A DNA stretch of 64,000 nt from Aurantiochytrium sp. KH105 (taxonomy: Eukaryota > Sar > Bigyra > Thraustochytrida > Thraustochytriidae), in contig BGKB01000012.1 of NCBI GenBank assembly GCA_003116975.1, positions 496,001 to 560,000 on the forward strand. Direction: 5' to 3'. Below the pieces are notes generated by a model. The model made no database searches, had not been told where the DNA came from, and worked only from the letters and a program-made list of their open reading frames with translations. The translations under genes and the position numbers were made by a program. This document shows, one piece after another, positions 1 through 64,000 of this stretch. Within the stretch, counting starts at the first letter, position 1, and each line of letters opens with the position of its first letter.

Positions 1-2
1 AT

Positions 3-83
3 CTTTCGGAACTCGGCATATTTGGCGACGAGGATGACGAGAACCACGACGGCTTTGCAACTCCCGTTGGTTCCCCACGGTAG
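3..83 (+). CDS. Possible C-terminal end of a protein running in from the left edge (partial)
   Basis: The frame starting at base 3 is open from the window edge to a TAG at 81-83 and encodes 26 residues. They are acidic (a GDEDDENHD stretch) and end in GSPR, which looks like a disordered protein tail rather than random sequence. The frame starting at base 1 is also open, to base 258, but its composition is less protein-like. With so little sequence no function can be given. It could equally be non-coding DNA upstream of the next gene. Confidence 0.25.
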   Translation, partial: LSELGIFGDEDDENHDGFATPVGSPR

Positions 84-505
84 CGGCGTCGTAAGCCCAA
101 TCGGATGGAATTGCTTCAGGTTTGCAGCGCAGCCTCCGACCAAGCCATCCATCTCCCTCGGCCAATCGATATTAATCTTGTTTGTTACTACTATCGTGGC
201 CGAGCATCTTGATACACATCCCGAAAGAACTAACAGTAAATCCCTGAGCTCCATCTAGACTAGCGCAGGGCCTCCCACGCTGGCCGCTGCTCCATCCACC
301 CCTCCGCCAGCGCCCGCCCCGGCGTCTCCGCATCGCCCGCGACGGCTGCAGCAGGCAGGTTTGCGTCCCACTCGGGGCCATCGGCCAAGGTCCAGCCTGG
401 CCAGTTCGCAGTTTTGGGTGGCGGCGGTGCGCGCAGACTGCAGAATCGCGAGTCTGGACGCGGCGCGGGCGAGCTCGCGCGGAGCGAGGCAGGCCGCGCA
501 GAAGC
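84..505. other. Intergenic, upstream of the aspartoacylase-like gene
   Basis: The first 170 bases have moderate GC and the rest rises to very high GC toward the next gene. I see no RNA gene, no repeat array and no convincing coding frame. It probably holds a 3' UTR plus the promoter and leader of the gene starting at 506. Confidence 0.4.
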
Positions 506-3394
506 ATGGCAGCGCCCCTGGCGGCGCAGGCGGCGGGCCTGCGCGCCGGGCTCGGAGCCGCAGCCGCCGCAGGCGCTCGACCGGGCGGCCTCGCGCGGAC
601 ATGGACCAGATGGACCTCTGCAGCTGGTGCTGCGCGGAGCCGCGGACTCTGCGGCAGCGCGGGCAGCAGCGCAGCCCCGGGCGCGGACGTGGGCGCTGGC
701 AGTGCGCCGGAGGAGCTCCCGCGCTCGACCGGAAACACGGGCGTCCCGTACGTGTGGCGGTTCCAGGCAGCGGAGCCAAAGATGGACGGCCTCGCGTCTG
801 AAAAGCACGCCAACATCAAGAGCACGCCCCTTTTGGAGCAAAGCGAGAAACGCGTCACGGTCTTGGGCGGTGTACACGGAAATGAGCTCGTTGGCATTAG
901 AGTTGTCAAACGTCTCTTGAGCGAACTTGAGGCCGGGCACTGGGAAATTGACCAGCAAGGCGCAGAACTCGTGCTCGGTCTCGGTAACCCCGAAGCAATC
1001 AAAAAGGGGACCCGAGGGAGCGCCCCGGGAGGCGACCTGAACCGGTCGTTCCCTCTTGAGCTTGTGAAGTCGATTGAAGGCGGAGAGAAAGCCGAAGCGG
1101 GGAAGGCGCAGCAACTCAATCTGACTTTTGAAGAGCAGCGCGCTCGAGAGCTCGGACCGCTACTGATGAAGACGGATATATTGCTTGACATTCACGCCGC
1201 AAATACCCCGTCGGACCCCTTTATCCGCATCGCCGGTCGGTGCACCGAGGACCACATGCGCGTGGCAAGCTGGTTCGCTGGCCTTTCGAATCAGGAGGAG
1301 TCTCGAATGAAACTTCTCCTCGACCCCTTTTACCGAATCGGAGGTAAAGTCTGCACCACAGATGAGTTTGTCAACGTATTCGGCGGCACTGGAGTCTGTC
1401 TCGAAACGGGGCTGCACAACGATCTCAGCATGGAACAAGAGTGCTACACGCGCTTGGTGGAGATGCTCAACCACGAGGTCGGCTTGCGCGATACCGGCAA
1501 GGCGCCCTTCTCGTGGCCAGCAGTCATGCCCAGCTCAAACATTTTTCTCCGTCCTTATGGCGTGACGCATCTTCGCGTTGTCAAAGAGAAAAACACGACG
1601 TTTGACGAGGCGAACTTTGCTCAGCATGCTTCGGAGCTCAAGGAGGGTGAAGAACCGATGAACGATGCACAGTCCCCGAATCGCGCGGTCACGAGCCAGT
1701 CGTCGCCGCGACAAGCAGCAGAGGCAAAGGTTGCTGAAGACCTCACGCCCAGAAATGAGCAATCGAGGGAGGCTGCGACGCAGGCGGAGGACATTTGGGA
1801 CAACGCTGACGTCTTTCAGAGTCTGGACCTCCCCGTTGAGCAAGACAATAGCACGTCGCCAAACACTGCCGAGGCCAGCGCGAAAGCTGTAGACGATGTT
1901 GAGGAAGTCGATGACTTTGAGCTGTCGTACAATGATGTGAGTGAGATTATGAGTCTGAGTGAGATCCAGCACGTGCACCCGTCTATGAAGATCAAGGACC
2001 TCAAGCCAGAACTGGAGCGCCCGAACGACGAGAGTGATGATACGAAGGAGAAGAAGTCCAAGGGAGGCTTTTGGGTGCAGAATGTGTATTCAAATCTCTT
2101 CCGCCCCTTTGAGGTTGTGTCTTCACACCTTCTCACGGAGCGCGGCTTTGCCTTTGAAAAGGGTGTTGGCGAGAGAAACTGGCAAGTCGTCCACAAGGGT
2201 CAGATTCTGGGCAAGTACGCGGAGGCCTCCAGGTCAATGGCCGGCGGCTCCGAGCAGGGCGCTGAGGAGCCTGTGAGTGAGGAGCTCTATGTTGCGCTCG
2301 AGAACATGTACGTGCTCTTTCCCAAGCCAGAGCACTTGCGTACGGTGAATCGCCCGTTGTATTGGCTTGCCAGAGAGATTGATCTTCCACGAGCGGCAAC
2401 GAACCCCGTGATGGCATTTCGCACGACCAAGGACGGCTTGTTCACGTGGCGGCAATTCTCCCGGTACTTGGAACGCCTTTACACTAAGAATCGCACGCAG
2501 TTTCTGGAACACTTGCATCTGTCACCTGCCCTTCAGCGCAAAGGTGCGAACGACCCTTGGACGTTTGTGTCCCCAGAAGGAAATCAACATTTCTCCACCA
2601 ACACTGGCGAGCTCGCGTCGAAAATGACTTCGCAAGTTCTCGGCGACGCAATGGGCGGACGAGCAGCTTTCCGTATCCACGAGCTTTTGGGCCGGTACCG
2701 TGAGCTTGATGATGACGACTACGTGCGCAAGGATTTGCGAGATTCGATGGTGTACTTTCCTTTTGAGAACTCGCGTTTCAAGAAGGAGGGCCTACTGGTG
2801 TATCCCACCACACGCCGCGTTGCGGGTGAGCATTTCTTGCAGTGCGGTTCTCCCTATGTCTCCCCGCGTATTTCAATGCCTTTTGCGGTTGAGCGTTTCG
2901 ACAAGGGCAAAAAGTCATTCTTGGGCGTCGCCCCGCTTGGAGAGGATGCCAACCCTGACGAGGTGCGCGGCGAACTAGAGGAGATTGCCAAGGCTGTTCA
3001 ATATAGCCTCCCATGGGTGGATTTGGTTGTTCACGACAACTATATTTTGAGCGAGGTAGAGATTGAAGGTGATGCGTACCTTATGTGCGATCACACGCTT
3101 CCAGATCGATCAAATCCCACCGTGGAGACCGTAAGCGTGCGTGGCACCAGCTTTCCTAGTGTTGGCGCCACGTACTACAGTTTGTGGAAGGTGATGTACA
3201 CTCTTTCGCTTTGCCGTCGCGCTGGTGGGGCCCAAGATTCCCTGGCAGAGATGCATCCTGTCTTTTCTGTTCGTGGCGAGTTGCTGAATGAGTTTGCCTG
3301 GCAGCGCGAGCTTCCAGAGCCTATACGCCCTGTGTATCGCGAGGAGGCGCCCAGCTATCCTCTTCCGCGCGCCTCGGACGAGGAGTATCCTTGA
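506..3394 (+). CDS. Aspartoacylase/succinylglutamate desuccinylase-family protein with a long extra C-terminal region
   Basis: The product is 962 residues. Residues about 115-330 match the zinc carboxypeptidase-like aspartoacylase family: GGVHGNE supplies the zinc ligands H124 and E127, DIHAAN supplies the third (H230), and the CLETG motif holds the expected catalytic E300. The family deacylates N-acyl amino acids such as N-acetylaspartate or succinylglutamate; the substrate here cannot be read from sequence. Residues 1-92 are Ala/Gly/Arg-rich and may be a mitochondrial presequence. A second Met at codon 93 would give a protein without it. An acidic, disordered linker (about 385-515) leads into a further 450 residues that I cannot assign to any family. 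Ordinary family members are about 300-350 residues, so this is roughly three times the usual length. The ATG at 506 has A at -3 and G at +4. It is convergent with the MORN gene. Confidence 0.85.
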   Translation: MAAPLAAQAAGLRAGLGAAAAAGARPGGLARTWTRWTSAAGAARSRGLCGSAGSSAAPGADVGAGSAPEELPRSTGNTGVPYVWRFQAAEPKMDGLASEKHANIKSTPLLEQSEKRVTVLGGVHGNELVGIRVVKRLLSELEAGHWEIDQQGAELVLGLGNPEAIKKGTRGSAPGGDLNRSFPLELVKSIEGGEKAEAGKAQQLNLTFEEQRARELGPLLMKTDILLDIHAANTPSDPFIRIAGRCTEDHMRVASWFAGLSNQEESRMKLLLDPFYRIGGKVCTTDEFVNVFGGTGVCLETGLHNDLSMEQECYTRLVEMLNHEVGLRDTGKAPFSWPAVMPSSNIFLRPYGVTHLRVVKEKNTTFDEANFAQHASELKEGEEPMNDAQSPNRAVTSQSSPRQAAEAKVAEDLTPRNEQSREAATQAEDIWDNADVFQSLDLPVEQDNSTSPNTAEASAKAVDDVEEVDDFELSYNDVSEIMSLSEIQHVHPSMKIKDLKPELERPNDESDDTKEKKSKGGFWVQNVYSNLFRPFEVVSSHLLTERGFAFEKGVGERNWQVVHKGQILGKYAEASRSMAGGSEQGAEEPVSEELYVALENMYVLFPKPEHLRTVNRPLYWLAREIDLPRAATNPVMAFRTTKDGLFTWRQFSRYLERLYTKNRTQFLEHLHLSPALQRKGANDPWTFVSPEGNQHFSTNTGELASKMTSQVLGDAMGGRAAFRIHELLGRYRELDDDDYVRKDLRDSMVYFPFENSRFKKEGLLVYPTTRRVAGEHFLQCGSPYVSPRISMPFAVERFDKGKKSFLGVAPLGEDANPDEVRGELEEIAKAVQYSLPWVDLVVHDNYILSEVEIEGDAYLMCDHTLPDRSNPTVETVSVRGTSFPSVGATYYSLWKVMYTLSLCRRAGGAQDSLAEMHPVFSVRGELLNEFAWQRELPEPIRPVYREEAPSYPLPRASDEEYP

Positions 3395-3841
3395 CAAGTC
3401 TGAGCGTGATGTACCAACAAAATCTTTTTTACCATTCTTGATGCTTTTTTTTTTTATCTGCTGTTTTGGGGACATTTGGCTCTTTTGCTTTGCAAAAGGC
3501 ACTTCGCATCATTTTGACAAATGACGCATCTTGTGGCGACCAAACTTGTTCGTTGGTCAAAGTACGGAAAAAAAAAAAAAGAGAGGAATCTTCACTGTCG
3601 ATGACTTGACAGATGTGTAACTTTTTTTTTTTTTCTGGATGTACTTTTCAGCGCCTGTGTCCGCAGTGAAAGCATGTGTATTTGCACATGCATTGAGATG
3701 CAAATACAAGGGTCCCGCTTCCGAATTCGCTTTGTATACAATCCATTCATCTGGCAAACTGATTTTAGATGAAAAAAAATATCGGCAACGTGATCGAAAC
3801 ACAGACGAGAAATAGATGGCCGTGTGACCTTCTGTTCGTTC
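3395..3841. other. Convergent 3'-3' intergenic region
   Basis: This AT-richer stretch lies between two converging genes and contains several runs of 9-13 T or A. It presumably carries both 3' UTRs. No coding or RNA gene is recognisable. Confidence 0.5.
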
Positions 3842-6800
3842 CTAACTTGCAAAAACACGCACCTTGACGAGCTGGCCGAGAGCATCACCCATCGGATCTG
3901 TATCTGGGTCGCCCGGAATCACGATGGGTTCGCCGTTCGAGTCATTCGTACTGTCATGGTCAATTTCACCTCTGCTGTCCCCTGCCTCGGGACTATGGCC
4001 AGGTGACTGAGAAGCATGATCTCCCGTCTTCGATGGTTGAGAACGACAATTCAAAAGGTACGTTCCAAAGCCAGAGCGCTTGTCAGCAAGCCAACTGCCC
4101 ACAAAGGCGTTCTCTGCTTGGGCATATGGAATCGTTTTGGGGTACTTGACACGACCCTGACCATGTCGCTGACCGTGAATGAAGACTCCGGTAAAGACGT
4201 GGCCGTTGGCTTTAGTGAGAGTCCCCTCACCGTGCATGAGCCCGCCTTGCCAATCGCCACGGTAACAAGAGCCGTCAGGATATGTCGCGATGCCCCGTCC
4301 ACTGAAAGCATCGTTTACAAATGCGCCCTCGTAGCAAAAGCCTGCACAATCATCGAATCGTCCTTGACCATGACGTTTATTCTTGAGCCAGTCGCCCTCG
4401 TATACGGCTCCACTCTTGTCGGTAAACTTGCCCCGACCGTGCCGGCACCCATCAAGTATATCTCCTTCGTAAACTTCTTGGAGAACGGTACCTGGGTTTG
4501 TCGTGAAGCAACCTGTGCCGGTCATGCGGTCGTGCGAGAACTCGCCGGTATACACGCTTGTGTCGTTGAAGTACATTGTACCCATTCCATGGCGTTGATT
4601 GTTCTTCCACTGCCCCTCGTACCGATGTCCGTGTTTGGTGTACACCATGACACCCTCTCCGTTAATTTTGTTTTCGGCAAATTCTCCTTGCAAGACATTG
4701 CCATTGGCAAAGGTGTATTTCCCACGGCCGTTGCGCTTTCCACGGAAAAATGCGCCATGGTAAACGGATCCGTCTTTATAGGTGAAGATGCCGATTCCAT
4801 GCAAGGATCCCTTGAAGAACGTGCCAACGTAATGCGCTCCAGAGCCAAAGTAGAGCTGGCCTTGGCCGTGCTTTTTGCTTTGCTTCCAATTGCCAACATA
4901 GACGCAACCACTTTTTCGATACAAGTAAGTCCCTAGTCCGCAAGCAGTTCCGCCAGAAAATTTGCCATCAAAAATGTCCCCATTGGCGAGAACCAATATA
5001 CCTGCCCCACCCATGCGGCCAAGTTCCCATGTTCCGTCGTAGAGTTCTCCGGTTGCAATGTTTTCCAGTCGCCCATGGCCATCGTAGCGCCCAGCAAGCC
5101 AAGTGCCCGTGTATACGAAGCTTGATCCGTAGGAGCAAACGCCATAGCCGTGGCGGTTGTCCTTGAAGAAGTGACCCCGGTAAACTTCGTTGTTGAGCGC
5201 AATCTTGAGAATGCCAGGTCCTTCAGCGGCCCCATCCTTGATGCGTCCGACGAAAGTGTCCCCATTCGCCTTTGTAAATGTGCCTGTGCCGTGGAATTTC
5301 CCCTTGCAAAAATCACCACGGAAAGTATCTCCGTTTGCACTCGCAAGCTGGCCCTTTCCTTCAATGAATCCGTGCGACCAGCGACCTTCGAGCTTGTCTC
5401 CGGCAGGCGAGGTTTCCGCACCGAAGCCGTGACGCAGATTGTATCGCCATTCTCCTTGAAAGATTGTCCCGTCGGCCTTGCGGAGCGTGCCCTTGCCATG
5501 TCGCACATTGTCTCTGAAATCGCCGCGATACTCGGAGCCATCCCCGTAGCGAAGCGTGCCATTGCCGCAGAGCTGACCTTGCACAAGAGGCCCAGTGTAC
5601 AAGGCCGTGCCAATACGACGGGTCCCACGACCATTGCGGACCTTGTCACTGTATACTGTTTGAGGGTCAATGTGGTCTGGAATACGAAACGGTCCCTTGC
5701 GCTTTGGTGGCTTCTTTTTTCGCTTTATTGACTTGGTCTTGTTCGAGTCAGTGCGACGTAAATTGTCATCCTCGCTCGCATTCTGATCAAGGCCAACGGG
5801 CTTGCAAGCACCCTCTTGCTGGAGACGCGCAAGTTCGCATTTGAAGGTGTCCATGTCGAGGAAGTCACTTTTCGAGGCATCATCTCCGTCGTCTGATGCA
5901 CGCCGTGCTTCGAGTGCCGCTCGTGCCTCTACTATGGAGAAATGAGGCCAGCGGTCATCTGGCACTGGCTCGATGGAGAGCCTTGGTCTAAGCATCGGCA
6001 AAATGTCTTCGTTGTTGGGCTCTGAGGCGTTGGAAGGGCTCTCTGTTGGTGAATTTTGGCAAGTTGTACGCCGACGACGGGATTGCTCGCGCTGTTTGAA
6101 TTTGCGCTCGCGCATGAGGATATCGTTGAGCTTGGAGATCATGTCTTGGCGCGAGGCGAAGATGCCCAACTTTCTCGCTTGCAGATGCATGAGTAGCTCT
6201 TGGTTTGTGAGCGCCTCGGGCACAATTTCCCCCATGTGGTGTCCGTCGATATCAAGATTGTTGGAGCAGTTACTGCAGTGTGGAAAGATATCGCAGTGGT
6301 TGAGATGCCAACAAGCGGGACAAAGCCAGTTGTGTTCGCGACGGTGAATTTCAAGTGCCTCAAAGCTCTCAAAGGAAAGCTCGCAGTTGCCCCAATTACA
6401 GTCGAAGCGACCTTGATTCATTTCAAAGGGCGGGTCCCACTGTGTCTCCGTGTTGGCAGTGTTGTAGTAAAAGACTGCGTTCGTTTCAGCGTCGCGCATT
6501 TCTTTCCAGGTGTCCACCTTGCGTAATACCCTACTCCGCATGAGCAGGATGCGCAGAGGGACGCCTTTAGGCACGACACGTTTCTGTTCGAGAAGCAGTT
6601 GCTCGCGTCGTTTCCGGCCGAGCCTGCCCCGCGCCACCGCTTGCATTCGTATTGCGGCGGCATGTTTTCGTCGAAGGTCGCGCACGAGCGCTCGCGCGAC
6701 TTGGCGTCTTCGCGCAGACTGAATTTTGCGAGCGGCATTCTCGAGGCGCTCTTCCGCGTCTCGTTTCACCTGTTCCTGTCGCGCCTCTTCGTGCGCGAGC

Positions 6801-6871
6801 CACGCCAGTCTGCAGGCGAGACGCGCTTTCGCCTCGCGCCGTAGAATTTTTCGTTCGCGTAGGCCATCCAT
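3842..6871 (-). CDS. IQ / WW / C2H2 zinc-finger / MORN-repeat protein
   Basis: The product is 1009 residues. The first 95 are basic and helical with IQ-like segments (AARKIQSARRRQVAR; AAIRMQAVARGR), likely calmodulin or light-chain binding. A WW domain follows at about 115-150 (WKEMRD...FYYN...TQWDPP), then a C2H2 finger (C-x4-C-x12-H-x3-H) and a CPAC/CSNC four-Cys knuckle at about 155-205. A basic, disordered region comes next. From about 425 to 945 there are 22 consecutive MORN repeats of about 23 residues (pattern YxGxWxxxxxHGxGxxxxxxG). MORN arrays commonly sit at membranes or on cytoskeletal and cilia-associated scaffolds. The four-part combination is one I do not recognise as a named protein. 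The start is supported by A at -3 and G at +4. The coding end contains AAG-GTGCGT, which resembles a splice donor, so a terminal intron is conceivable; the uninterrupted reading is simpler. Confidence 0.88.
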   Translation of the reverse strand: MDGLRERKILRREAKARLACRLAWLAHEEARQEQVKRDAEERLENAARKIQSARRRQVARALVRDLRRKHAAAIRMQAVARGRLGRKRREQLLLEQKRVVPKGVPLRILLMRSRVLRKVDTWKEMRDAETNAVFYYNTANTETQWDPPFEMNQGRFDCNWGNCELSFESFEALEIHRREHNWLCPACWHLNHCDIFPHCSNCSNNLDIDGHHMGEIVPEALTNQELLMHLQARKLGIFASRQDMISKLNDILMRERKFKQREQSRRRRTTCQNSPTESPSNASEPNNEDILPMLRPRLSIEPVPDDRWPHFSIVEARAALEARRASDDGDDASKSDFLDMDTFKCELARLQQEGACKPVGLDQNASEDDNLRRTDSNKTKSIKRKKKPPKRKGPFRIPDHIDPQTVYSDKVRNGRGTRRIGTALYTGPLVQGQLCGNGTLRYGDGSEYRGDFRDNVRHGKGTLRKADGTIFQGEWRYNLRHGFGAETSPAGDKLEGRWSHGFIEGKGQLASANGDTFRGDFCKGKFHGTGTFTKANGDTFVGRIKDGAAEGPGILKIALNNEVYRGHFFKDNRHGYGVCSYGSSFVYTGTWLAGRYDGHGRLENIATGELYDGTWELGRMGGAGILVLANGDIFDGKFSGGTACGLGTYLYRKSGCVYVGNWKQSKKHGQGQLYFGSGAHYVGTFFKGSLHGIGIFTYKDGSVYHGAFFRGKRNGRGKYTFANGNVLQGEFAENKINGEGVMVYTKHGHRYEGQWKNNQRHGMGTMYFNDTSVYTGEFSHDRMTGTGCFTTNPGTVLQEVYEGDILDGCRHGRGKFTDKSGAVYEGDWLKNKRHGQGRFDDCAGFCYEGAFVNDAFSGRGIATYPDGSCYRGDWQGGLMHGEGTLTKANGHVFTGVFIHGQRHGQGRVKYPKTIPYAQAENAFVGSWLADKRSGFGTYLLNCRSQPSKTGDHASQSPGHSPEAGDSRGEIDHDSTNDSNGEPIVIPGDPDTDPMGDALGQLVKVRVFAS

Positions 6872-8800
6872 GGTGCAAAAGACTCGGCGACACGTTTCTT
6901 TCTTTCTCCTCTTAGAGAACGGACCAGGGGCGCTAAAGCGATGGCGTCGATGATTGTGGCCAGACGGGCCGGCGCAGGGCTGCCGGCGCGCGCGCCGGCA
7001 CGAGTCAGCCTTCTGTCAGATTGTTGTGCTACGGCATGCTATTCGTTTGACTACACGACAGGCAAGCAGTCAGTTCTCAAACGGTGTGCGCTACGATTTG
7101 GTCGCTCTCTACTTTGGTTTGTTCTCAAAGGTGTGTGCTTTTTCTTTTTTACTTTTTTGACGCAGCATGTATGACACTGCCACTGCCAGTGACAATGAAA
7201 GGATGAAGACATTCTCAGAGACAAACAAATGAGTCGAGGTCGACGGAAGTGGCCGTCGTCCGTTTGCGCGTGCCTGCCTGCGTGCATTTTTCAATCTTTT
7301 CCCAAAAGAATTAGAAAAAATCAAACAAAAACAAGAACAAAAACAAAAACAAAGGAGACTTTGCATTTGTTGGTTGCTGGAGAAATCATGAAAGTAGAGT
7401 ACTACACGCAACGAAGCCAGCCTAATATCTTTGGCTCTCTGGCCGTGTTTTTCGTAGCTAGATGAATTTCTGCCACAAATGGCAGCTTTGCAATCAAGCG
7501 CTTTGACGTGTGTGCAGCAACGTGTCCTTTTCTTAGGAGATCCTTGCAGAGACTAAAGGTTCACTTGATTAAGGCGTTTTGTCACATGAGCTAGGAATGA
7601 ATCTTGGCGACAAACGCGCCACTGTAGCTTCTGCCAACTGCATTTCATCTATTGCGATTACTGGAAATAAAGCAGGTATCGCGGCGACGACAAGTTTGCT
7701 AAAACAGGAGCCCTGATTAGTGCTGCGACAGGAATTTGTTTAAGGGAGTTATCGTTTTTCGCCGGTGAACAAACTTACAGTCGACCGAGAAATACAAAAG
7801 CTCGCTTCGTATTCAGAAATTTCCGGTGCATACCTGAGACGGCCCAGACGGAGTGCTGCCTCTCTGGAATGGCGCGACGCATTTTAGTACCGAAGCATTG
7901 CAGGCAAGCGGGCCGACAGTTATTTGCGGCCCCAGCCAGCCGTGGCAGTTGAACAGCCTCCAATCCAGGCTTGACTCGGAAGCGGAGCGGCCGCGGTCGG
8001 TTGGTCACTGGCTGGCTCTTAAGACAGAGGCCGCGGCCGGTACCGCTGGCTGGGGTGGCTGCGGCCGGTGAAGTCCGCAAGACGAGCTGCCGGACGGATC
8101 AACCCTTCTGGCTGACTTGCAATAACGAGGCTGGAAGGCCCTAGGCCAAGGCGTAGAAGAACGCAGGGTAGAAGCCGGAGAGGCGTTAATTAAAAAAAGG
8201 AGCACCGTCAAGATCATTTTGTAAGAACTCAGCTTCAACATCCGGTTTCTGATCAGCAAAGGGCAGCTGGCGGACGGTGCATGGTTGGCGACCCTGCCTG
8301 CCACTGTAGACGCAGTCGACCTTTTTGGATGCCTGCTTCTTTTTTCAGCAGTTTCTGGGCGCCATGGGACCGGGGCAAACGCAAGAATCCTCCAGGGGCG
8401 GAGTAATGGCGCGAGTAGCGGTCCCAGAGAGTGTAGAGAGCCCTTCTACGCCGCCCCACCACTGTGGCAGGCAAGATGAGGCAGGTAAGGTAGGTAGTAG
8501 ACCTGCAGGGCGACAGAATCCGCCTGTTGGCAGTGGCGGCTGGATGAATCCGGCAAGCCGGGGCCTAGCCGGACCGCGGTCGTCCGTTCGTCGGCGCTGG
8601 CCGATGCAGACGCGCTTGAAACCGAGCCTTCGAGGGATGGCTGGCAGCCAGCTGGCAGTCCGGCGGCCACGCCGGCGGCGGAGGATGGCATCGCCTCCGC
8701 TGCCGGCGTCTCTCCCCGCAAACTCCCTCTGATCAGCGGCCCTGCGAACAAGACAGTGGGCGGGCAAGTACCACAGCGTGTACGCAGCCTTGCTGGCCTC
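6872..8800. other. Gene-free divergent region, left half
   Basis: This lies upstream of the MORN gene. It has moderate GC up to about 7,900 with A- and T-rich tracts, including a short imperfect AAAACA/AAAACAAG repeat near 7,317-7,352. After that it becomes GC-rich with GGCTGG and GCGGCC motifs. Short open frames exist on both strands but none has domain-like composition, and I found no tRNA boxes, snRNA cores or transposon ends. Confidence 0.45.
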
Positions 8801-11800
8801 CGCGAAGCTACTGACCTCGCAGTAGCTTCCTCATGGGGGAGGGGAATTGGGGGAAGTCTGCGGGACTGTGGGTCAGACGCCCGATGCAGAAGCTAGCACG
8901 CACGCGTGCAGGTGCGCAGGAGAAGCAACAGCTTCCACCTGTGAGCCGACCAGCCGGCCAGCCAGTCAGCCCGAGCCAGGCCCCGGCGCCGCCCGAGACC
9001 GCGGCTTCCTTGCGCGGCTTGCGCGGCTTGCGCGGCTTGCGCGGCTTGCGAGGCTTCCTCTCGCTCGCTCGCTCGCTCGCGGCGGGCGACGCGAGGCGCG
9101 ATCCCGAGACGCGATTGGCGGCACGGAGGAACTCGAGGAGACCGCGAGAGAGGGAGACGCGACAGACGCGGTGCGGCGCGGGAAGCGGGAGGCGACCACT
9201 TTGTTGGAGACGCGGTATGGCGAGGCGAGGCGAGGCGCCAGACGCGACGAGACACAACGAGTCCCGAGAGTCTCGGAGTCTCGAGACTCCTCGGACTCGA
9301 GACGCCGCGACTTCAGGTAGGCGGCCGACACGACGCGACTCGGAGCGGCAACGGAGACAGCGCAGCGTAGGCGATCGCGTCGTTCTCTCTGAGGAGACAC
9401 CAGAGACTTTCTGAAAATGGGGAGGAGATGGGGGACCCGTGCCGCGACGAGCGAGAGACTGCCTGACTTGTGAGCGTGAGCAGATGAGCAAGCGACCGTG
9501 GCGAGTGAATGAATGTGGAATGACCGCTGCGACATGGCCGTCAAAGGACGCGTCGCGTCGCCAGGGAGCAGACACGTGCGTTCTTCCCCTATTTTGGTTC
9601 ACCATGGTCATTGTCGTCTCATTCCTTCCTGCGTCCGTTCCCGCGCTTGCACGCTTGCACGTACGGTGACGCGCGCGGCCGGACCCGCCGGCGGGCTGGC
9701 TGGCTGGCAGGCTGGCTGGCAGGCTGGCTGGCAGGCTGGCAGGCTGGCTGGCGGCTTTGGCCCCGAGACGACTCGAAACTGAAGGCTGGAATGGCGTGCG
9801 GGTGCGCGAAACGGAGGCTCGCCCAGGCTCGAGCTCGCCCAGGCTCGAGCTAGCCGCACGCCAGCCAGGCAGCCAAGCACTGCTACGAGGCCCGCTCGCC
9901 CACGCACGCACGCACCCGGGCGCCCAAAAAGTGCTTCCCTCGCTGCCGGCTCGTCCCGTTCCGACTCCCTAATCCCGTTTATTCACGCTCCATTCACCGC
10001 CATTCCTTCCCTTCTTCCATCCCTCCTTCCTGCCCTGGCCTTCCTGCTCCCCCGCATCTCCTGCAGGTTGCTTTCCTGGCCTCGGCCGCGGTCGTTCGAG
10101 GTCGATGGACCGGTTGGTCGCGGCTCCGCGGCGGCTCCAGGCGAGTTGGCATCCGGAAGCCGCGCAGAGGCGGGGCGAGGCGCGGTTCCGAGGCGCTCGA
10201 CCTACCGCGGGCCTGGAGCGAGCTCGCGCTGCGGCGGTGCGTCTGCGGCGGGACTGCCACGCACGCGGGTGACCGCGAACGTACGAGCAAACGAACGAAC
10301 GAGAAACGAACGAACGAATGAACGGACGAGCAAACGAACGAATTCTTTTCTTCTTTCGTTTCAACCGGAGATCGATCGATTGGCCCATTGATCGATTGGT
10401 CGACCGACCGGAGCTCGTAGACCGAGCCGCGGGACGCGATGTGCTGCCAGCAGCGGCGGCCAGGTCCCAGGGCGGCGGAGGCAGGCGAGACGTACGTTGA
10501 GAGCGCGAGAAGGCGCTGGAGGGCGGGCGGCAGCGCGGCGGCGGCCAATGGCGGGCGGATCCGCGCGAGGCAGACGGGGCAGGCGAAGATGCAGATTCAA
10601 TTCGCCGGCAAGACGCGGCTGCGGTCATCGATGCGGGGCAAAACAGCTTCCTCCCTAGCTTCTCCCTCCGCCGGCGCCCCCGCAGCTGTATCCCCCACAC
10701 TCGCGCGCGCACACCGTGGGGCAGCCTCCCGCTGGTCCGACAAGCGAAGCTAGCGAAAGCAGGGGGGTGAAAAGCGGCAGGGAGCGAAGGGAAAAACGTG
10801 TTGGCGGTCGAAAGCGGCGCGGCCACCTGCGAGCGAGCGAGAGAGAGAGAGAGCTCGCGCTGCGCCTGCGCCTGCGAGTGTGTGCGTGCGTGCGTGATCT
10901 CGCTTCGATTCTCCTGCCTCGCCTTGCCTGCCTGCACTGACTGGCCAGGAGGGACTTCTGCGCGGCGAACACGGGTGTGCGCCGCGAAACTGTTGGCTCG
11001 CGGCGGATCTCTCCCAGCCTGCCTGCCTGCCTCCCTCTCGAGCGATCTCGGAGGGAGGGGAGATCATCGCGATTCCTCCTCTCCTCTCCTCTCCTCTCCT
11101 CTCCTCTCCTCCGTTCCTCGCCCTGGCCGCTGCGCTGCGCTGTCCACGAATCGCAGGCGGCAGGCCGGCGCCTCTCGGGCAGTTCTCGCGGCCCGCGAGA
11201 ACTGCCGAAAGCGAGTTGGCGCGACCTTCGTGGGTGCGCGAGAGAGTGCGTGAGCGAGGCCGCACTGCCAGAACTGCACTCGCCACCGCCAGCCCGGGAC
11301 TGCCGGCACGGCGAGCGCGAGATCTGGCTGGATGGCGCAGCCCAGCCCAGCCCAGCACGGATTGCGCCGCTCCCGGGCTTGGTCTGGTCGCTCGGGTCGG
11401 GGTGGGTGGGCCGGGTGATTGGCTGGCTGGTTGGCTGGCTGGCGGGTCGCGTCGCGTCGTGTCGTGTCGTGTCGCGTGCGGCCGGCTGGTCACGGGAGCA
11501 GCAGCGGCAGACGCCGCAGAAGGCGGCCGATGGAGGCGGCCAGCGGCGGCAAGAACGCGAGCAGGCTCGACTTCCGGAGTCCGTGGCGGAGGTCACGGGC
11601 TGGCGACACGAATGACGACACGCGGGAGCAGAGGCGGGCGAAGCTCGGCCAGGCGCGCGGCTCGGCTTGGTGGCAGGGTGGCTGGCCGGGCTCGGCAGGG
11701 CTGTACTAGATGCATGATAAGTTACATATACCACAACGCAGCACGGTGCGGTGCGGTGCAACGAAAGGCGGAGGAGCGCACTGCAAAACATCGAATTTGG

Positions 11801-12426
11801 AATGAAAACGAGCTGGAATGAAATGGAGTGGACTGGAATGAAATGATGGTAGCTGCGGTGCGGTGCGGTCCCTTCGCAGTATAGAGCAGGCGCGAGCTGC
11901 AGCTGGCTGCTGCGATAGAATGCAATGCAGAGCTATACTATAACGCAACCCAAGGCAACGCAGTAGAATGCAAGGCAGTGCAGTGCAATGCAATGCAGTG
12001 CAATGTCGGCAAAGTGCGAGTTAGCGCGGTACAAGAGGATTGCAGCGCAGTGCGACGCAGAGATGCGCCATGAAGGAGAATAAGAACCGGGGCAATGCGG
12101 CACAAGAAATTCGCCGCTGCTCACACGCCAGCACGCGCTCGCACCGCCGGCAGCAAGCAAGCAAGCAACCAAGCAAGCAAGCACGCGATCGCTCGCTCGC
12201 TCGATCAATCGGCCGGTCGTTCGATCGATCGGTCGAACGATGGAACAAACAAAGCATTGGTCGACAAGCCGATCGATCGATCGCCAGCCAGCCGGCGCCG
12301 GTGGCGACGGGACAGACAGACAGACGCTCGTGCGCCAACCGAGTCTTCGTGCGAGCGCCGGGCTCGCGCTCGCAGTGCCGCCAACCTGACTCATAGCGCA
12401 GAGAGGGCTGGGCGGCGCAGCGCGGG

Positions 12427-12459
<33 letters not shown>

Positions 12460-13510
12460 GGTGAGCGAGCGACTCGGCTCGCGGCGGCTAGGCAGGGCGC
12501 AGCGCAGCGGCCTTGGACCGACGCGACGCGGGTCGGGTCGGCTCCAGCGATGGGTGGTGGATGGAGGAGGGCGGGGCGACGAATGACTGAATGAGTGAGT
12601 GGAGAAATGAATGAATAAATGAATGAGCGAATGAACGAAGGAATGAAGGAAAGCGGCAGGCGGCGAGAGCGAGACCTGGCGCCGCCCAGGCTCCGAGCGC
12701 GGCGCGGCGCAGGGAGGAAGGAGAGGCAGGCAGGCAGGCCTGGGCACGGCGAGCGACGTGGAGGCGGGGCGGGCGAGGCGGAGACGACACGGGCTGGCGA
12801 AGACGACACGGGCTGGCGAAGACGCGGGGCGTTACGGGACATGCGGCGGGCGGCGGGGCTCGCGGCGGAGAAGCTGGAGAGAAGCAGCTGGCTTTGGTAG
12901 GCTCCCCCCGCAGCCGCCGCGCACACTCTCTGCGGCCGTTCTTGCATAAAAACGGCAGCTGTGGGAAAACCTGCAGCTTCTGCCAGCTTGTCGCTTGCGT
13001 GCAAGGGGGGGGGGAAGGTGCGACTGCGGGGAAGGAGGAGCTGCGAGCGGCGGAGTGGGGGAGTGTGGGGCCGGAGGCTGAGGGAAGGCAGGAAGATGGG
13101 GGCGGGGGGAAAGGAAGCAAGCAAGCCGGCACAGAGAGAGAGCCAAGGAGGGACAGCGACTGCGAGCAGCGCGGGCGCGGCGAGGAGAGGCGGGGCGAGG
13201 CGAGACGCGGCGGCAGCAGAACCTCAGGCGCAGCGGGCAGCGGAGCAGCGCGACGCGAGGCGAGGCGAGAAGCGCGGGCGGGAGGGCGGCGGGCAGGCGG
13301 CGGGGAGCGAGCGAGGCAGGCGCGAGGGAGCGCGGGCGGGTCGCGCGCGAGGCAGCCAGACAGCTCGCTCGCTCGCTCGCGCACTTGCTCGCCACGGCGG
13401 CTCTCAACTCGCTAGCGAGCTAGCGAGCAGAGGCGAGGAAGCGGCAAAACCGCAACGCTGTGCGGAGGGAGGCGGCGGTGGCGGAAGGCGGCTCATGGCT
13501 GGGGAGATCC
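8801..13510. repeat. 4.7 kb GC-rich low-complexity region made of slippage repeats
   Basis: A mosaic of short tandem repeats precedes the zinc-repeat gene. Readable blocks are: TTGCGCGGC x5 (9010-9054); GGCTGGCTGGCA-type (9694-9752); GAAC/CGAA (about 10275-10343); CTCCT pentamers (11074-11112); TGGC (11419-11443); GTCGC/GTCGT (11445-11478); GCAAT/GCAGT and GGTGC pentamers (about 11735-12065); GCAA and TCGA (about 12150-12265); GGCT x7 (12428-12457); GAAT/AATG (about 12573-12652); and an 18-19 bp duplication near 12787-12823. Long frames on both strands (up to about 380 codons) are artefacts of GC-rich repeats: they are nearly pure Ser/Arg/Ala/Pro/Gly. I see no gene here. Confidence 0.65.
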
Positions 13511-13527
13511 ATGGCGAGCAACGATGA
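13495..13527 (+). promoter_or_regulatory. Possible upstream ORF overlapping the start of the zinc-repeat gene
   Basis: An ATG at 13495 opens a 10-codon frame (MAGEIHGEQR) that ends in TGA at 13527, past the presumed start at 13511 and in a different frame. Its context has C at -3 and G at +4. Ribosomes using it would miss the 13511 start and could reinitiate at 13571. Whether it lies in the transcript is unknown. Confidence 0.3.
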
Positions 13528-14146
13528 ACGTGCCGCAGACCACTCCTCCTCCTCGGGGTTGACACGAATGATGAACAACATCATTGGGTCCTCGGGCGCC
13601 GCCTCCTCTTCCTCCTCCGGTGCTGCAGCATCATCATCTGCGCCGGCATCGGCACAGAGCTCAGCAGGACACCCGTACAATTTGGATGTTATTTCTCGAG
13701 CCTTGCACGGCCAACAACCGCCACACAATACAGGAACCAGCAGCAATTATTCCAACCCAGGCTTCAATGCGAATGACAGCAACAACCATAACAACGCCAA
13801 CAACAACAACACCATGAACGCCTTTGGAGCTTCGGCGTCTGCGCCCGGGAAAAAGCCTTCTTCACATGCTGTGCCATATAACTACATGTCTCAGAAACCA
13901 CAAATGGGCTATGATCATCATCTCCATGAACAATACCAAATGCATTACTCACAGCAGGACCAACAACAACAGCAGCAACAGCAGCCGCAACGGCAGCAAC
14001 AGCTACTGCAGCAACAATTTCAGCAGCAATACCTCCAAAATCAAGGCCGACAGCAGTACAACTCTCTCAAACCTTCATCCTCAGTACCTACAATGTCAGT
14101 CTCACAACACTCGCAAGCGTCATCACAAAACCCCAGCTTTTCGCAC

Positions 14147-14178
<32 letters not shown>

Positions 14179-15485
14179 ACACTCCCCGCAACGACAACAG
14201 TACAAGATGGCCGAAGACTACGCGAGCTCGTCAGTCGCACGGTCGACGAACCCACTCAACGCATCTCTCACGTCCGGATCGCACCTTTCCGACTCCCCGG
14301 CGCTGCATGCCCAGCAGCAACTTCAATCCAACGCCATTCCATCTCATTTTTTTAACCACCAGCAACAACAGCAGCACAACGATCAGAATGCTCAAGTATC
14401 GTACCATCATCCCTCGCATCCGTCGCAATATCGCAGCCACCAGCAGCAACAACAGCAGCAATTCAATCCCGTCCAGAGCGTGCAAGTTGAGCCATCTTCC
14501 TTGGGAGCATCCGCCCTTGGAAAACGCAAAGCAAACGCACCGCAGCTCGAGCCCCCTCTTCATCAAGCTAATCGCGTGGAAGTGACGCAAGAGCAGCTCC
14601 GCGAGGCGGGCCCACGCAGAAGCCGTAGTAGCAGCAGCAGCAACAACAGCAGTAGCAGCGGCAGCGACAGCGGGAGCGGCAGTCCGAGCAGCAGCAGACC
14701 CGACCACGATGCCGATCAAGGTGACCTTAGTACCCTCGACATACCCGATGCCCCGGCCTCCCACGAGCGTGTTCGGGGCCAGAACTACATGGTCAAGGGA
14801 GTTGTCAAGCGATGGGACGGAAAGCGTTTTGCGCGCACCTGCGAGACAAAGGGTTGCAACAAGCTCGCGCAAGGGACGACCAACCAATGCAAAAACCACG
14901 GGGGAGGGTCTCGCTGCACGATTGAAGGTTGCCCTCGCGCCGCGCGCGGAGGATCCAACAAGTGCGCAGCCCATGGCGGTGGAAAGCGTTGTGCTGCCAA
15001 GGACTGCAAGCGCGCCGCCATTGGTCGCAATTTTTGCCGGCGCCATGGCGGCGGGAAATTCTGCGATGTGCCTGACTGCAAGCACGCTGCGCGTGGCAAG
15101 TCCAAGTACTGTGCAATGCACAAACGGAATCTGAAAATGCACGGGACTGTTACGGCTTATCCCACTCCTACAGGGATGGACTTTTCGAGCATGAACCTTC
15201 CCAAGCAGCAGATTCAGGTTCATGCCCGGCACCAACCATCTCAAATGCTCTTTCCCACCGCCTACGACTACGCCATGGGCACGATTAGCAGTGGTCCAAA
15301 CGCCGGGGGGAATCTCGGGCCTCCTCCAGCTCCTCAAAATCGACCGGGTGTCCTTCAGGGCTTGGGTCAGTCTTTTGCGCCCGGTGCCCCTCACGCCCTT
15401 TACTCGAGCCAACAGCAGCAGCCGCCGCCGCAGCAGCAGCAGCAGCAGCAGCAGTATCAACAACACCATCAACAGCAACACCACC

Positions 15486-15519
<34 letters not shown>

Positions 15520-15604
15520 CTTCTCGCTCCCCGCATCGTCGGCGTCGATGTCGGGCTCTTCACATTTCGGCTTTTCGCATCAGCATCGCAACCAGCCCCA
15601 TTGA
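13511..15604 (+). CDS. Poly-Q protein with four Cys-His 'HGGG' zinc repeats (WRKY19-like repeat), likely transcription regulator
   Basis: The product is 697 residues from the ATG at 13511. Residues about 1-430 are disordered and very rich in Gln, Asn, Ser and His, with many poly-Q runs. Residues about 439-538 hold four tandem units of the form C-x4-C-x3-A-x-G-x3-5-C-x2-H followed by GGG and a basic residue, the last unit lacking the GGG. The repeat is known from plant WRKY19-type proteins and from many oomycete and stramenopile proteins, where it is presumed zinc-binding. No WRKY domain is present. The C-terminal 160 residues are again Q- and P-rich. Role as a nuclear regulator is inference. 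The start is weak: T at -3, and a short overlapping upstream frame begins at 13495. The Met at 13571, with A at -3, is an alternative start. Confidence 0.82.
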
Positions 15605-16856
15605 TATCTGCTGCAGCTGATCATAATTTATTGCAATCGCACGCGAAGGTCCTCCCTCCCTCCATTGCGACAGTCATGATGGTGGTAGCGGTGGTAGCGG
15701 TGGTCACCGTGCGACGGCAGCGGATGCTGCTGCTGCTCCTGCTGCTGCTGCTGTTACAACTATTACTATTCTTACTACGAACCAAAATCCCAGCCTTTGT
15801 GTGCGCATGCGCTCACCACCTATAATGACATGATGAAATTTCCATGATTGAAACACGAGACTGTGAATCCAGTACCGAGGAGCACTTCTACCATGTCTGT
15901 CTTCTTCCCCACTTCCATAGTCCTTGAAAACTAGTTATTCCCCTCCTTCGACGCACAAGAGTCGATAACAAAAACTAGTGCAGCACTACGTAACCAGGCC
16001 CCTAGATCCCCTCGCACGACGCGCAGAGCCCCGCAGCCGCGCCCCATGGCCGCGCAATGGAGTGCGCCCCTGCTTGCCGCCTAATACCGCTGTGGGCGTC
16101 TTTCACCCCCCGTCCGTCGCCACCACACCTGGCCGCCGCGTGCCTGGACACGCAGCGCAAAGAGCAGCAGCAGCAGCAGCAGCGCCCTCGCTCGGCGCTT
16201 CCCGCCGCCTCGATCACGCGCCGCGCCGCGGCCCCGGGCGGCGCATGCCGGCTCCCCGCCGGCGGCCGCGGGCGGCCCCTCGCCGAGAGGCGCGTGCGCG
16301 GGCGGGCGAAGCGGGCGGCAAGGGAGCGAGGGAGCGAGGGAGCGAGTGAAGGAGCGCGCGTGCGGTGCTCCGTGCGTCGCGAGCTGGAGCAGAGGGCTGG
16401 ATTTCCAGCAGGGCCGCACGTGGGGTAATGTCTCCGGGTCCGGTGCGCGTGCGCTCCTGGCTTGCTCGGTATAAATAAATGGTAAAGAGGGAGAGGCTCT
16501 GCGAAAGGACCCGGCGGGAGAGGTGGGGACGCGCAGGGAGCGCGCGCAATGGACTCCCGCGCGTGCACGTAAAGCAAAGCCGGCGAGGCCAGCCCAGGCC
16601 AGCCACGCAGAGCAGAGGAGAGAAGAGCAAAGCAAAGAAAAGCAAGGCAAAGCAAAGCGTATTCGTCGCGGCGGCGGTGGCGGGCGCGGTCGCTTTGGTC
16701 GGTGCTTGGTCGCGCGGAGGGCCGCGGGTGCCTGCCTGCCTGCGCGGGCCGGTGACGATCGATTAGATTGGACTGCGAGCCCCTCGCGCACGCAGAGCCA
16801 GCCGCCTTGCTTGAAGAACGCGGGTGCAGGCAGAGCGAGAGACGCGCGGCGGCACG
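15605..16856. other. Intergenic region upstream of the giant glycosyltransferase gene
   Basis: The first half is the 3' flank of the zinc-repeat gene and has a GCT/CTG-rich tract near 15727-15756. The second half is very GC-rich, then carries an A/T-containing TATAAATAAA element at 16470 and an AGCAAAGC-rich stretch (16623-16660). No gene is recognised. Confidence 0.5.
16470..16479 (+). promoter_or_regulatory. Candidate TATA box for the glycosyltransferase gene
   Basis: TATAAATAAA stands alone in a strongly GC-rich context, 378 bp upstream of the ATG at 16857. It matches the eukaryotic TATA consensus and would imply a leader of roughly 350 bases. The position of transcription start is not visible. 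Confidence 0.35.
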
Positions 16857-19800
16857 ATGAGCGGGAGCGAGTGCAGCGTAGACGCCTTCGCGTGGGTCGA
16901 GGCGAGCCAACACGCGCCGACGACGCTGGACTGGAGCTTGAACGGCAAGCTCGCGCCCAACTTTAACAGAAACCAAGTCACCATCGTCGTGCCCGTGCTC
17001 AAGCTCGATGGGCTCCTTCCAGTGGCTTGCCGCGACTCCGAGGTGATCGCAGCCGGCACCCTCTTGGACGGCTCCCAGCAGAACTATACCGGGGAATGGT
17101 CAGAACAAGACCTCGGGTATCGCATCATTGTCAATGCACCCGTGGGCATCAACGCTCTCGAAATCTCTCTGGACAACCGATACGTCACAACGCTCGACTA
17201 CTCCCCCTTGGAGCCCGAAGTCCGGCGCAATGTTCTCTATACCATCCTCGGCGCCGTTGGATTTGCCTTTCTCTGGGTTCTTCTCTATATTGGCATCGAC
17301 TCTTGTCGGCGATACCGGCGTCGCCGCAGGCTCCGCCGTCGAGACCGAGCCCGCGTTACTGGAAAGGATGGCCCCGATCTCGAGTCCGAGCCCGAGTCCG
17401 TCGACCTTGAAGACCAAGAAAGTGGTCGCGGCAGCAGCAGCGGAGGCAGCATGAAATATACCAATCTTTTGCGCCAACAGCGGCCCGAGAAGCGCACGCG
17501 CGAGGTGCAGCAAATGCAGCTCAAGGCCCACCGTGAAATTCGGGACGCCGCCATGGTCAAATTCAAGACCTTTCTTCCCGAGGATCCCATGGCCGTCGCC
17601 GTCTGGCTCGAAACCACGGTCTGTCATCTCGAGGACTTCAAGCAGGTTTATGGCATCACGCTCTTTGACATTGCGCGCCAGACGCACACCTATCTGCTGC
17701 AAAAGCTGCGCCCCGGCGGCGCCAAGGGCATGTCTTGGGAAATGCCCGAGTGGTCCCGCATGGCCCTCATCCGGGATGGCTACTTTTTCGTCATCGTGGT
17801 CATGGCCGAGCTCATTCTCGAAGGTTTCACCGGCTCGGGCGTCTTTACCAGCGAGCAAATGTCTCGAGGGACCAAAGACATGGTCACTATCGCCCTCGCC
17901 GTCGGTCTTTCCTGTGTATTGCCGTTCATGATGTCCATGAGCCGCAATGCCTCACCGTTTTTGTACCAGCTTGTCCTCGCAAGCGTTCCCACGGTCCTTT
18001 GCAGAGACCTTACGGGCGGGATCATTTGCGCGTCCTTGGCTGGCGTTATTGCTTTTGTCATCACCATTTGCATCCATCAATGGAATGCCGCATTGGCAGC
18101 GCTCGTGGGGCTCATTGCCTTCGAGTTCGGACTCTTTATGCTCTTCGCCACGATGCTTTACCTCTTTCGTGTCCCGGATCCCCATGTTCAGTTGGCCGGA
18201 GGCAGGAACCCGATTTACCTCTTCCTCGTCGTCCTCGTCATGATGGTGCCCTTTGCCCTTAACCGCCTCATTCACAAGGACTCCGACTACTTTTGGGTCG
18301 GCGTTCACGCCGCGAGTATGTTTCTCGCCATCACGGTCATGGCGATCCGCATCCGCGTTCTCGCCAAGGCCTGGAACCTGTGGCTCCCCGGATTGCTGCG
18401 CTTGGCCTCGGAGATGAAGCAAGGCGATGTCACCGAGAACTTGGCCTCGCGTACGCGTCGCGACCGCGAAGAAGCATTGTGGATCGTGAACCGCAAGATC
18501 CCCGACAGTGATCAATGGAAACCGTATGAGGAAACAGCCACGGCCGGATTTTGGGAATACTATGGAATGGCGATGGAGGAACTTCGTAAAACGGCCATTG
18601 GCACGCCTGAACGCCGCTCCGGCGAGCTCTTTGACGGAAACGCCAACGAGATTGTCCACGGCGTCTTGTACTTTGTCATTCTCTCCTTCTCGGCCGTCCC
18701 TCTCTTCTTCTCCAAGGGCACCTCGAGCACGGTTTCGCGCGGCGTTCTCTTTGCCATGATTGCTTTTCTCTTTTCAGCTGGCACAATTGAACTTTTTGTT
18801 GGTCAGATTGCCGATGCCAAGCAGCAAGAGAACCACGAGCTTCTTATCCCCGCGAGCAAGCGCATCGTGCGCGTGATTGAACAAAAAATGCATCACGCGC
18901 GTCTCGAGGCCTACGGTCGTGTCATTTGTAGCTACCAGCTCACAGTCTTGCGTTGGTTCATTCTCGCCACCATTGTGGTCTATCTGCTTGAGCCCGCTGC
19001 GCTTTTTGTTACGCTGCCGTTCTCCACTGGGTACAATCTCGTCCTCTTTGCCATGATTTCGCGCATGTTTCTCAGTGGTTACGCGGATCGGGCTCATGTT
19101 GCGGTGATCATGGGCATCTTGGTTGGCGCCTTTGTGTTTTTGCTCTTTTCCGTAGTCACGCTCTATTCCACGCAGATCGCGCCTCTCGTGGTCCTCACGT
19201 GCCTTGCGATTCGCGCCCTGCGCTACGTTGCGCTGTCGTATGCAACCTTTGACAGCGGTGCTCCGATGCTCGTGTCCAACATGATTCTCGACGTTACGCG
19301 GGCGAGCTTTGTGCACATGATCCTTACCGTATCGACCGCGGTGCTCAGCTTTTGGGCTGGCGAAGCGGCCATGCTCAAGATTAACGAGTCCTTTTTCTCA
19401 AAGGCATCTATTACGTCCTCGGCGGCGATCTTTGCCTCGGCCATTGCCGCGACCGTGCTCGCCAATGTTGTGGTCTATGGTTTCTATCCCTTTATGCGTC
19501 TGTTCCGCTTGCGTTCGCTCGTGGAGTGGGACGAGCTCGTTGAATATCGCGTCACCTGCTTTCTCGCCTTTCTCGCCGGCTTCGTCTACCTCTACCTCTC
19601 GCCCCTGTCCCTCGGCGCCCTGCTCGGATTTGTCACAGCCACCATCATTTACGCCCACACCGTGCGTCATCTTGTGCTGCAGCCGCGCAACACATGGCAC
19701 AACACCATCGACCCTAACGACATTCCCATGACCAGTGGCAAACGTATTTTGGACGGCGGAGGTCTCACGCAGGTCAAGCCGGAAATCCGTGAGCAGCAGC

Positions 19801-22800
19801 TCGCTGACAAGCTGCGGACTGGCAGGATCAACGCAGTTCCACTGATCTTCGAAAACGGTGGACTTGGAGATCAACTGCTCGATTTCATTGATCGCAAACG
19901 TCATCTCTTTTCGCGGAGTGCCCTTCGCGCCATCGTACCAGCCGCAGGAGGCGCGAGCAGTACTGCCAATGTGAATTACGACTATCGCGCGACCGCCGAG
20001 GATGAGGCGCACACCTTTCTGCAAAGCATTATCCTCAACTTGCTCGAGACCCTCATTGGGGACTGTCGCGCGGGCAATACAATCGTCCATCTCTGCGACC
20101 AGAACATCCTTTACAAAGAGGGCTTCATGGCCATTGGCATTCGTCGCAAACAAGCAAACAGCAAGCTTGGCGGCGGTGCACGGAGCGGCGCTGCGGCGCC
20201 CAACCGTCAGCCCCAGGGCGCTGATGCCATGATGGTCACCAAGAACGGTACCATGTGGCGCGCCTCGCCGCTCTGGCGCTCGCAGGCTAACAATCGTCTG
20301 AACATCTACGTTGGCGTTGACCCGAGCCTGCTCCGGACACACAAGCAAGCTCTTGCGGACCAGGATCCCGCCACAGATATGGCTCTTGGCCGCATCGCGG
20401 AGTGCATGCTCCACGAATTTGTCGAGGACGCCACGCGAAGCCACGCCCTTGCTTCCGTCTCGGAGCTGGCCATGCTTGAGGCGCGCCGCGATGGTTTTCT
20501 CCCACGAAGCACGCGATGGCAGCTCGACCGCATGGCCGCTTCGCGCTTGGACCGCTTGACGCACACGAGGGACCAGACGGACCCCGAAGTGGAACGACGC
20601 AATGCCAACGCAAAGCGCCTACCCGTTGGCTGGCGCTTCGACAAGGCCTCCTGGGTCGAGACCTGCTCGGTGCAAAAGGAACTCGCGCTGGAAATTGGCG
20701 ATTACTGTGATACCCTTTTGGAAAAATCGCGGCAAAAAGGTTTGCGAAGGTTCTTTTGTGGGTCTGGTCGCAGGCAATGTAGCATTTTCTACCGCTGGGT
20801 GTATGTGTTCACCTCGGTGTCTCTGCGTCTCTGGTACATTGGTCTGCGTGGCGACATGCAGGTGCATCGCGAAGTGTGCGCCTATATCAAGCACGTTAAC
20901 ATTACCCCGTTCCCGATTGGCAACATCAACCTTTTGCTTTTCGTTCACAAGTTCTTTGCGCGCCCGCTCTTTCTGCTGACCATTCACATTTTTGCGTGGT
21001 CGTGCACGCCTCTTTACATTCAATGCAAGGGCCGGAGCGCATGGGGCAGACTCAAGCCGCCGCATGCCAAGCTGGGTCTTGACACGCCCGGTCGCGCTGC
21101 CGATGTGCTTGCGCTCAAAGAAGCGGCGCGAGCCACAATCTTTGAGGTCCACGTGCTCCGCGACGATGGACAGACACTGGTGCCCGGAATGCTTGCGAGC
21201 GTTCTCGACGAGATCATTCTTACGCGTATGAAGGAGCTCCGACCCTATTGGGCCGAGCGTCGTCGCATGTGCCGAGGCCGCATGCCCTTTCTTAAATTTT
21301 CGCGCGGCACAGAGCGTCTCCTTGAGCAGCAGCTCAAGCCACCCACCAAGACGATGGAAACCACTACACTTGCGCATACAGCGCAGGACTTGCTGATCAT
21401 GGGCGGCGCAGGATCCTCGCACAAGACCATTCACCCAGCACGCGCGGACAAGGTTGACGTCATCATCGATGCCTCGGCGACGCTATTTTACGTTTCCGGT
21501 GGCGTGACAACTTGTCTCATGCAGCTTATCAATCATGAGGGCGTCAACGAAGATTTCAACCTGCACGTGCTGGCCGAGGTTGCGTCGAACTCAACGCCTC
21601 GCATCGCCGCGCCGACGCGCTGCGTTTCCTCGATCCACCCAATTCCACTGCATGATGTGACGAGCTCGCCCGAGTCCTCAATTCACTCCTCGCGGCCTTA
21701 CTTCGACCTGGCCCTGCGAAAGCAGCGCACGACATCTTGGGTCTTGCGCGCGCGCTTTCACCCGCTGCTGCGTGAGCTCATTCGCGGCTGCTGTGAGCTC
21801 CAGGGCGTCGACGATCGCTCTTCCCAGGTGAACGAGTACTTTTCAGAGGTCGTGGTGGCCCTCTACGAATTTTTTGAGCAGTACGATTGGAACACGGCCT
21901 GGACCGATGGCCTTACGTGGCGTGTCTGGGTGCAGACGTGGCTCACGATTCTCGAGGAGAAACCCACGTCTGTGCAGCGGCTCTGGGCGCCTTCTCTGCC
22001 CGGCCTGCAAGAGTCGCTCATCTTCTTTTCCCAGACGCTGCGCTCGTTGTGCTGCGAGTTGCCTCGCGCCGACCTGTACCATTCATCGCACCATGGCATT
22101 GGCGCGCTCAAGGCTATTGTGCACAAGCAACGCTTCAAGTCGCGCGTCATTGTCTGGGATCACGGTATTCTTCTCCGTGAGCGCCTTGATCAGCTTTGTG
22201 CAGATGACTGTCTTCTGAACCCCTTTACACGAAACGCCATCATCGGTCTCACCCGTCTCACCGCGCGTCTCGTTTATAACACCGCCGATCTGATCTGTCC
22301 GTGCACAGACACCAACATGTACCGTTCCTGGATTTGTCTTATCGCCGGCCGACCCTCGCACGGTCCATTTGCGAAGCGCATTCAGCCTATCTCCAACGGC
22401 ACACAGCCGCTGGACGACCAGCTGCAATACAAGCCAATTCGTGGGTTCTACGAGGACCCGAAGCTCGACGAGGCCGAAGGTCCCGTCGTCGATCCGGAAC
22501 ACGTTCACGTGGTCGCGCTTTCGCACGTTTTGCGCATCAAGGACATTGTCAATGCCATCAAGGCCGCTCATCATATCGTGTACACGCGCGGTGTCAGCGT
22601 ATACCGCTTGCACATTTTTGGAGGTCTCGACAAGGATCCCAAGTACACTGCAGAGTGCAAGCAAGCCATTACGGATCTCAAGCTGGAACCTTATGTGACA
22701 CTGCACGGTCTCGGCGCCAAGCTCACGGTGCTCGCCAAGGGTGATCTCTTTATCAACTCCTCGTTTTCTGAGGGCCTCCCAATGGCCATTCTCGAGGCAG

Positions 22801-24101
22801 AGATGGCGCACATGGCCGTCGTATGCACAGACGTGGGCGGCTCACGGCAAGTCGTTCCGGACGCGCGCTCGCGCGCACCACCACGAGACCCCGTAAGTCT
22901 AGGCAATGCACAGATCCTCACACTCTGTGGCTACTATGAAGAAGCCGATGACGCGAAGCTTGACGACCTTCTGTTGAGCACCAAGGCCCGGCGCGGTCGC
23001 GAAGCGATTGGCGAGGCCAACTTTAAGCTTGCGATGAAGGGTCACCAGGAGACGGCTACCTACGACAAGCACCACGATGTCATGCTGCAATACGCAACTG
23101 ATCTCGAGGACCCTTCGGGTGTAAAATTGAATCCACCTCCATACTCGGTGAAGGTCTTCAGTCCCATCAATGTGCAGGTCGCAACCGCGGGCCCGGAAAA
23201 GAAGAGGCGCGGTAAAAAGTCCAATGTGCAGCTCAAGCAAAAGTCGCGCTCAAAGGCACCTACCTCTGGCAGGTCGAACATGTCTCGCGGACCCTTTGAT
23301 GACGATGCCCGTTCCGCCGTTTCTCGAACCACCGCGCACACACGGCGCACCCCTCATGGCAAGTCATCGTATGCCGAGACAGAGCCCGAGGCCTTTGAAG
23401 ACGAGGACTTTTACGAGGACGATAATGATGATGAATACGGCCAAGACGACGAGGACTATGAGGAGAGCGTCTTTACGGATGTGGACGGCACGCCTCTCGA
23501 CGATCTCGTGCCCCGGGTGGTGCAGCGGAGTTCCATGCAGCTTGACATGGACTATGTCCGCAACGTGCGTCATGGGTCGCATCATCCGGACGAAGATGAA
23601 TATGGCGTCTCCCCCTCGCCCTTTCGCAGTGGCGCGACCTCCCTGAGACCCATGTCGACCGTGATGGCCGCTCTCCGGAGAAATTCGGCGACGCACTCAG
23701 CCGACGGTGAGCGCCGACAGTACGAACAAGATCGTAGCCCTGGCCACACCACAGGCGGACGCTCAGAGGCGCCGTTGCAGCGCGCGGCAACATTGCTCGA
23801 CCTGAATGGAGATGGGACACACTCGGGAAGGTCCGGCCCAACTTCTTCGTCTCGAATCAGTGCTGGCATTCTGTCGTTGTTTCGCTCATCAGGACCGCAA
23901 GAAAGGTCGCCTGCGTCGACCGCTCCTGGTAACCACGGGTCGCAAGCGCTTTCGTTTCGGACGCGTGAGTATTCCGAGGATGATCTGGAAAAGGGCATTT
24001 ATGGCGGTGCGAGGAGCAAGTACGGCGATGAGGATGTGGAGGCAGACCTTGACGACGAGGAAGAAGACGACGCTAGCGACTCTCGGCGGCGAAGGAGGTA
24101 A
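16857..24101 (+). CDS. Giant polytopic membrane protein with C-terminal PelF/GT4-like glycosyltransferase
   Basis: The product is 2414 residues. A short N-terminal domain is followed by one membrane helix (about 126-148) and a basic stop. After a linker with a potential cytosolic helical part there are about 14-16 further hydrophobic helices (about 300-950). A soluble middle region (about 960-1530) contains one or two more hydrophobic segments near 1320-1385. From about 1530 the sequence resembles PelF-type (DUF3492) glycosyltransferases: a YVSGGV motif, ADLYHSS, and WDHGILLRER, like the HGIYxRER motif of PelF. A GT4 donor-site motif with the EX7E pattern (SEGLPMAILEAE) lies near 1965. The tail (about 2080-2414) is disordered, first basic and then acidic. 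PelF uses UDP-glucose to build a secreted polysaccharide in bacteria; here a membrane-coupled polysaccharide synthase is plausible but inferred. The ATG has A at -3. Confidence 0.8.
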   Translation: MSGSECSVDAFAWVEASQHAPTTLDWSLNGKLAPNFNRNQVTIVVPVLKLDGLLPVACRDSEVIAAGTLLDGSQQNYTGEWSEQDLGYRIIVNAPVGINALEISLDNRYVTTLDYSPLEPEVRRNVLYTILGAVGFAFLWVLLYIGIDSCRRYRRRRRLRRRDRARVTGKDGPDLESEPESVDLEDQESGRGSSSGGSMKYTNLLRQQRPEKRTREVQQMQLKAHREIRDAAMVKFKTFLPEDPMAVAVWLETTVCHLEDFKQVYGITLFDIARQTHTYLLQKLRPGGAKGMSWEMPEWSRMALIRDGYFFVIVVMAELILEGFTGSGVFTSEQMSRGTKDMVTIALAVGLSCVLPFMMSMSRNASPFLYQLVLASVPTVLCRDLTGGIICASLAGVIAFVITICIHQWNAALAALVGLIAFEFGLFMLFATMLYLFRVPDPHVQLAGGRNPIYLFLVVLVMMVPFALNRLIHKDSDYFWVGVHAASMFLAITVMAIRIRVLAKAWNLWLPGLLRLASEMKQGDVTENLASRTRRDREEALWIVNRKIPDSDQWKPYEETATAGFWEYYGMAMEELRKTAIGTPERRSGELFDGNANEIVHGVLYFVILSFSAVPLFFSKGTSSTVSRGVLFAMIAFLFSAGTIELFVGQIADAKQQENHELLIPASKRIVRVIEQKMHHARLEAYGRVICSYQLTVLRWFILATIVVYLLEPAALFVTLPFSTGYNLVLFAMISRMFLSGYADRAHVAVIMGILVGAFVFLLFSVVTLYSTQIAPLVVLTCLAIRALRYVALSYATFDSGAPMLVSNMILDVTRASFVHMILTVSTAVLSFWAGEAAMLKINESFFSKASITSSAAIFASAIAATVLANVVVYGFYPFMRLFRLRSLVEWDELVEYRVTCFLAFLAGFVYLYLSPLSLGALLGFVTATIIYAHTVRHLVLQPRNTWHNTIDPNDIPMTSGKRILDGGGLTQVKPEIREQQLADKLRTGRINAVPLIFENGGLGDQLLDFIDRKRHLFSRSALRAIVPAAGGASSTANVNYDYRATAEDEAHTFLQSIILNLLETLIGDCRAGNTIVHLCDQNILYKEGFMAIGIRRKQANSKLGGGARSGAAAPNRQPQGADAMMVTKNGTMWRASPLWRSQANNRLNIYVGVDPSLLRTHKQALADQDPATDMALGRIAECMLHEFVEDATRSHALASVSELAMLEARRDGFLPRSTRWQLDRMAASRLDRLTHTRDQTDPEVERRNANAKRLPVGWRFDKASWVETCSVQKELALEIGDYCDTLLEKSRQKGLRRFFCGSGRRQCSIFYRWVYVFTSVSLRLWYIGLRGDMQVHREVCAYIKHVNITPFPIGNINLLLFVHKFFARPLFLLTIHIFAWSCTPLYIQCKGRSAWGRLKPPHAKLGLDTPGRAADVLALKEAARATIFEVHVLRDDGQTLVPGMLASVLDEIILTRMKELRPYWAERRRMCRGRMPFLKFSRGTERLLEQQLKPPTKTMETTTLAHTAQDLLIMGGAGSSHKTIHPARADKVDVIIDASATLFYVSGGVTTCLMQLINHEGVNEDFNLHVLAEVASNSTPRIAAPTRCVSSIHPIPLHDVTSSPESSIHSSRPYFDLALRKQRTTSWVLRARFHPLLRELIRGCCELQGVDDRSSQVNEYFSEVVVALYEFFEQYDWNTAWTDGLTWRVWVQTWLTILEEKPTSVQRLWAPSLPGLQESLIFFSQTLRSLCCELPRADLYHSSHHGIGALKAIVHKQRFKSRVIVWDHGILLRERLDQLCADDCLLNPFTRNAIIGLTRLTARLVYNTADLICPCTDTNMYRSWICLIAGRPSHGPFAKRIQPISNGTQPLDDQLQYKPIRGFYEDPKLDEAEGPVVDPEHVHVVALSHVLRIKDIVNAIKAAHHIVYTRGVSVYRLHIFGGLDKDPKYTAECKQAITDLKLEPYVTLHGLGAKLTVLAKGDLFINSSFSEGLPMAILEAEMAHMAVVCTDVGGSRQVVPDARSRAPPRDPVSLGNAQILTLCGYYEEADDAKLDDLLLSTKARRGREAIGEANFKLAMKGHQETATYDKHHDVMLQYATDLEDPSGVKLNPPPYSVKVFSPINVQVATAGPEKKRRGKKSNVQLKQKSRSKAPTSGRSNMSRGPFDDDARSAVSRTTAHTRRTPHGKSSYAETEPEAFEDEDFYEDDNDDEYGQDDEDYEESVFTDVDGTPLDDLVPRVVQRSSMQLDMDYVRNVRHGSHHPDEDEYGVSPSPFRSGATSLRPMSTVMAALRRNSATHSADGERRQYEQDRSPGHTTGGRSEAPLQRAATLLDLNGDGTHSGRSGPTSSSRISAGILSLFRSSGPQERSPASTAPGNHGSQALSFRTREYSEDDLEKGIYGGARSKYGDEDVEADLDDEEEDDASDSRRRRR

Positions 24102-24810
24102 ATCGTGTATGCATTGAAAATCCCGGGTTGCCCGATGACGATATACGACCCTGGCAATCCGTGTTTAGGAATTTGCACTAGCAACTAGAATAAATGTGTA
24201 TCTGTTTTTGGTTAACGTCTTCAAATTCTCGGAAAGCTTGTGTTGAGTTGCTGGCGCGTGTGTGCGTTTGGAGGCCTGCCCTCCGTCCGAGTTTCAGGGT
24301 CCACGCACATCACATTTGCGAGGAGGGTGGCAAAGCCAAATATTGCAGCAAGGGTTTCGACAATTTCGCCAGACTCTCACTCCACGAAGTCGGCAGCGTC
24401 TCCAGCGCCGCCATATCCTGGACTCGCCCGTGAATCGCTCGCTCGCTTGCTCGCTCGCTCGCCGTCCTCTCCTCCCCCTCCTCCTCCGCAAGGCAGCCGA
24501 GGCAGCACAGAGCCAGAACCAGCGCGGATGGGGGGCCAAGTGGATCTTCGCGCGGCGGCAAGTGGAGCAAAGCGCGGCGGCAAGTGGCGCAACGCGGCGG
24601 CAAGTGGAGCAAACGCGGCCCGGCGCGGCGCGGCAGAGGCGAAAGCAGAACAGCAAATCCACAATCCAAGCCAAGCCGAGCCGAGCCAGGCCGAGCCAGG
24701 CCACGCCAGGCCACGCCAAGCGAGCGAGGCCGCGCCGAGCGAGGCCAGGCCACGCGGCTCCCTCGCGCGCTGCCGCGCGAGGAAGGAGCGGGCGGAGGAG
24801 GCGGAGCAGG
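24102..24810. other. Intergenic region and repeat-rich leader of the capping-enzyme gene
   Basis: After about 120 bases of 3' flank the sequence turns into a GC-rich leader with GCTC tetranucleotides (24435-24464), three 20-22 bp direct repeats (24551-24613) and GCCAGGCC/GCCGAG-type pentamers (about 24667-24765). The frame of the downstream gene is open through part of it, but no in-frame ATG precedes 24811. Confidence 0.5.
24551..24613 (+). repeat. Three direct repeats of about 20-22 bp in the capping-enzyme leader
   Basis: Units begin at 24551, 24573 and 24593 and share the core CGCGGCGGCAAGTGGAGCAA, with one base changed in the middle copy. They lie about 200 bp upstream of the ATG, probably in the 5' leader or promoter. 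Confidence 0.6.
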
Positions 24811-24983
24811 ATGGCGGACGACTGGAGACGCCGAGATCGCGATGGCCCCGGCGCGGGCCCCGGCGGCGGCGGCGGCGGCCGAGCAGGACCGCGCGCGCCG
24901 AGGGGAGGCCGGAGCGGAGGCGGCGGCGGCGGCCGGAACAGCAACTTTGGCCGTAGACATGGGCATGGTGGGAACAACAGCAA

Positions 24984-25018
<35 letters not shown>

Positions 25019-28000
25019 ATAACAACAATCTTGGGAACTTTAGAGGTGGGGGCGCCGACCAGGGGAGCGGGTGGACGACCGTGGGCGGCGGAGGCCGCTT
25101 CTCGCACCCTTCGCCAACTTCGTCCGTGGCGTCCGGACCTGCCTCGGCGCCCATGCCACCCGGCGGTGCAGTCCCACTCAACCGACGAGATTTCTCTTCG
25201 CAAAAGGATGCCGTCGCGGCTGCCGGGATCTCCGAAAACCAGGAAATCAAAAATGTCAAGGTCGTGGAAGTCGGCGTTGGAGGCACGCTAGTGGAGCTGA
25301 AGCAAAATATCTTTGGTCTCGTGAGCGGACTGGAACTTCAATCTGCGAACGGCACGCTCGAAGTCGTGGTTGTGACCAAAGTGCTGGCCTCGGGTCTGGT
25401 GCTTCTGCGCTGGGGCCTGGCACGCGAACCGGAAAAAGACGGTCCGCTCATTATTCTCGATCTCAATGGCGTGCTTGTGAATCGGCCAAACTTCAAGGAC
25501 CGTGGCCGCCACGGGCCTTCCGGCAGTCGCCCGACCTTTACGCGGCGACCCTTTTGCGATGAATTCATCCACTTTTGCATGGAGCACTTTCATGTTGGCG
25601 TGTGGTCTTGCGGCAAAAGCCAGAACATGGAGATGGAACTCTTTGATGCGTATCCGGGACGGGTGCTCTTCCAATGGGACCAGGAGAAGTCCACCAACGA
25701 ATGGCCTCGGAGGTCCGTCGTGTCCGAGGCGAAGCCCCTTTTTCTCAAGGATCTAAACAACATCTGGAGCGCCTTTGAAGGCCGCTTCACGGCTGCAAAC
25801 ACCTTGCTGCTCGATAACCACGCGGAAAAATTTGAGCGCAACCCCGTGGCAACCTGTGTCCTGGTTCCCGACTTTGATCCGCAACATCCTGACAACATCT
25901 TGAGCCCCACGGGTGACTTTTGCCGCGCGCTGGCACAGTACGCGACAGAAGCGACACGGGAAGGAAGTTCGCGTCCTGCAAGTCTGGATTCTATTCAGCA
26001 AGTCTACCTGCGCGATCGTCTGGCGACCGTCTTTACGTCGAGCGAGATCATGAAGAGAAACTGCCCGGACCGTGATGTTGGCTTTTACATGCAACATCGC
26101 GATATACCGGGCCCGCGTGCAGAGCCTTTCCGACTCTCCAAGCTCCTTTCCGTTGGGCAAGAGCATAAGCGCTGGGTCGTCTGCGAGAAGTCGGACGGCG
26201 TGCGCCACATGCTTCTCGGCTTACCCGGGCCCGGACGCGAATGCTTTCTTGTCGATCGCGCATGGAAGTTTCGCTACGTCGGTTCCTTCGAGGCCAACAA
26301 CGCGGACGGTGATGAACTAGATTCCAAGGATGACTGGCTTCTGTTGGATGGTGAGATTGTTGCTGAAAATGGGTACCTTATCTTTGACGTCGTTCGCCTC
26401 GGCGCGCGAGACGTGGGTGCTCTTTCGGATTTACGCGAACGCATGAGCCTCTGGCGCGACTTTCGTGGCGATCGTGATTCGCTTGGTAAGCTTTCTTTGA
26501 TTGACAAGGTGTTCGTGGACCTTTGTGAGATTTCGACGCTGCAAGAGGCGGCACACACCTTTACCTACCCACACGTTGGCGAGGTATCTTGCGACGGTTT
26601 GGTGCTTACTCCTCTGCAAAAGAATTATTACGAGTACACGGTCATCAAGTACAAGCCCGTGGAAGAGCTGACGGTGGACTTTCGCATCTTCACTCGGGAT
26701 CTCAATGGTAAAAAGCCTCGCGTGCCATTACACTTGTCAGACCATGTCACTGTCGCAGGGCGATCTGGAATGACAGACATCGAGACCAGCGAGGGCGTAG
26801 TGGACGATGAGTTGCGTGATGAGATCAATCGACATGGAGGCAATCGTGGGCGCGGCGGATCGCGGAAACCGTCCAGCACGATTGTGGAATGTCGCTTTGA
26901 CAAAGACTTGGGCGCATGGCGCGGGGTTCGCGGACGTTTTGACAAGGTTCGCCCGAACTCTCTCCGAACGGGATGGAGCGTTATCGAATCTGTTGCCGAA
27001 GCCATTTCTGTCAAAGACCTCATTCAGCGCGTCGAGGCACTAGTGCAAGAATACCCGGAAGGCGTCATTGAGGAGAACGAGGTCGCCACGGTCGCTGCGC
27101 ACTATAATGAGCGGCAAAGCGAGCGAAACAATAAGGGCAGGGATCAGCTCGATGCAGGCATTGCGAATCTGCGCAAGTTAAACAATTGGGCAAAGGCGGT
27201 CATGATTCACGAATGCTGCATGGGCAAACTGACGAACGGTCCGGAGACAAAGTCGTCCTCCGCGAGTCTGCCAGGTATTCCCAAGATGCTGGGACCGAAT
27301 TCGAGAAATATGAGCCACAAGGCCGTCCGCGAAGCGGAGCGCGCGCAACCCAAACGTCAGGCCCCTATGCGCATTCTAGATTTGGCGTGTGGGCGCGGAG
27401 GGGACCTTGCCAAGTGGCGTGCGAGCGCGGCAACAATTCAGTCATATGTCGGGGTCGATATTGCAAGCGTGGCACTGGAAGAGGCGCGTCGTCGCGCCCC
27501 ATCCGGCAACCAGCACGTCTTTGTGGAAGGAGACATCTCCGATCCTGCACTGGAGGAGCATGAAGCCTTCAAGGGCCAATCTTTTGATGTTGTAAGCACC
27601 CAGTTCGCCTTTCATTATCTATGCGGCGAGGAAGATCGCTGTGAGCGCTTCTTTTCGCTCTGCAGCAATGCGCTCTCCAGTCCCGCGCAGAGTGTGGAAG
27701 GACGGGACACTTTCGAGCCTCTTTTGCTCGTGTCAACCACGGACGCAGACGTCTTGCACGCGCGCCAACCCAATTTCTCCAACAAGGTGTGCGCCGTGTC
27801 CTTTGCGGATCCTCTACCCGCTGATCCAGCGGACATCGCTTTTGGAAGTGCCTACAGCTTTTCCCTTGGCGATGCTGTTCAGGACTGCAAGGAGTTCGTT
27901 GTCCCCGAAGCGCGCATCAAAGCGATGGCAGCTCGCCACGGCCTCGAGCTCGTCGTCTCTCAGAACCTTTCTGCCTTTGTATCAGACAAGTGCAAAGCGT

Positions 28001-28125
28001 ACGAGGCAATGCTGCACTCGATGTCCGTGATTGGTCACAAAACGCAGGGCAGGCCCCCCATGTCTCAGGACGAGTGGGAGGCTATTCAGCTTTACAAGAT
28101 GATGGTCTTTAGAAAAACAAAATAG
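24811..28125 (+). CDS. Three-domain mRNA capping enzyme: HAD/FCP1-like + guanylyltransferase + cap (guanine-N7) methyltransferase
   Basis: The product is 1104 residues from the ATG at 24811 (A at -3, G at +4). The first about 120 residues are a Gly/Arg- and Asn-rich tail. Residues about 210-390 form a HAD/NIF (FCP1-like) domain of the DLNG class: D217-L-N219-G for motif I, VWSCGK for motif II, a KPLFLKDL Lys, and LLLD335-N for motif IV. Residues about 440-740 are an mRNA guanylyltransferase: EK460SDG (the GMP-accepting Lys), FLVDR, YLIFDVV, D513GE, DGLVLTP, IKYKP, and RFDKVRPN in the OB fold. Residues about 850-1104 are an Abd1-type methyltransferase: LDLACGRGGD (SAM loop), QFAFHY, and the closing MVFRK. 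Steps 2 and 3 of capping are therefore both present in one nuclear enzyme. No canonical RNA triphosphatase (TTM or Cys-phosphatase) domain is visible. The gene is convergent with the next at 42 bp. Confidence 0.92.
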
Positions 28126-28167
28126 GTTAGACGCTTTTTGCATGCCCCTGGTGTATCATTTTGGATT

Positions 28168-30369
28168 CTAGGAGGGAAGCATGAGAGACTCTTCCAGGCT
28201 CTTGTAAGCACCTTGCTGCTTTTGTTGGGCAGCCCGCAAGTCTTCAATGAGTTTGCGCTCAAGATCCTCGAGGCGCTGCACCTCCTCTTCCTTTTGTTTG
28301 ACTCGCTGCGCCTCGTGAGCGAGCTGGCGAGCTTTTTCTGCTTGTCGCTGCCGATGAAACTCTGCCTCGCGCCTTTGCTGCTCCTCGCGCTTCCGACGGA
28401 CTTGATCCAGGCGCGCCTTGCGCTTTTGCTCCTTTTCCTGCAGCCACTTGGCCTCCATTTTCTTCTTTTCTGCAAGAATACGCTGTTTCTCCTCTTGGCA
28501 CTGCTGCGTAAGCGTGCGCTTGTGTACAAATTGCTTTTTCAGGACCTCTTGTCGTTTCTCGCGAGCGTGCGTCCTCAGCTTTTTGTTCTTTTCTGTGTCT
28601 TGAATGATCAGCGTTGTGTTGCTTGCCTTGTGATTCTGCAGCGCCTGCGAGCGTTCCAGGCGCTCTCGACGCTGCTCTCGGATTTGGTCCACCCGATCCT
28701 CGGTCTCTGCGATCTTCTTCTGCGTCGCGTCGTGCTCGCTCTTGAGATGTTGTAGACGGTTTTTTAGCAGCTGAATGTCTTCCTCCAGATTCCTGCGCTT
28801 TTTCTTCTCCTTGCGTAGGCCATCCTGTACTTCGGCAATGGTCCAGGTGCTTACCTCTGCATACTCTTCCGAGTCATCTTCGACCTCATTCTTTGTTGTT
28901 GTACTCCTTCCTTTTATGCCGGTTCGCAAACTCATGGGCGTTCCGGGTGTGCCGTCATCTTTGCTTTCTGCGTCATCTCGCTCGCAATCTTTGTCAGGAG
29001 ATAGATTGAGGCTTTTCCGTTGCACCGAGCGAGTGCTACTCTTTTGGGAACGTTGGCTACTTTGCGGTGATTCAGCATCATCGGCTTGCTGCGAGTGAAC
29101 ACTGGTTTCTTCTTCTTCCAGCCGCAAGCTGCTTTTCTCTTGCGAGCGAGCACTGCGCTCTTCTTGCGAGCGAGCACTGCTCTTTTCTTGCGAGCGAGCA
29201 CTGCGCTCTTCTTGCGAGCGAGCACTGCTCTTTTCCTGAGAGCGAGCACTACTTTTTTCCTGAGAGCGAGCACTACTTTTTTCCTTTGAGCGAGCACTGT
29301 TCTTTTCATGTGAACGAGCGCTACTCTTTTCTTGCGAGCGAGCACTGCTCTTTTCCTGTGAACGAGCGCTACTCTTTTCTTCCGAGCGAGCACTGCTCTT
29401 TTCTTGTGAACGAGCGCTACTCTTTTCTTGCGAGCGAGCGGTACTCTTTTCATGTGAACGAGCGCTACTCTTTTCCTGTGAACGAGCACTGTTCTTCTCC
29501 TGTGAACGAGCGCTAGCCTTTTGCGGAGACGCATTCTCGGATACGACTTTTGCATTTGGCTCAGCTGCTTCGGACTCCTCGCGATTATCGTTCTCTTCGC
29601 TATCGGAACTTGCTCCCTCTTTGCGCCTCGGTGAGCGCTGCGATGACCTGGAGTTGCGCCGGCTTCTTGCACTCACCGATCCCTCTTCTCTTGATTTTTC
29701 CTCGGCCACCTCGTCTTCATCCACATCAGATGCAAACTCTGCATTGTTCTGGTCGTCGTCGCCGCCATTCTGCTTGGTTTCTTCGTCAATTTCTCGCTTT
29801 TCTTCCACGTCCTCTTCTACATTCCTCTCGTCTCCCTCATCGTCAGTCCCCTTGGGAGTTTGCATGTCGCGAGATGAACCTTGTTCGTCCTCATTTGTCT
29901 CTTCAGGATCGCCAGCACTGGGCTCTACTTTGGACATCTCGTTCTCATCATCGTGAGTGGAATTCTGGACTTCATCTCCATTCTTTGATTCTTGTTTTGC
30001 ATTCTCCTTTTCTTCTTCTTCGCGATGTGCATCTTCTGCATACTGAGTCTTGGAGGTCTTCTCAGGGCCATGAGCATTCTCTTCCGGCTCATCGTTTGCT
30101 GCAGTGTGATTCTCCTCGCCGGATTCGGTCTTTTCTTCTCCTACTTGTGCGTCATCTTGTTTTTCCTCAGATTCAGGGTCGTCATCGAGCTTGCTTTCAT
30201 TGTCTGGAAGGTCATCACGGCCCTGCTCATCGTCCTCAGCTGCCTTTGCTTCGCCTGCTGCGTCGTCTTCATTTCCACGCTCCGCTTCGTCCTTGGCTCC
30301 TTGCAAACGACCGCTTCGCGGCCGTTCGTTGCCATCGGCATCGTTGACCTTTTCCTCGTTATCTGCCAT
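28168..30369 (-). CDS. Acidic, octapeptide-repeat, coiled-coil protein of unknown function
   Basis: The product is 733 residues. Residues about 1-280 are highly acidic and disordered (Glu, Asp, Asn, Lys, Ser). Residues about 286-413 are 16 consecutive octapeptides of consensus SARSQEKS. A second Ser-rich segment leads to a continuous charged coiled coil (about 520-730) rich in Glu, Lys, Arg and Gln. The repeats look like phosphorylation or electrostatic-spacer sequence: each has Ser next to Arg. No catalytic domain is seen. Cytoskeletal or ciliary proteins often have this composition, but that is only a resemblance. The start has A at -3 and G at +4. It is divergent from the VPS9-RCC1 gene (614 bp) and convergent with the capping enzyme. 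Confidence 0.8.
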   Translation of the reverse strand: MADNEEKVNDADGNERPRSGRLQGAKDEAERGNEDDAAGEAKAAEDDEQGRDDLPDNESKLDDDPESEEKQDDAQVGEEKTESGEENHTAANDEPEENAHGPEKTSKTQYAEDAHREEEEKENAKQESKNGDEVQNSTHDDENEMSKVEPSAGDPEETNEDEQGSSRDMQTPKGTDDEGDERNVEEDVEEKREIDEETKQNGGDDDQNNAEFASDVDEDEVAEEKSREEGSVSARSRRNSRSSQRSPRRKEGASSDSEENDNREESEAAEPNAKVVSENASPQKASARSQEKNSARSQEKSSARSHEKSTARSQEKSSARSQEKSSARSEEKSSARSQEKSSARSQEKSSARSHEKNSARSKEKSSARSQEKSSARSQEKSSARSQEERSARSQEKSSARSQEERSARSQEKSSLRLEEEETSVHSQQADDAESPQSSQRSQKSSTRSVQRKSLNLSPDKDCERDDAESKDDGTPGTPMSLRTGIKGRSTTTKNEVEDDSEEYAEVSTWTIAEVQDGLRKEKKKRRNLEEDIQLLKNRLQHLKSEHDATQKKIAETEDRVDQIREQRRERLERSQALQNHKASNTTLIIQDTEKNKKLRTHAREKRQEVLKKQFVHKRTLTQQCQEEKQRILAEKKKMEAKWLQEKEQKRKARLDQVRRKREEQQRREAEFHRQRQAEKARQLAHEAQRVKQKEEEVQRLEDLERKLIEDLRAAQQKQQGAYKSLEESLMLPS
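29129..29513 (-). repeat. 24-bp coding minisatellite, 16 units
   Basis: Sixteen 24-base units encode SARSQEKS and variants (SARSHEKS, SARSEEKS, SARSKEKS, SARSQEER). Units differ mostly at third positions and at the Gln/His/Lys/Glu codon, so the array has diverged under reading-frame constraint. Confidence 0.85.
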
Positions 30370-30983
30370 CGTGCGCTCGCCAATGTTGGTGCGTCAAATT
30401 GTGCGAGCGACCAAGCGCATCCCTCGCTGCTTGCCGACTGACGTCACGACGTTCGTGTCGTGGTCAAACCTTGAACGAGACGCGAAGCGCAGGCTTTGAA
30501 GTCTTGCCCCAAGGCATGCGACCAAATCAGAACGCCGAGAAATGGCAAGCCGCCATACAAAAAGATCGCTTGTGGTGTCACTTGCCATACGCAGAATAAA
30601 GGTATACAAGCTCCAGCTCCTCCTTCCGTATACACTTGAACTTACTACGAGTACCTCTTCTTGTCAACGGATAGGTCCTTCTGCTACAAGTGAATTATAG
30701 CACCATGGAAACCGCATTATGGCCCAATTCTTGACAGTAAATAGGAATAGTAAAAGAGGTGGAAAGGAGCTATAACTCATTTGCACCCGAGATGATCGAA
30801 AAGGGCTAGCAGAAAGACAACGATCTTTGGCTGGGACTGCCGCAGCGCAGTCGCGGAGAGCGAGAGCTCCGCGGTAAAAGAACGGGACGCAGGACGATTG
30901 GCTGAATCGGGTTGCAAGCGAGCCTCCCGGCTCCCATCTCCCCTGCTCGCCAGCTCTTCCTTTGTTTCCGGGCGAGAAAGGCA
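30370..30983. promoter_or_regulatory. Divergent promoter region (octapeptide protein / VPS9-RCC1 protein)
   Basis: These 614 bases separate two divergently transcribed genes. An AT-richer centre (about 30590-30790, with GTATACA elements at 30602 and 30627) is flanked by GC-rich shoulders. No gene is seen inside, and precise promoter elements cannot be assigned. Confidence 0.4.
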
Positions 30984-33900
30984 ATGATCGAGACGGAGAG
31001 ACTCGAGGTGAACTCGGTGTTTGCAACCTTCGAGGAGCACCGCGACCAGGTCTTGCGCGAGTACGTAACAGAGCGAAATCGAAGACGATGCGTGTTTAAG
31101 CGCAGACGAAGTTATTCTGTTGATGTAGACCCTGCATCATGGTCGGTCTCCGATCGCACAAACGTACAGCTCGGCGACGCTCAGCTTGTGGGCCAGGACG
31201 GAGTGGTGAGCGAGGAACAAACGTCCTTTACAGACTGTGATCAAAGCATCCAAGGCACAGCAGCGGTCAGAGACTCGAGCGTAGCAGACAGGCGTGATTC
31301 AGACACTCGACTCGATTTAGCCAACGCTGCTGATGAGTCGCAGGGCAGTGAGCAACTATCAGTCTCGCTGGAAAGCACCGACGGATTTCTCGAAGAGGGT
31401 GCCACGGTAATCCTCTGCATTCCACAGGAGCTATCTTTACGATCACGACCAAATCTTGACGATGTGCGCTCGCACATGCTCGTTGCTGCCGCGGAAGCGC
31501 GTGGAGACTTTGTGACATTGGACGGGCGTAAAATCATCATCAAAGGAAATCAGGTCTTCGTGGGCGGCGCAGAGAAGACCACGCGCGTACGGCCCATGTG
31601 GCGCGAACGCATGGTCTTTGTACTTTATTCTGAGTCTGTGCAAGTCGCAACCCTTTGCGGAGCTAGAGGGACTGAGGTGACGATTTCGTTAAAGATATTG
31701 CACATTGACCGCCCCCTGCGTGGAGGCTGCGCGTCGCCATGCACGCTCGCGGGTATGACATTGAACCAGATTGGCAAATACTTGGGGGTCTTGCGATCAT
31801 ATCCTGAACACGAACCAGTATTTGAAGAGCTTGACGAGGTTATTGGCGCAGTGCAGGATGCCTGGGTAGACGACGCCGGCAGCGAGTTTCATGAAAACGT
31901 ACAACGCATGGTCAAGAGCTGGATCCGTACGTCTGCGGCCTCGCTCATTTACTCGTCGTCTTGTTTCGCAGCGCTGCATCACCGCGGCGCCACCAACGAG
32001 AACGGTGACACCAATGCTGAAGGCCTTCTCAACCGCTTGCGAAGGGAGCGCGAAAGCCTGCACACGCAGGTGCGACGGCACACGATTCAAGTCGAGCAAG
32101 CTTTGGAGGGGTATGTCATGGCGCAATTGCATGATCAAGCGATGGGTCAGCTGCGGCGAGCTTTTGTGCAAGAGGACACAAAATTTGCCCAGGAGGCTGT
32201 CGCCTTGCGCGCACGAGGATTGAACCAACAAGATTTAGGTATGCGGCCCGAGTATCAATGCCCGCAAGATGCCGCAATTGAGCACCTGCAACAGTTGTCC
32301 TCGAAAATAACGCCGCTCGAAAAGCTCTTGTGTTTGGAGACGGTGGTGTCATACATCAATGCAGCGGTCGAAGACAACTTGCACCGGCATTTCGAGGACG
32401 TGTCGAGCTTCCAACTCACGACGGATGACCTTTTGGACCAGCTCATCTACGTCATGGTCTGGACAGAAGGTCTTGAGGATCTGTCTGCGCAAATTTATTT
32501 CATGCGCGCGTTTCACACAATGAATGTGAACACGACTGCGCTCGGTTACAATTTGGCCAATGTTGAGGTGGCAGCTCTTTGGATCATGGGGAATGGGCGT
32601 GAATTATCAGCCACAACAGTGGAGCGCATGCGTGAACGCGTCGGCCCATGTGGGCCGCCACTCAGTCAGACTGTTGTGGCTACAGACGGGGACTTTTCGC
32701 GACTTTTCGTGGTCGTTGATGCCCAGAACTCTTCGCGCGAGGTGATGCTGGCTTTGCAGGGAAGTGCCGGGGAGAGACGCAGACCTGCGGTTTCGTGGCA
32801 GGAACCTGCGCTTCTTGAGAACATTCAGCGCTTTGCAGCGAGCAAGTTCACGCCTGGTGTGCATGCATGGATTGGTCGAAGTGGGCGCGTCCGTGTCAGT
32901 ACGGGGATGCACCACTCATTGCTTTCCCGTCAGCGATTTCGACGCGTCGCATGCGGAGAGAACCACATGCTTGCCGTGAATCATGCGGGCCAACTGTTTG
33001 CATGGGGGGATAACCGCGATGGCCAGGTGGGCGTAGGTGAACGAGAGGATCGATGCACTTCGCCGATGTGGGTCGACTTTCCGGCCTCGACCAAGGCAGA
33101 TCGGGCGCGCGAAGATGGTCGGCAAATCGTGGTGGAAATTGCCTGCGGGGCACGGCACTCGCTGGCGCTCACAGCAGACCAAGAGGTTTGGTCTTGGGGT
33201 CGAGGTACGTGTGGACGCCTCGGTCTGGGTCCGCGCACGGAAACGCAATATCTGCCCGCGCGCGTTGATCACCTCAACGATGAGCGCATTGAACAGCTCG
33301 CTGTTGGGTGGTCGCACAGCCTTGCTATTTCGGAGCTTGGCGTCGTTTTCGTTTGGGGATGCGGTGCTGAAGGGCGTCTTGGGCTTGGGACCGTGTCAGA
33401 TGTGTATATACCAGCGCAAGTGAATTTGCATGGCCGACGAGCCGCTAGTGCGGCGGCAGGGTACGCGCACTCGTGCATTTTGCTACGCGATGGAACTCTT
33501 TTAGGATGCGGAAGCGCGGCATTTGGTCAGCTTGGACTCGGTCGGAAAGCACTCTCGAAAGAGGTACTCGAGGCTCCTCCGAACGACGTCACAGGCAAGC
33601 CTGTGCGGCAGCGGGAAGGTAGTAGCTCTAGCGACGTCCGTGGTTCCTCCCCACATCAAAAACATGCCCAACACGAGGTTGAGGCCTTTGCGCCATCGCT
33701 GTTGCAAATGATGAAGAATCTACTTCCAACCTCACCGGGTGCGGATGAAGGGCGTGGCTCGTTTACCTCGCCGCTGTCGGTGGCGACTCCCAAACAGTCA
33801 CACGATCAACAGCAGGAGGATCGTCAGGATCATCATGGCGTTCATCACCAGCGAGCAGGACCTGGCCCGGTCTCGGAGACCCCTCGAAGGAGACCGTTTG

Positions 33901-34262
33901 TCCGCGGGAACGAACGAGGGTTGCATCGGCAGGAAAACCAGGATGCTTGCGGCGACAGTTTTGCTGACTCATCGCTTACGCTGCGAAGCGCCGACGGTGG
34001 TCTTTCATGCCTCGTTCCGCTGCCGTTGCCTCATCTCGGTTCGCACCGCATTGTGAGCGTCGATTGCGGGCGTTATCACGCGGCTGCTGTGACGGATCTT
34101 AGCGAGGTGCTCGTGTGGGGCTTCGATGAGCAGGACGACATCATCATCCCGGAGCCGGCTTTGGTGCGCAATCTTTTGCCTGGCGCCGCGGACCACGTGA
34201 TTTGCGGCGCGGGGACCACCTTTGTAGTTTTCTGTCAAGAGGTCATCTCCTCGCTCACCTAG
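30984..34262 (+). CDS. VPS9-domain and RCC1-repeat protein (alsin-like Rab GEF candidate)
   Basis: The product is 1092 residues from the ATG at 30984 (G at -3). The N-terminal 330 residues are partly disordered; about 170-290 has a vaguely PH/DH-like pattern (MVFVLYSESVQVA; YPEHEPVFEELDEVI) that I would not insist on. A VPS9 domain is clear at about 430-535 (TPLEKLLCLETVVSYI; TTDDLLDQLIYVMVW; GYNLANVEVAALWI). VPS9 domains exchange nucleotide on Rab5-family GTPases on endosomes. From about 625 to 1085 there are RCC1/ATS1 repeats (ACGENHMLAVN, FAWGDNRDGQVGVG, WSWGRGTCGRLGLG, VFVWGCGAEGRLGLG, GCGSAAFGQLGLG). The propeller is interrupted by a disordered insert (about 855-1010) before the last blade. 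Alsin/ALS2 has the same two domains in the opposite order. Confidence 0.87.
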   Translation: MIETERLEVNSVFATFEEHRDQVLREYVTERNRRRCVFKRRRSYSVDVDPASWSVSDRTNVQLGDAQLVGQDGVVSEEQTSFTDCDQSIQGTAAVRDSSVADRRDSDTRLDLANAADESQGSEQLSVSLESTDGFLEEGATVILCIPQELSLRSRPNLDDVRSHMLVAAAEARGDFVTLDGRKIIIKGNQVFVGGAEKTTRVRPMWRERMVFVLYSESVQVATLCGARGTEVTISLKILHIDRPLRGGCASPCTLAGMTLNQIGKYLGVLRSYPEHEPVFEELDEVIGAVQDAWVDDAGSEFHENVQRMVKSWIRTSAASLIYSSSCFAALHHRGATNENGDTNAEGLLNRLRRERESLHTQVRRHTIQVEQALEGYVMAQLHDQAMGQLRRAFVQEDTKFAQEAVALRARGLNQQDLGMRPEYQCPQDAAIEHLQQLSSKITPLEKLLCLETVVSYINAAVEDNLHRHFEDVSSFQLTTDDLLDQLIYVMVWTEGLEDLSAQIYFMRAFHTMNVNTTALGYNLANVEVAALWIMGNGRELSATTVERMRERVGPCGPPLSQTVVATDGDFSRLFVVVDAQNSSREVMLALQGSAGERRRPAVSWQEPALLENIQRFAASKFTPGVHAWIGRSGRVRVSTGMHHSLLSRQRFRRVACGENHMLAVNHAGQLFAWGDNRDGQVGVGEREDRCTSPMWVDFPASTKADRAREDGRQIVVEIACGARHSLALTADQEVWSWGRGTCGRLGLGPRTETQYLPARVDHLNDERIEQLAVGWSHSLAISELGVVFVWGCGAEGRLGLGTVSDVYIPAQVNLHGRRAASAAAGYAHSCILLRDGTLLGCGSAAFGQLGLGRKALSKEVLEAPPNDVTGKPVRQREGSSSSDVRGSSPHQKHAQHEVEAFAPSLLQMMKNLLPTSPGADEGRGSFTSPLSVATPKQSHDQQQEDRQDHHGVHHQRAGPGPVSETPRRRPFVRGNERGLHRQENQDACGDSFADSSLTLRSADGGLSCLVPLPLPHLGSHRIVSVDCGRYHAAAVTDLSEVLVWGFDEQDDIIIPEPALVRNLLPGAADHVICGAGTTFVVFCQEVISSLT

Positions 34263-35070
34263 TAGCCTTCACTTTTGAAAAACATTATACGTGTACTAAT
34301 AGTCTTTTCGGGTGAGAAAAAGTAGAAAGAGAGAGAGAGAGGCTCAAATGACTCCCGAGGTGAGTGACCGCAACGCGAAGTCCACCAGAACCCAACGCGC
34401 AGGCTGCTCATCCATCCTGCCTGCGCACGACTGTCGTGAGGTTGCAGACCTCCGGGTACTTACCTGTTGGATCCCCAATCCCACCCACCAGCTCCTCCAG
34501 AACCCGCGAGCAGAATAACAAATGTATACCTGCGTCGCTCGTGTTCCGCCGCAACCCGCCATCGCCGCTGGCCGCAACCCGCCCTCAGATCAATCAGGAC
34601 GGCCGGCCTCTCGACTGACGAGCTAGCTGCCAGGTCAGGTCGACACGGCCGCACGTCGCCACTCCGCACCAGGTCCGAGCTGGCCCCCTGGCGTGGCGCG
34701 CACGGCGGCGTGGCGTGCCACGCACTGCTCTTCTCGCCCTCCCCGCGACGTTCAGAAATAAGCTCTCTGCACGTGCTTTTGTGGACCAGCACGTACCGTA
34801 CCGTCACTCAGTTGAAGGGCCCCACAGTCGCGCTTGCGTTCCGGTGGGACGAGGCGGGTAGGTGGGGGCTAAGGGGTCCTAGCGCTGCGATCCCGGCAAA
34901 GAGGTGGAGCAGGAGTGGCGCAGCAGCCGCGCAAAGAGGGCCGAGATCCAGCGCGGCGAGGAGCATACGGCGCGGAGAAGGGACGCGAAGCAAGGCAAAC
35001 CAAACCTGCAACTTGGACGCGAAGGAGCTGCGAGGCGGAGGTGCGAGGCGAGGAGAGAGCGCGAGCGAGC
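34263..35070. other. Intergenic region upstream of the giant PARP gene
   Basis: It contains a short GA run (34327-34342), then moderately GC-rich unique sequence, then a very GC-rich leader. A donor-like GAG-GTGAGT at about 34357 and CAG acceptor-like sites near 34490-34500 could bound a small 5'-UTR intron. On the opposite strand a perfect-looking donor CAG-GTAAGTAC lies at about 34457-34467. No gene is established. Confidence 0.4.
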
Positions 35071-38000
35071 ATGGCGACGCGGCGGTCGACGAGGAAGAAG
35101 ACGCCCGCGCGGGCGAGCGTGGCGGCGGCTGCGGCGGAGCTCAAGTACGCAGAGGGCGAGCTCGTGGCGGTGCTGGCCGACGACAAGGCGAAGAAGAGCA
35201 GCGATAAGTTCCTCGTGGGTAGACTCGCGGCGGATGTCGTGCGCTCGCCGGGAGACGAGAGCGGCCAAGACGTGGAGATTCTCTGGTATGACGTGGACGC
35301 GGAAGACGGCGTTCCGGCCACCACATATCGCGCGCGAAGCGAGAACGAGGAGACGCCGGTCGGTGCCATCGTGTGCGCGCTCACGAGCGCCGGCATTGAG
35401 GTCGAGGATGATACGGTGCACGTGTCAGACGAGGCGTTTGCCTTTGCCGAGAAGCAACTCGAGAAGCAGCTCAAGGACGACTATGCGTCCGATGACGACT
35501 CGCAGTTTGGGGACGCTGCCGTCGCTGCGCGCAAGCAGGCTGCTGGCAAGAAGAAGAGCAGAAATGCGAAGCGTTCACGTCATGGCAAGGCCAAGCGAGG
35601 CGCGAGCGCTGCGGCTGATGATGATGGCGACGTGAAGATCGAGGACGCAGAGGACGTCCTTGAAGACGATGGAAATGCCAGCGAAAATAACGTTGACGAC
35701 AACGACGACGACGACGATGACGGGGCTCCTCGCGCTCGCAAGTCGCGCAAGACGAGCAAAACTCAGAAGCGAAAGTCAGCGCCGCGCAAGATCAAGAAAG
35801 ACGCGGATGACGAAGCGATAGATGTCGGGGCACCCCCAAAGAAAGGAAAGAGGGGTGGTCATAAGCTTGCGCCGCGTCCAAACGTGCCTGTCGTCCCGGA
35901 CTACTGGACGCAGAAAATCAAGGGCCAGCCGAGTTCTTTTCGTGGCGACGTTGAACGTGCTTCAAAGGAGCTCATCCGTGCCGTCCGGACCAGCGACCAG
36001 AAGGCCTTCAAGACCCTACTCGCCGACCGCAAGGGTCTTTGCAGCAGTCTCGTCTTCCAGTCTGTTCACTTTCCCATCAACTCGCTCATGTGGGCTGTGA
36101 TCCAAGACAACAAGGACATGGTGGAAAAGATTGTCAATGATGCAGCCTTCAGCGAGACTTCTTTGCGCGTTAGCATGCAGGCTTGCGCAATCTCCCAGCT
36201 CAGTACAGGAGAGCATACTTCCCAGTTCTCGAATGGGTATGGACGTCGCAGGATCAACGCTTCGCGTGGCAGCAAGGAGGGCAACAACGCTCTCCTCAAA
36301 GATCTTCGCAATGGAAAGTACTCTATGCCGTGCGAACGTCGCAAGATCGCTAGCGGAAACCCTTTGAAGATTGACAACCGAGCGCTCGTCTCCGCCAAGC
36401 ACGCCGAAGATTTGGCATGGAATTTGATGCTTGACTTTGATCCCCTCAGCGATGCTATGATTGACGTGCTCGAGGGCAAGTACCAGGCTCTGGTCCACCA
36501 CGACACGGTCGATGAGGCCCTGCAAAGCGGCAATATCCGCCTCGCGCGCCGAATGATTGAGCTGGACAAGGCCGAGGGGGGGCTCAATTTCCTGCACATC
36601 GAGTCTTTGCAGGAAAAGAAGCCCCCGAAAAACGCAGCCAATCCATTCAGCGCCGCAATTCGCGCAGCATCCGTCACGAAAAAGAGTCACTCCATATCGC
36701 GAGCCACACCCGTTGCGTACGCCTGCATCAATCCCTGCGCCGACTACCTCAAGGCACTTCTCAAGGCTTCACCCAAGGCTGCGTCCTCCGTTGATACCTC
36801 GAAGAGGACGCTGCTCCATTATGCTGCTGCATGCGAAGGCCCGGACCCGCTTCGTCACCTCCTTTCCACGCATATCGAGCTCGATCGTCTGCAGGCTGAT
36901 CGCACCTCATTCAAGTTGACACCGCTCGGAGTGGCCTGCAAATTTGGTCGCGCGACCAACGTCAAGGCGCTTCTCGAAAGCGCCAAGGGCAACGAAAGCC
37001 TCTTGCGCAGTATGCTCGACGTTTGTGCCGTGCATGGGTCAAAGCCTCTCCACGTGGTCGCACATTCGCGCCGCTCTGGGCGCTATGAGATAGCCGACAT
37101 CCTCTTGGCATTTGGCGCCGACGTGGAGCCCGAGCAGACCGCAGAGGTGAACAAGAAGACGCCGCTGCACATTGCTGTGGTCTGCGGAGACTTGCAAATG
37201 GCAGAAAAGCTCGTCAAAGCCGGGGCCAAGCCGAATAAGGCCGACAAATTGCAGCGCTCACCGCTTATTTACGCGTGCATGAATGGCCAGATTCACATTG
37301 TCGCTTGGCTGCTACGCCTCGGCGTCGATGCTGAAGCGGCTGACTCCAGCGGGAACACTCCTCTTCACTACGCGGCAGCCTATGGATTCGAGGACTGCGT
37401 CGAGCTGCTCCTCACGCACGGTCAGGTACCTCCTGATCCGAAAAACGACTGGAAGACCTCGCCTTTGGGCATTGCTTTGCAAAAGGGCCGCAACGCCGTG
37501 GCCGAGGTCCTCTTTCGTCAAGCGGTCGATGTGAATTTCCCTGACGACAAGGGACGATCGCCTCTTTTCCAGCTTTTGGAGGATTACGTGGAGCGTCTCG
37601 CAAACCGCAAGATTGAGCTGGCGCCGAGCGGGCCGTCTCGCGCCGCTCTGCTGGAAGCCATGCCTTGGGCACTCCGCACCCTTTTCCAACGAAAAGACGT
37701 CGAACTCGGCCGCCCCAATGCTCAGGGTGAAACTGCACTGCATGTTTTGGCCAAGCAAAGATTTCCCGCCGAGATCAAGGCCGGCGTCCTCGGCCGTCTG
37801 GTTGACCTCTTTCTCGAAAAGGCCGCCGGAGTCGATGTCAACGCCTGCGACAAGGATGGGCTCTCGGCAGTTGTGCTTGCTGCTGCGAGCGGCAATACCA
37901 CGGTCTTTAGTCGTCTCGTGAACGCAGGCGCTTCTCTGGAGACCGCGCGGGACTCCCAAGGCCGTAACGTCTTGCATCTTGTCTTTTGCGGCGGGGCAGA

Positions 38001-41000
38001 TTCCCCCGCAAGCGCAGCGCAGCTCGAGCTCATTCTAAAATCCCTTAGCGAGAAAGCCGTGCATGACCTGGCCGCCGCCGCTGACGATGAGGGGTATACG
38101 CCGGTGTTACGCGCGGCTTCATCCCTCTGTGCCCTTTCTGGAATCCCTCTGGCTGCGGGATGCAGCGCGTTTCGCACTCTTTGCAAGCAGCTGCCCGGAG
38201 ACGCACTCAAGGCCTGCGTGCAAGCTGAACGAGACCGTCGCGATCCGGTACGTGTTGCTCATTTGCTGCAGAACGGCGACGGCCCTTGGAAAACCATGCT
38301 GGAGCTCGATGCCGCGGCCGCTCCGGACGTCGCGACTCAAGATTCCCTTGCCAAGGCAAAGGAGAGGGAAGTGCTCAAATCGTGCGCATTCGCTCTTTCC
38401 TCCCGCGCAAACGAGAACAAGAACGTCTTACATTTTGTGCTGAGAATGCGCGATAACTCCACCATCAAGGACGTTCTCACGTGGCTCCTGCCATTGCTCA
38501 AAGATAATGAGGGGTCTTCTCTGGCGCATGATCCCGCCGGGCCGCCCGGACAGCGTCTGAGTCCGCTTCAGGCCTTTTTGCGCGAGCGCTACGCAGTCGG
38601 GCACGCTACGTCGCTCCAGCATGATGCTACCATTGCCAGCACCAGCCGTGACACCTCGATTTTCAATGGAATGGACGCAATGTCTGACGTGAGCTCGGAG
38701 GCGAGCGACGTGGCAAATCGTTTAGAGGAAAATGCGCCAGCTGCTGCCCTGAACGAAGCAACGTCATTGTCAAAGAGTGACTTGGAGCTTTTCCATAGCA
38801 TATGCGAGATGCTCGTAAAATTTGACGAGGAAGCGGACCTGAATGCTCTTCCGGAAAGTGTCTTTGCTGATGACGCCGCCCGCCTCGCGTTTTCCTACCC
38901 CGCATCACAGGAACAATCTGACATTGACGACATCCGGCGTGCGCTCAAGGCAAACAAGATCGAAGGCCTTCCTCGTGCACTGGAGACGCTTGTGCAGCTT
39001 CGATTGAAGAGACGTCTCGCACTGAGCAAACACAATGGCTGCGCTGACACGACACCGACGACCCACTTGCTCGTCGAACGTCCCCAGCTTACAGTGGGCC
39101 AGCTTGGTAATCTCGTTGCGCTCGGGCTGGACATCAGCGTGGAGAATGTGAGCTCGGGGACCAACAGTCTTCACGTTGTCCTTGGCCGGCTCGCGCAGCC
39201 CGGGGCCGATGGCACGCAAGGTGTCATTGACATCGTGGAGTTCATTTGCGAAAAGAGTCCTTCTCTGCTCCAGGGCGTCGACTCAAAACGGAGAACGCCG
39301 CTCCACGTCGCGGCAGAGCTGGAAAATGCAGCAGTTCTGAAAACCCTGCTCGCCGCAGCTGAGTCTTGCGGTGCCAAGAACGTGCTCGACGCACAGGATC
39401 TCCAAGGTCGCACCCCATTGCATCTCAGCGTTGCTAAAGCCGCGGCGCGCGAAGAGGAGGTGCTCGAGCCGAGCGAGATTGCTCTCCTTGACGCCGGCGC
39501 TCGCCTTGACATGGCCGATGAGCGGGGCCAGACGCCGCTGCACGTGGCCTTTCTCGGCAGCAACACCAAAGTCAGGGACCTGCAAAACTTCCCGCACTCT
39601 TTGCCAGAAAACGCCACTCACGACCGCATTGAGCTCGTCAATGCTTTGCTTGCCTATACAACATCGGACCTGGCAATCGTCGACACAAGCGATTGCTGGG
39701 GTCGAACGCCTCTCATGTATGCGGCGGCGGCCAATGCGCTCGTTTCAAGTCTTCTTCTTATGACCAAGGGGGCCAAACTCTTTGCCAAGGATGTTGACGG
39801 AAACAATGCTCTTGGCATTGCCGTGCTTCGTGGTCACGACATGTTCGCGATTACAATGCTCAAGAGCGCGGACGCCGTCGTTCCAGCCGAGCTTCCTGAT
39901 GTCGTAGAGGTCAAGCGCAAAGTGCGCAAGCATGGCGCTGATGCAGAGAGCGATGTAGACATGGAGTTGGTGGGAACGCCTTCGAATCCATTTGAAGGCA
40001 TGGAAATTGTCTCGCGCAAGCAGGAATCCGTCTTTTGGCATGCGGTGAACCGTAAGCAGATGGGTCTGGCGTACATTGTGCTGACGATGATCCCTCGTGC
40101 GCGCGCCATTGCTGACGCTATGGAGTGTGGTTCCTTCCAGGTGGTCCGAAAGATTCTCTCCACATGCAACCGCAACGAACTCATGGCATGCGACCCGCAA
40201 GGTCGCTGCGTTCTGCACCATGTGGCTGACTCGCGGGCCCTTGCGCAGGCGAGTGAATGGGGCCCGGTTCTTGCAGAAAAGATGATCTCTCGTGGCGTCA
40301 AGGTCACTGATGTGGATGAGAATGGCTGCACCCCGCTTCACCTTGCAGCTGCTCGCGGGAATCTATCGCTCAGCGAATTCCTCTTGCAAGTGTCGCCTGA
40401 GCTGGCTTTGGCGCGTGACAAGAATGGTGAACCGCCGCTCTGGTATTTGATCCGCGAGCTGGACGCGCTCGGGATTTCCAAGCGCGAGGCTGTGGCGCTG
40501 ACGGAGCTGCTTGGTGACCCGCTGCGACCACTTTTGATGAGCGGCGAGCTTTCATCGAGCATCAAGAGGAGCAGCAAGCCAATCCAGCTCCCAGATCTGA
40601 GCGTGCACATTGGAAACTTGCATCTCGAAGGAGGGCCCAACTCCGAGACCGTGGAGCGCGAGGCGGCGGAGGCCGCCCGCAAAGCACGTGGCGAGGAGGC
40701 GTCAAACGTCTCAGCCGAGGAGAGCAAGCTCTTCGGCAACACGACGGCTGCTATTTGTACGTTGCACTCGGATCAAATGGGTGTTCTGGACGCCTTGGTT
40801 TCGCGAGGCGTCGACCTCGTGGCAACCAATACCGAGGGTTACAATGCGCTGCACGTTGCTGTCCTCGTGGCAAATTCCACTGCTTGTTTGGCCCTTTTAC
40901 GACGCGGCGCCACGGTCGACGCGCTCACCAAGGCCGTTCCTGGAGTCAATGAAGCAGAGCGAACGCCGCTCATGCTTGCCACGCTCATGCTGAACGAGAA

Positions 41001-44000
41001 ACCCAAAGAGGCGCTCAGGATTGTCGAAACACTTTTGACGTTTGGAGCAGACCCGACTGTGACTTGTTCTGCGGACGGCAACACCGCCCTGCACTATGCA
41101 GTTATGCGAAATCATCTCGAAGCTGCGGAGACGCTTATCCGCGCGTGTCGCGACTACGCGCGTCTCCGCATGGACAAATCGCTGCTTCGTGAGATAACTC
41201 TCGAAGACTTTGCGACCGCAGATGGCTCTCAGTTTCTTGTTAGATGCGGCGAGGAAGCAAGCCTCTTTCCTGTCTTCAGACTGCCCAACAGAGAGGTGGT
41301 ATTCGGCATTGGTGCTGCTGCTACTGGGACACCTATTCTCAAGCTCAAGGAAGCCGAGCGGGTGAACAAGTTTCTTGAGCCGTTAACAGCATGGAGATTT
41401 AGGGAGTTGAGGTCATATGTGTACGACAATCGACTTGTGAGCGTCGAAGTGCTCGCCAGGCGGGACCCCAGAGAGCTTCAGTCAGAGTTCAATGTCCCAT
41501 CATACCTCTTCGACAAAGTAAACAAGCTCGTTGAGGCTGCCAAGAAGGACTTTGCAGAATTTCAGGCTGCCCAAGCCGCGCGCTCGAGTCGTGCGCAGAT
41601 CCCAGAATCGAGCCGATGGTCTCAAATTATCCCTGCCGACGATCTCAAGCTGGATGACTCTGTCGTCTTTACGGAGCTCCTTCGACTTTCAGAGGAAAAA
41701 AAGAGCGAGGGCGAGGGCAGTGGTCTCGAGCAATTTGGCGTGGGCGAGGACCACGTTCAGAAGCTTTCTGCTGCCGAGGCCATCGCAGAGAAGCTCAACA
41801 AGTTTCGAGGCAGTGAGCATCTCGTCGTCGGCCAGACTGACGCCCAGCTCACGACACAACTTGAGCCCGGAACAGGTGTTTTGGTCTACACTGACCAGGA
41901 AAACTTTCTTGAAGGCCGTATTCTTCAGCGACATCCCAACCAAACGTACAAAGTGGGCGTTGTTCGAGGCGGCGTTGTCGACATGGTGCCGCGCTCGGAC
42001 ATGCGACCTTGGGGAAAGCCCGACGTTGTGGGTGAACCGCAAGAGATCAGACCCGGTGCTCTTGACTCGCTTTTGCAGCAGCGCAACAACGACGACGCCT
42101 CGTGCCTCGACCTTGTTGCCCGGCCCTTTGACTTTGGCTCGTACGAGAACACCAAAATGGCCAAGATGCTCGTGGACGCTGGCGCCAAGGTCGACGACAA
42201 GGTCTTAGGTCTCGTCCGCCCGAACGGCCATCTTGCTCGGTTTCTGCGTCGTATTCAAGACGGCGGGTCGACCGACGATAAGGATGAGATGGAGATCGAC
42301 GAAGTCAGAACGAGTCGCGAGGATGATGATGATGTGTTGGCGGAGCTGACGAACGTGCCTGACGCGGAAACATACAAACGCGAGATGCGCGATGCCGCCG
42401 TCGCTGCAGAGAACGAGTTTGCATCGGCTGCACCTCCCTCTGCCAAAGTGAATCCAAATTGCGAGCTCAAAAGCGAGGGTCTGCATGTGCTTCCGTGTGG
42501 CGAGGATGACTTTTACGACACCGTTCTCATCAAGGTGGAGATGCGGCGCGAAGGATTCTTTGAAAACAGCTTTTACAAGCTGCAGCTGGTCAAGGATCCA
42601 ATCAAGAACCTCGTCGTGATGATTAACAATTGGGGTCGCATCGAGGAGCAGGGCAAGTTCCAACAAACGCCCTACGGGTCGGAAGCTGAGGCGATCAAGG
42701 AGTTTGAAAAGGTGTTCAAGTCGAAGACGGGAAATGCGTGGGCGCAGCGCGCGAACTTTGAGCCCAAAACGAAAAAGTACCGCCTTGTGCAACGCGTACG
42801 ACGCCAATTCGAGAAGCGACCGCTACCGAGCCTGGCGACCGTTCTTGAAGACAAGATTGACTTTCCTGATGCGAAGCGCCAGACGTCGCTGTCCCCGGCT
42901 GTGCTAGACATGCTCAAGACGGTGACGGACCCGCGCGCCCTCGAAGCGGCAGCGATAGGCGCCGGTCTCGATGAATCTGAGCGGCCTTTGGGTCAAATTT
43001 CCATCGAGGCCCTCCTCGCGGCGGAAGCCAAACTCGAGGAAATTGCAACTGCGTGCGATCGCAGTATCAAACTGCGCCAGGAAAGCAAACTGGACGAGAT
43101 GCGCGAGGAAACGGACAAGGCGTTGGGCTTGTCGATTGAGTTCTACGAGCTCATTCCCATCAAGGATGGTCTTGACGGCCCGGTGCGACCATTTACCAGC
43201 CGAAGTGACAGACACTTTCGACGCGCCGCTCAGCTCGTGGCGTCACTAAAGGACCTGGCTGCTGCAACACAGATGGTGATTGTCGGCTATCATCGTCGCA
43301 ATGAAGAGCACTGCTTGGATCGCGTGTATCGCTTCACGGGCGCAAACATGAAACCATTGCCCATTGGTGACCACGAACGGACCAGCGTCGAGCAGTACTT
43401 CCGTAACACTCGCGGAAACCTTGCTCAAGTCATCGTGAATCAAGTCTTCAAGGTGCGGCGTCATGGAGAGCAGTCGAATCGCCACATGCACAACCGGCGG
43501 CTTCTCTGGCATGGAACTCCCGCGGCCAACGTCCTTGGCGTTCTCAAGGACGGCCTTCGCGTCGCGCCAGTTGATTCGCGAATGAGTGGCCAAGCCTTTG
43601 GCCGTGGCGTTTACTTTTCCGATATGGCAGAGAAGTCGTTTGCGTACTGCCGTAGCACTGCTGGTGCAAAGGCATACCTTTTTCTCGCCGAAGTAGCCTT
43701 GGGTCAAACCAAAAATATCGACATGAACTCGGACCACGATGACACGGCCGAGAAAAAGCCTGCGGACAGTACCACTGTGCAAGGCGGGCGCCAACCTGAT
43801 CCCACACTGGATATCGTGCTTAACCCAGCGGGAGTCACCGTTCCGCTTGGTCCCGTCGTGCCTCGCCGGGAAAGTGACGCTGCTCAAGGTTTCTGGCATG
43901 CTCAGCAAAAGAACTATGGTCCTGGACGACGGAGACTTTCGTCAGCAGCCTCCAAGGCGATTGAGGCGGTGCGCTTGAACCCTGAAACAACCTATCCGGC

Positions 44001-44247
44001 TGAGGTCATGATCAAGGCCGAGAATGGTGAGCCAGAGATGAAGGTTTTGCTTGACGCTGGCGCTCTCTCTCGTACAGCGACCGTGGTGGGTGACAACTCC
44101 ATTTATCTCGTCCGACTGGAAGAGCCTGAACAGCATCACAGTCATGCTGGATTCAATGAGTTCGTTGTCCCTGATACCGACCGCATCAACATTCGATACG
44201 TTGTGGAGCTTATGCCCCGAAAGTTGGTAGCGCTGCCTAAAGAATAG
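35071..44247 (+). CDS. Giant ankyrin-repeat poly(ADP-ribose) polymerase with WGR and PARP regulatory domains
   Basis: The product is 3058 residues from the ATG at 35071 (A at -3, G at +4). Order: a small beta-rich, Tudor-like segment (about 20-110); a Lys/Arg/Asp-rich nuclear-localising region (to about 270); ankyrin repeats over about 540-2020 in several blocks (for example TPLHIAVVCGDLQMAEKL, NTPLHYAAAYG); a possible SAM-like helical segment (about 2095-2160); a second Tudor/SH3-like segment (GTGVLVYTD...YKVGVV, about 2265-2310); a WGR domain (about 2473-2575, INNWGRI); a PARP helical regulatory domain (about 2606-2726); and the catalytic domain. The H-Y-E triad is complete: H2814 in LWHGT, Y2848 in GVYFSD, E3030 in FNEFVV. 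It is therefore predicted to make poly(ADP-ribose) from NAD+ on nuclear targets, with WGR suggesting DNA-break or nucleic-acid sensing. PARP1 is about 1,000 and tankyrase about 1,330 residues, so this is unusually large. Confidence 0.93.
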   Translation: MATRRSTRKKTPARASVAAAAAELKYAEGELVAVLADDKAKKSSDKFLVGRLAADVVRSPGDESGQDVEILWYDVDAEDGVPATTYRARSENEETPVGAIVCALTSAGIEVEDDTVHVSDEAFAFAEKQLEKQLKDDYASDDDSQFGDAAVAARKQAAGKKKSRNAKRSRHGKAKRGASAAADDDGDVKIEDAEDVLEDDGNASENNVDDNDDDDDDGAPRARKSRKTSKTQKRKSAPRKIKKDADDEAIDVGAPPKKGKRGGHKLAPRPNVPVVPDYWTQKIKGQPSSFRGDVERASKELIRAVRTSDQKAFKTLLADRKGLCSSLVFQSVHFPINSLMWAVIQDNKDMVEKIVNDAAFSETSLRVSMQACAISQLSTGEHTSQFSNGYGRRRINASRGSKEGNNALLKDLRNGKYSMPCERRKIASGNPLKIDNRALVSAKHAEDLAWNLMLDFDPLSDAMIDVLEGKYQALVHHDTVDEALQSGNIRLARRMIELDKAEGGLNFLHIESLQEKKPPKNAANPFSAAIRAASVTKKSHSISRATPVAYACINPCADYLKALLKASPKAASSVDTSKRTLLHYAAACEGPDPLRHLLSTHIELDRLQADRTSFKLTPLGVACKFGRATNVKALLESAKGNESLLRSMLDVCAVHGSKPLHVVAHSRRSGRYEIADILLAFGADVEPEQTAEVNKKTPLHIAVVCGDLQMAEKLVKAGAKPNKADKLQRSPLIYACMNGQIHIVAWLLRLGVDAEAADSSGNTPLHYAAAYGFEDCVELLLTHGQVPPDPKNDWKTSPLGIALQKGRNAVAEVLFRQAVDVNFPDDKGRSPLFQLLEDYVERLANRKIELAPSGPSRAALLEAMPWALRTLFQRKDVELGRPNAQGETALHVLAKQRFPAEIKAGVLGRLVDLFLEKAAGVDVNACDKDGLSAVVLAAASGNTTVFSRLVNAGASLETARDSQGRNVLHLVFCGGADSPASAAQLELILKSLSEKAVHDLAAAADDEGYTPVLRAASSLCALSGIPLAAGCSAFRTLCKQLPGDALKACVQAERDRRDPVRVAHLLQNGDGPWKTMLELDAAAAPDVATQDSLAKAKEREVLKSCAFALSSRANENKNVLHFVLRMRDNSTIKDVLTWLLPLLKDNEGSSLAHDPAGPPGQRLSPLQAFLRERYAVGHATSLQHDATIASTSRDTSIFNGMDAMSDVSSEASDVANRLEENAPAAALNEATSLSKSDLELFHSICEMLVKFDEEADLNALPESVFADDAARLAFSYPASQEQSDIDDIRRALKANKIEGLPRALETLVQLRLKRRLALSKHNGCADTTPTTHLLVERPQLTVGQLGNLVALGLDISVENVSSGTNSLHVVLGRLAQPGADGTQGVIDIVEFICEKSPSLLQGVDSKRRTPLHVAAELENAAVLKTLLAAAESCGAKNVLDAQDLQGRTPLHLSVAKAAAREEEVLEPSEIALLDAGARLDMADERGQTPLHVAFLGSNTKVRDLQNFPHSLPENATHDRIELVNALLAYTTSDLAIVDTSDCWGRTPLMYAAAANALVSSLLLMTKGAKLFAKDVDGNNALGIAVLRGHDMFAITMLKSADAVVPAELPDVVEVKRKVRKHGADAESDVDMELVGTPSNPFEGMEIVSRKQESVFWHAVNRKQMGLAYIVLTMIPRARAIADAMECGSFQVVRKILSTCNRNELMACDPQGRCVLHHVADSRALAQASEWGPVLAEKMISRGVKVTDVDENGCTPLHLAAARGNLSLSEFLLQVSPELALARDKNGEPPLWYLIRELDALGISKREAVALTELLGDPLRPLLMSGELSSSIKRSSKPIQLPDLSVHIGNLHLEGGPNSETVEREAAEAARKARGEEASNVSAEESKLFGNTTAAICTLHSDQMGVLDALVSRGVDLVATNTEGYNALHVAVLVANSTACLALLRRGATVDALTKAVPGVNEAERTPLMLATLMLNEKPKEALRIVETLLTFGADPTVTCSADGNTALHYAVMRNHLEAAETLIRACRDYARLRMDKSLLREITLEDFATADGSQFLVRCGEEASLFPVFRLPNREVVFGIGAAATGTPILKLKEAERVNKFLEPLTAWRFRELRSYVYDNRLVSVEVLARRDPRELQSEFNVPSYLFDKVNKLVEAAKKDFAEFQAAQAARSSRAQIPESSRWSQIIPADDLKLDDSVVFTELLRLSEEKKSEGEGSGLEQFGVGEDHVQKLSAAEAIAEKLNKFRGSEHLVVGQTDAQLTTQLEPGTGVLVYTDQENFLEGRILQRHPNQTYKVGVVRGGVVDMVPRSDMRPWGKPDVVGEPQEIRPGALDSLLQQRNNDDASCLDLVARPFDFGSYENTKMAKMLVDAGAKVDDKVLGLVRPNGHLARFLRRIQDGGSTDDKDEMEIDEVRTSREDDDDVLAELTNVPDAETYKREMRDAAVAAENEFASAAPPSAKVNPNCELKSEGLHVLPCGEDDFYDTVLIKVEMRREGFFENSFYKLQLVKDPIKNLVVMINNWGRIEEQGKFQQTPYGSEAEAIKEFEKVFKSKTGNAWAQRANFEPKTKKYRLVQRVRRQFEKRPLPSLATVLEDKIDFPDAKRQTSLSPAVLDMLKTVTDPRALEAAAIGAGLDESERPLGQISIEALLAAEAKLEEIATACDRSIKLRQESKLDEMREETDKALGLSIEFYELIPIKDGLDGPVRPFTSRSDRHFRRAAQLVASLKDLAAATQMVIVGYHRRNEEHCLDRVYRFTGANMKPLPIGDHERTSVEQYFRNTRGNLAQVIVNQVFKVRRHGEQSNRHMHNRRLLWHGTPAANVLGVLKDGLRVAPVDSRMSGQAFGRGVYFSDMAEKSFAYCRSTAGAKAYLFLAEVALGQTKNIDMNSDHDDTAEKKPADSTTVQGGRQPDPTLDIVLNPAGVTVPLGPVVPRRESDAAQGFWHAQQKNYGPGRRRLSSAASKAIEAVRLNPETTYPAEVMIKAENGEPEMKVLLDAGALSRTATVVGDNSIYLVRLEEPEQHHSHAGFNEFVVPDTDRINIRYVVELMPRKLVALPKE

Positions 44248-45111
44248 CCGCAAAATCTTGCTTGCAGATCACATTATTCGAGAAAAGGGGAGAAAGATAA
44301 ACAAATAAATAAAGGGATCCCGCGAACTGATTCTGTTTTCGGGGAAATTGAGATCTGCGTTGTCACCGATGAACTCGCTGTCCTCTATATTCATATGAGT
44401 ACATGTCATCCAAACAAATTCCAGGATACTGTCGACAGAGGAAAGAACCTTTCTCTCTCAACCAGGTTCAACTTGCCAGCCTGGGCAACGGTCGCCTCGA
44501 TGTCATGAAAGTCCTCGCCCTCTCTTTGGAAAACAAGAAAGTAGGTCCGAAGGAATGACTTCGTTCTAGCTTCGACCGCGCGGAATCGAGAAACGCGTGC
44601 TCACTTGATATGCAGAATCCCACAGACAACCCTGTGCCATGCAGCTACCCTCCTCCCTCCCTCCCTTCTTCCCCTCTCGCGGCGGAAGGGGAGCGAGGCG
44701 AATTCTCGCCGGGCGTCCACCCAAGAAGCGGTGTAAACGTTGGCGGTGCGCGTCGCCCCCGGCGAGCCGCCCAACCACGCCGCGCAGAGCGCCTTGCGCC
44801 GGTCGGGGCCGCACCGCGCGCACGCACGCACGCGCTCGGTACGCTCGCACGCGCTCGCGCGCACGTGCCCGCACGCGCGCACGTGCACGCGCGGCCGCGC
44901 CAGGACGCACGGCCCGCGAGGGATCGGAATCGATCAGATCGGATTTGCGACGCCGCTCGAGCTCGCGCGAGGAGCCTCGCGCGCGAGCGCGCAGCGCGCC
45001 TGCGCGCGCGGGGCGGGGGCCGCGGGGCGCGGAGACGGCGGCGGCGGGTGGGCAGGAGCAGGCAGCGGCGGCCTCGCGGCGCCAGAGCCCGCGGCGCGCA
45101 GACGCGGCGCC
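44248..45111. other. Intergenic region upstream of CK2 beta
   Basis: The first 330 bases are AT-richer and hold the PARP 3' flank (AAACAAATAAATAAAG at 44300). The remainder is extremely GC-rich with an alternating purine-pyrimidine tract at 44811-44898. The frame of the CK2 beta gene stays open upstream but has no in-frame ATG before 45112. Confidence 0.45.
44811..44898. repeat. GC/AC alternating purine-pyrimidine tract
   Basis: About 88 bases of CGCGCGCACGCACGCACGCG-like sequence with ACGTGC and GCACGTGC motifs. Such alternation favours Z-DNA and is CpG-dense. It sits about 215-300 bp upstream of the CK2 beta start. Confidence 0.55.
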
Positions 45112-46290
45112 ATGGACCGCGGCCACGACGCGGCGCACGTGCACGCCGCGGCGGCGGCGCAGGAGCAGGAGGAGGACGACGCGCTGCAGCGGCAGCAAGA
45201 CGAGGTCGGCGAGGAGGAGGATGACGAGGAGGACGACAAGGATGAGATGAATGGGTTTAGCAAGGAGGACGGGGAGCTCGTGGAGGAGGGTGGCGTCGGC
45301 GCGAAGAAGAGCGGTCTCAAGCAGGTCGACGACCTCGACGCCGAGTTTGCGGCCGCAGACCTGCAGTTCGAGAACGCCGAGGAGGTGAGCAACGAGTCAG
45401 AGTCGGACTTGAGTAGCAGTGAGGGCGACTCGTGGATCACGTGGTACTGCTCACTGCGTGGCCACGAGTTCTTTTGCGAGGTGGATCCAGACTATATTGA
45501 CGACAGATTCAACATGTACGGCCTCCCCGACATGAGGTACCTGAATGAGGCCATGGACGTCATCATGGATCTAGATGTGGAATGGGAGGACGATTATGAT
45601 CCGAACAGCGTCGAGAGAGAAATGATCGACGCCAACGCGGAGATGCTCTTCGGCATCATTCACGCGCGCTTCATCATTACCGCGCAGGGCTTGCGAATGA
45701 TGCAACACAAGTACGAGGCACGCGACTTTGGCGAGTGCCTCCGCATAGACTGCGAACGGCAGCCCCTCTTGCCGATCGGTCTTTCCGATGTACTCCGCGA
45801 GGCGACGGTCAAGGTGTTCTGCCCCCGATGCCGCGAAATTTACCTTCCCGCCAAGGAGCGCCAGCGGGGCCTCGATGGCGCCTTTTGGGGACGCACCTTT
45901 CCGCACCTCTTCCTCATGATGTACCCGCAGCGCATCATTGACGAGCCTTTTGAAAAGTTCGTGCCGCGCGTCTTTGGATTCCGGATACATGAATCTTCTG
46001 CGTATTGGAAGGGGTGTGAACGCACGAGTGGGTCGACGGAAACCCTTCTCGATCGTCCCAAGGCTGAGGCTGACGACGACGAGCACGCCAACGAGGAGAA
46101 TGGCGCATCGCTCGCAGCAGAGGCGGACGGGACCGACGTTTCAACGCCGGGTGTGCAAGCTGGCGATGCCTCACGTGGCGCCCAGTCAAAGGCGCCCGCT
46201 AATCCACCTGAACCTCCATCATCATCTGCGGTCAGCTCGAGCCTTGGGGAGTCGAAAGTGAAGGACGCCCTTGCCTCGCAGGCGCTGTGA
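45112..46290 (+). CDS. CK2B: Casein kinase 2 regulatory (beta) subunit
   Basis: The product is 392 residues. The conserved core begins near residue 106 (SWITWYCSLRGHEFFCEV, then DYIDDRFNMYGL) and ends near 290. The zinc-finger cysteines are all present: C209, C214, C237 and C240, with the spacing of the human protein (C109, C114, C137, C140). The LPIGLSD and FPHLFLMMYP signatures are also present. CK2 beta dimerises through this zinc site and holds two catalytic alpha subunits. The protein is much longer than the usual about 215 residues because of an acidic, His/Ala-rich N-terminal extension of about 100 residues and a Ser/Ala/Pro-rich C-terminal tail of about 95. The ATG at 45112 has G at -3 and +4. 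Confidence 0.95.
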   Translation: MDRGHDAAHVHAAAAAQEQEEDDALQRQQDEVGEEEDDEEDDKDEMNGFSKEDGELVEEGGVGAKKSGLKQVDDLDAEFAAADLQFENAEEVSNESESDLSSSEGDSWITWYCSLRGHEFFCEVDPDYIDDRFNMYGLPDMRYLNEAMDVIMDLDVEWEDDYDPNSVEREMIDANAEMLFGIIHARFIITAQGLRMMQHKYEARDFGECLRIDCERQPLLPIGLSDVLREATVKVFCPRCREIYLPAKERQRGLDGAFWGRTFPHLFLMMYPQRIIDEPFEKFVPRVFGFRIHESSAYWKGCERTSGSTETLLDRPKAEADDDEHANEENGASLAAEADGTDVSTPGVQAGDASRGAQSKAPANPPEPPSSSAVSSSLGESKVKDALASQAL

Positions 46291-47098
46291 CCTGCAGTCC
46301 CGAACGAATATCGCTTTGCTCAATTTTATACAAATCGACTTGGGACGAAAAGCAAAGTGAATTCAACACCAAAAGTCCAAGCAAAAGGCAAAGCAAAAGT
46401 CAAAGCAAAGAGCAGTCGTGATTATCCCCCTCAATTGAATTCTGATTTTCCTCATTCGTATATGCTCTGGTCTTCCACTTTCTCTTGCCTCGTGCGTCCT
46501 CGCAGCACAGCATGCCCTAAGCGAGTGCTCCAACCTCCTTTTCCAACCCCCCCAAAAAAGGGAGGAATTATGAATCGGCAAAAGGGGTTGCGGCAAAAGG
46601 GGTTGCGCACTCTAACCGTGAAACTCTTTGAGATCGCCTGCGCTGCGATCAATCAAGCTAACCACCGAGGAGAGCAAACTTCGATCGTGCCCGCCCCGCG
46701 AGGTGCGAGGGGACGCGAGGCGACGCAAGGCGGAGCAGGGCTCGCAGGCGCAGCGGCACCAGCTGCGTGCGCAGAGAAAGACCGCGCCGTGCCACACGGC
46801 GCGGCAGCGAGCCAAGTCTCGAGCGGCACGCGACGAGAGCGGTAACATTGACTGACGACGAGGACGTCGACGACAAGAACGACCTAACCGGCACGCCAGA
46901 ATCAGCAGGCAAGCAAGCAAGCAACGCAGGCAGGCAGACAGAGAGAGGAACAAACGGGGCAGACATTCGAGGCTGGCAGGCAGGCTGGGTGGGCGGCTGT
47001 CTGTCAGTTTGTCTGTCGGTCTGGCTCGCGGGCTGGCTGATTGGCGGCCTCGCGCAAGAGAAAAGCGCAGCGCGACCTGAAAACAGGCCGCAGGGGCC
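46291..47098. other. Intergenic region upstream of the Tousled-like kinase
   Basis: The left part contains GCAAAAG/TCAAAGCAAAG repeats (46367-46412) and a tandem 15-mer CGGCAAAAGGGGTTG (46576-46605). The right part has GCAA, GGCA and GGCTGGC/TGTC tetranucleotide runs (46905-47045). It resembles the repeat-rich leaders elsewhere in the window. No gene is seen. Confidence 0.45.
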
Positions 47099-50000
47099 AT
47101 GGTGAACGAACTCGTCACGCTGCACGGCGCAGACAATGAACGCTTGCAGCGACTTGAAGCCCGCATCAGGTCTCACGAGCGCGGCGGCAATGCCGTCACC
47201 TCGGTAGGCTTTGCTTCGGCTGCAACCAGCGCGAACTCGCCGCACCCTGCAGGCACCGCTGCCGATAGTGACGACAAAAATGAAGCGAGCTCGCGTCACG
47301 AACACGGCACCGAGAGCCACGCCAGCTTTGACAGCTCCGTGTCGCGTACGATTCCCGGCATCGAAAAGGTCTCTGCCGCTCCCGGAGGAGGACTCGGTGC
47401 GCTTCCACCATCGCCCGAGGAATACGCAGATCGCCAGCAAGATCAACAGCAACAGCGCAAGCGCAAGTTCTCGCCAGCGCATACGCCAGAAAGACGAGCG
47501 AACGACGTAAACGACGGTGACGACGAGAGCCAAAGCGAAGCCGTACAGCGGACGCCGCAGTCCGCCGTGCGGCAGCGGCGGCGACGGAGCGAACTTTCAC
47601 CTGCAAATAGCGTCGATGGGCAACACGAGGACGCCGAAAACAAATCGCTCTCTGACACTGGCAAGCGCCGCTCTCGTACTCCGGGGACAGCGGCAAGGGC
47701 AGCAGTGGCATCAACACCTTCGTCCACTTCTGCAATCAAGAGAACCCCCTCAAGAGACCTGCGACGCCCACTGCAGGACAGTACAATTTCGTCTAGCGTC
47801 AATGCTCACGATCTGCTCATGCGCCACAACTCGAAATCCCAGGGCGACATTGTCAGCTTCGCGTCGATCGACCAATCGAACGCGTCCTCGCGCGGCGGCG
47901 AGTTTACCAACGGAGGCGTCTCGCGAACTTCGGGGAAATTCAATTCGCCTGGTCCTAGTGGCGTTGGCGCGAACACGAGCAGCAGCGGAGCAGGAAGCAA
48001 GTCCGCACTGCGTAAGGCGCTCAAGAACCAGCCGCAAATCAAACAATTCTTTTCTGCGCGAACCACGAGCGCTAGTGGTGCGACCCCAGCTGCTTTTGGT
48101 GACGCTGCCACCGATGGCACCGCATCTGCATCCACCGGCAAAGAGACCCCGAATCGGCGGGCAAGTGAGCCTGCTTCGGACAATGGCGACGCGAGCACGC
48201 GAAGCACGGCCCCTTTTACGCCTCTGCGTCGTGGCAACAGCACCGCGGACGGCGGCGTCGCTGGTTCTGCCAAGCGAAACGCCACATTCACTGGCGGCAA
48301 GACGAACGACGGCAGCGAGATGGAAAACGCCACCGGAGTCAGCACCAACAACAACAGCAGCAGCAACAGCAGCGCCACCCCCGGGCCTGGCAACGACGCA
48401 ACTCCGAGCGTCGAGGTCGCTCGACTGAGGCGAGCCCTGGCAAGCCGAGACGAGGAGCTATCTCGACTTCGAAACATAAACGAGGTCAAGCAAGAAGAGA
48501 CACGTGCTCTTGAGGACGAGTTGGGTCGCGTCCGTGATAACATGAACGAGTACCAAATCAAGGTAGCCAAGAGTCTCGAGGAGCTCCTGCGTAAGACCGA
48601 TCAAGACCGCCTTCGCAAATTGCGGCAAAAGATCGTAGAAGACGGTTTCCGGCTGGGCCGCCTCACCGTGCAGCGGCACGGCTTTGGGCCCCGCGCCAAG
48701 TTGTCCGAAACGTGGGAAGAAGGTGAGCACTTTCGCGACATTAGAGCGCGGCAGCTCGATGTGCTGCAGCGCCGGGACGATTTGGAGAAGCGGAAGAAAA
48801 TCGTTGCCAAGCAGGTGCGCCAACGGCGCGCCAACGCCGATCCCGGCGCCAACACCTGCCTCATCGATCTCGAGGCCATTGAGTTGGAGGAATCCATCAA
48901 GGTTGAGCTCGCCAACCTCAAGCGAATCGAGCAGGAACTTGTCGAGGAACGCGCGCGCGTCGACTTGGAAAAGCTGGTATATCTCCAGTCACTTCGTAGG
49001 CTCCGTGACGAAGATGCCTCGCGCTTCAATCGGCAGCCAGTTCTTCACAATCGCTACCTTTTGCGCGAGCTCCTGGGCAAGGGCGGCTTTAGCGAGGTGT
49101 GGAAGGCCTTCGACCTGGTTGAGCTCCGCGACGTCGCGGTCAAGGTGCACGAGCTCAACTCTTCGTGGAACGACATCAAGAAGGCAAGCTACCTTAAACA
49201 TGCCACGCGCGAATACAAGATTCATCTAAGTCTTCGCCATCCGCGCATCGTGCGGTTCTACGATGTCTTTGAGATCGACCAGAACTCGTTCGCAACTGTG
49301 CTTGAATTTTGCGAGGGTACAGACTTGGAATTCCACCTCAAACACCGCAAAAAGCTTCCGGAGCGAGAGGCGCGCTCAATTCTGTTGCAGATTCTTGCTG
49401 GTCTGCGGTATCTGAGTTCTGGCGGCGAGCTCTCCGTCGCAAACGAGGCTGCCTCGCAACAGCAGCACCAAACGCATCATCATCATCTCAATGAGCACGA
49501 CGACGGCTGTGGCAGCAATGATGGCGGCGAGTGGAAGAGGTCTACTTCAGGACCGAACCTCGGGACAATTGACGAGCATGACCACATGCTTGGTGCAGCC
49601 AGCCCGCATCCCGGCTTCGCTGGCCAGGAACGGGCGCGGAGACCCTGTATCATTCACTATGATCTCAAGCCGGGCAACATTCTCTTTGATGGCAACGGCG
49701 GTGTCAAAATTACCGACTTTGGGCTCTCCAAGATTATGGAGCCCACCGACACGGAGAACACTGGCATCGAGCTCACTTCGCAGGGCGCCGGCACATACTG
49801 GTACCTTCCCCCAGAGTGCTTTCGACTTTCGGGGCCGCCTCCCAAGATTTCATCCAAGGTTGATGTTTGGTCCACGGGGGTCATCTTTTATCAAATGCTA
49901 TATGGCGTGCGTCCCTTTGGCGAAGGCATGACGCAGGAGAACGTTTTACAGCAGGGCACCATTACGCGGGCCTTTCAGGTCAGTTTCCCGGAGAAGCCAC

Positions 50001-50116
50001 AGGTCTCAAACGAGGCAAAGGATTTCATCCGCCGCTGCCTCACCTACAGTCAAAATTACAGGCCTGATGTAGCTCTACTTTGCGAGGACGCCTACCTCCG
50101 TCAAAAGCGTGTCTAA
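47099..50116 (+). CDS. TLK: Tousled-like serine/threonine kinase
   Basis: The product is 1005 residues. Residues 1-440 are disordered and Ser/Thr/Ala-rich. A coiled coil spans about 440-640, as expected for TLKs, which dimerise through it. The kinase domain runs from about 652 to 1003: glycine loop LLGKGGFSEV, Lys682 in VAVKVHEL, catalytic D855 in HYDLKPGN and Mg-binding D873 in DFGLSK. The segments FCEGTDLEFHLK and PEREARSILLQIL are close to those of animal and plant TLKs. TLKs phosphorylate the histone chaperone ASF1 and act in chromatin assembly. An insert of about 75 residues, His/Gln/Gly/Ser-rich, lies between YLSS and the catalytic loop, where most TLKs have a short turn. The ATG at 47099 has G at -3 and +4. 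Confidence 0.93.
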   Translation: MVNELVTLHGADNERLQRLEARIRSHERGGNAVTSVGFASAATSANSPHPAGTAADSDDKNEASSRHEHGTESHASFDSSVSRTIPGIEKVSAAPGGGLGALPPSPEEYADRQQDQQQQRKRKFSPAHTPERRANDVNDGDDESQSEAVQRTPQSAVRQRRRRSELSPANSVDGQHEDAENKSLSDTGKRRSRTPGTAARAAVASTPSSTSAIKRTPSRDLRRPLQDSTISSSVNAHDLLMRHNSKSQGDIVSFASIDQSNASSRGGEFTNGGVSRTSGKFNSPGPSGVGANTSSSGAGSKSALRKALKNQPQIKQFFSARTTSASGATPAAFGDAATDGTASASTGKETPNRRASEPASDNGDASTRSTAPFTPLRRGNSTADGGVAGSAKRNATFTGGKTNDGSEMENATGVSTNNNSSSNSSATPGPGNDATPSVEVARLRRALASRDEELSRLRNINEVKQEETRALEDELGRVRDNMNEYQIKVAKSLEELLRKTDQDRLRKLRQKIVEDGFRLGRLTVQRHGFGPRAKLSETWEEGEHFRDIRARQLDVLQRRDDLEKRKKIVAKQVRQRRANADPGANTCLIDLEAIELEESIKVELANLKRIEQELVEERARVDLEKLVYLQSLRRLRDEDASRFNRQPVLHNRYLLRELLGKGGFSEVWKAFDLVELRDVAVKVHELNSSWNDIKKASYLKHATREYKIHLSLRHPRIVRFYDVFEIDQNSFATVLEFCEGTDLEFHLKHRKKLPEREARSILLQILAGLRYLSSGGELSVANEAASQQQHQTHHHHLNEHDDGCGSNDGGEWKRSTSGPNLGTIDEHDHMLGAASPHPGFAGQERARRPCIIHYDLKPGNILFDGNGGVKITDFGLSKIMEPTDTENTGIELTSQGAGTYWYLPPECFRLSGPPPKISSKVDVWSTGVIFYQMLYGVRPFGEGMTQENVLQQGTITRAFQVSFPEKPQVSNEAKDFIRRCLTYSQNYRPDVALLCEDAYLRQKRV

Positions 50117-50317
50117 TGAGAATGAGAACGAGAACGGGCACTGCCTTGTTTGACGTTGTCGCTCTCCGTACTTATGCTTCTTCTTCTTCTTCTTTCTTGA
50201 GGAGGAGGAGGAGAGGAGGAAGAAGAGGCAACAATCATCTTCTGGTACCACTCGTCCTTCCGACTTGATTCGTTTTCCATGACGTTGGTGGGCTCTGCTT
50301 GCCACTGTCGCAGTACT

Positions 50318-51535
50318 CTAAACATAAAAAGATCCGTCCACGAGTCGCTTTACTGTTCGCTTGTACGAGGTTCCAATAAGATTGGAGCCGTCTTCCGCAA
50401 CCTCATTCGTTCCACACGCGTCAGCGGAGAGCGTCACACGAATCTCCACAGTGCCTCGTGGATGTTCGAACTCGAGGGCGAGGGTTCGCGGACTGTCGCT
50501 CGACAAAGGCGCTGCCGTCACCTCTCTCGCATTCGAGGACTTTCCAAAGAGCATTGCGTGTGGAATACTTCCCGGCGAAAGAGAGGCTACAGCGAGCGCC
50601 TGGGCTGCCGTCATGGCTAGCGTTGGATGCGTGTCGCGCTCAAAGGGTGCTACAAAATAGCGTGTGCGTAGCACCCCGGGACGCGCAGGACTTGGAGTTA
50701 CGAGGCAAAGCTTGGGCGAGACACGTCCAGTACAGTCGCCGAGGCCCATGGCCTCACCCGCTGCGCACCGAATTTCCTCAAGACGCTGCATGAGCGCAAT
50801 GTTGCCGTCAAGCTCTTCTTTGGATTCCTCACATGAAACGTCAACGCTCGCAGCGTCGACAATGACGAGGGGGCGTTCCGCATCAACGCAGGATGCAGAT
50901 GTGCCTTGGATCTCCGTCACGATTCCCGCAGGCCAAAGGGAGCCTGTTTTGCTTCCAGGGCTTGACAGACTGCGAATGGAGATTCCTGCGCCTGGACTTG
51001 GGACCCCGGCAATGGCGAGGGATCCCTTCAAGGCCGGAAAACCATCTTTATCAACTGGAACGTCGATCTCATACCTACGTCCGGTGGCATGGGCGACAAC
51101 CTGGACAGTTGCCATTCCAGCTTCGCGCGCGCCGCGCAGCTTGCTTCGGTCGACAAGGTTCCGATCCAAGGCGAAGACGCCAACACCTGCGAGCATGTTT
51201 CCGCAGTCTCCATGACTATCGTCCACGCCACGCTCGCGAACTTTTCCTTGTAGAAACCAACAGCCGCACTCGTCGTCCGTACGTCTCTCCACAACGTACG
51301 CCTTGTTTGTCACGGCGGAGTTCCCGCCGATGCCCTCGAGCTGCTCGTTCTGGCCGCTGCCCAGTACATCGAGAACCGTGTCAATCTCCTTGCGCTCCAG
51401 CGCCGCGCCGAGCGCTGCTGTCTCACCTTCGGGGCTGCCTTCTGCGGCTCGTGCGCGCGCTGCCACGCGCAGATCCTGTCGCGCGATGAACGGCCCGCGG
51501 CTTGTGCCGCAGCGAAGAAGCGCAAAGCGCAACAT
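50318..51535 (-). CDS. PrpF-family isomerase (2-methylaconitate isomerase / 4-oxalomesaconate tautomerase type)
   Basis: The product is 405 residues, about the normal family length (390-400). Family signatures are clear: RCGTSRGPFI at the N-terminus, LGSGQNEQLEGIGG, NSAVTNK, and DCGNMLAGVGVFA. PrpF proteins are diaminopimelate-epimerase-fold isomerases that use a Lys/Cys pair; the likely residues here are K78 and C111. In bacteria they isomerise 2-methylaconitate in the 2-methylcitrate pathway of propionate breakdown, and relatives act on aromatic-degradation intermediates; the substrate here is unknown. There is no targeting sequence, so it is probably cytosolic. The ATG at 51535 has A at -3. 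Only 128 bp separate it from the stop of the upstream coiled-coil gene on the same strand. Confidence 0.88.
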   Translation of the reverse strand: MLRFALLRCGTSRGPFIARQDLRVAARARAAEGSPEGETAALGAALERKEIDTVLDVLGSGQNEQLEGIGGNSAVTNKAYVVERRTDDECGCWFLQGKVRERGVDDSHGDCGNMLAGVGVFALDRNLVDRSKLRGAREAGMATVQVVAHATGRRYEIDVPVDKDGFPALKGSLAIAGVPSPGAGISIRSLSSPGSKTGSLWPAGIVTEIQGTSASCVDAERPLVIVDAASVDVSCEESKEELDGNIALMQRLEEIRCAAGEAMGLGDCTGRVSPKLCLVTPSPARPGVLRTRYFVAPFERDTHPTLAMTAAQALAVASLSPGSIPHAMLFGKSSNAREVTAAPLSSDSPRTLALEFEHPRGTVEIRVTLSADACGTNEVAEDGSNLIGTSYKRTVKRLVDGSFYV

Positions 51536-51570
51536 GATAGTGGTATGTCATCTTTTTGGACCGACGGTGC

Positions 51571-51603
<33 letters not shown>
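51571..51603 (+). repeat. (GAT)n microsatellite between the PrpF and coiled-coil genes
   Basis: About eleven GAT/ATG triplets followed by GGAGAT units, inside the 128 bp gap that must serve as both the 3' end of the coiled-coil gene and the promoter of the PrpF gene. Confidence 0.8.
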
Positions 51604-51605
<2 letters not shown>

Positions 51606-51663
51606 ATGGAGATGTGGGATGTAAAGGGCAAACTATTTCTTTGTGAATTACACAGGGGACAAC

Positions 51664-53680
51664 TTATCGCAAAGCAGTGGGAGAGGCTGCGGCGTCCGCA
51701 CGCTGCGACTCGAAACGGAGCCTCGTGGATCGAGATATTGGCGAATCGGGAGGACCGTGGCCGAGCTGCTGAGTCATGCCAGAAGAAGGAGAAAAGGCGG
51801 CGCCCGTGCCGCCACTGAGACCGCTCCGTCGAGGATGGAATCCACCCACATCGAGAAGAGCGCGAGCTTGCCTTGCAGGCCTGGGTTGGTTTTCAAGAGC
51901 GCGAATGGCCGCATCGCGCTCGCGTTGCAGCCTGTTCTTCTCAATCTCAAGCTGATCAAGACGGCGGTTTGTGTCTGCGAACTCCTGGACGCGTGCTTCC
52001 TCGGATGCAATGACTTGCGCCAATTTGAGCTTCGTGTCCGAATATCGCTTGTCGGCCTGGCTGGCGGCGTGTTCGAGCTTGCGTGCACGCGCCTCAATCT
52101 CCTTGAGCTGGCGAGCCGCCTCGGAGCGTTCGTGCTGCAAGACGTCAATGGTCGCTGTGAGCTCCTGAAGACGAGCCTCGTATCGCGCTGAGGCCTCGCG
52201 ATACTCTGCGAGACGCTTTTCAAAGTGCTCGACTGTGCTAGCAAGCGTCTCGTCGGCTTGGCGCTTGAGGCGGTCTTTCTCCGAGGTAGCGTGCTCAAGC
52301 ACCTGAGCCGCTTCAGAGGCACGGGCCTCGGCGTCAGAGGCGCGTTGCGTGAGACGCTGCTCGACGATTTTGGCACGCTCCTGGGCCGCCTCGATGCGAG
52401 CGTCAGACTGCAGGCGTACATTCTCTAGCGTCTGCTGAAAGCTTGCGGCCTCTTGGTTTGCCTTGGCTGCCTCCTTTTCGAGACGGGTCGCCTCCTTTTG
52501 AAGGCGCTCTATGTCTACGGTTGCCATTTGCAAGCGCTGCTGGAGAGATTGTGAGCTCTCGTGCAGCGATACACGCTCCTGGTCAGCCTCGGCGATACGT
52601 TGCGCAGACTCGTGGATGCGGCGCTGCGCTTCGGCCTCGCGTTCGACGGCAATGTTTTCGGCGCGCTCGGCACGTTCGTGAGCCTTTGCCACGACGCCCT
52701 CGAGGCGTCGCAATTCGGCTCCCGTCGTCGTTTTGGCAGCATCCAGACGAGACTTGGACTCCCGCGCATCTTGGCGTGCTTGGTCGACGTCTTGTTCGAG
52801 ACGGGCACAACGCGCTGTGAGATCTTCAATGTCTTGTGCACGCGAGGCGAGCTGTGCCGTCTTTTGCTCACGCTCTTCTCTGATGGCGTTCTCGGTTGCA
52901 CGAAGATTCTCCTTGGCCGCCTCGGCGCGCTGTGCGTTGAGACGCGCGATTGTTCGGCGACTCTCGGTGTCGTACGCGAGTGCCTGGTCGCGCTCCAGTT
53001 TCGCCTGCTCTACGGCGTTGCGCGCTTCAGTCTCACGTTGCGTCACGGTTTCCTCGCGCGACTTGAGCTCGAAGATCTCAAGCTTGAGACTTTCCATGGC
53101 GCCAATCATGCCTTCGCAGTCCGCCACGGTCTTTTCGTGCTGCATTCTGAGCTTGCGATGCGCCTCCCTGAGACTATCGAGCTCACGGCGAGTGGTATCC
53201 CGGGAGACAACGGTCTCGCGCAAAGTCTTGCGCTCGGCATCGAGACGCTGCAGTTGTAGGTCTGTCTCCTCGTTAGCGCGTCCTGCAAGGCTGTCGAGAT
53301 CGCTGCGCAGACGGGCGCACTGTTTTTGGTACTGCGCGGCCTCGCGCTCGCTGGCATGCAGGTCCTCGTTCAAGGCTTCGTGACGGACGCTGAGGTCGCT
53401 GTACTGAGCGTGAAGCTTTTTCAGCTGGCCAAAAGCTGCATCGCGCTCCTTTTGCAGCGTACCGGCCTGGGCTTGTGCTCGTTTAAGAGCTCCGCGTGCG
53501 CTTTGAAAGTTTTGCGTAATTTTAATGAGCTGTTCGTCCCGCTCCTTACCTTCCTCGCGCAAGGCGTCTACTTCGGACTGGAGATGGTTCGAGACTTCCT
53601 CGAGAATTCCGCGTTCCTTGTCCAGCGCAGCGACTTGCTGTTGCAGCAGTTCGAGCTGCTCCGAGGTCATAAGGTCGAGG

Positions 53681-53713
<33 letters not shown>

Positions 53714-54474
53714 CCCGGGGCGCCGGAATCGACGTTGGTCTCGAGGACAGAGACGCGAGTCCGTAATTCGGCGTCCAAGTCAGCTGCAAGTTGCTCGTTT
53801 TCCTGGGTGAGACGCGAAATGTGGTCACGATCGACGCTGAGCTGACGCTCCGCTGCCCCAAGACGGCTTCGTAGTTCGGTGAGATGCCCATCGTATGCGG
53901 CGAGAAGTGGGGAGAAGATCTGCGGAGTCGCCACCCATGGCGACAATGTTTGATTGCCATCTTCGTCATCCTCATCAGCTTCGTTATCGCCTGTGCCGGC
54001 TTGAGCAGGTGGTGCAGCGATTGCCGCTGCGATGGAATCACCGTGAGCATGACGCGCAAGCCTCCGCAATTCGTTTTCGAGCCGAGCCGCGTACGAGCGT
54101 ACATGCGCATTTTCGCTTTGCAGTCGCTGGATCTCATCTTCGAGGTACGCATCCGTGTGCGCTGCCTGAGGTATGGGCCTGTCCAGTGGCGGTCTCGCCT
54201 CGAGGCCACGAAGAAGCTCGTCAATATCCTTGGGACCCAACTCCACATCGCGTCCATCGTGCTGGTTGCTTGTTGATGAGCTGGCACCACTCGCAGTCCC
54301 TGCAAAGGCAGAAAGTCGGCGAGCCTCATTCTCTTCGTCGTCTTCGTTGTCGTGGTCTTCGTCAAGTGGGCCACCGAGGTCCTCTGGCCCAAGTGCGCTC
54401 GTTGTGACGCGAGAGGCCCCGGGTCCTCTTGAGGCGCGCCAGCGCGCATCTCTGTCGTCCTGCGGCCCGCTCAT
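51664..54474 (-). CDS. Long coiled-coil protein
   Basis: The product is 936 residues from the ATG at 54474 (A at -3). The first 170 residues are disordered. From about 110 to 150 and again from about 210 to 895 the sequence is an almost continuous heptad coiled coil rich in Glu, Arg, Gln, Ala and Leu, broken by a poly-Q run (about 260-275). A conserved-looking non-coiled patch (SPWVATPQIFSPLLAAYDGH, about 180-200) precedes the main coil. The tail (about 895-936) is Gly/Ser/Pro-rich. Such proteins are often centrosomal, basal-body or Golgi tethers, but I cannot name a family. There is no membrane helix. Confidence 0.78.
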
Positions 54475-55719
54475 GTTTTGCCTTTTGCTTTCTCGCAGCA
54501 AAGCGGTCGTCCGCTCTCGCTTGCTCGCTTGCTCGCTTGCTTGCTTAAGCTTGTTTGTTTGATAGCCCCGTAGCACTCCGTAGCGTTGACCTTGGTCGCT
54601 GGGGATCGCTCTCTCGACCTCTAGACAACGTGGAAGCGCGAGAAAGTCGGCTCAACGCCAGAAGTCACGTTGCCGGAGCCTCTGGCCCGGTCGTGCGCCT
54701 CCCCGGGCGGCGCAGGCGCGCGCGCAGGGGCGGCTGGAGTCGCTCCACGCCGCAATCGGTTATGCCCAAGGTCCGTTCAGGAGCGCGAGGAAATACCGGA
54801 CGCGGCGCTTCCTTGTCGATCGATTTAGCGGAACCAGCGGCAACTCAGTATGCGTCGCTGGCCGGCGAGCGCGCCTTGGCACCGTTCACCGGCGCGGACT
54901 CGGACGTGCGATCCAAGCTGGCGAGCCGAGTCTGCGCGACTCTTTTTCGCGGCGCGGGCGAAGGGAGGGAGGGAGGGAGGGAGGGAGGAGAAAAGGAGAG
55001 TAGGGGAGAAAGTCTTTTTTGTGAGGTGAGGGCCGCAAAGTTTCCAAGACGAATTCTTCGTCAGAGAGAGAGAGAAGCGGTCAGCGCCTTGGTATCTCAT
55101 AATGAGTAGCAGATTGTTTCTTTGAGCAGAGATAAAATTTAGCCCGTGGCCCCAACCCCCTTGCCCCCTCCTCTCCCCATCCTTTCCCACGGAGTGTGTA
55201 CTCGTAGTCGCTTGGAAGGACTCGAATCAGAATAGCGTTTCCGCTGCTGTGTGTTCGTGAGTTTTTTGATCATCACCGTGGCCGCAAGTCAATGCGAATG
55301 TGCAAGACCAAGGCCGACGTCTAGTTTGCAAAAGCAAGACTGATTTCAATTTCCATTTTTCTTCTACCATCGAAGACGAAAGCAAAGGCGAGGCGAAAGC
55401 GAAAGCGACTCAAGTCCGGTCAGTCGGTCGGTCGGTCGGTCGGTCGGTCGGTCGGCCGACGACGAAGGAAAAGCTCAAAGTGCTGCAGCTTTCAAGACGC
55501 GCGCGGCGCTGGCTGCGTCCAAGCTTGAGCAGATCAGCCACACCGAGCAGCTAAACCAGCCAGGACGACGCTTCCTGCGTTAGCATAGCAAAGGACGAGA
55601 AAAGGTGGCAGTGTCCGGGAGTCGCGCCGAGGTTTTACACGGTGCGGAGCTCGCTTGACAAAAGCGCGACCCCTCTGCGACGGCGCCGCCGCCGCGGCAG
55701 CGAATAAGAACAGGTTACG
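54475..55719. other. Divergent intergenic region with short repeats
   Basis: Next to the coiled-coil gene are GCTC/GCTT tetranucleotides (54515-54546). A GGGA/GGAG purine run lies at 54961-54990 and a GGTC run at 55422-55454. The central part (54600-54960) is GC-rich unique sequence. No RNA gene or coding region is recognisable. Confidence 0.45.
55422..55454 (+). repeat. (GGTC)n tetranucleotide repeat
   Basis: About eight GGTC units, about 270 bp upstream of the start at 55720. Confidence 0.8.
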
Positions 55720-56625
55720 ATGGGGATCTTTGGCGCTCTTGCAGGCGGAGCACGGCGACGAAGATTGACATGGCCACAGAATAACGTAGCCTCAGCTCCA
55801 GACGCCTTGGTGCTGACAGGCGCGATATCACGAAGGTCGTCGTCCACGGGGCGGTCGTCCTCCGGTTTGCGCGAGTTTTTTCGCGGAGACACGATCGAGG
55901 AGCTCAAGGCGTACCTTGACCTCGCTTCTCTGTCGGACAACGACCTGCGTCTTTTGCTGGATGAGATGGAGAAAGGCGAGACTGTGATATCGAGATCAGA
56001 CGCCGGAGAACCTTTGCGAATTGTAAGTGTGGCCAAACCTATTATCTTTGACGCCAGCGTCGGAGAGATTCTTGTGGAAATGTTTCACACCAAGATACCC
56101 ATGACGGAAGAGTGTCGTCTCAAGGCCACGGGCATGTCAGAGAAGTTCAATCCTTTGCGCGAGAACAGTCGCGTCGCATGTGGGCGTGCGTTACGGGAAG
56201 AGATCGATATGTCGTCAGCCAATGAGAAAATGTTTGCGAAGCGCTGCCTGCGACTGGTGGAGCGTCAGCATTCTGACAAATTTGTTGGTCTGCGGTGCGA
56301 GTACCATCTCTATTTACACATGCTCAAGCCGGAGTACTTGGCTGCGGTGCGAGGACACGTTCCTGGTTCCGAGCAGCTCACCAAGGTGGACGAGCAAGAG
56401 AGTGCAAATCCCAAGTCAATATGGTGGACATGGGTGGCCCCTGGTCCGTCGGATGAGGACATTCACGCCCACATTCTTCGTCTGGCGCAATGTGCTGGTC
56501 TCTCGGTGACCCTCGACGAGCTCGCCAAGGCCCGCAAATTCGGCAATGCAGCTGCTGCCATTCGCAAACAGCTCCAGCTCGTGAACTCTTATCTGGACGC
56601 GCTCATGCTCACTCCTCGAAAATAA
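55720..56625 (+). CDS. Protein of unknown function (301 residues)
   Basis: The start has A at -3 and G at +4. The first 50 residues are basic and Ser-rich. The remainder looks like one folded, mostly helical domain: a short acidic helix (about 55-85), a strand-like segment (RIVSVAKPIIFDASVGEILV), then helices with a conserved-looking FAKRCLRLVERQ / YHLYLHMLKPEYLAAVRGHVPG section, and a final helix pair. There are five Cys but no zinc pattern, no membrane segment, and no motif I can match to a known family. Codon use and GC resemble the neighbours, so it is likely a genuine lineage-specific gene. Confidence 0.7.
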   Translation: MGIFGALAGGARRRRLTWPQNNVASAPDALVLTGAISRRSSSTGRSSSGLREFFRGDTIEELKAYLDLASLSDNDLRLLLDEMEKGETVISRSDAGEPLRIVSVAKPIIFDASVGEILVEMFHTKIPMTEECRLKATGMSEKFNPLRENSRVACGRALREEIDMSSANEKMFAKRCLRLVERQHSDKFVGLRCEYHLYLHMLKPEYLAAVRGHVPGSEQLTKVDEQESANPKSIWWTWVAPGPSDEDIHAHILRLAQCAGLSVTLDELAKARKFGNAAAAIRKQLQLVNSYLDALMLTPRK

Positions 56626-56674
56626 ACAAGAAGTTCTTGCCGCTGGCCTTGGGCGTATCTGTCTGTCTGCCGTC

Positions 56675-56705
<31 letters not shown>

Positions 56706-57368
56706 CCTGGTGGTGGCCGGCACGCCCTCGTCATTTTTCCTTTCCGTATCCTAGCTGCTAAACCTGTGTACCCCCAACTCTGCATATAACAACTAACCGA
56801 GCTTTCGCACTCGGAGTCGCTCTCATGACAAAGAAAGTCACACCTAAAAAGCGGCGAACAGAACAACTTGCCTTGGTTGATTGGGTCCCATTATACATGA
56901 CCGCCTGCACACCCTGCGCGATGCGTCGGCCATCGTCATCCCCCTCGTCGCAGCCGAACCGTGCACTCGGCGAGTTCCCAACCATACTTATACCGGTCAC
57001 CCACTTGTCGCCACCAGAGACCCCTGACCGGCTGGCTACCTGGCTTCGCCGGCCACGTCCACGCAGGTCGAGTCTAGCGCAAACGAAGGAGAGGTGCCGT
57101 GCCGCCCGGACGAGCGTTTCGTCTCGCCAGGCCAAACTGCGATGTGGAGAGAGACGCATGCGTGCGTGCCCAGGAAAGTTTAGGTTAGGTCATGTGGTAG
57201 TATACTGCTGCTACTACCGACTGCGACTCGTATAGTATAGTACTCGGAAAAAAGAGTCCTCGTCTTCGAGCTCTCTCTCTCAGAGGCGAAGACTATCGGC
57301 GTCGTCGCGCAGACCAGCTTGGTGCAGAAGCGGAACTCGGAGGCGAGGTACCTCGCCGCGAAGCCGAG

Positions 57369-57403
<35 letters not shown>

Positions 57404-57567
57404 GCGGCAGCGACGGCGACGGCGACGGTCCAGGCCAGCGCTGCTCGCGCGAGAAGCGGCGCTCGTCCGGGCGCCCGCGGGCGGCAGGCATCGCTCGGAG
57501 GCGAGGACATCGGGGTCGACCGAGCGCGCAAGAGCGCCGCGCAGCGCGGGAGCCGCCGCGGAGGGAG
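56626..57567. other. Intergenic region before the coiled-coil/membrane protein gene
   Basis: A GCT run (56683-56706) lies in the 3' flank of the preceding gene. The middle part is unremarkable. The last 200 bases are the GC-rich leader of the next gene and contain a GGCGAC hexamer repeat. No gene is seen. Confidence 0.45.
57370..57427 (+). repeat. (GGCGAC)n hexanucleotide repeat
   Basis: About eight GGCGAC units with a GGCGGCGGCAGC interruption, upstream of and in frame with the start at 57568. It is more likely leader sequence than coding, because no in-frame ATG lies further upstream. Confidence 0.65.
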
Positions 57568-58521
57568 ATGAGCGGCAGCGGCAGGAGGAGCGGCGGCAGC
57601 GGCGACAACAACATGTCGCTCGTGGTCGCCTCGAAGCGGCAAGAACTGATGACGGCCATGACAGAATTCCAAAAGTCCCAACGCGAGCTCGCGCTCGCGA
57701 GCACGCGCGCAGGAGCGTACAGCGTCATGCTCGGGCTATCGAACCGAGCAGAGAACGCGCGACTCGCGCGCCGACAGGAAGAGCTTGACCAACGTGTTTC
57801 GCTCGGGGAGCGCGCTCTGGTCTGTCTCAAGACCCAGGTCGATGACCAAGGCATGGTCCTCGCAGAAACGGGTGCCCAAGTCCAGGAGCAGGAACATTCG
57901 ATTGGAATGCTCGAGCGCAGAGTCGAGGGCCAACGCAGGCATCTCGAGCAGCTCGCTCAAGAGTACAAGCGCGAGCTTGCTGAACAGCGACAAATTCTCG
58001 AGAGCCATCGGGCCGAATTCGGGAGACTCATGCTGTCCAAGCTCAAGCAGGACGCTACCCTCGATGCAGTGATTGTGCTTTTGTCCTGGGTTGCTTCCAA
58101 GTCCCCTGTTGTTAATGGGCCCGTGGCTTTGCTGTCGATGCTCACGGGTTCATTGCCACTCGTGCCGGGCCGACCGCGGCACCGCAAGGTCGTCATGGCT
58201 TCTGCAGCTCGCGTGGCGGTTATCGTATTTCTGGCGCGCGCTCTGCGCATCGTTGCAGCGCGCCATGGCCTGCACAATTCGATCGGAGGCCCCGAGGTGT
58301 ATTTGCGGCAGGCTGCGCGAGCTGTCGGGGAACGTTTCCCTATGCTGGCGACAAGCTTGGACGGTTCATCGAACAACGCTGGTGAAAGTCCCGCTTCACG
58401 TGATCGTGAGAGCAAGAGCGAGAGCGAGAGCGATCAAGTCAAAAAGGACTTGACCAGCTTGGCGGAGAGCAATCCCGAAAACGAAGTTCCGCAGGCATCT
58501 GCGGCTTTAGTATCATTATAG
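57568..58521 (+). CDS. Coiled-coil protein with two C-terminal hydrophobic segments, unknown function
   Basis: The product is 317 residues from the ATG at 57568 (G at -3); the Met at 57613 is an alternative. Residues about 20-165 are a coiled coil (Gln/Glu/Arg/Leu heptads). Two hydrophobic segments follow: about 170-200 (DAVIVLLSWVASKSPVVNGP) and about 215-240 (RVAVIVFLARALRIVA), with a short loop holding basic residues between them. The tail is Ser/Glu-rich. This is the layout of a tail-anchored or hairpin membrane protein with a cytosolic coiled coil, for example an organelle tether. I recognise no family. Confidence 0.72.
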   Translation: MSGSGRRSGGSGDNNMSLVVASKRQELMTAMTEFQKSQRELALASTRAGAYSVMLGLSNRAENARLARRQEELDQRVSLGERALVCLKTQVDDQGMVLAETGAQVQEQEHSIGMLERRVEGQRRHLEQLAQEYKRELAEQRQILESHRAEFGRLMLSKLKQDATLDAVIVLLSWVASKSPVVNGPVALLSMLTGSLPLVPGRPRHRKVVMASAARVAVIVFLARALRIVAARHGLHNSIGGPEVYLRQAARAVGERFPMLATSLDGSSNNAGESPASRDRESKSESESDQVKKDLTSLAESNPENEVPQASAALVSL

Positions 58522-58734
58522 CTTGTCTTAAATTCCCCCACCCTGATCCAACTAAGTTATTACTTGTTCTTTGCTGCCCGCTGGTCTTGTCCTCCATGAC
58601 CTCTTGTACTACTATACGCTGCTAGAGGCCAAGGTGATGCAGAATCATCGAAAGAAAAATGGGCAAGCACAAGAGTGGAACCAACACGGTGCCAGAATGC
58701 CTAGTCTTCAAACTCTGTTCAGTAAAACATTACA

Positions 58735-59295
58735 TTATGGCTTGTATTGCAACCCATAGGCTGAGCTGACGCGGACGCCATAGTGCCAGGTCCCGTTGCG
58801 TTTGGCTTCTTGTTCATTTTGGGTGCGTGCTGCTTCAAGGTCTTCGATGGTCATCTTACGGCCCTCGTACTCTGAAAGGTCCTGCGAGCCGACGAGCAAA
58901 CAGGTTTTAAAGCGAATGGCGAGCTCATCCCAAAGAGGGAGAAACTTGGCCTTGATTTTTGCCCATTCGCCGATACCGATCTGCGCGAGGCCCTTGTACA
59001 GGTCCTGGAGGGCATCCGTGTCCCACTCCACGCCCGAGACATCAGACTTTGGTTGAAAGTACGCTTCGTTCAAGGTGCCATCCTCATTGACCATTTCTTC
59101 GGGGCAGAGCTCCTTGCGCATGAAGCGCACGTAGTCCTCGGCGGCTTTGTCCTGGTCCTCCTGCGCAGTCTGTGCGGCATCTTGCTCGTTGACGGTCGAT
59201 GGTGCGCTTACGACCCCGACTCCTGCCGTCACTGCTGCTGCTGTTGCTGCTGCTGCTGCACCGGAGCTCTCTGCGTCCGGTGTTGGTGCTGTCAT
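58735..59295 (-). CDS. Small SANT/Myb-like-fold protein
   Basis: The product is 186 residues from the ATG at 59295 (A at -3). The first 60 are Ala/Thr/Asp-rich with a poly-Ala run encoded by GCA/GCT repeats. Residues about 65-155 are well-formed: YVRFMRKELCPEEMVN, then a Trp-spaced helical pattern (W...ALQDLYKGLAQIGIGEWAKI...LPLWDELAIRFKTCLLVGSQDLSEY). Trp spacing with a final RxKTxxLxGxQDL helix resembles SANT/Myb repeats, which bind histone tails or DNA. The resemblance is by eye and the protein is otherwise unknown. It is divergent from transportin across about 500 bp. Confidence 0.68.
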   Translation of the reverse strand: MTAPTPDAESSGAAAAATAAAVTAGVGVVSAPSTVNEQDAAQTAQEDQDKAAEDYVRFMRKELCPEEMVNEDGTLNEAYFQPKSDVSGVEWDTDALQDLYKGLAQIGIGEWAKIKAKFLPLWDELAIRFKTCLLVGSQDLSEYEGRKMTIEDLEAARTQNEQEAKRNGTWHYGVRVSSAYGLQYKP

Positions 59296-59621
59296 GGTCG
59301 CGGAGGACGCTGGAGAGAGACGGAGACCCGCGCGTTTCTCCTTTTGCTTGGGCGTGGACCGAGCGAGCTCCACGCCCACTGTAGGCGAGACAGGTCGTTA
59401 GGTGCTTTTTATTGCAACGCAAACGTAAGGAGTGCTGATGCTGCTGTTGTTGCTCGTTCCAGATCAGCTAATTCTATGCTGTTTTCTTGGCTGGCGTATA
59501 CGCACGTATACGTACAGGGCTACGTTAGAACAAGATGGTGATGTGACTGAGAGCTCTTTCTGGCCACGTCGGACGACTCGGACGATGCCGTTCTTGTTGA
59601 TCTTTTTCGTCGTAAAAATGC

Positions 59622-59645
59622 CAAACTAGTTTTTGGACTAGTTTG
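59622..59645. promoter_or_regulatory. Perfect inverted repeat next to the transportin TATA-like box
   Basis: Arms CAAACTAG and CTAGTTTG are exact complements separated by eight bases (TTTTTGGA). The repeat ends five bases before TATAAAT. It could be a binding site for a dimeric regulator or, if transcribed, a hairpin. Confidence 0.45.
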
Positions 59646-59650
59646 ACGAC

Positions 59651-59657
59651 TATAAAT
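59651..59657 (+). promoter_or_regulatory. Candidate TATA box for transportin
   Basis: TATAAAT lies 141 bp upstream of the ATG at 59792, which fits a leader of about 110 bases. Confidence 0.4.
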
Positions 59658-59791
59658 TCAAGGTACGGGAAGCCGGCGGGTGGCCACGACGCGAGCAGCA
59701 AGAGCTGTGCATCAATCGTCCCGGGGACGTGCGGCAGAAGCAAGAGCAGCAGCAGCAGCAAGGCAGTGGCTACAACAGGAGCTTGGTCACG

Positions 59792-62623
59792 ATGGTGGTG
59801 GCGTGCGCCCTTGGGGGCGGATGGGCGCCCGAGGAAGGCACCCTGCAGCAGCTCATGCAGCTTCTCGAGGCAACACAGCGAGCGGACCTGTCGAACGAGG
59901 AGCACCGCAAGATCCAGCAAGAGGTGGACCTGCTCGCGCACAGGCCCGAGTTCGTCCGGTACTTGAGCTACCTGTTTGCAGAGTCACAGGCGCTTGGTAG
60001 CAGCGAGACGCAACGCCAAATGGCGAGCCTTGTGCTACTTAAGGCCGTGCGCGTCGGGGTCCGCAACAATGTCGCTACGCCGGACGGCCTAGCCCATGTC
60101 CAACGAAGCGTGCTGCAGGAATTGACAGATGCAAGCCCCGTGCTGCGCAGATCCGCGCAGTCCTTGGCCTCTACGATTGCGGTGCTGTGCGGAGTCAAGG
60201 CATGGCCCGATCTGCTCAACTTTTTGCACAGTGCGCTCACACAAACGCAAGACGAAAATGTTTTCTCGGGTGCTCTACGACTGCTCAAAGAAATGTGCGA
60301 CGAGGGCGGGGACCAGCTTGTTGACGAGTCAGAGTCAGGATCCTTTTTGCCGACCTTTTTGCCAATTCTAATGCAGCATTTCGAGAACCCTGTGAGCAAG
60401 TATCGTATTCTCGCGCTTCAGAGCGTGAATCAGCTCATGTCCTTGGACCCCCTTCCGCCTCTTTTGTCGTCACGCGCTGAGGACCTCTTGGGCAAGTGGT
60501 CGGCTCTTGCGCAGGACGCGGAAGCTGGCGTGCGTAAAGAGGTTTGCCGTGGGCTGACGCTCCTCGCCGCCGCGAACCGTTTTGACATTTTGGCCCAGCA
60601 TCTCGACTCAATTTCCCAGTTTATGCTCAGCGCGATTGACGATCAGGACGAGACTGTCGCTTTTGAGGCATGCGACTTTTGGAACGAAGTCTGCGCCGAG
60701 CCTATCGTGGCGCAGCGCGCCGTGGAGCCCCATCTCGCAGGTCTCTTGCCTGCCCTCTTGCGGCGGATGAAGTACTCGGACGAGGAGCTCATGATGTTGG
60801 GCTTTGATGATGACGAGAACGACACGAGTGTTCCCGATCGTAAACAGGATATCCGCCCCAGCGTGCACGGTGTCGACGGAGATCATGACGGAGACGCTTC
60901 GCAGACCAAGGACAACAACGGCGGCGACGGCGACAACGAAGACGAGGATGACGATGATGAGGACGATGATGAGGACGATGAAAAGTACTATAGTATCTGG
61001 ACCATTCGCAAGTCTGCGGGAAGCGCGCTGAATGCAATTTCTGATATCCTCGATGGCAATCAGGTTCTGCCAATTCTCGTTCCGCTGTTGGAGGCAGGTC
61101 TGCAGCCGTCGAACGATTGGCGCACGCGTGAAGTGGTCGTCATGGCTCTTGGTGCCGTGGGCGAGGCCTACCACGGCGCATTAGACCCGCACATGCCAAA
61201 CTTGGTGCCATTCTTGGTACAGCAAGCACGAAGCGGCGAGACGCCCTTGCGCATCACAACGCTCTGGACACTGAGCAAGCTGTCCCAATGGGTCATTGCC
61301 GTCGACGGTACCGGGAAGCCAGGTGACGGCCTCTTCCGCGAATACGTTTTGGTACTGACTCAGTCGACGGCTGACCGCAATAAGAACGTACAGCACGCGG
61401 CATGTTCGGGGCTGAGCACGTTTATCGAGGTTGCTGGCGAGCGCGTTGGCCCGTATGTCGCAGACATGGCGCAGGCCTTGATGCAGGCGTATGCGATTTA
61501 CCAGGTCAACAGCCGCAAGTCCATGCTCGACGTGATTGGAACCCTGTGCGAATCAGCGCCCGAGTCCATGAGGCAGTCGCATGTGGTTGGCGTGGTGCTG
61601 CCGCCTCTTTGGCAAGACTTTGAGCGCCTGGACAATACCGACACCTTTGCGCTCAACTTTTTGGAAACCTTTGCTTGCTTTGAGCGCGCCATTGGCCCAG
61701 CCATTGGGCCAGCTGCGCGCCCGCTTTACAACCGCTGCATGACCTGGATCGAGGAGGCGCTGACTATGCTCATGACCTGCGAGGATATGGGTCTGACTTC
61801 GGACGATGTTGAAAAGGACTTTATGTACGATGCGATGGAGATGCTTTCCGCATTTGTGGAGGGCCTCGAGCAATCCTTTGCGGAGCTCTGGGATGCAGAC
61901 CAGTTTATGTCGCTCCTTCATCAGCTTTTCAAGGTACGCGACGCGGTCACCCTGCAACTGGCAATTGAGCTCTCCGGAGAGCTCATCAAGGTCCTGCCTC
62001 ATGCGATGGAACCCATTTTGCCACAACTCGTACAAATCATGACACGTTGCCTGATCGAGCCCGACGACGACATCATTTCCGTGCACGTTGTCAGCAATGC
62101 ATTATGGGTCTTTGGTCACCTTGCGCTCCAGCTTGGAGCCAATGCGCGCACATTGGCGCAGGAGCCGGTGGCGCGAATGGCGCTGCTTTTGCAGGCTGAC
62201 TCGCTGGAAGACCGCATTCGGATCAATGCCGCGATCACCCTCGGGCGTTTTGCGCTTCATTGCGCCGACGCTGTCGCTCCCCATCTCGACGGCTGTGCTC
62301 GCGCTTGGTGCATTGCACTCAAGCGCATGAGCAAAGAAGAAGCCGAGATCCCGGACGACGAGCGTTGCGACTGTCTGTCTGGTTTTCTTGCCTGCGTGAG
62401 GGCGAACCCTGCCGCCATGCGCGACGCTTTTTCTTATTTCGCAAATATGCTTGTGAGCTCGAGCACCGCTGACTCCGGACCCGAGCTGGCGCAGGCAAGC
62501 GCCGAGGCCCTCGAAGCTTGCAAGCAAGCACTCAAGGCGAGCGGGCAGTGGGAAAGCGTCTACAATGCTCTTAATGTCTCTGTGGCTCGTGAATTACAAT
62601 CGCGTCAGATGCTTGCTCCATGA
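59792..62623 (+). CDS. TNPO1: Transportin / karyopherin beta-2 (nuclear import receptor)
   Basis: The product is 943 residues (human transportin-1 is about 890-898), made of HEAT repeats throughout. The diagnostic acidic loop is present at about 350-410: an IRPSVH motif like the IRPRFH of the animal protein, then a long Asp/Glu run, then the DEKYYSIWTIRKSAGSALN helix. Other conserved blocks include EVVVMALGAVGEAYHG and a C-terminal FGHLALQLG segment. Transportin carries PY-NLS cargo such as hnRNP-like RNA-binding proteins into the nucleus, and the acidic loop releases cargo when RanGTP binds. The start at 59792 has A at -3 and G at +4; upstream in-frame codons are CAG-rich but lack an ATG. 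The N-terminus is slightly longer than usual. Confidence 0.95.
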   Translation: MVVACALGGGWAPEEGTLQQLMQLLEATQRADLSNEEHRKIQQEVDLLAHRPEFVRYLSYLFAESQALGSSETQRQMASLVLLKAVRVGVRNNVATPDGLAHVQRSVLQELTDASPVLRRSAQSLASTIAVLCGVKAWPDLLNFLHSALTQTQDENVFSGALRLLKEMCDEGGDQLVDESESGSFLPTFLPILMQHFENPVSKYRILALQSVNQLMSLDPLPPLLSSRAEDLLGKWSALAQDAEAGVRKEVCRGLTLLAAANRFDILAQHLDSISQFMLSAIDDQDETVAFEACDFWNEVCAEPIVAQRAVEPHLAGLLPALLRRMKYSDEELMMLGFDDDENDTSVPDRKQDIRPSVHGVDGDHDGDASQTKDNNGGDGDNEDEDDDDEDDDEDDEKYYSIWTIRKSAGSALNAISDILDGNQVLPILVPLLEAGLQPSNDWRTREVVVMALGAVGEAYHGALDPHMPNLVPFLVQQARSGETPLRITTLWTLSKLSQWVIAVDGTGKPGDGLFREYVLVLTQSTADRNKNVQHAACSGLSTFIEVAGERVGPYVADMAQALMQAYAIYQVNSRKSMLDVIGTLCESAPESMRQSHVVGVVLPPLWQDFERLDNTDTFALNFLETFACFERAIGPAIGPAARPLYNRCMTWIEEALTMLMTCEDMGLTSDDVEKDFMYDAMEMLSAFVEGLEQSFAELWDADQFMSLLHQLFKVRDAVTLQLAIELSGELIKVLPHAMEPILPQLVQIMTRCLIEPDDDIISVHVVSNALWVFGHLALQLGANARTLAQEPVARMALLLQADSLEDRIRINAAITLGRFALHCADAVAPHLDGCARAWCIALKRMSKEEAEIPDDERCDCLSGFLACVRANPAAMRDAFSYFANMLVSSSTADSGPELAQASAEALEACKQALKASGQWESVYNALNVSVARELQSRQMLAP

Positions 62624-62921
62624 AGGATCTTTGCATAGTAATTTCGTATAGAAGTATGGTACTAATTTTCTGATCCTTTGACCCTTGGTTTGTCTTTTCC
62701 GTACTCCAAAAAAGAACAAAGGAAGTAGGCTAGGAGAGGAGACGTCTTTTTCGCCACTCTTGTCGTATTCAGCGATCAATTGTCCGGCACGAGGCAAGTC
62801 TACGGCAGACCGTTTCTCTGTGCTCAGTGTTGAAGGGTAAGACTTGAGAAAGCACGGGAGGCTGTGGATCGGAAACGACTTTTTTTTTTTTGGTCAAAAG
62901 CTTGTTTATACTAATAATCAC

Positions 62922-64000
62922 TCATTCTTCCCGCTGAAGATGCGTCGGCGACCCTGGGGAGTCCGTGCCTCCTAGCGATTCCCGCTCGAAGAATTTGATA
63001 GCGGCTTGCAAGGTTACAAAGCAGTAGCCTGCATGCGACATTTTGAGACACTGTGGACTCCGAAATTTGCGAATGAACTCGATGTTATTCCAAAGCAAAG
63101 GAAGGTCGGCATGTAGTACCGCATAAAAGAATGCTGGCATGAAGTCGTCGGCGCCAAGGCCCGGTCCTATGGGTGATGCTTTTTTTGTCGGCCGCGATCG
63201 TGTCCATAGCGCTGACGCACTTCTGCAACTTCGATCCAACGCAGTGGTGACAATCTTGCACGCGCGTACTACACAGCGAAGTTTGTCAGCCGGAGCTGGA
63301 TATTGCGACATTGCCTGCAACTCTTCCTGAACGAGTGTGAGCATCATTTCGCTACGACAGACCTTGGGGACCCCCAGGCTATCGGCAGTCACGGTATCTC
63401 GCAGACTTGCGAGTCTTGCGTGCAGATCGCGGGCCTGCCTCACCTCTTCTGGATCTTGTGCAAAGACTTGGTCATGGATTCTGCAGAGAGTGTACTTTTC
63501 CATACCATCGCGAAGCGCGGCGAGTGTCTCGTCGGAAGCGTTTACGTAGCAAGGATGCGCCGCAAATTGTTCGTCCATGCGCGTTAGAAAATCGACCGTG
63601 CGCGAGTCCAGCTGGCGGGTAAGGTCAATCCTTTCGGATGGCTGCGTGTGCGATACGTCGCGAGCCCATTCCGCACAGATGAGTTTGTGGCTCGCAAGGA
63701 AGAGCTTGACTTCTTTGTAGATGGCGCCTAGTGGCGGACTCTCGAGCGTGTGTACAAAATGTTCAAAGGCGCCAACTGCAGGCTCGCGCTCGATGACCCT
63801 CTCGTATTGCGTTTCTGGCGTCAAGGGCCGCGTGGCGAATCCGGCGGCGTTGAAGAGCTGGCTTGTTTCTTCGTCCTCCTCGGCGCCCTCGGCGCCCTCG
63901 GCGCCAATGATCTTGGCAATGAGAGCGGACCGTGTGGTTGTCGTTGTCGTTGCTGGTACCTCTGTTGAGATTCGGAGCTTGGCGCACTTTACGCCTTGGT
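62922..64000 (-). CDS. VPS9-domain protein, 5' end beyond the right edge (partial)
   Basis: The stop is at 62922-62924. Reading back, the frame stays open to the end of the window (about 358 codons) with no ATG in a convincing position, so the start lies outside. The distal visible part is Thr-rich, then an Ala-Gly-Glu triplet repeat. Residues from about 63,640 down to 63,000 hold a VPS9 domain: a helical part (DKLRCVVRACKIVTTAL), GADDFMPAFFYAVLHADLPL, and the closing GYCFVTLQAAIKFFE helix. The domain is predicted to be a Rab5-family exchange factor on endosomes. It is convergent with transportin, 298 bp away, in a gap containing runs of T. Other domains may lie upstream, outside the window. 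Confidence 0.82.
   Translation of the reverse strand, partial: QGVKCAKLRISTEVPATTTTTTRSALIAKIIGAEGAEGAEEDEETSQLFNAAGFATRPLTPETQYERVIEREPAVGAFEHFVHTLESPPLGAIYKEVKLFLASHKLICAEWARDVSHTQPSERIDLTRQLDSRTVDFLTRMDEQFAAHPCYVNASDETLAALRDGMEKYTLCRIHDQVFAQDPEEVRQARDLHARLASLRDTVTADSLGVPKVCRSEMMLTLVQEELQAMSQYPAPADKLRCVVRACKIVTTALDRSCRSASALWTRSRPTKKASPIGPGLGADDFMPAFFYAVLHADLPLLWNNIEFIRKFRSPQCLKMSHAGYCFVTLQAAIKFFERESLGGTDSPGSPTHLQREE

Follow-up and report, generated by a model that had tools for sequence, protein, structure and literature searches.

We identified in Aurantiochytrium sp. KH105 a gene that encodes, in one polypeptide, a HAD domain of the NIF family, a guanylyltransferase (GTase) and a cap guanine-N7 methyltransferase (MTase). 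The genome appears to have two sets of capping enzymes, and the fusion, which joins GTase and N7-MTase in a single chain and coexists with a second set, appears to be the additional one. The reading that we prefer, with a probability of about 55%, is that the fusion is an auxiliary GTase-MTase acting on diphosphate-ended RNA (ppRNA) made by another protein, and that its HAD domain would serve as a docking or regulatory module.

The fusion gene and its second copy

The gene lies on the plus strand of the window, that is, the whole 64,000-nucleotide stretch of DNA that was analyzed. Its frame (24811-28125) opens with the first in-frame ATG, is free of internal stops and ends with TAG. The parts of the gene, in window coordinates, are as follows.

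24811..28125, plus strand: whole gene, HAD(NIF)-GTase-OB-N7-MTase, 1104 aa in a single open frame
24811..25185, plus strand: Gly/Ser/Asn/Arg-rich low-complexity tail, aa 1-125, weakly constrained
25186..25425, plus strand: segment aa 126-205, conserved between copies, without a Pfam match
25426..26010, plus strand: putative NIF/HAD domain with motif I DLNG (Pfam match, alignment, dN/dS 0.07)
26113..27030, plus strand: predicted guanylyltransferase and OB fold, nucleophile K460 (Pfam match, motif set)
27031..28122, plus strand: predicted cap guanine-N7 methyltransferase (Pfam match, LDLACGRGGD and QFAFHY)

In Pfam searches, aa 213-376 matched NIF at 44.8 bits (curated cut-off 21.8), aa 452-607 matched mRNA_cap_enzyme (PF01331) at 45.4 bits (cut-off 29.6), aa 685-738 matched mRNA_cap_C (PF03919) at 37.4 bits (cut-off 26.5), and aa 845-1102 matched mRNA_G-N7_MeTrfase (PF03291) at 163 bits (cut-off 26.6). 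Cellular mRNA GTases are characterized by the KxDG nucleophile together with motifs III, IIIa, IV, V and VI. Motifs I, III, IIIa, IV, V and VI and the OB fold are all present in the fusion, as EKSDG (K460), FLVDR at 479, DGEI at 513, DGLV at 595, IKYK at 612 and RFDK at 709 (also at 695). The MTase carries LDLACGRGGD at 856 and QFAFHY at 931. The best solved relatives in a search of PDB sequences were cap MTases (up to 72.3 bits) and GTases (up to 41 bits), and we take the best-matching chains to be fungal and mammalian enzymes.

The KH105 assembly has 367 contigs with a total of 76.03 Mb, in which most families occur as near-identical pairs. A strong pfaD-type match, for example, was found at four places, which represent two genes in two copies each (682.3 and 710.6 bits); pfaD-type polyunsaturated-fatty-acid synthases are typical of thraustochytrids. 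The G+C content of 2-kb blocks in the window ranges from 52 to 67%. Excerpts of the genome paper describe the strain as diploid with duplicated genes, with scaffolds of 76.7 Mb in the text and 86.0 in the table and a G+C content of 54.4% (PMC5924542). The second copy of the fusion (C22:554468-557773) is 98% identical and has the same open frame and the same downstream neighbor. The HAD-GTase-MTase fusion is therefore real, and is neither a chance arrangement nor a one-off assembly artefact. The frame, the Pfam matches, the motifs and the second copy bear out the coordinates, residue numbers and single-frame fusion given in the initial annotation of this DNA. Its statement that no TTM or Cys-phosphatase domain is visible in the protein also held, with no such match (PF02940, DSPc-type) at E values up to 1.

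Substitutions between the copies were counted by the Nei-Gojobori method within domain bounds of our own choosing, and the counts are small: 5 synonymous and 7 non-synonymous in aa 1-125 (dN/dS 0.48), 4 and 0 in aa 126-205, 8 and 2 in the HAD domain (aa 206-400, dN/dS 0.07), 3 and 0 in the linker from HAD to GTase (aa 377-434), 24 and 9 in the GTase (aa 401-745, dN/dS 0.11), and 15 and 4 in the MTase (aa 746-1104, dN/dS 0.075). Small as they are, these counts indicate that purifying selection spans the HAD domain, linker, GTase and MTase. The pattern resembles that of a single coding unit whose HAD domain is held as strictly as its enzyme domains. The constraint on the HAD domain and linker therefore argues against a decaying HAD domain and against a non-coding stretch between two genes.

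The convergent neighbor of the fusion (28168-30369, minus strand) contains many SARSQEK-type repeats and had no Pfam match at E values up to 0.001. An open frame with a VPS9 domain and RCC1 repeats follows at 30912-34262 (plus strand). Upstream, a 2425-aa frame at 16824-24101 (plus strand) has a long hydrophobic N-terminal part and matches to DUF3492 and group 1 glycosyltransferases (aa 1552-2029).

Separate capping genes and the source of the triphosphatase

PF01331 matched four places in the assembly, corresponding to two genes with two copies each. One is the fusion (49.6 and 47.7 bits), and the other is a separate GTase (110.3 and 108.9 bits) of 429 aa, whose matches are limited to the GTase and OB families. 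The separate GTase has all six motifs, and its matches to solved GTases reach 109 bits. PF03291 revealed a second N7-MTase gene, with copies on contigs C85 and C277. This 907-aa protein (L065:19-2742, C85:386823 onwards; copy L066 on C277) has an N-terminal half resembling a TTM triphosphatase, so that a single chain appears to unite the first capping step with the third while the GTase is separate. A TTM-MTase layout was absent from the literature among the matches listed.

In BLASTP comparisons the fusion and the separate enzymes share 24% identity in both domains (67 bits for the MTase, 56 bits for the GTase). This distant relationship indicates that the doubling of the capping domains is old. 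Two features favor the separate GTase and the TTM-MTase as the housekeeping set: the former is typical in sequence, and the latter is strictly constrained. The separate GTase has 19 synonymous and 13 non-synonymous substitutions between its copies (dN/dS 0.19), a weaker constraint than that on the fusion GTase (0.11), which points the opposite way and fits poorly with a housekeeping role for it and an auxiliary one for the fusion.

The match of PF02940 to aa 1-470 of L065 (21.3 bits, E 2.4e-4) is under the cut-off of 24, as are the matches to the whole protein (18.8 bits) and to its copy (18.7 bits). The profile regions covered by the best-matching stretches differ between the two copies and are collinear (69-183 on 64-168 and 355-398 on 178-220). 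Five TTM motifs occur in order at positions 53, 164, 357, 371 and 393 of L065. None of 20000 shuffles matched this five-motif pattern, although the pattern is loose and was built with L065 in view, so that the zero gives no unbiased probability. Among 183 stop-to-stop frames of at least 300 aa from the window and the fetched loci, only those of L065 and L066 matched it. The TTM-like half shows 29 synonymous and 2 non-synonymous substitutions between copies (dN/dS 0.02). Beyond its two copies, the genome contains no long match to it; the third match covers 51 residues at E 0.04. A phmmer search of PDB sequences with this half found no solved TTM chain. A scan of the whole genome with PF02940 gave no matches, but it also recovered none of 14 controls and missed the L065 half. 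Taken together, the TTM-like half is a probable triphosphatase.

The Cys-type triphosphatase of the RNGTT kind is recognized by the motif HCxHGxNRTG. The genome has 51 DSPc matches, and of the 30 loci that were read, 24 carry an HCx5R motif close to the DSPc match and 6 do not. The RNGTT-type motif is absent from these 30 of the 51 loci, the nearest sequence being HCTSGVNRG in L049/L050. The search for a separate triphosphatase gene, which the initial annotation had proposed, was thus successful in part: a TTM-like candidate scoring under the cut-off was found, and an RNGTT-type one was absent from the loci read. The same annotation had placed the HAD domain where the RNA triphosphatase should be. 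That description is not supported, the genome having a separate, more typical GTase and an N7-MTase bearing a TTM-like half. Because these separate genes exist, the fusion appears to be an additional enzyme, and a different gene probably provides its triphosphatase.

The HAD domain and its relatives in the genome

NIF phosphatases have DxDx(T/V) as motif I, Ser or Thr in motif II, Lys in motif III and Asp in motif IV. Alignment located the corresponding residues of the fusion as D217, N219, S266, K313, D335 and N336. The Ser of motif II (S266), the Lys of motif III (K313) and the Asp of motif IV (D335) are present. Motif I reads DLNG and lacks the second Asp (N219), the Asn falling at the +2 position that is the acid/base in NIF phosphatases. 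With D217, S266, K313 and D335 retained, catalysis may be possible.

NIF matches were found at 22 places in the genome, which pair into 11 genes. Motif I is of the DxN type in three of the 11: the fusion, L023 and the pair L025/L026. L023, L025 and L026 are NIF proteins that stand alone, with no capping domain, and read DLNG or DVNG in motif I. In motif IV, the "DN" of the fusion recurs in L011 and L013, which by eye are SCP-like NIF proteins and which both have a DxDE motif I. Because two genes with intact DxDE read DN, this sequence is ordinary and not a lesion.

We constructed a tree of NIF sequences with 12 rows, comprising the fusion and ten other genes of this genome (one with both copies). 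The DxNG rows (the fusion and the stand-alone proteins) group at 88/89, with L021 alongside at 98/96; five of the nine inner branches are left open and several terminal ones are long, so that the exact placement of the HAD domain is soft. L021 is UBLCP1, matching 3shq at 177.2 bits, and its ubiquitin segment scores 22.5 bits against a Pfam cut-off of 25.4. UBLCP1 is a protein phosphatase. The sole sensible solved match of L023 in the PDB sequence search was also UBLCP1 (24.1 bits). The fusion HAD domain itself had UBLCP1 (3shq) as its best solved match of the right fold, second in the table at 19.6 bits and E 0.0058. Matches to immunoglobulin and antibody chains, at 20 bits or less and of unrelated fold, were dropped as chance, including one (E 0.0046) that outranks UBLCP1. 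Modeled from its single sequence, the HAD region (aa 134-410) gave a structure with a pLDDT of 34.8, too low for a fold search.

Since two stand-alone DxNG proteins cluster with the HAD domain, next to UBLCP1, the DxN of motif I is best read as a clade trait. The domain would accordingly seem to be a DxNG relative of UBLCP1, with a role that need not concern the polymerase tail. The DxNG branch has no function that we are aware of. The initial annotation had called the domain FCP1-like; in the small tree it lies apart from L011 and from L019, the FCP1-like protein of this genome (NIF and BRCT), which is encoded by a gene separate from the fusion. It had also taken "DN rather than DD" in motif IV as a sign of inactivity, an argument that falls with the two DN proteins whose DxDE is intact. 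The suggestion that the domain may bind rather than cleave is supported, with the D-to-N change in motif I as its sole remaining argument. One further pair of NIF matches (L029 and L030) lies in a 374-aa open frame that is FCP1-like by eye and from which motif I is absent, which would indicate either that an exon was missed or that the copy is catalytically dead.

Proposed role, alternatives and comparison with known systems

The sequences establish the architecture, the integrity of the motifs, the purifying selection, the second GTase and MTase genes, and the position of the HAD domain in the tree; we infer the catalytic activity of the fusion, the source of its ppRNA, the docking role and a division of labor. 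The GTase of the fusion would convert ppRNA to GpppRNA through K460, and the MTase of the same polypeptide would methylate GpppRNA at N7 to give m7GpppRNA. The ppRNA would be supplied by a different protein, for which the TTM-like half of the TTM-MTase is the most likely candidate, or alternatively by a salvage route. The HAD domain would most likely be a phospho-dependent docking or regulatory module, either a pseudophosphatase or a very slow phosphatase, that docks on a phosphoprotein or controls the enzyme and so fixes the site or the RNA targets of the fusion. It matches the NIF family of UBLCP1, with motifs I to IV located, but differs from these phosphatases in its DLNG motif I, the lack of a matched ubiquitin-like domain and its union with capping domains.

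The HAD domain could instead be catalytically active on the Pol II tail or another phosphoprotein, as a phosphatase that couples capping to dephosphorylation. NIF enzymes generally target phosphoproteins, and a tail is present in the presumed RPB1 (L071:988-3039, minus strand, on C30, with a copy on C87), which was identified by the repeat family PF05001 in its tail alone and not by its core. This tail has many nine-residue repeats of the YSPSSPAAA/YSPSSPAQA type and not plain heptads. We consider this reading unlikely, given the D-to-N change in motif I, the separate FCP1-like gene and other DxD NIF genes, and a tree position beside UBLCP1, away from L019 and L011.

Trypanosomes also have two m7G capping sets. 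According to excerpts of PMC11417388, the nuclear enzyme TbCgm1 combines GTase and MTase and likely works together with the triphosphatase TbCet1, the cytoplasmic set consists of TbCe1 (kinase and GTase) with TbCmt1, and one set caps the spliced-leader RNA while the other recaps. TbCet1 is described in excerpts of PMC4791841 as a TTM triphosphatase. The initial annotation had attached a kinase-like N-terminus to the kinetoplastid GTase-MTase, and in doing so mixed two enzymes, the RNA kinase belonging to TbCe1 and not to TbCgm1 (PMC11417388, in part). Like TbCgm1, the fusion is a GTase and N7-MTase in one polypeptide with a second set in the same cell, and its triphosphatase is likely a separate TTM protein. 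Unlike TbCgm1, with which it was compared by layout and not by sequence, it has an N-terminal NIF/HAD partner. The other set also differs, being a lone GTase and a TTM-MTase fusion in which no kinase was seen. The two layouts are alike in logic.

The fusion could alternatively be a cytoplasmic recapping enzyme, functionally like TbCe1/TbCmt1, with a HAD domain that helps to recognize decapped RNA or granules. The presence of two capping sets within one genome agrees with this, as does the Gly/Asn-rich tail, of a type known from granule proteins, and a cytoplasmic set has a published precedent in trypanosomes (PMC11417388, in part). Pfam found no kinase domain in the fusion for converting pRNA to ppRNA, however, and we regard recapping as improbable, to the same degree as the tail phosphatase.

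Doubtful to a greater degree is an active RNA 5'-end phosphatase that replaces the TTM or Cys-type triphosphatase for the fusion. D217 would attack the gamma-phosphate, and the diphosphate leaving group would lessen the need for an acid at +2. P-type ATPases likewise have less need of a general acid there. The retained nucleophile, S266, K313 and D335, the strong constraint, and an N-terminal position matching that of the triphosphatases in other capping fusions all agree with such an activity. Against it are the Asn at the acid/base position, the stand-alone DxNG relatives without a capping domain, the TTM-like triphosphatase gene elsewhere in the genome, and the identity of UBLCP1, the sole solved relative of the right fold among the matches obtained, as a protein phosphatase. 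Slightly less probable again is the bolder form of this idea, in which the DxNG HAD would be a third structural class of cap-forming RNA 5'-phosphatase, using an aspartyl-phosphate on a phosphoanhydride, with one chain carrying out three steps.

Capping enzymes of large DNA viruses have the order TTM-GTase-MTase. The fusion shares their order of phosphatase-type domain, GTase and MTase, but carries a HAD domain in place of the TTM. Fused capping enzymes are typical of these viruses, and excerpts of PMC11911517 report that a fish iridovirus has a NIF-type phosphatase (006L) as well as a capping enzyme (ORF065L), encoded by two separate ORFs. Acquisition from such a virus is nevertheless very improbable, given the cellular origin of the best-matching solved chains, the weak match (15.4 bits) to 1ckm, presumably the chlorella-virus GTase, and flanking genes that look cellular. 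Scans for relatives on viral contigs, run without a positive control, gave no pattern matches for the whole protein or the motif pattern, and 39 for the MTase alignment and 38 for the GTase alignment, none of which was confirmed; this outcome counts for little as a sign of absence. The metazoan and plant capping enzyme, a Cys-triphosphatase-GTase in excerpts of PMC2904801, resembles the fusion in having an N-terminal phosphatase-type domain and a GTase, but in the fusion that domain is of a putative HAD-type family and the MTase is joined as well.

A HAD/NIF-capping fusion was not found in the literature among the matches listed, a coverage outside which most subscription journals fall. Our preferred reading is that of an auxiliary GTase-MTase with a docking or regulatory HAD domain. 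If the doubling is true, capping would be doubled in a stramenopile-like host with a partner domain different from that of the trypanosomes, the second enzyme would have arisen or been kept for another reason, and this organism would allow us to ask why a second capping enzyme exists. The union of a DxNG HAD domain with a pathway of known chemistry would also provide a first handle on the DxNG branch.
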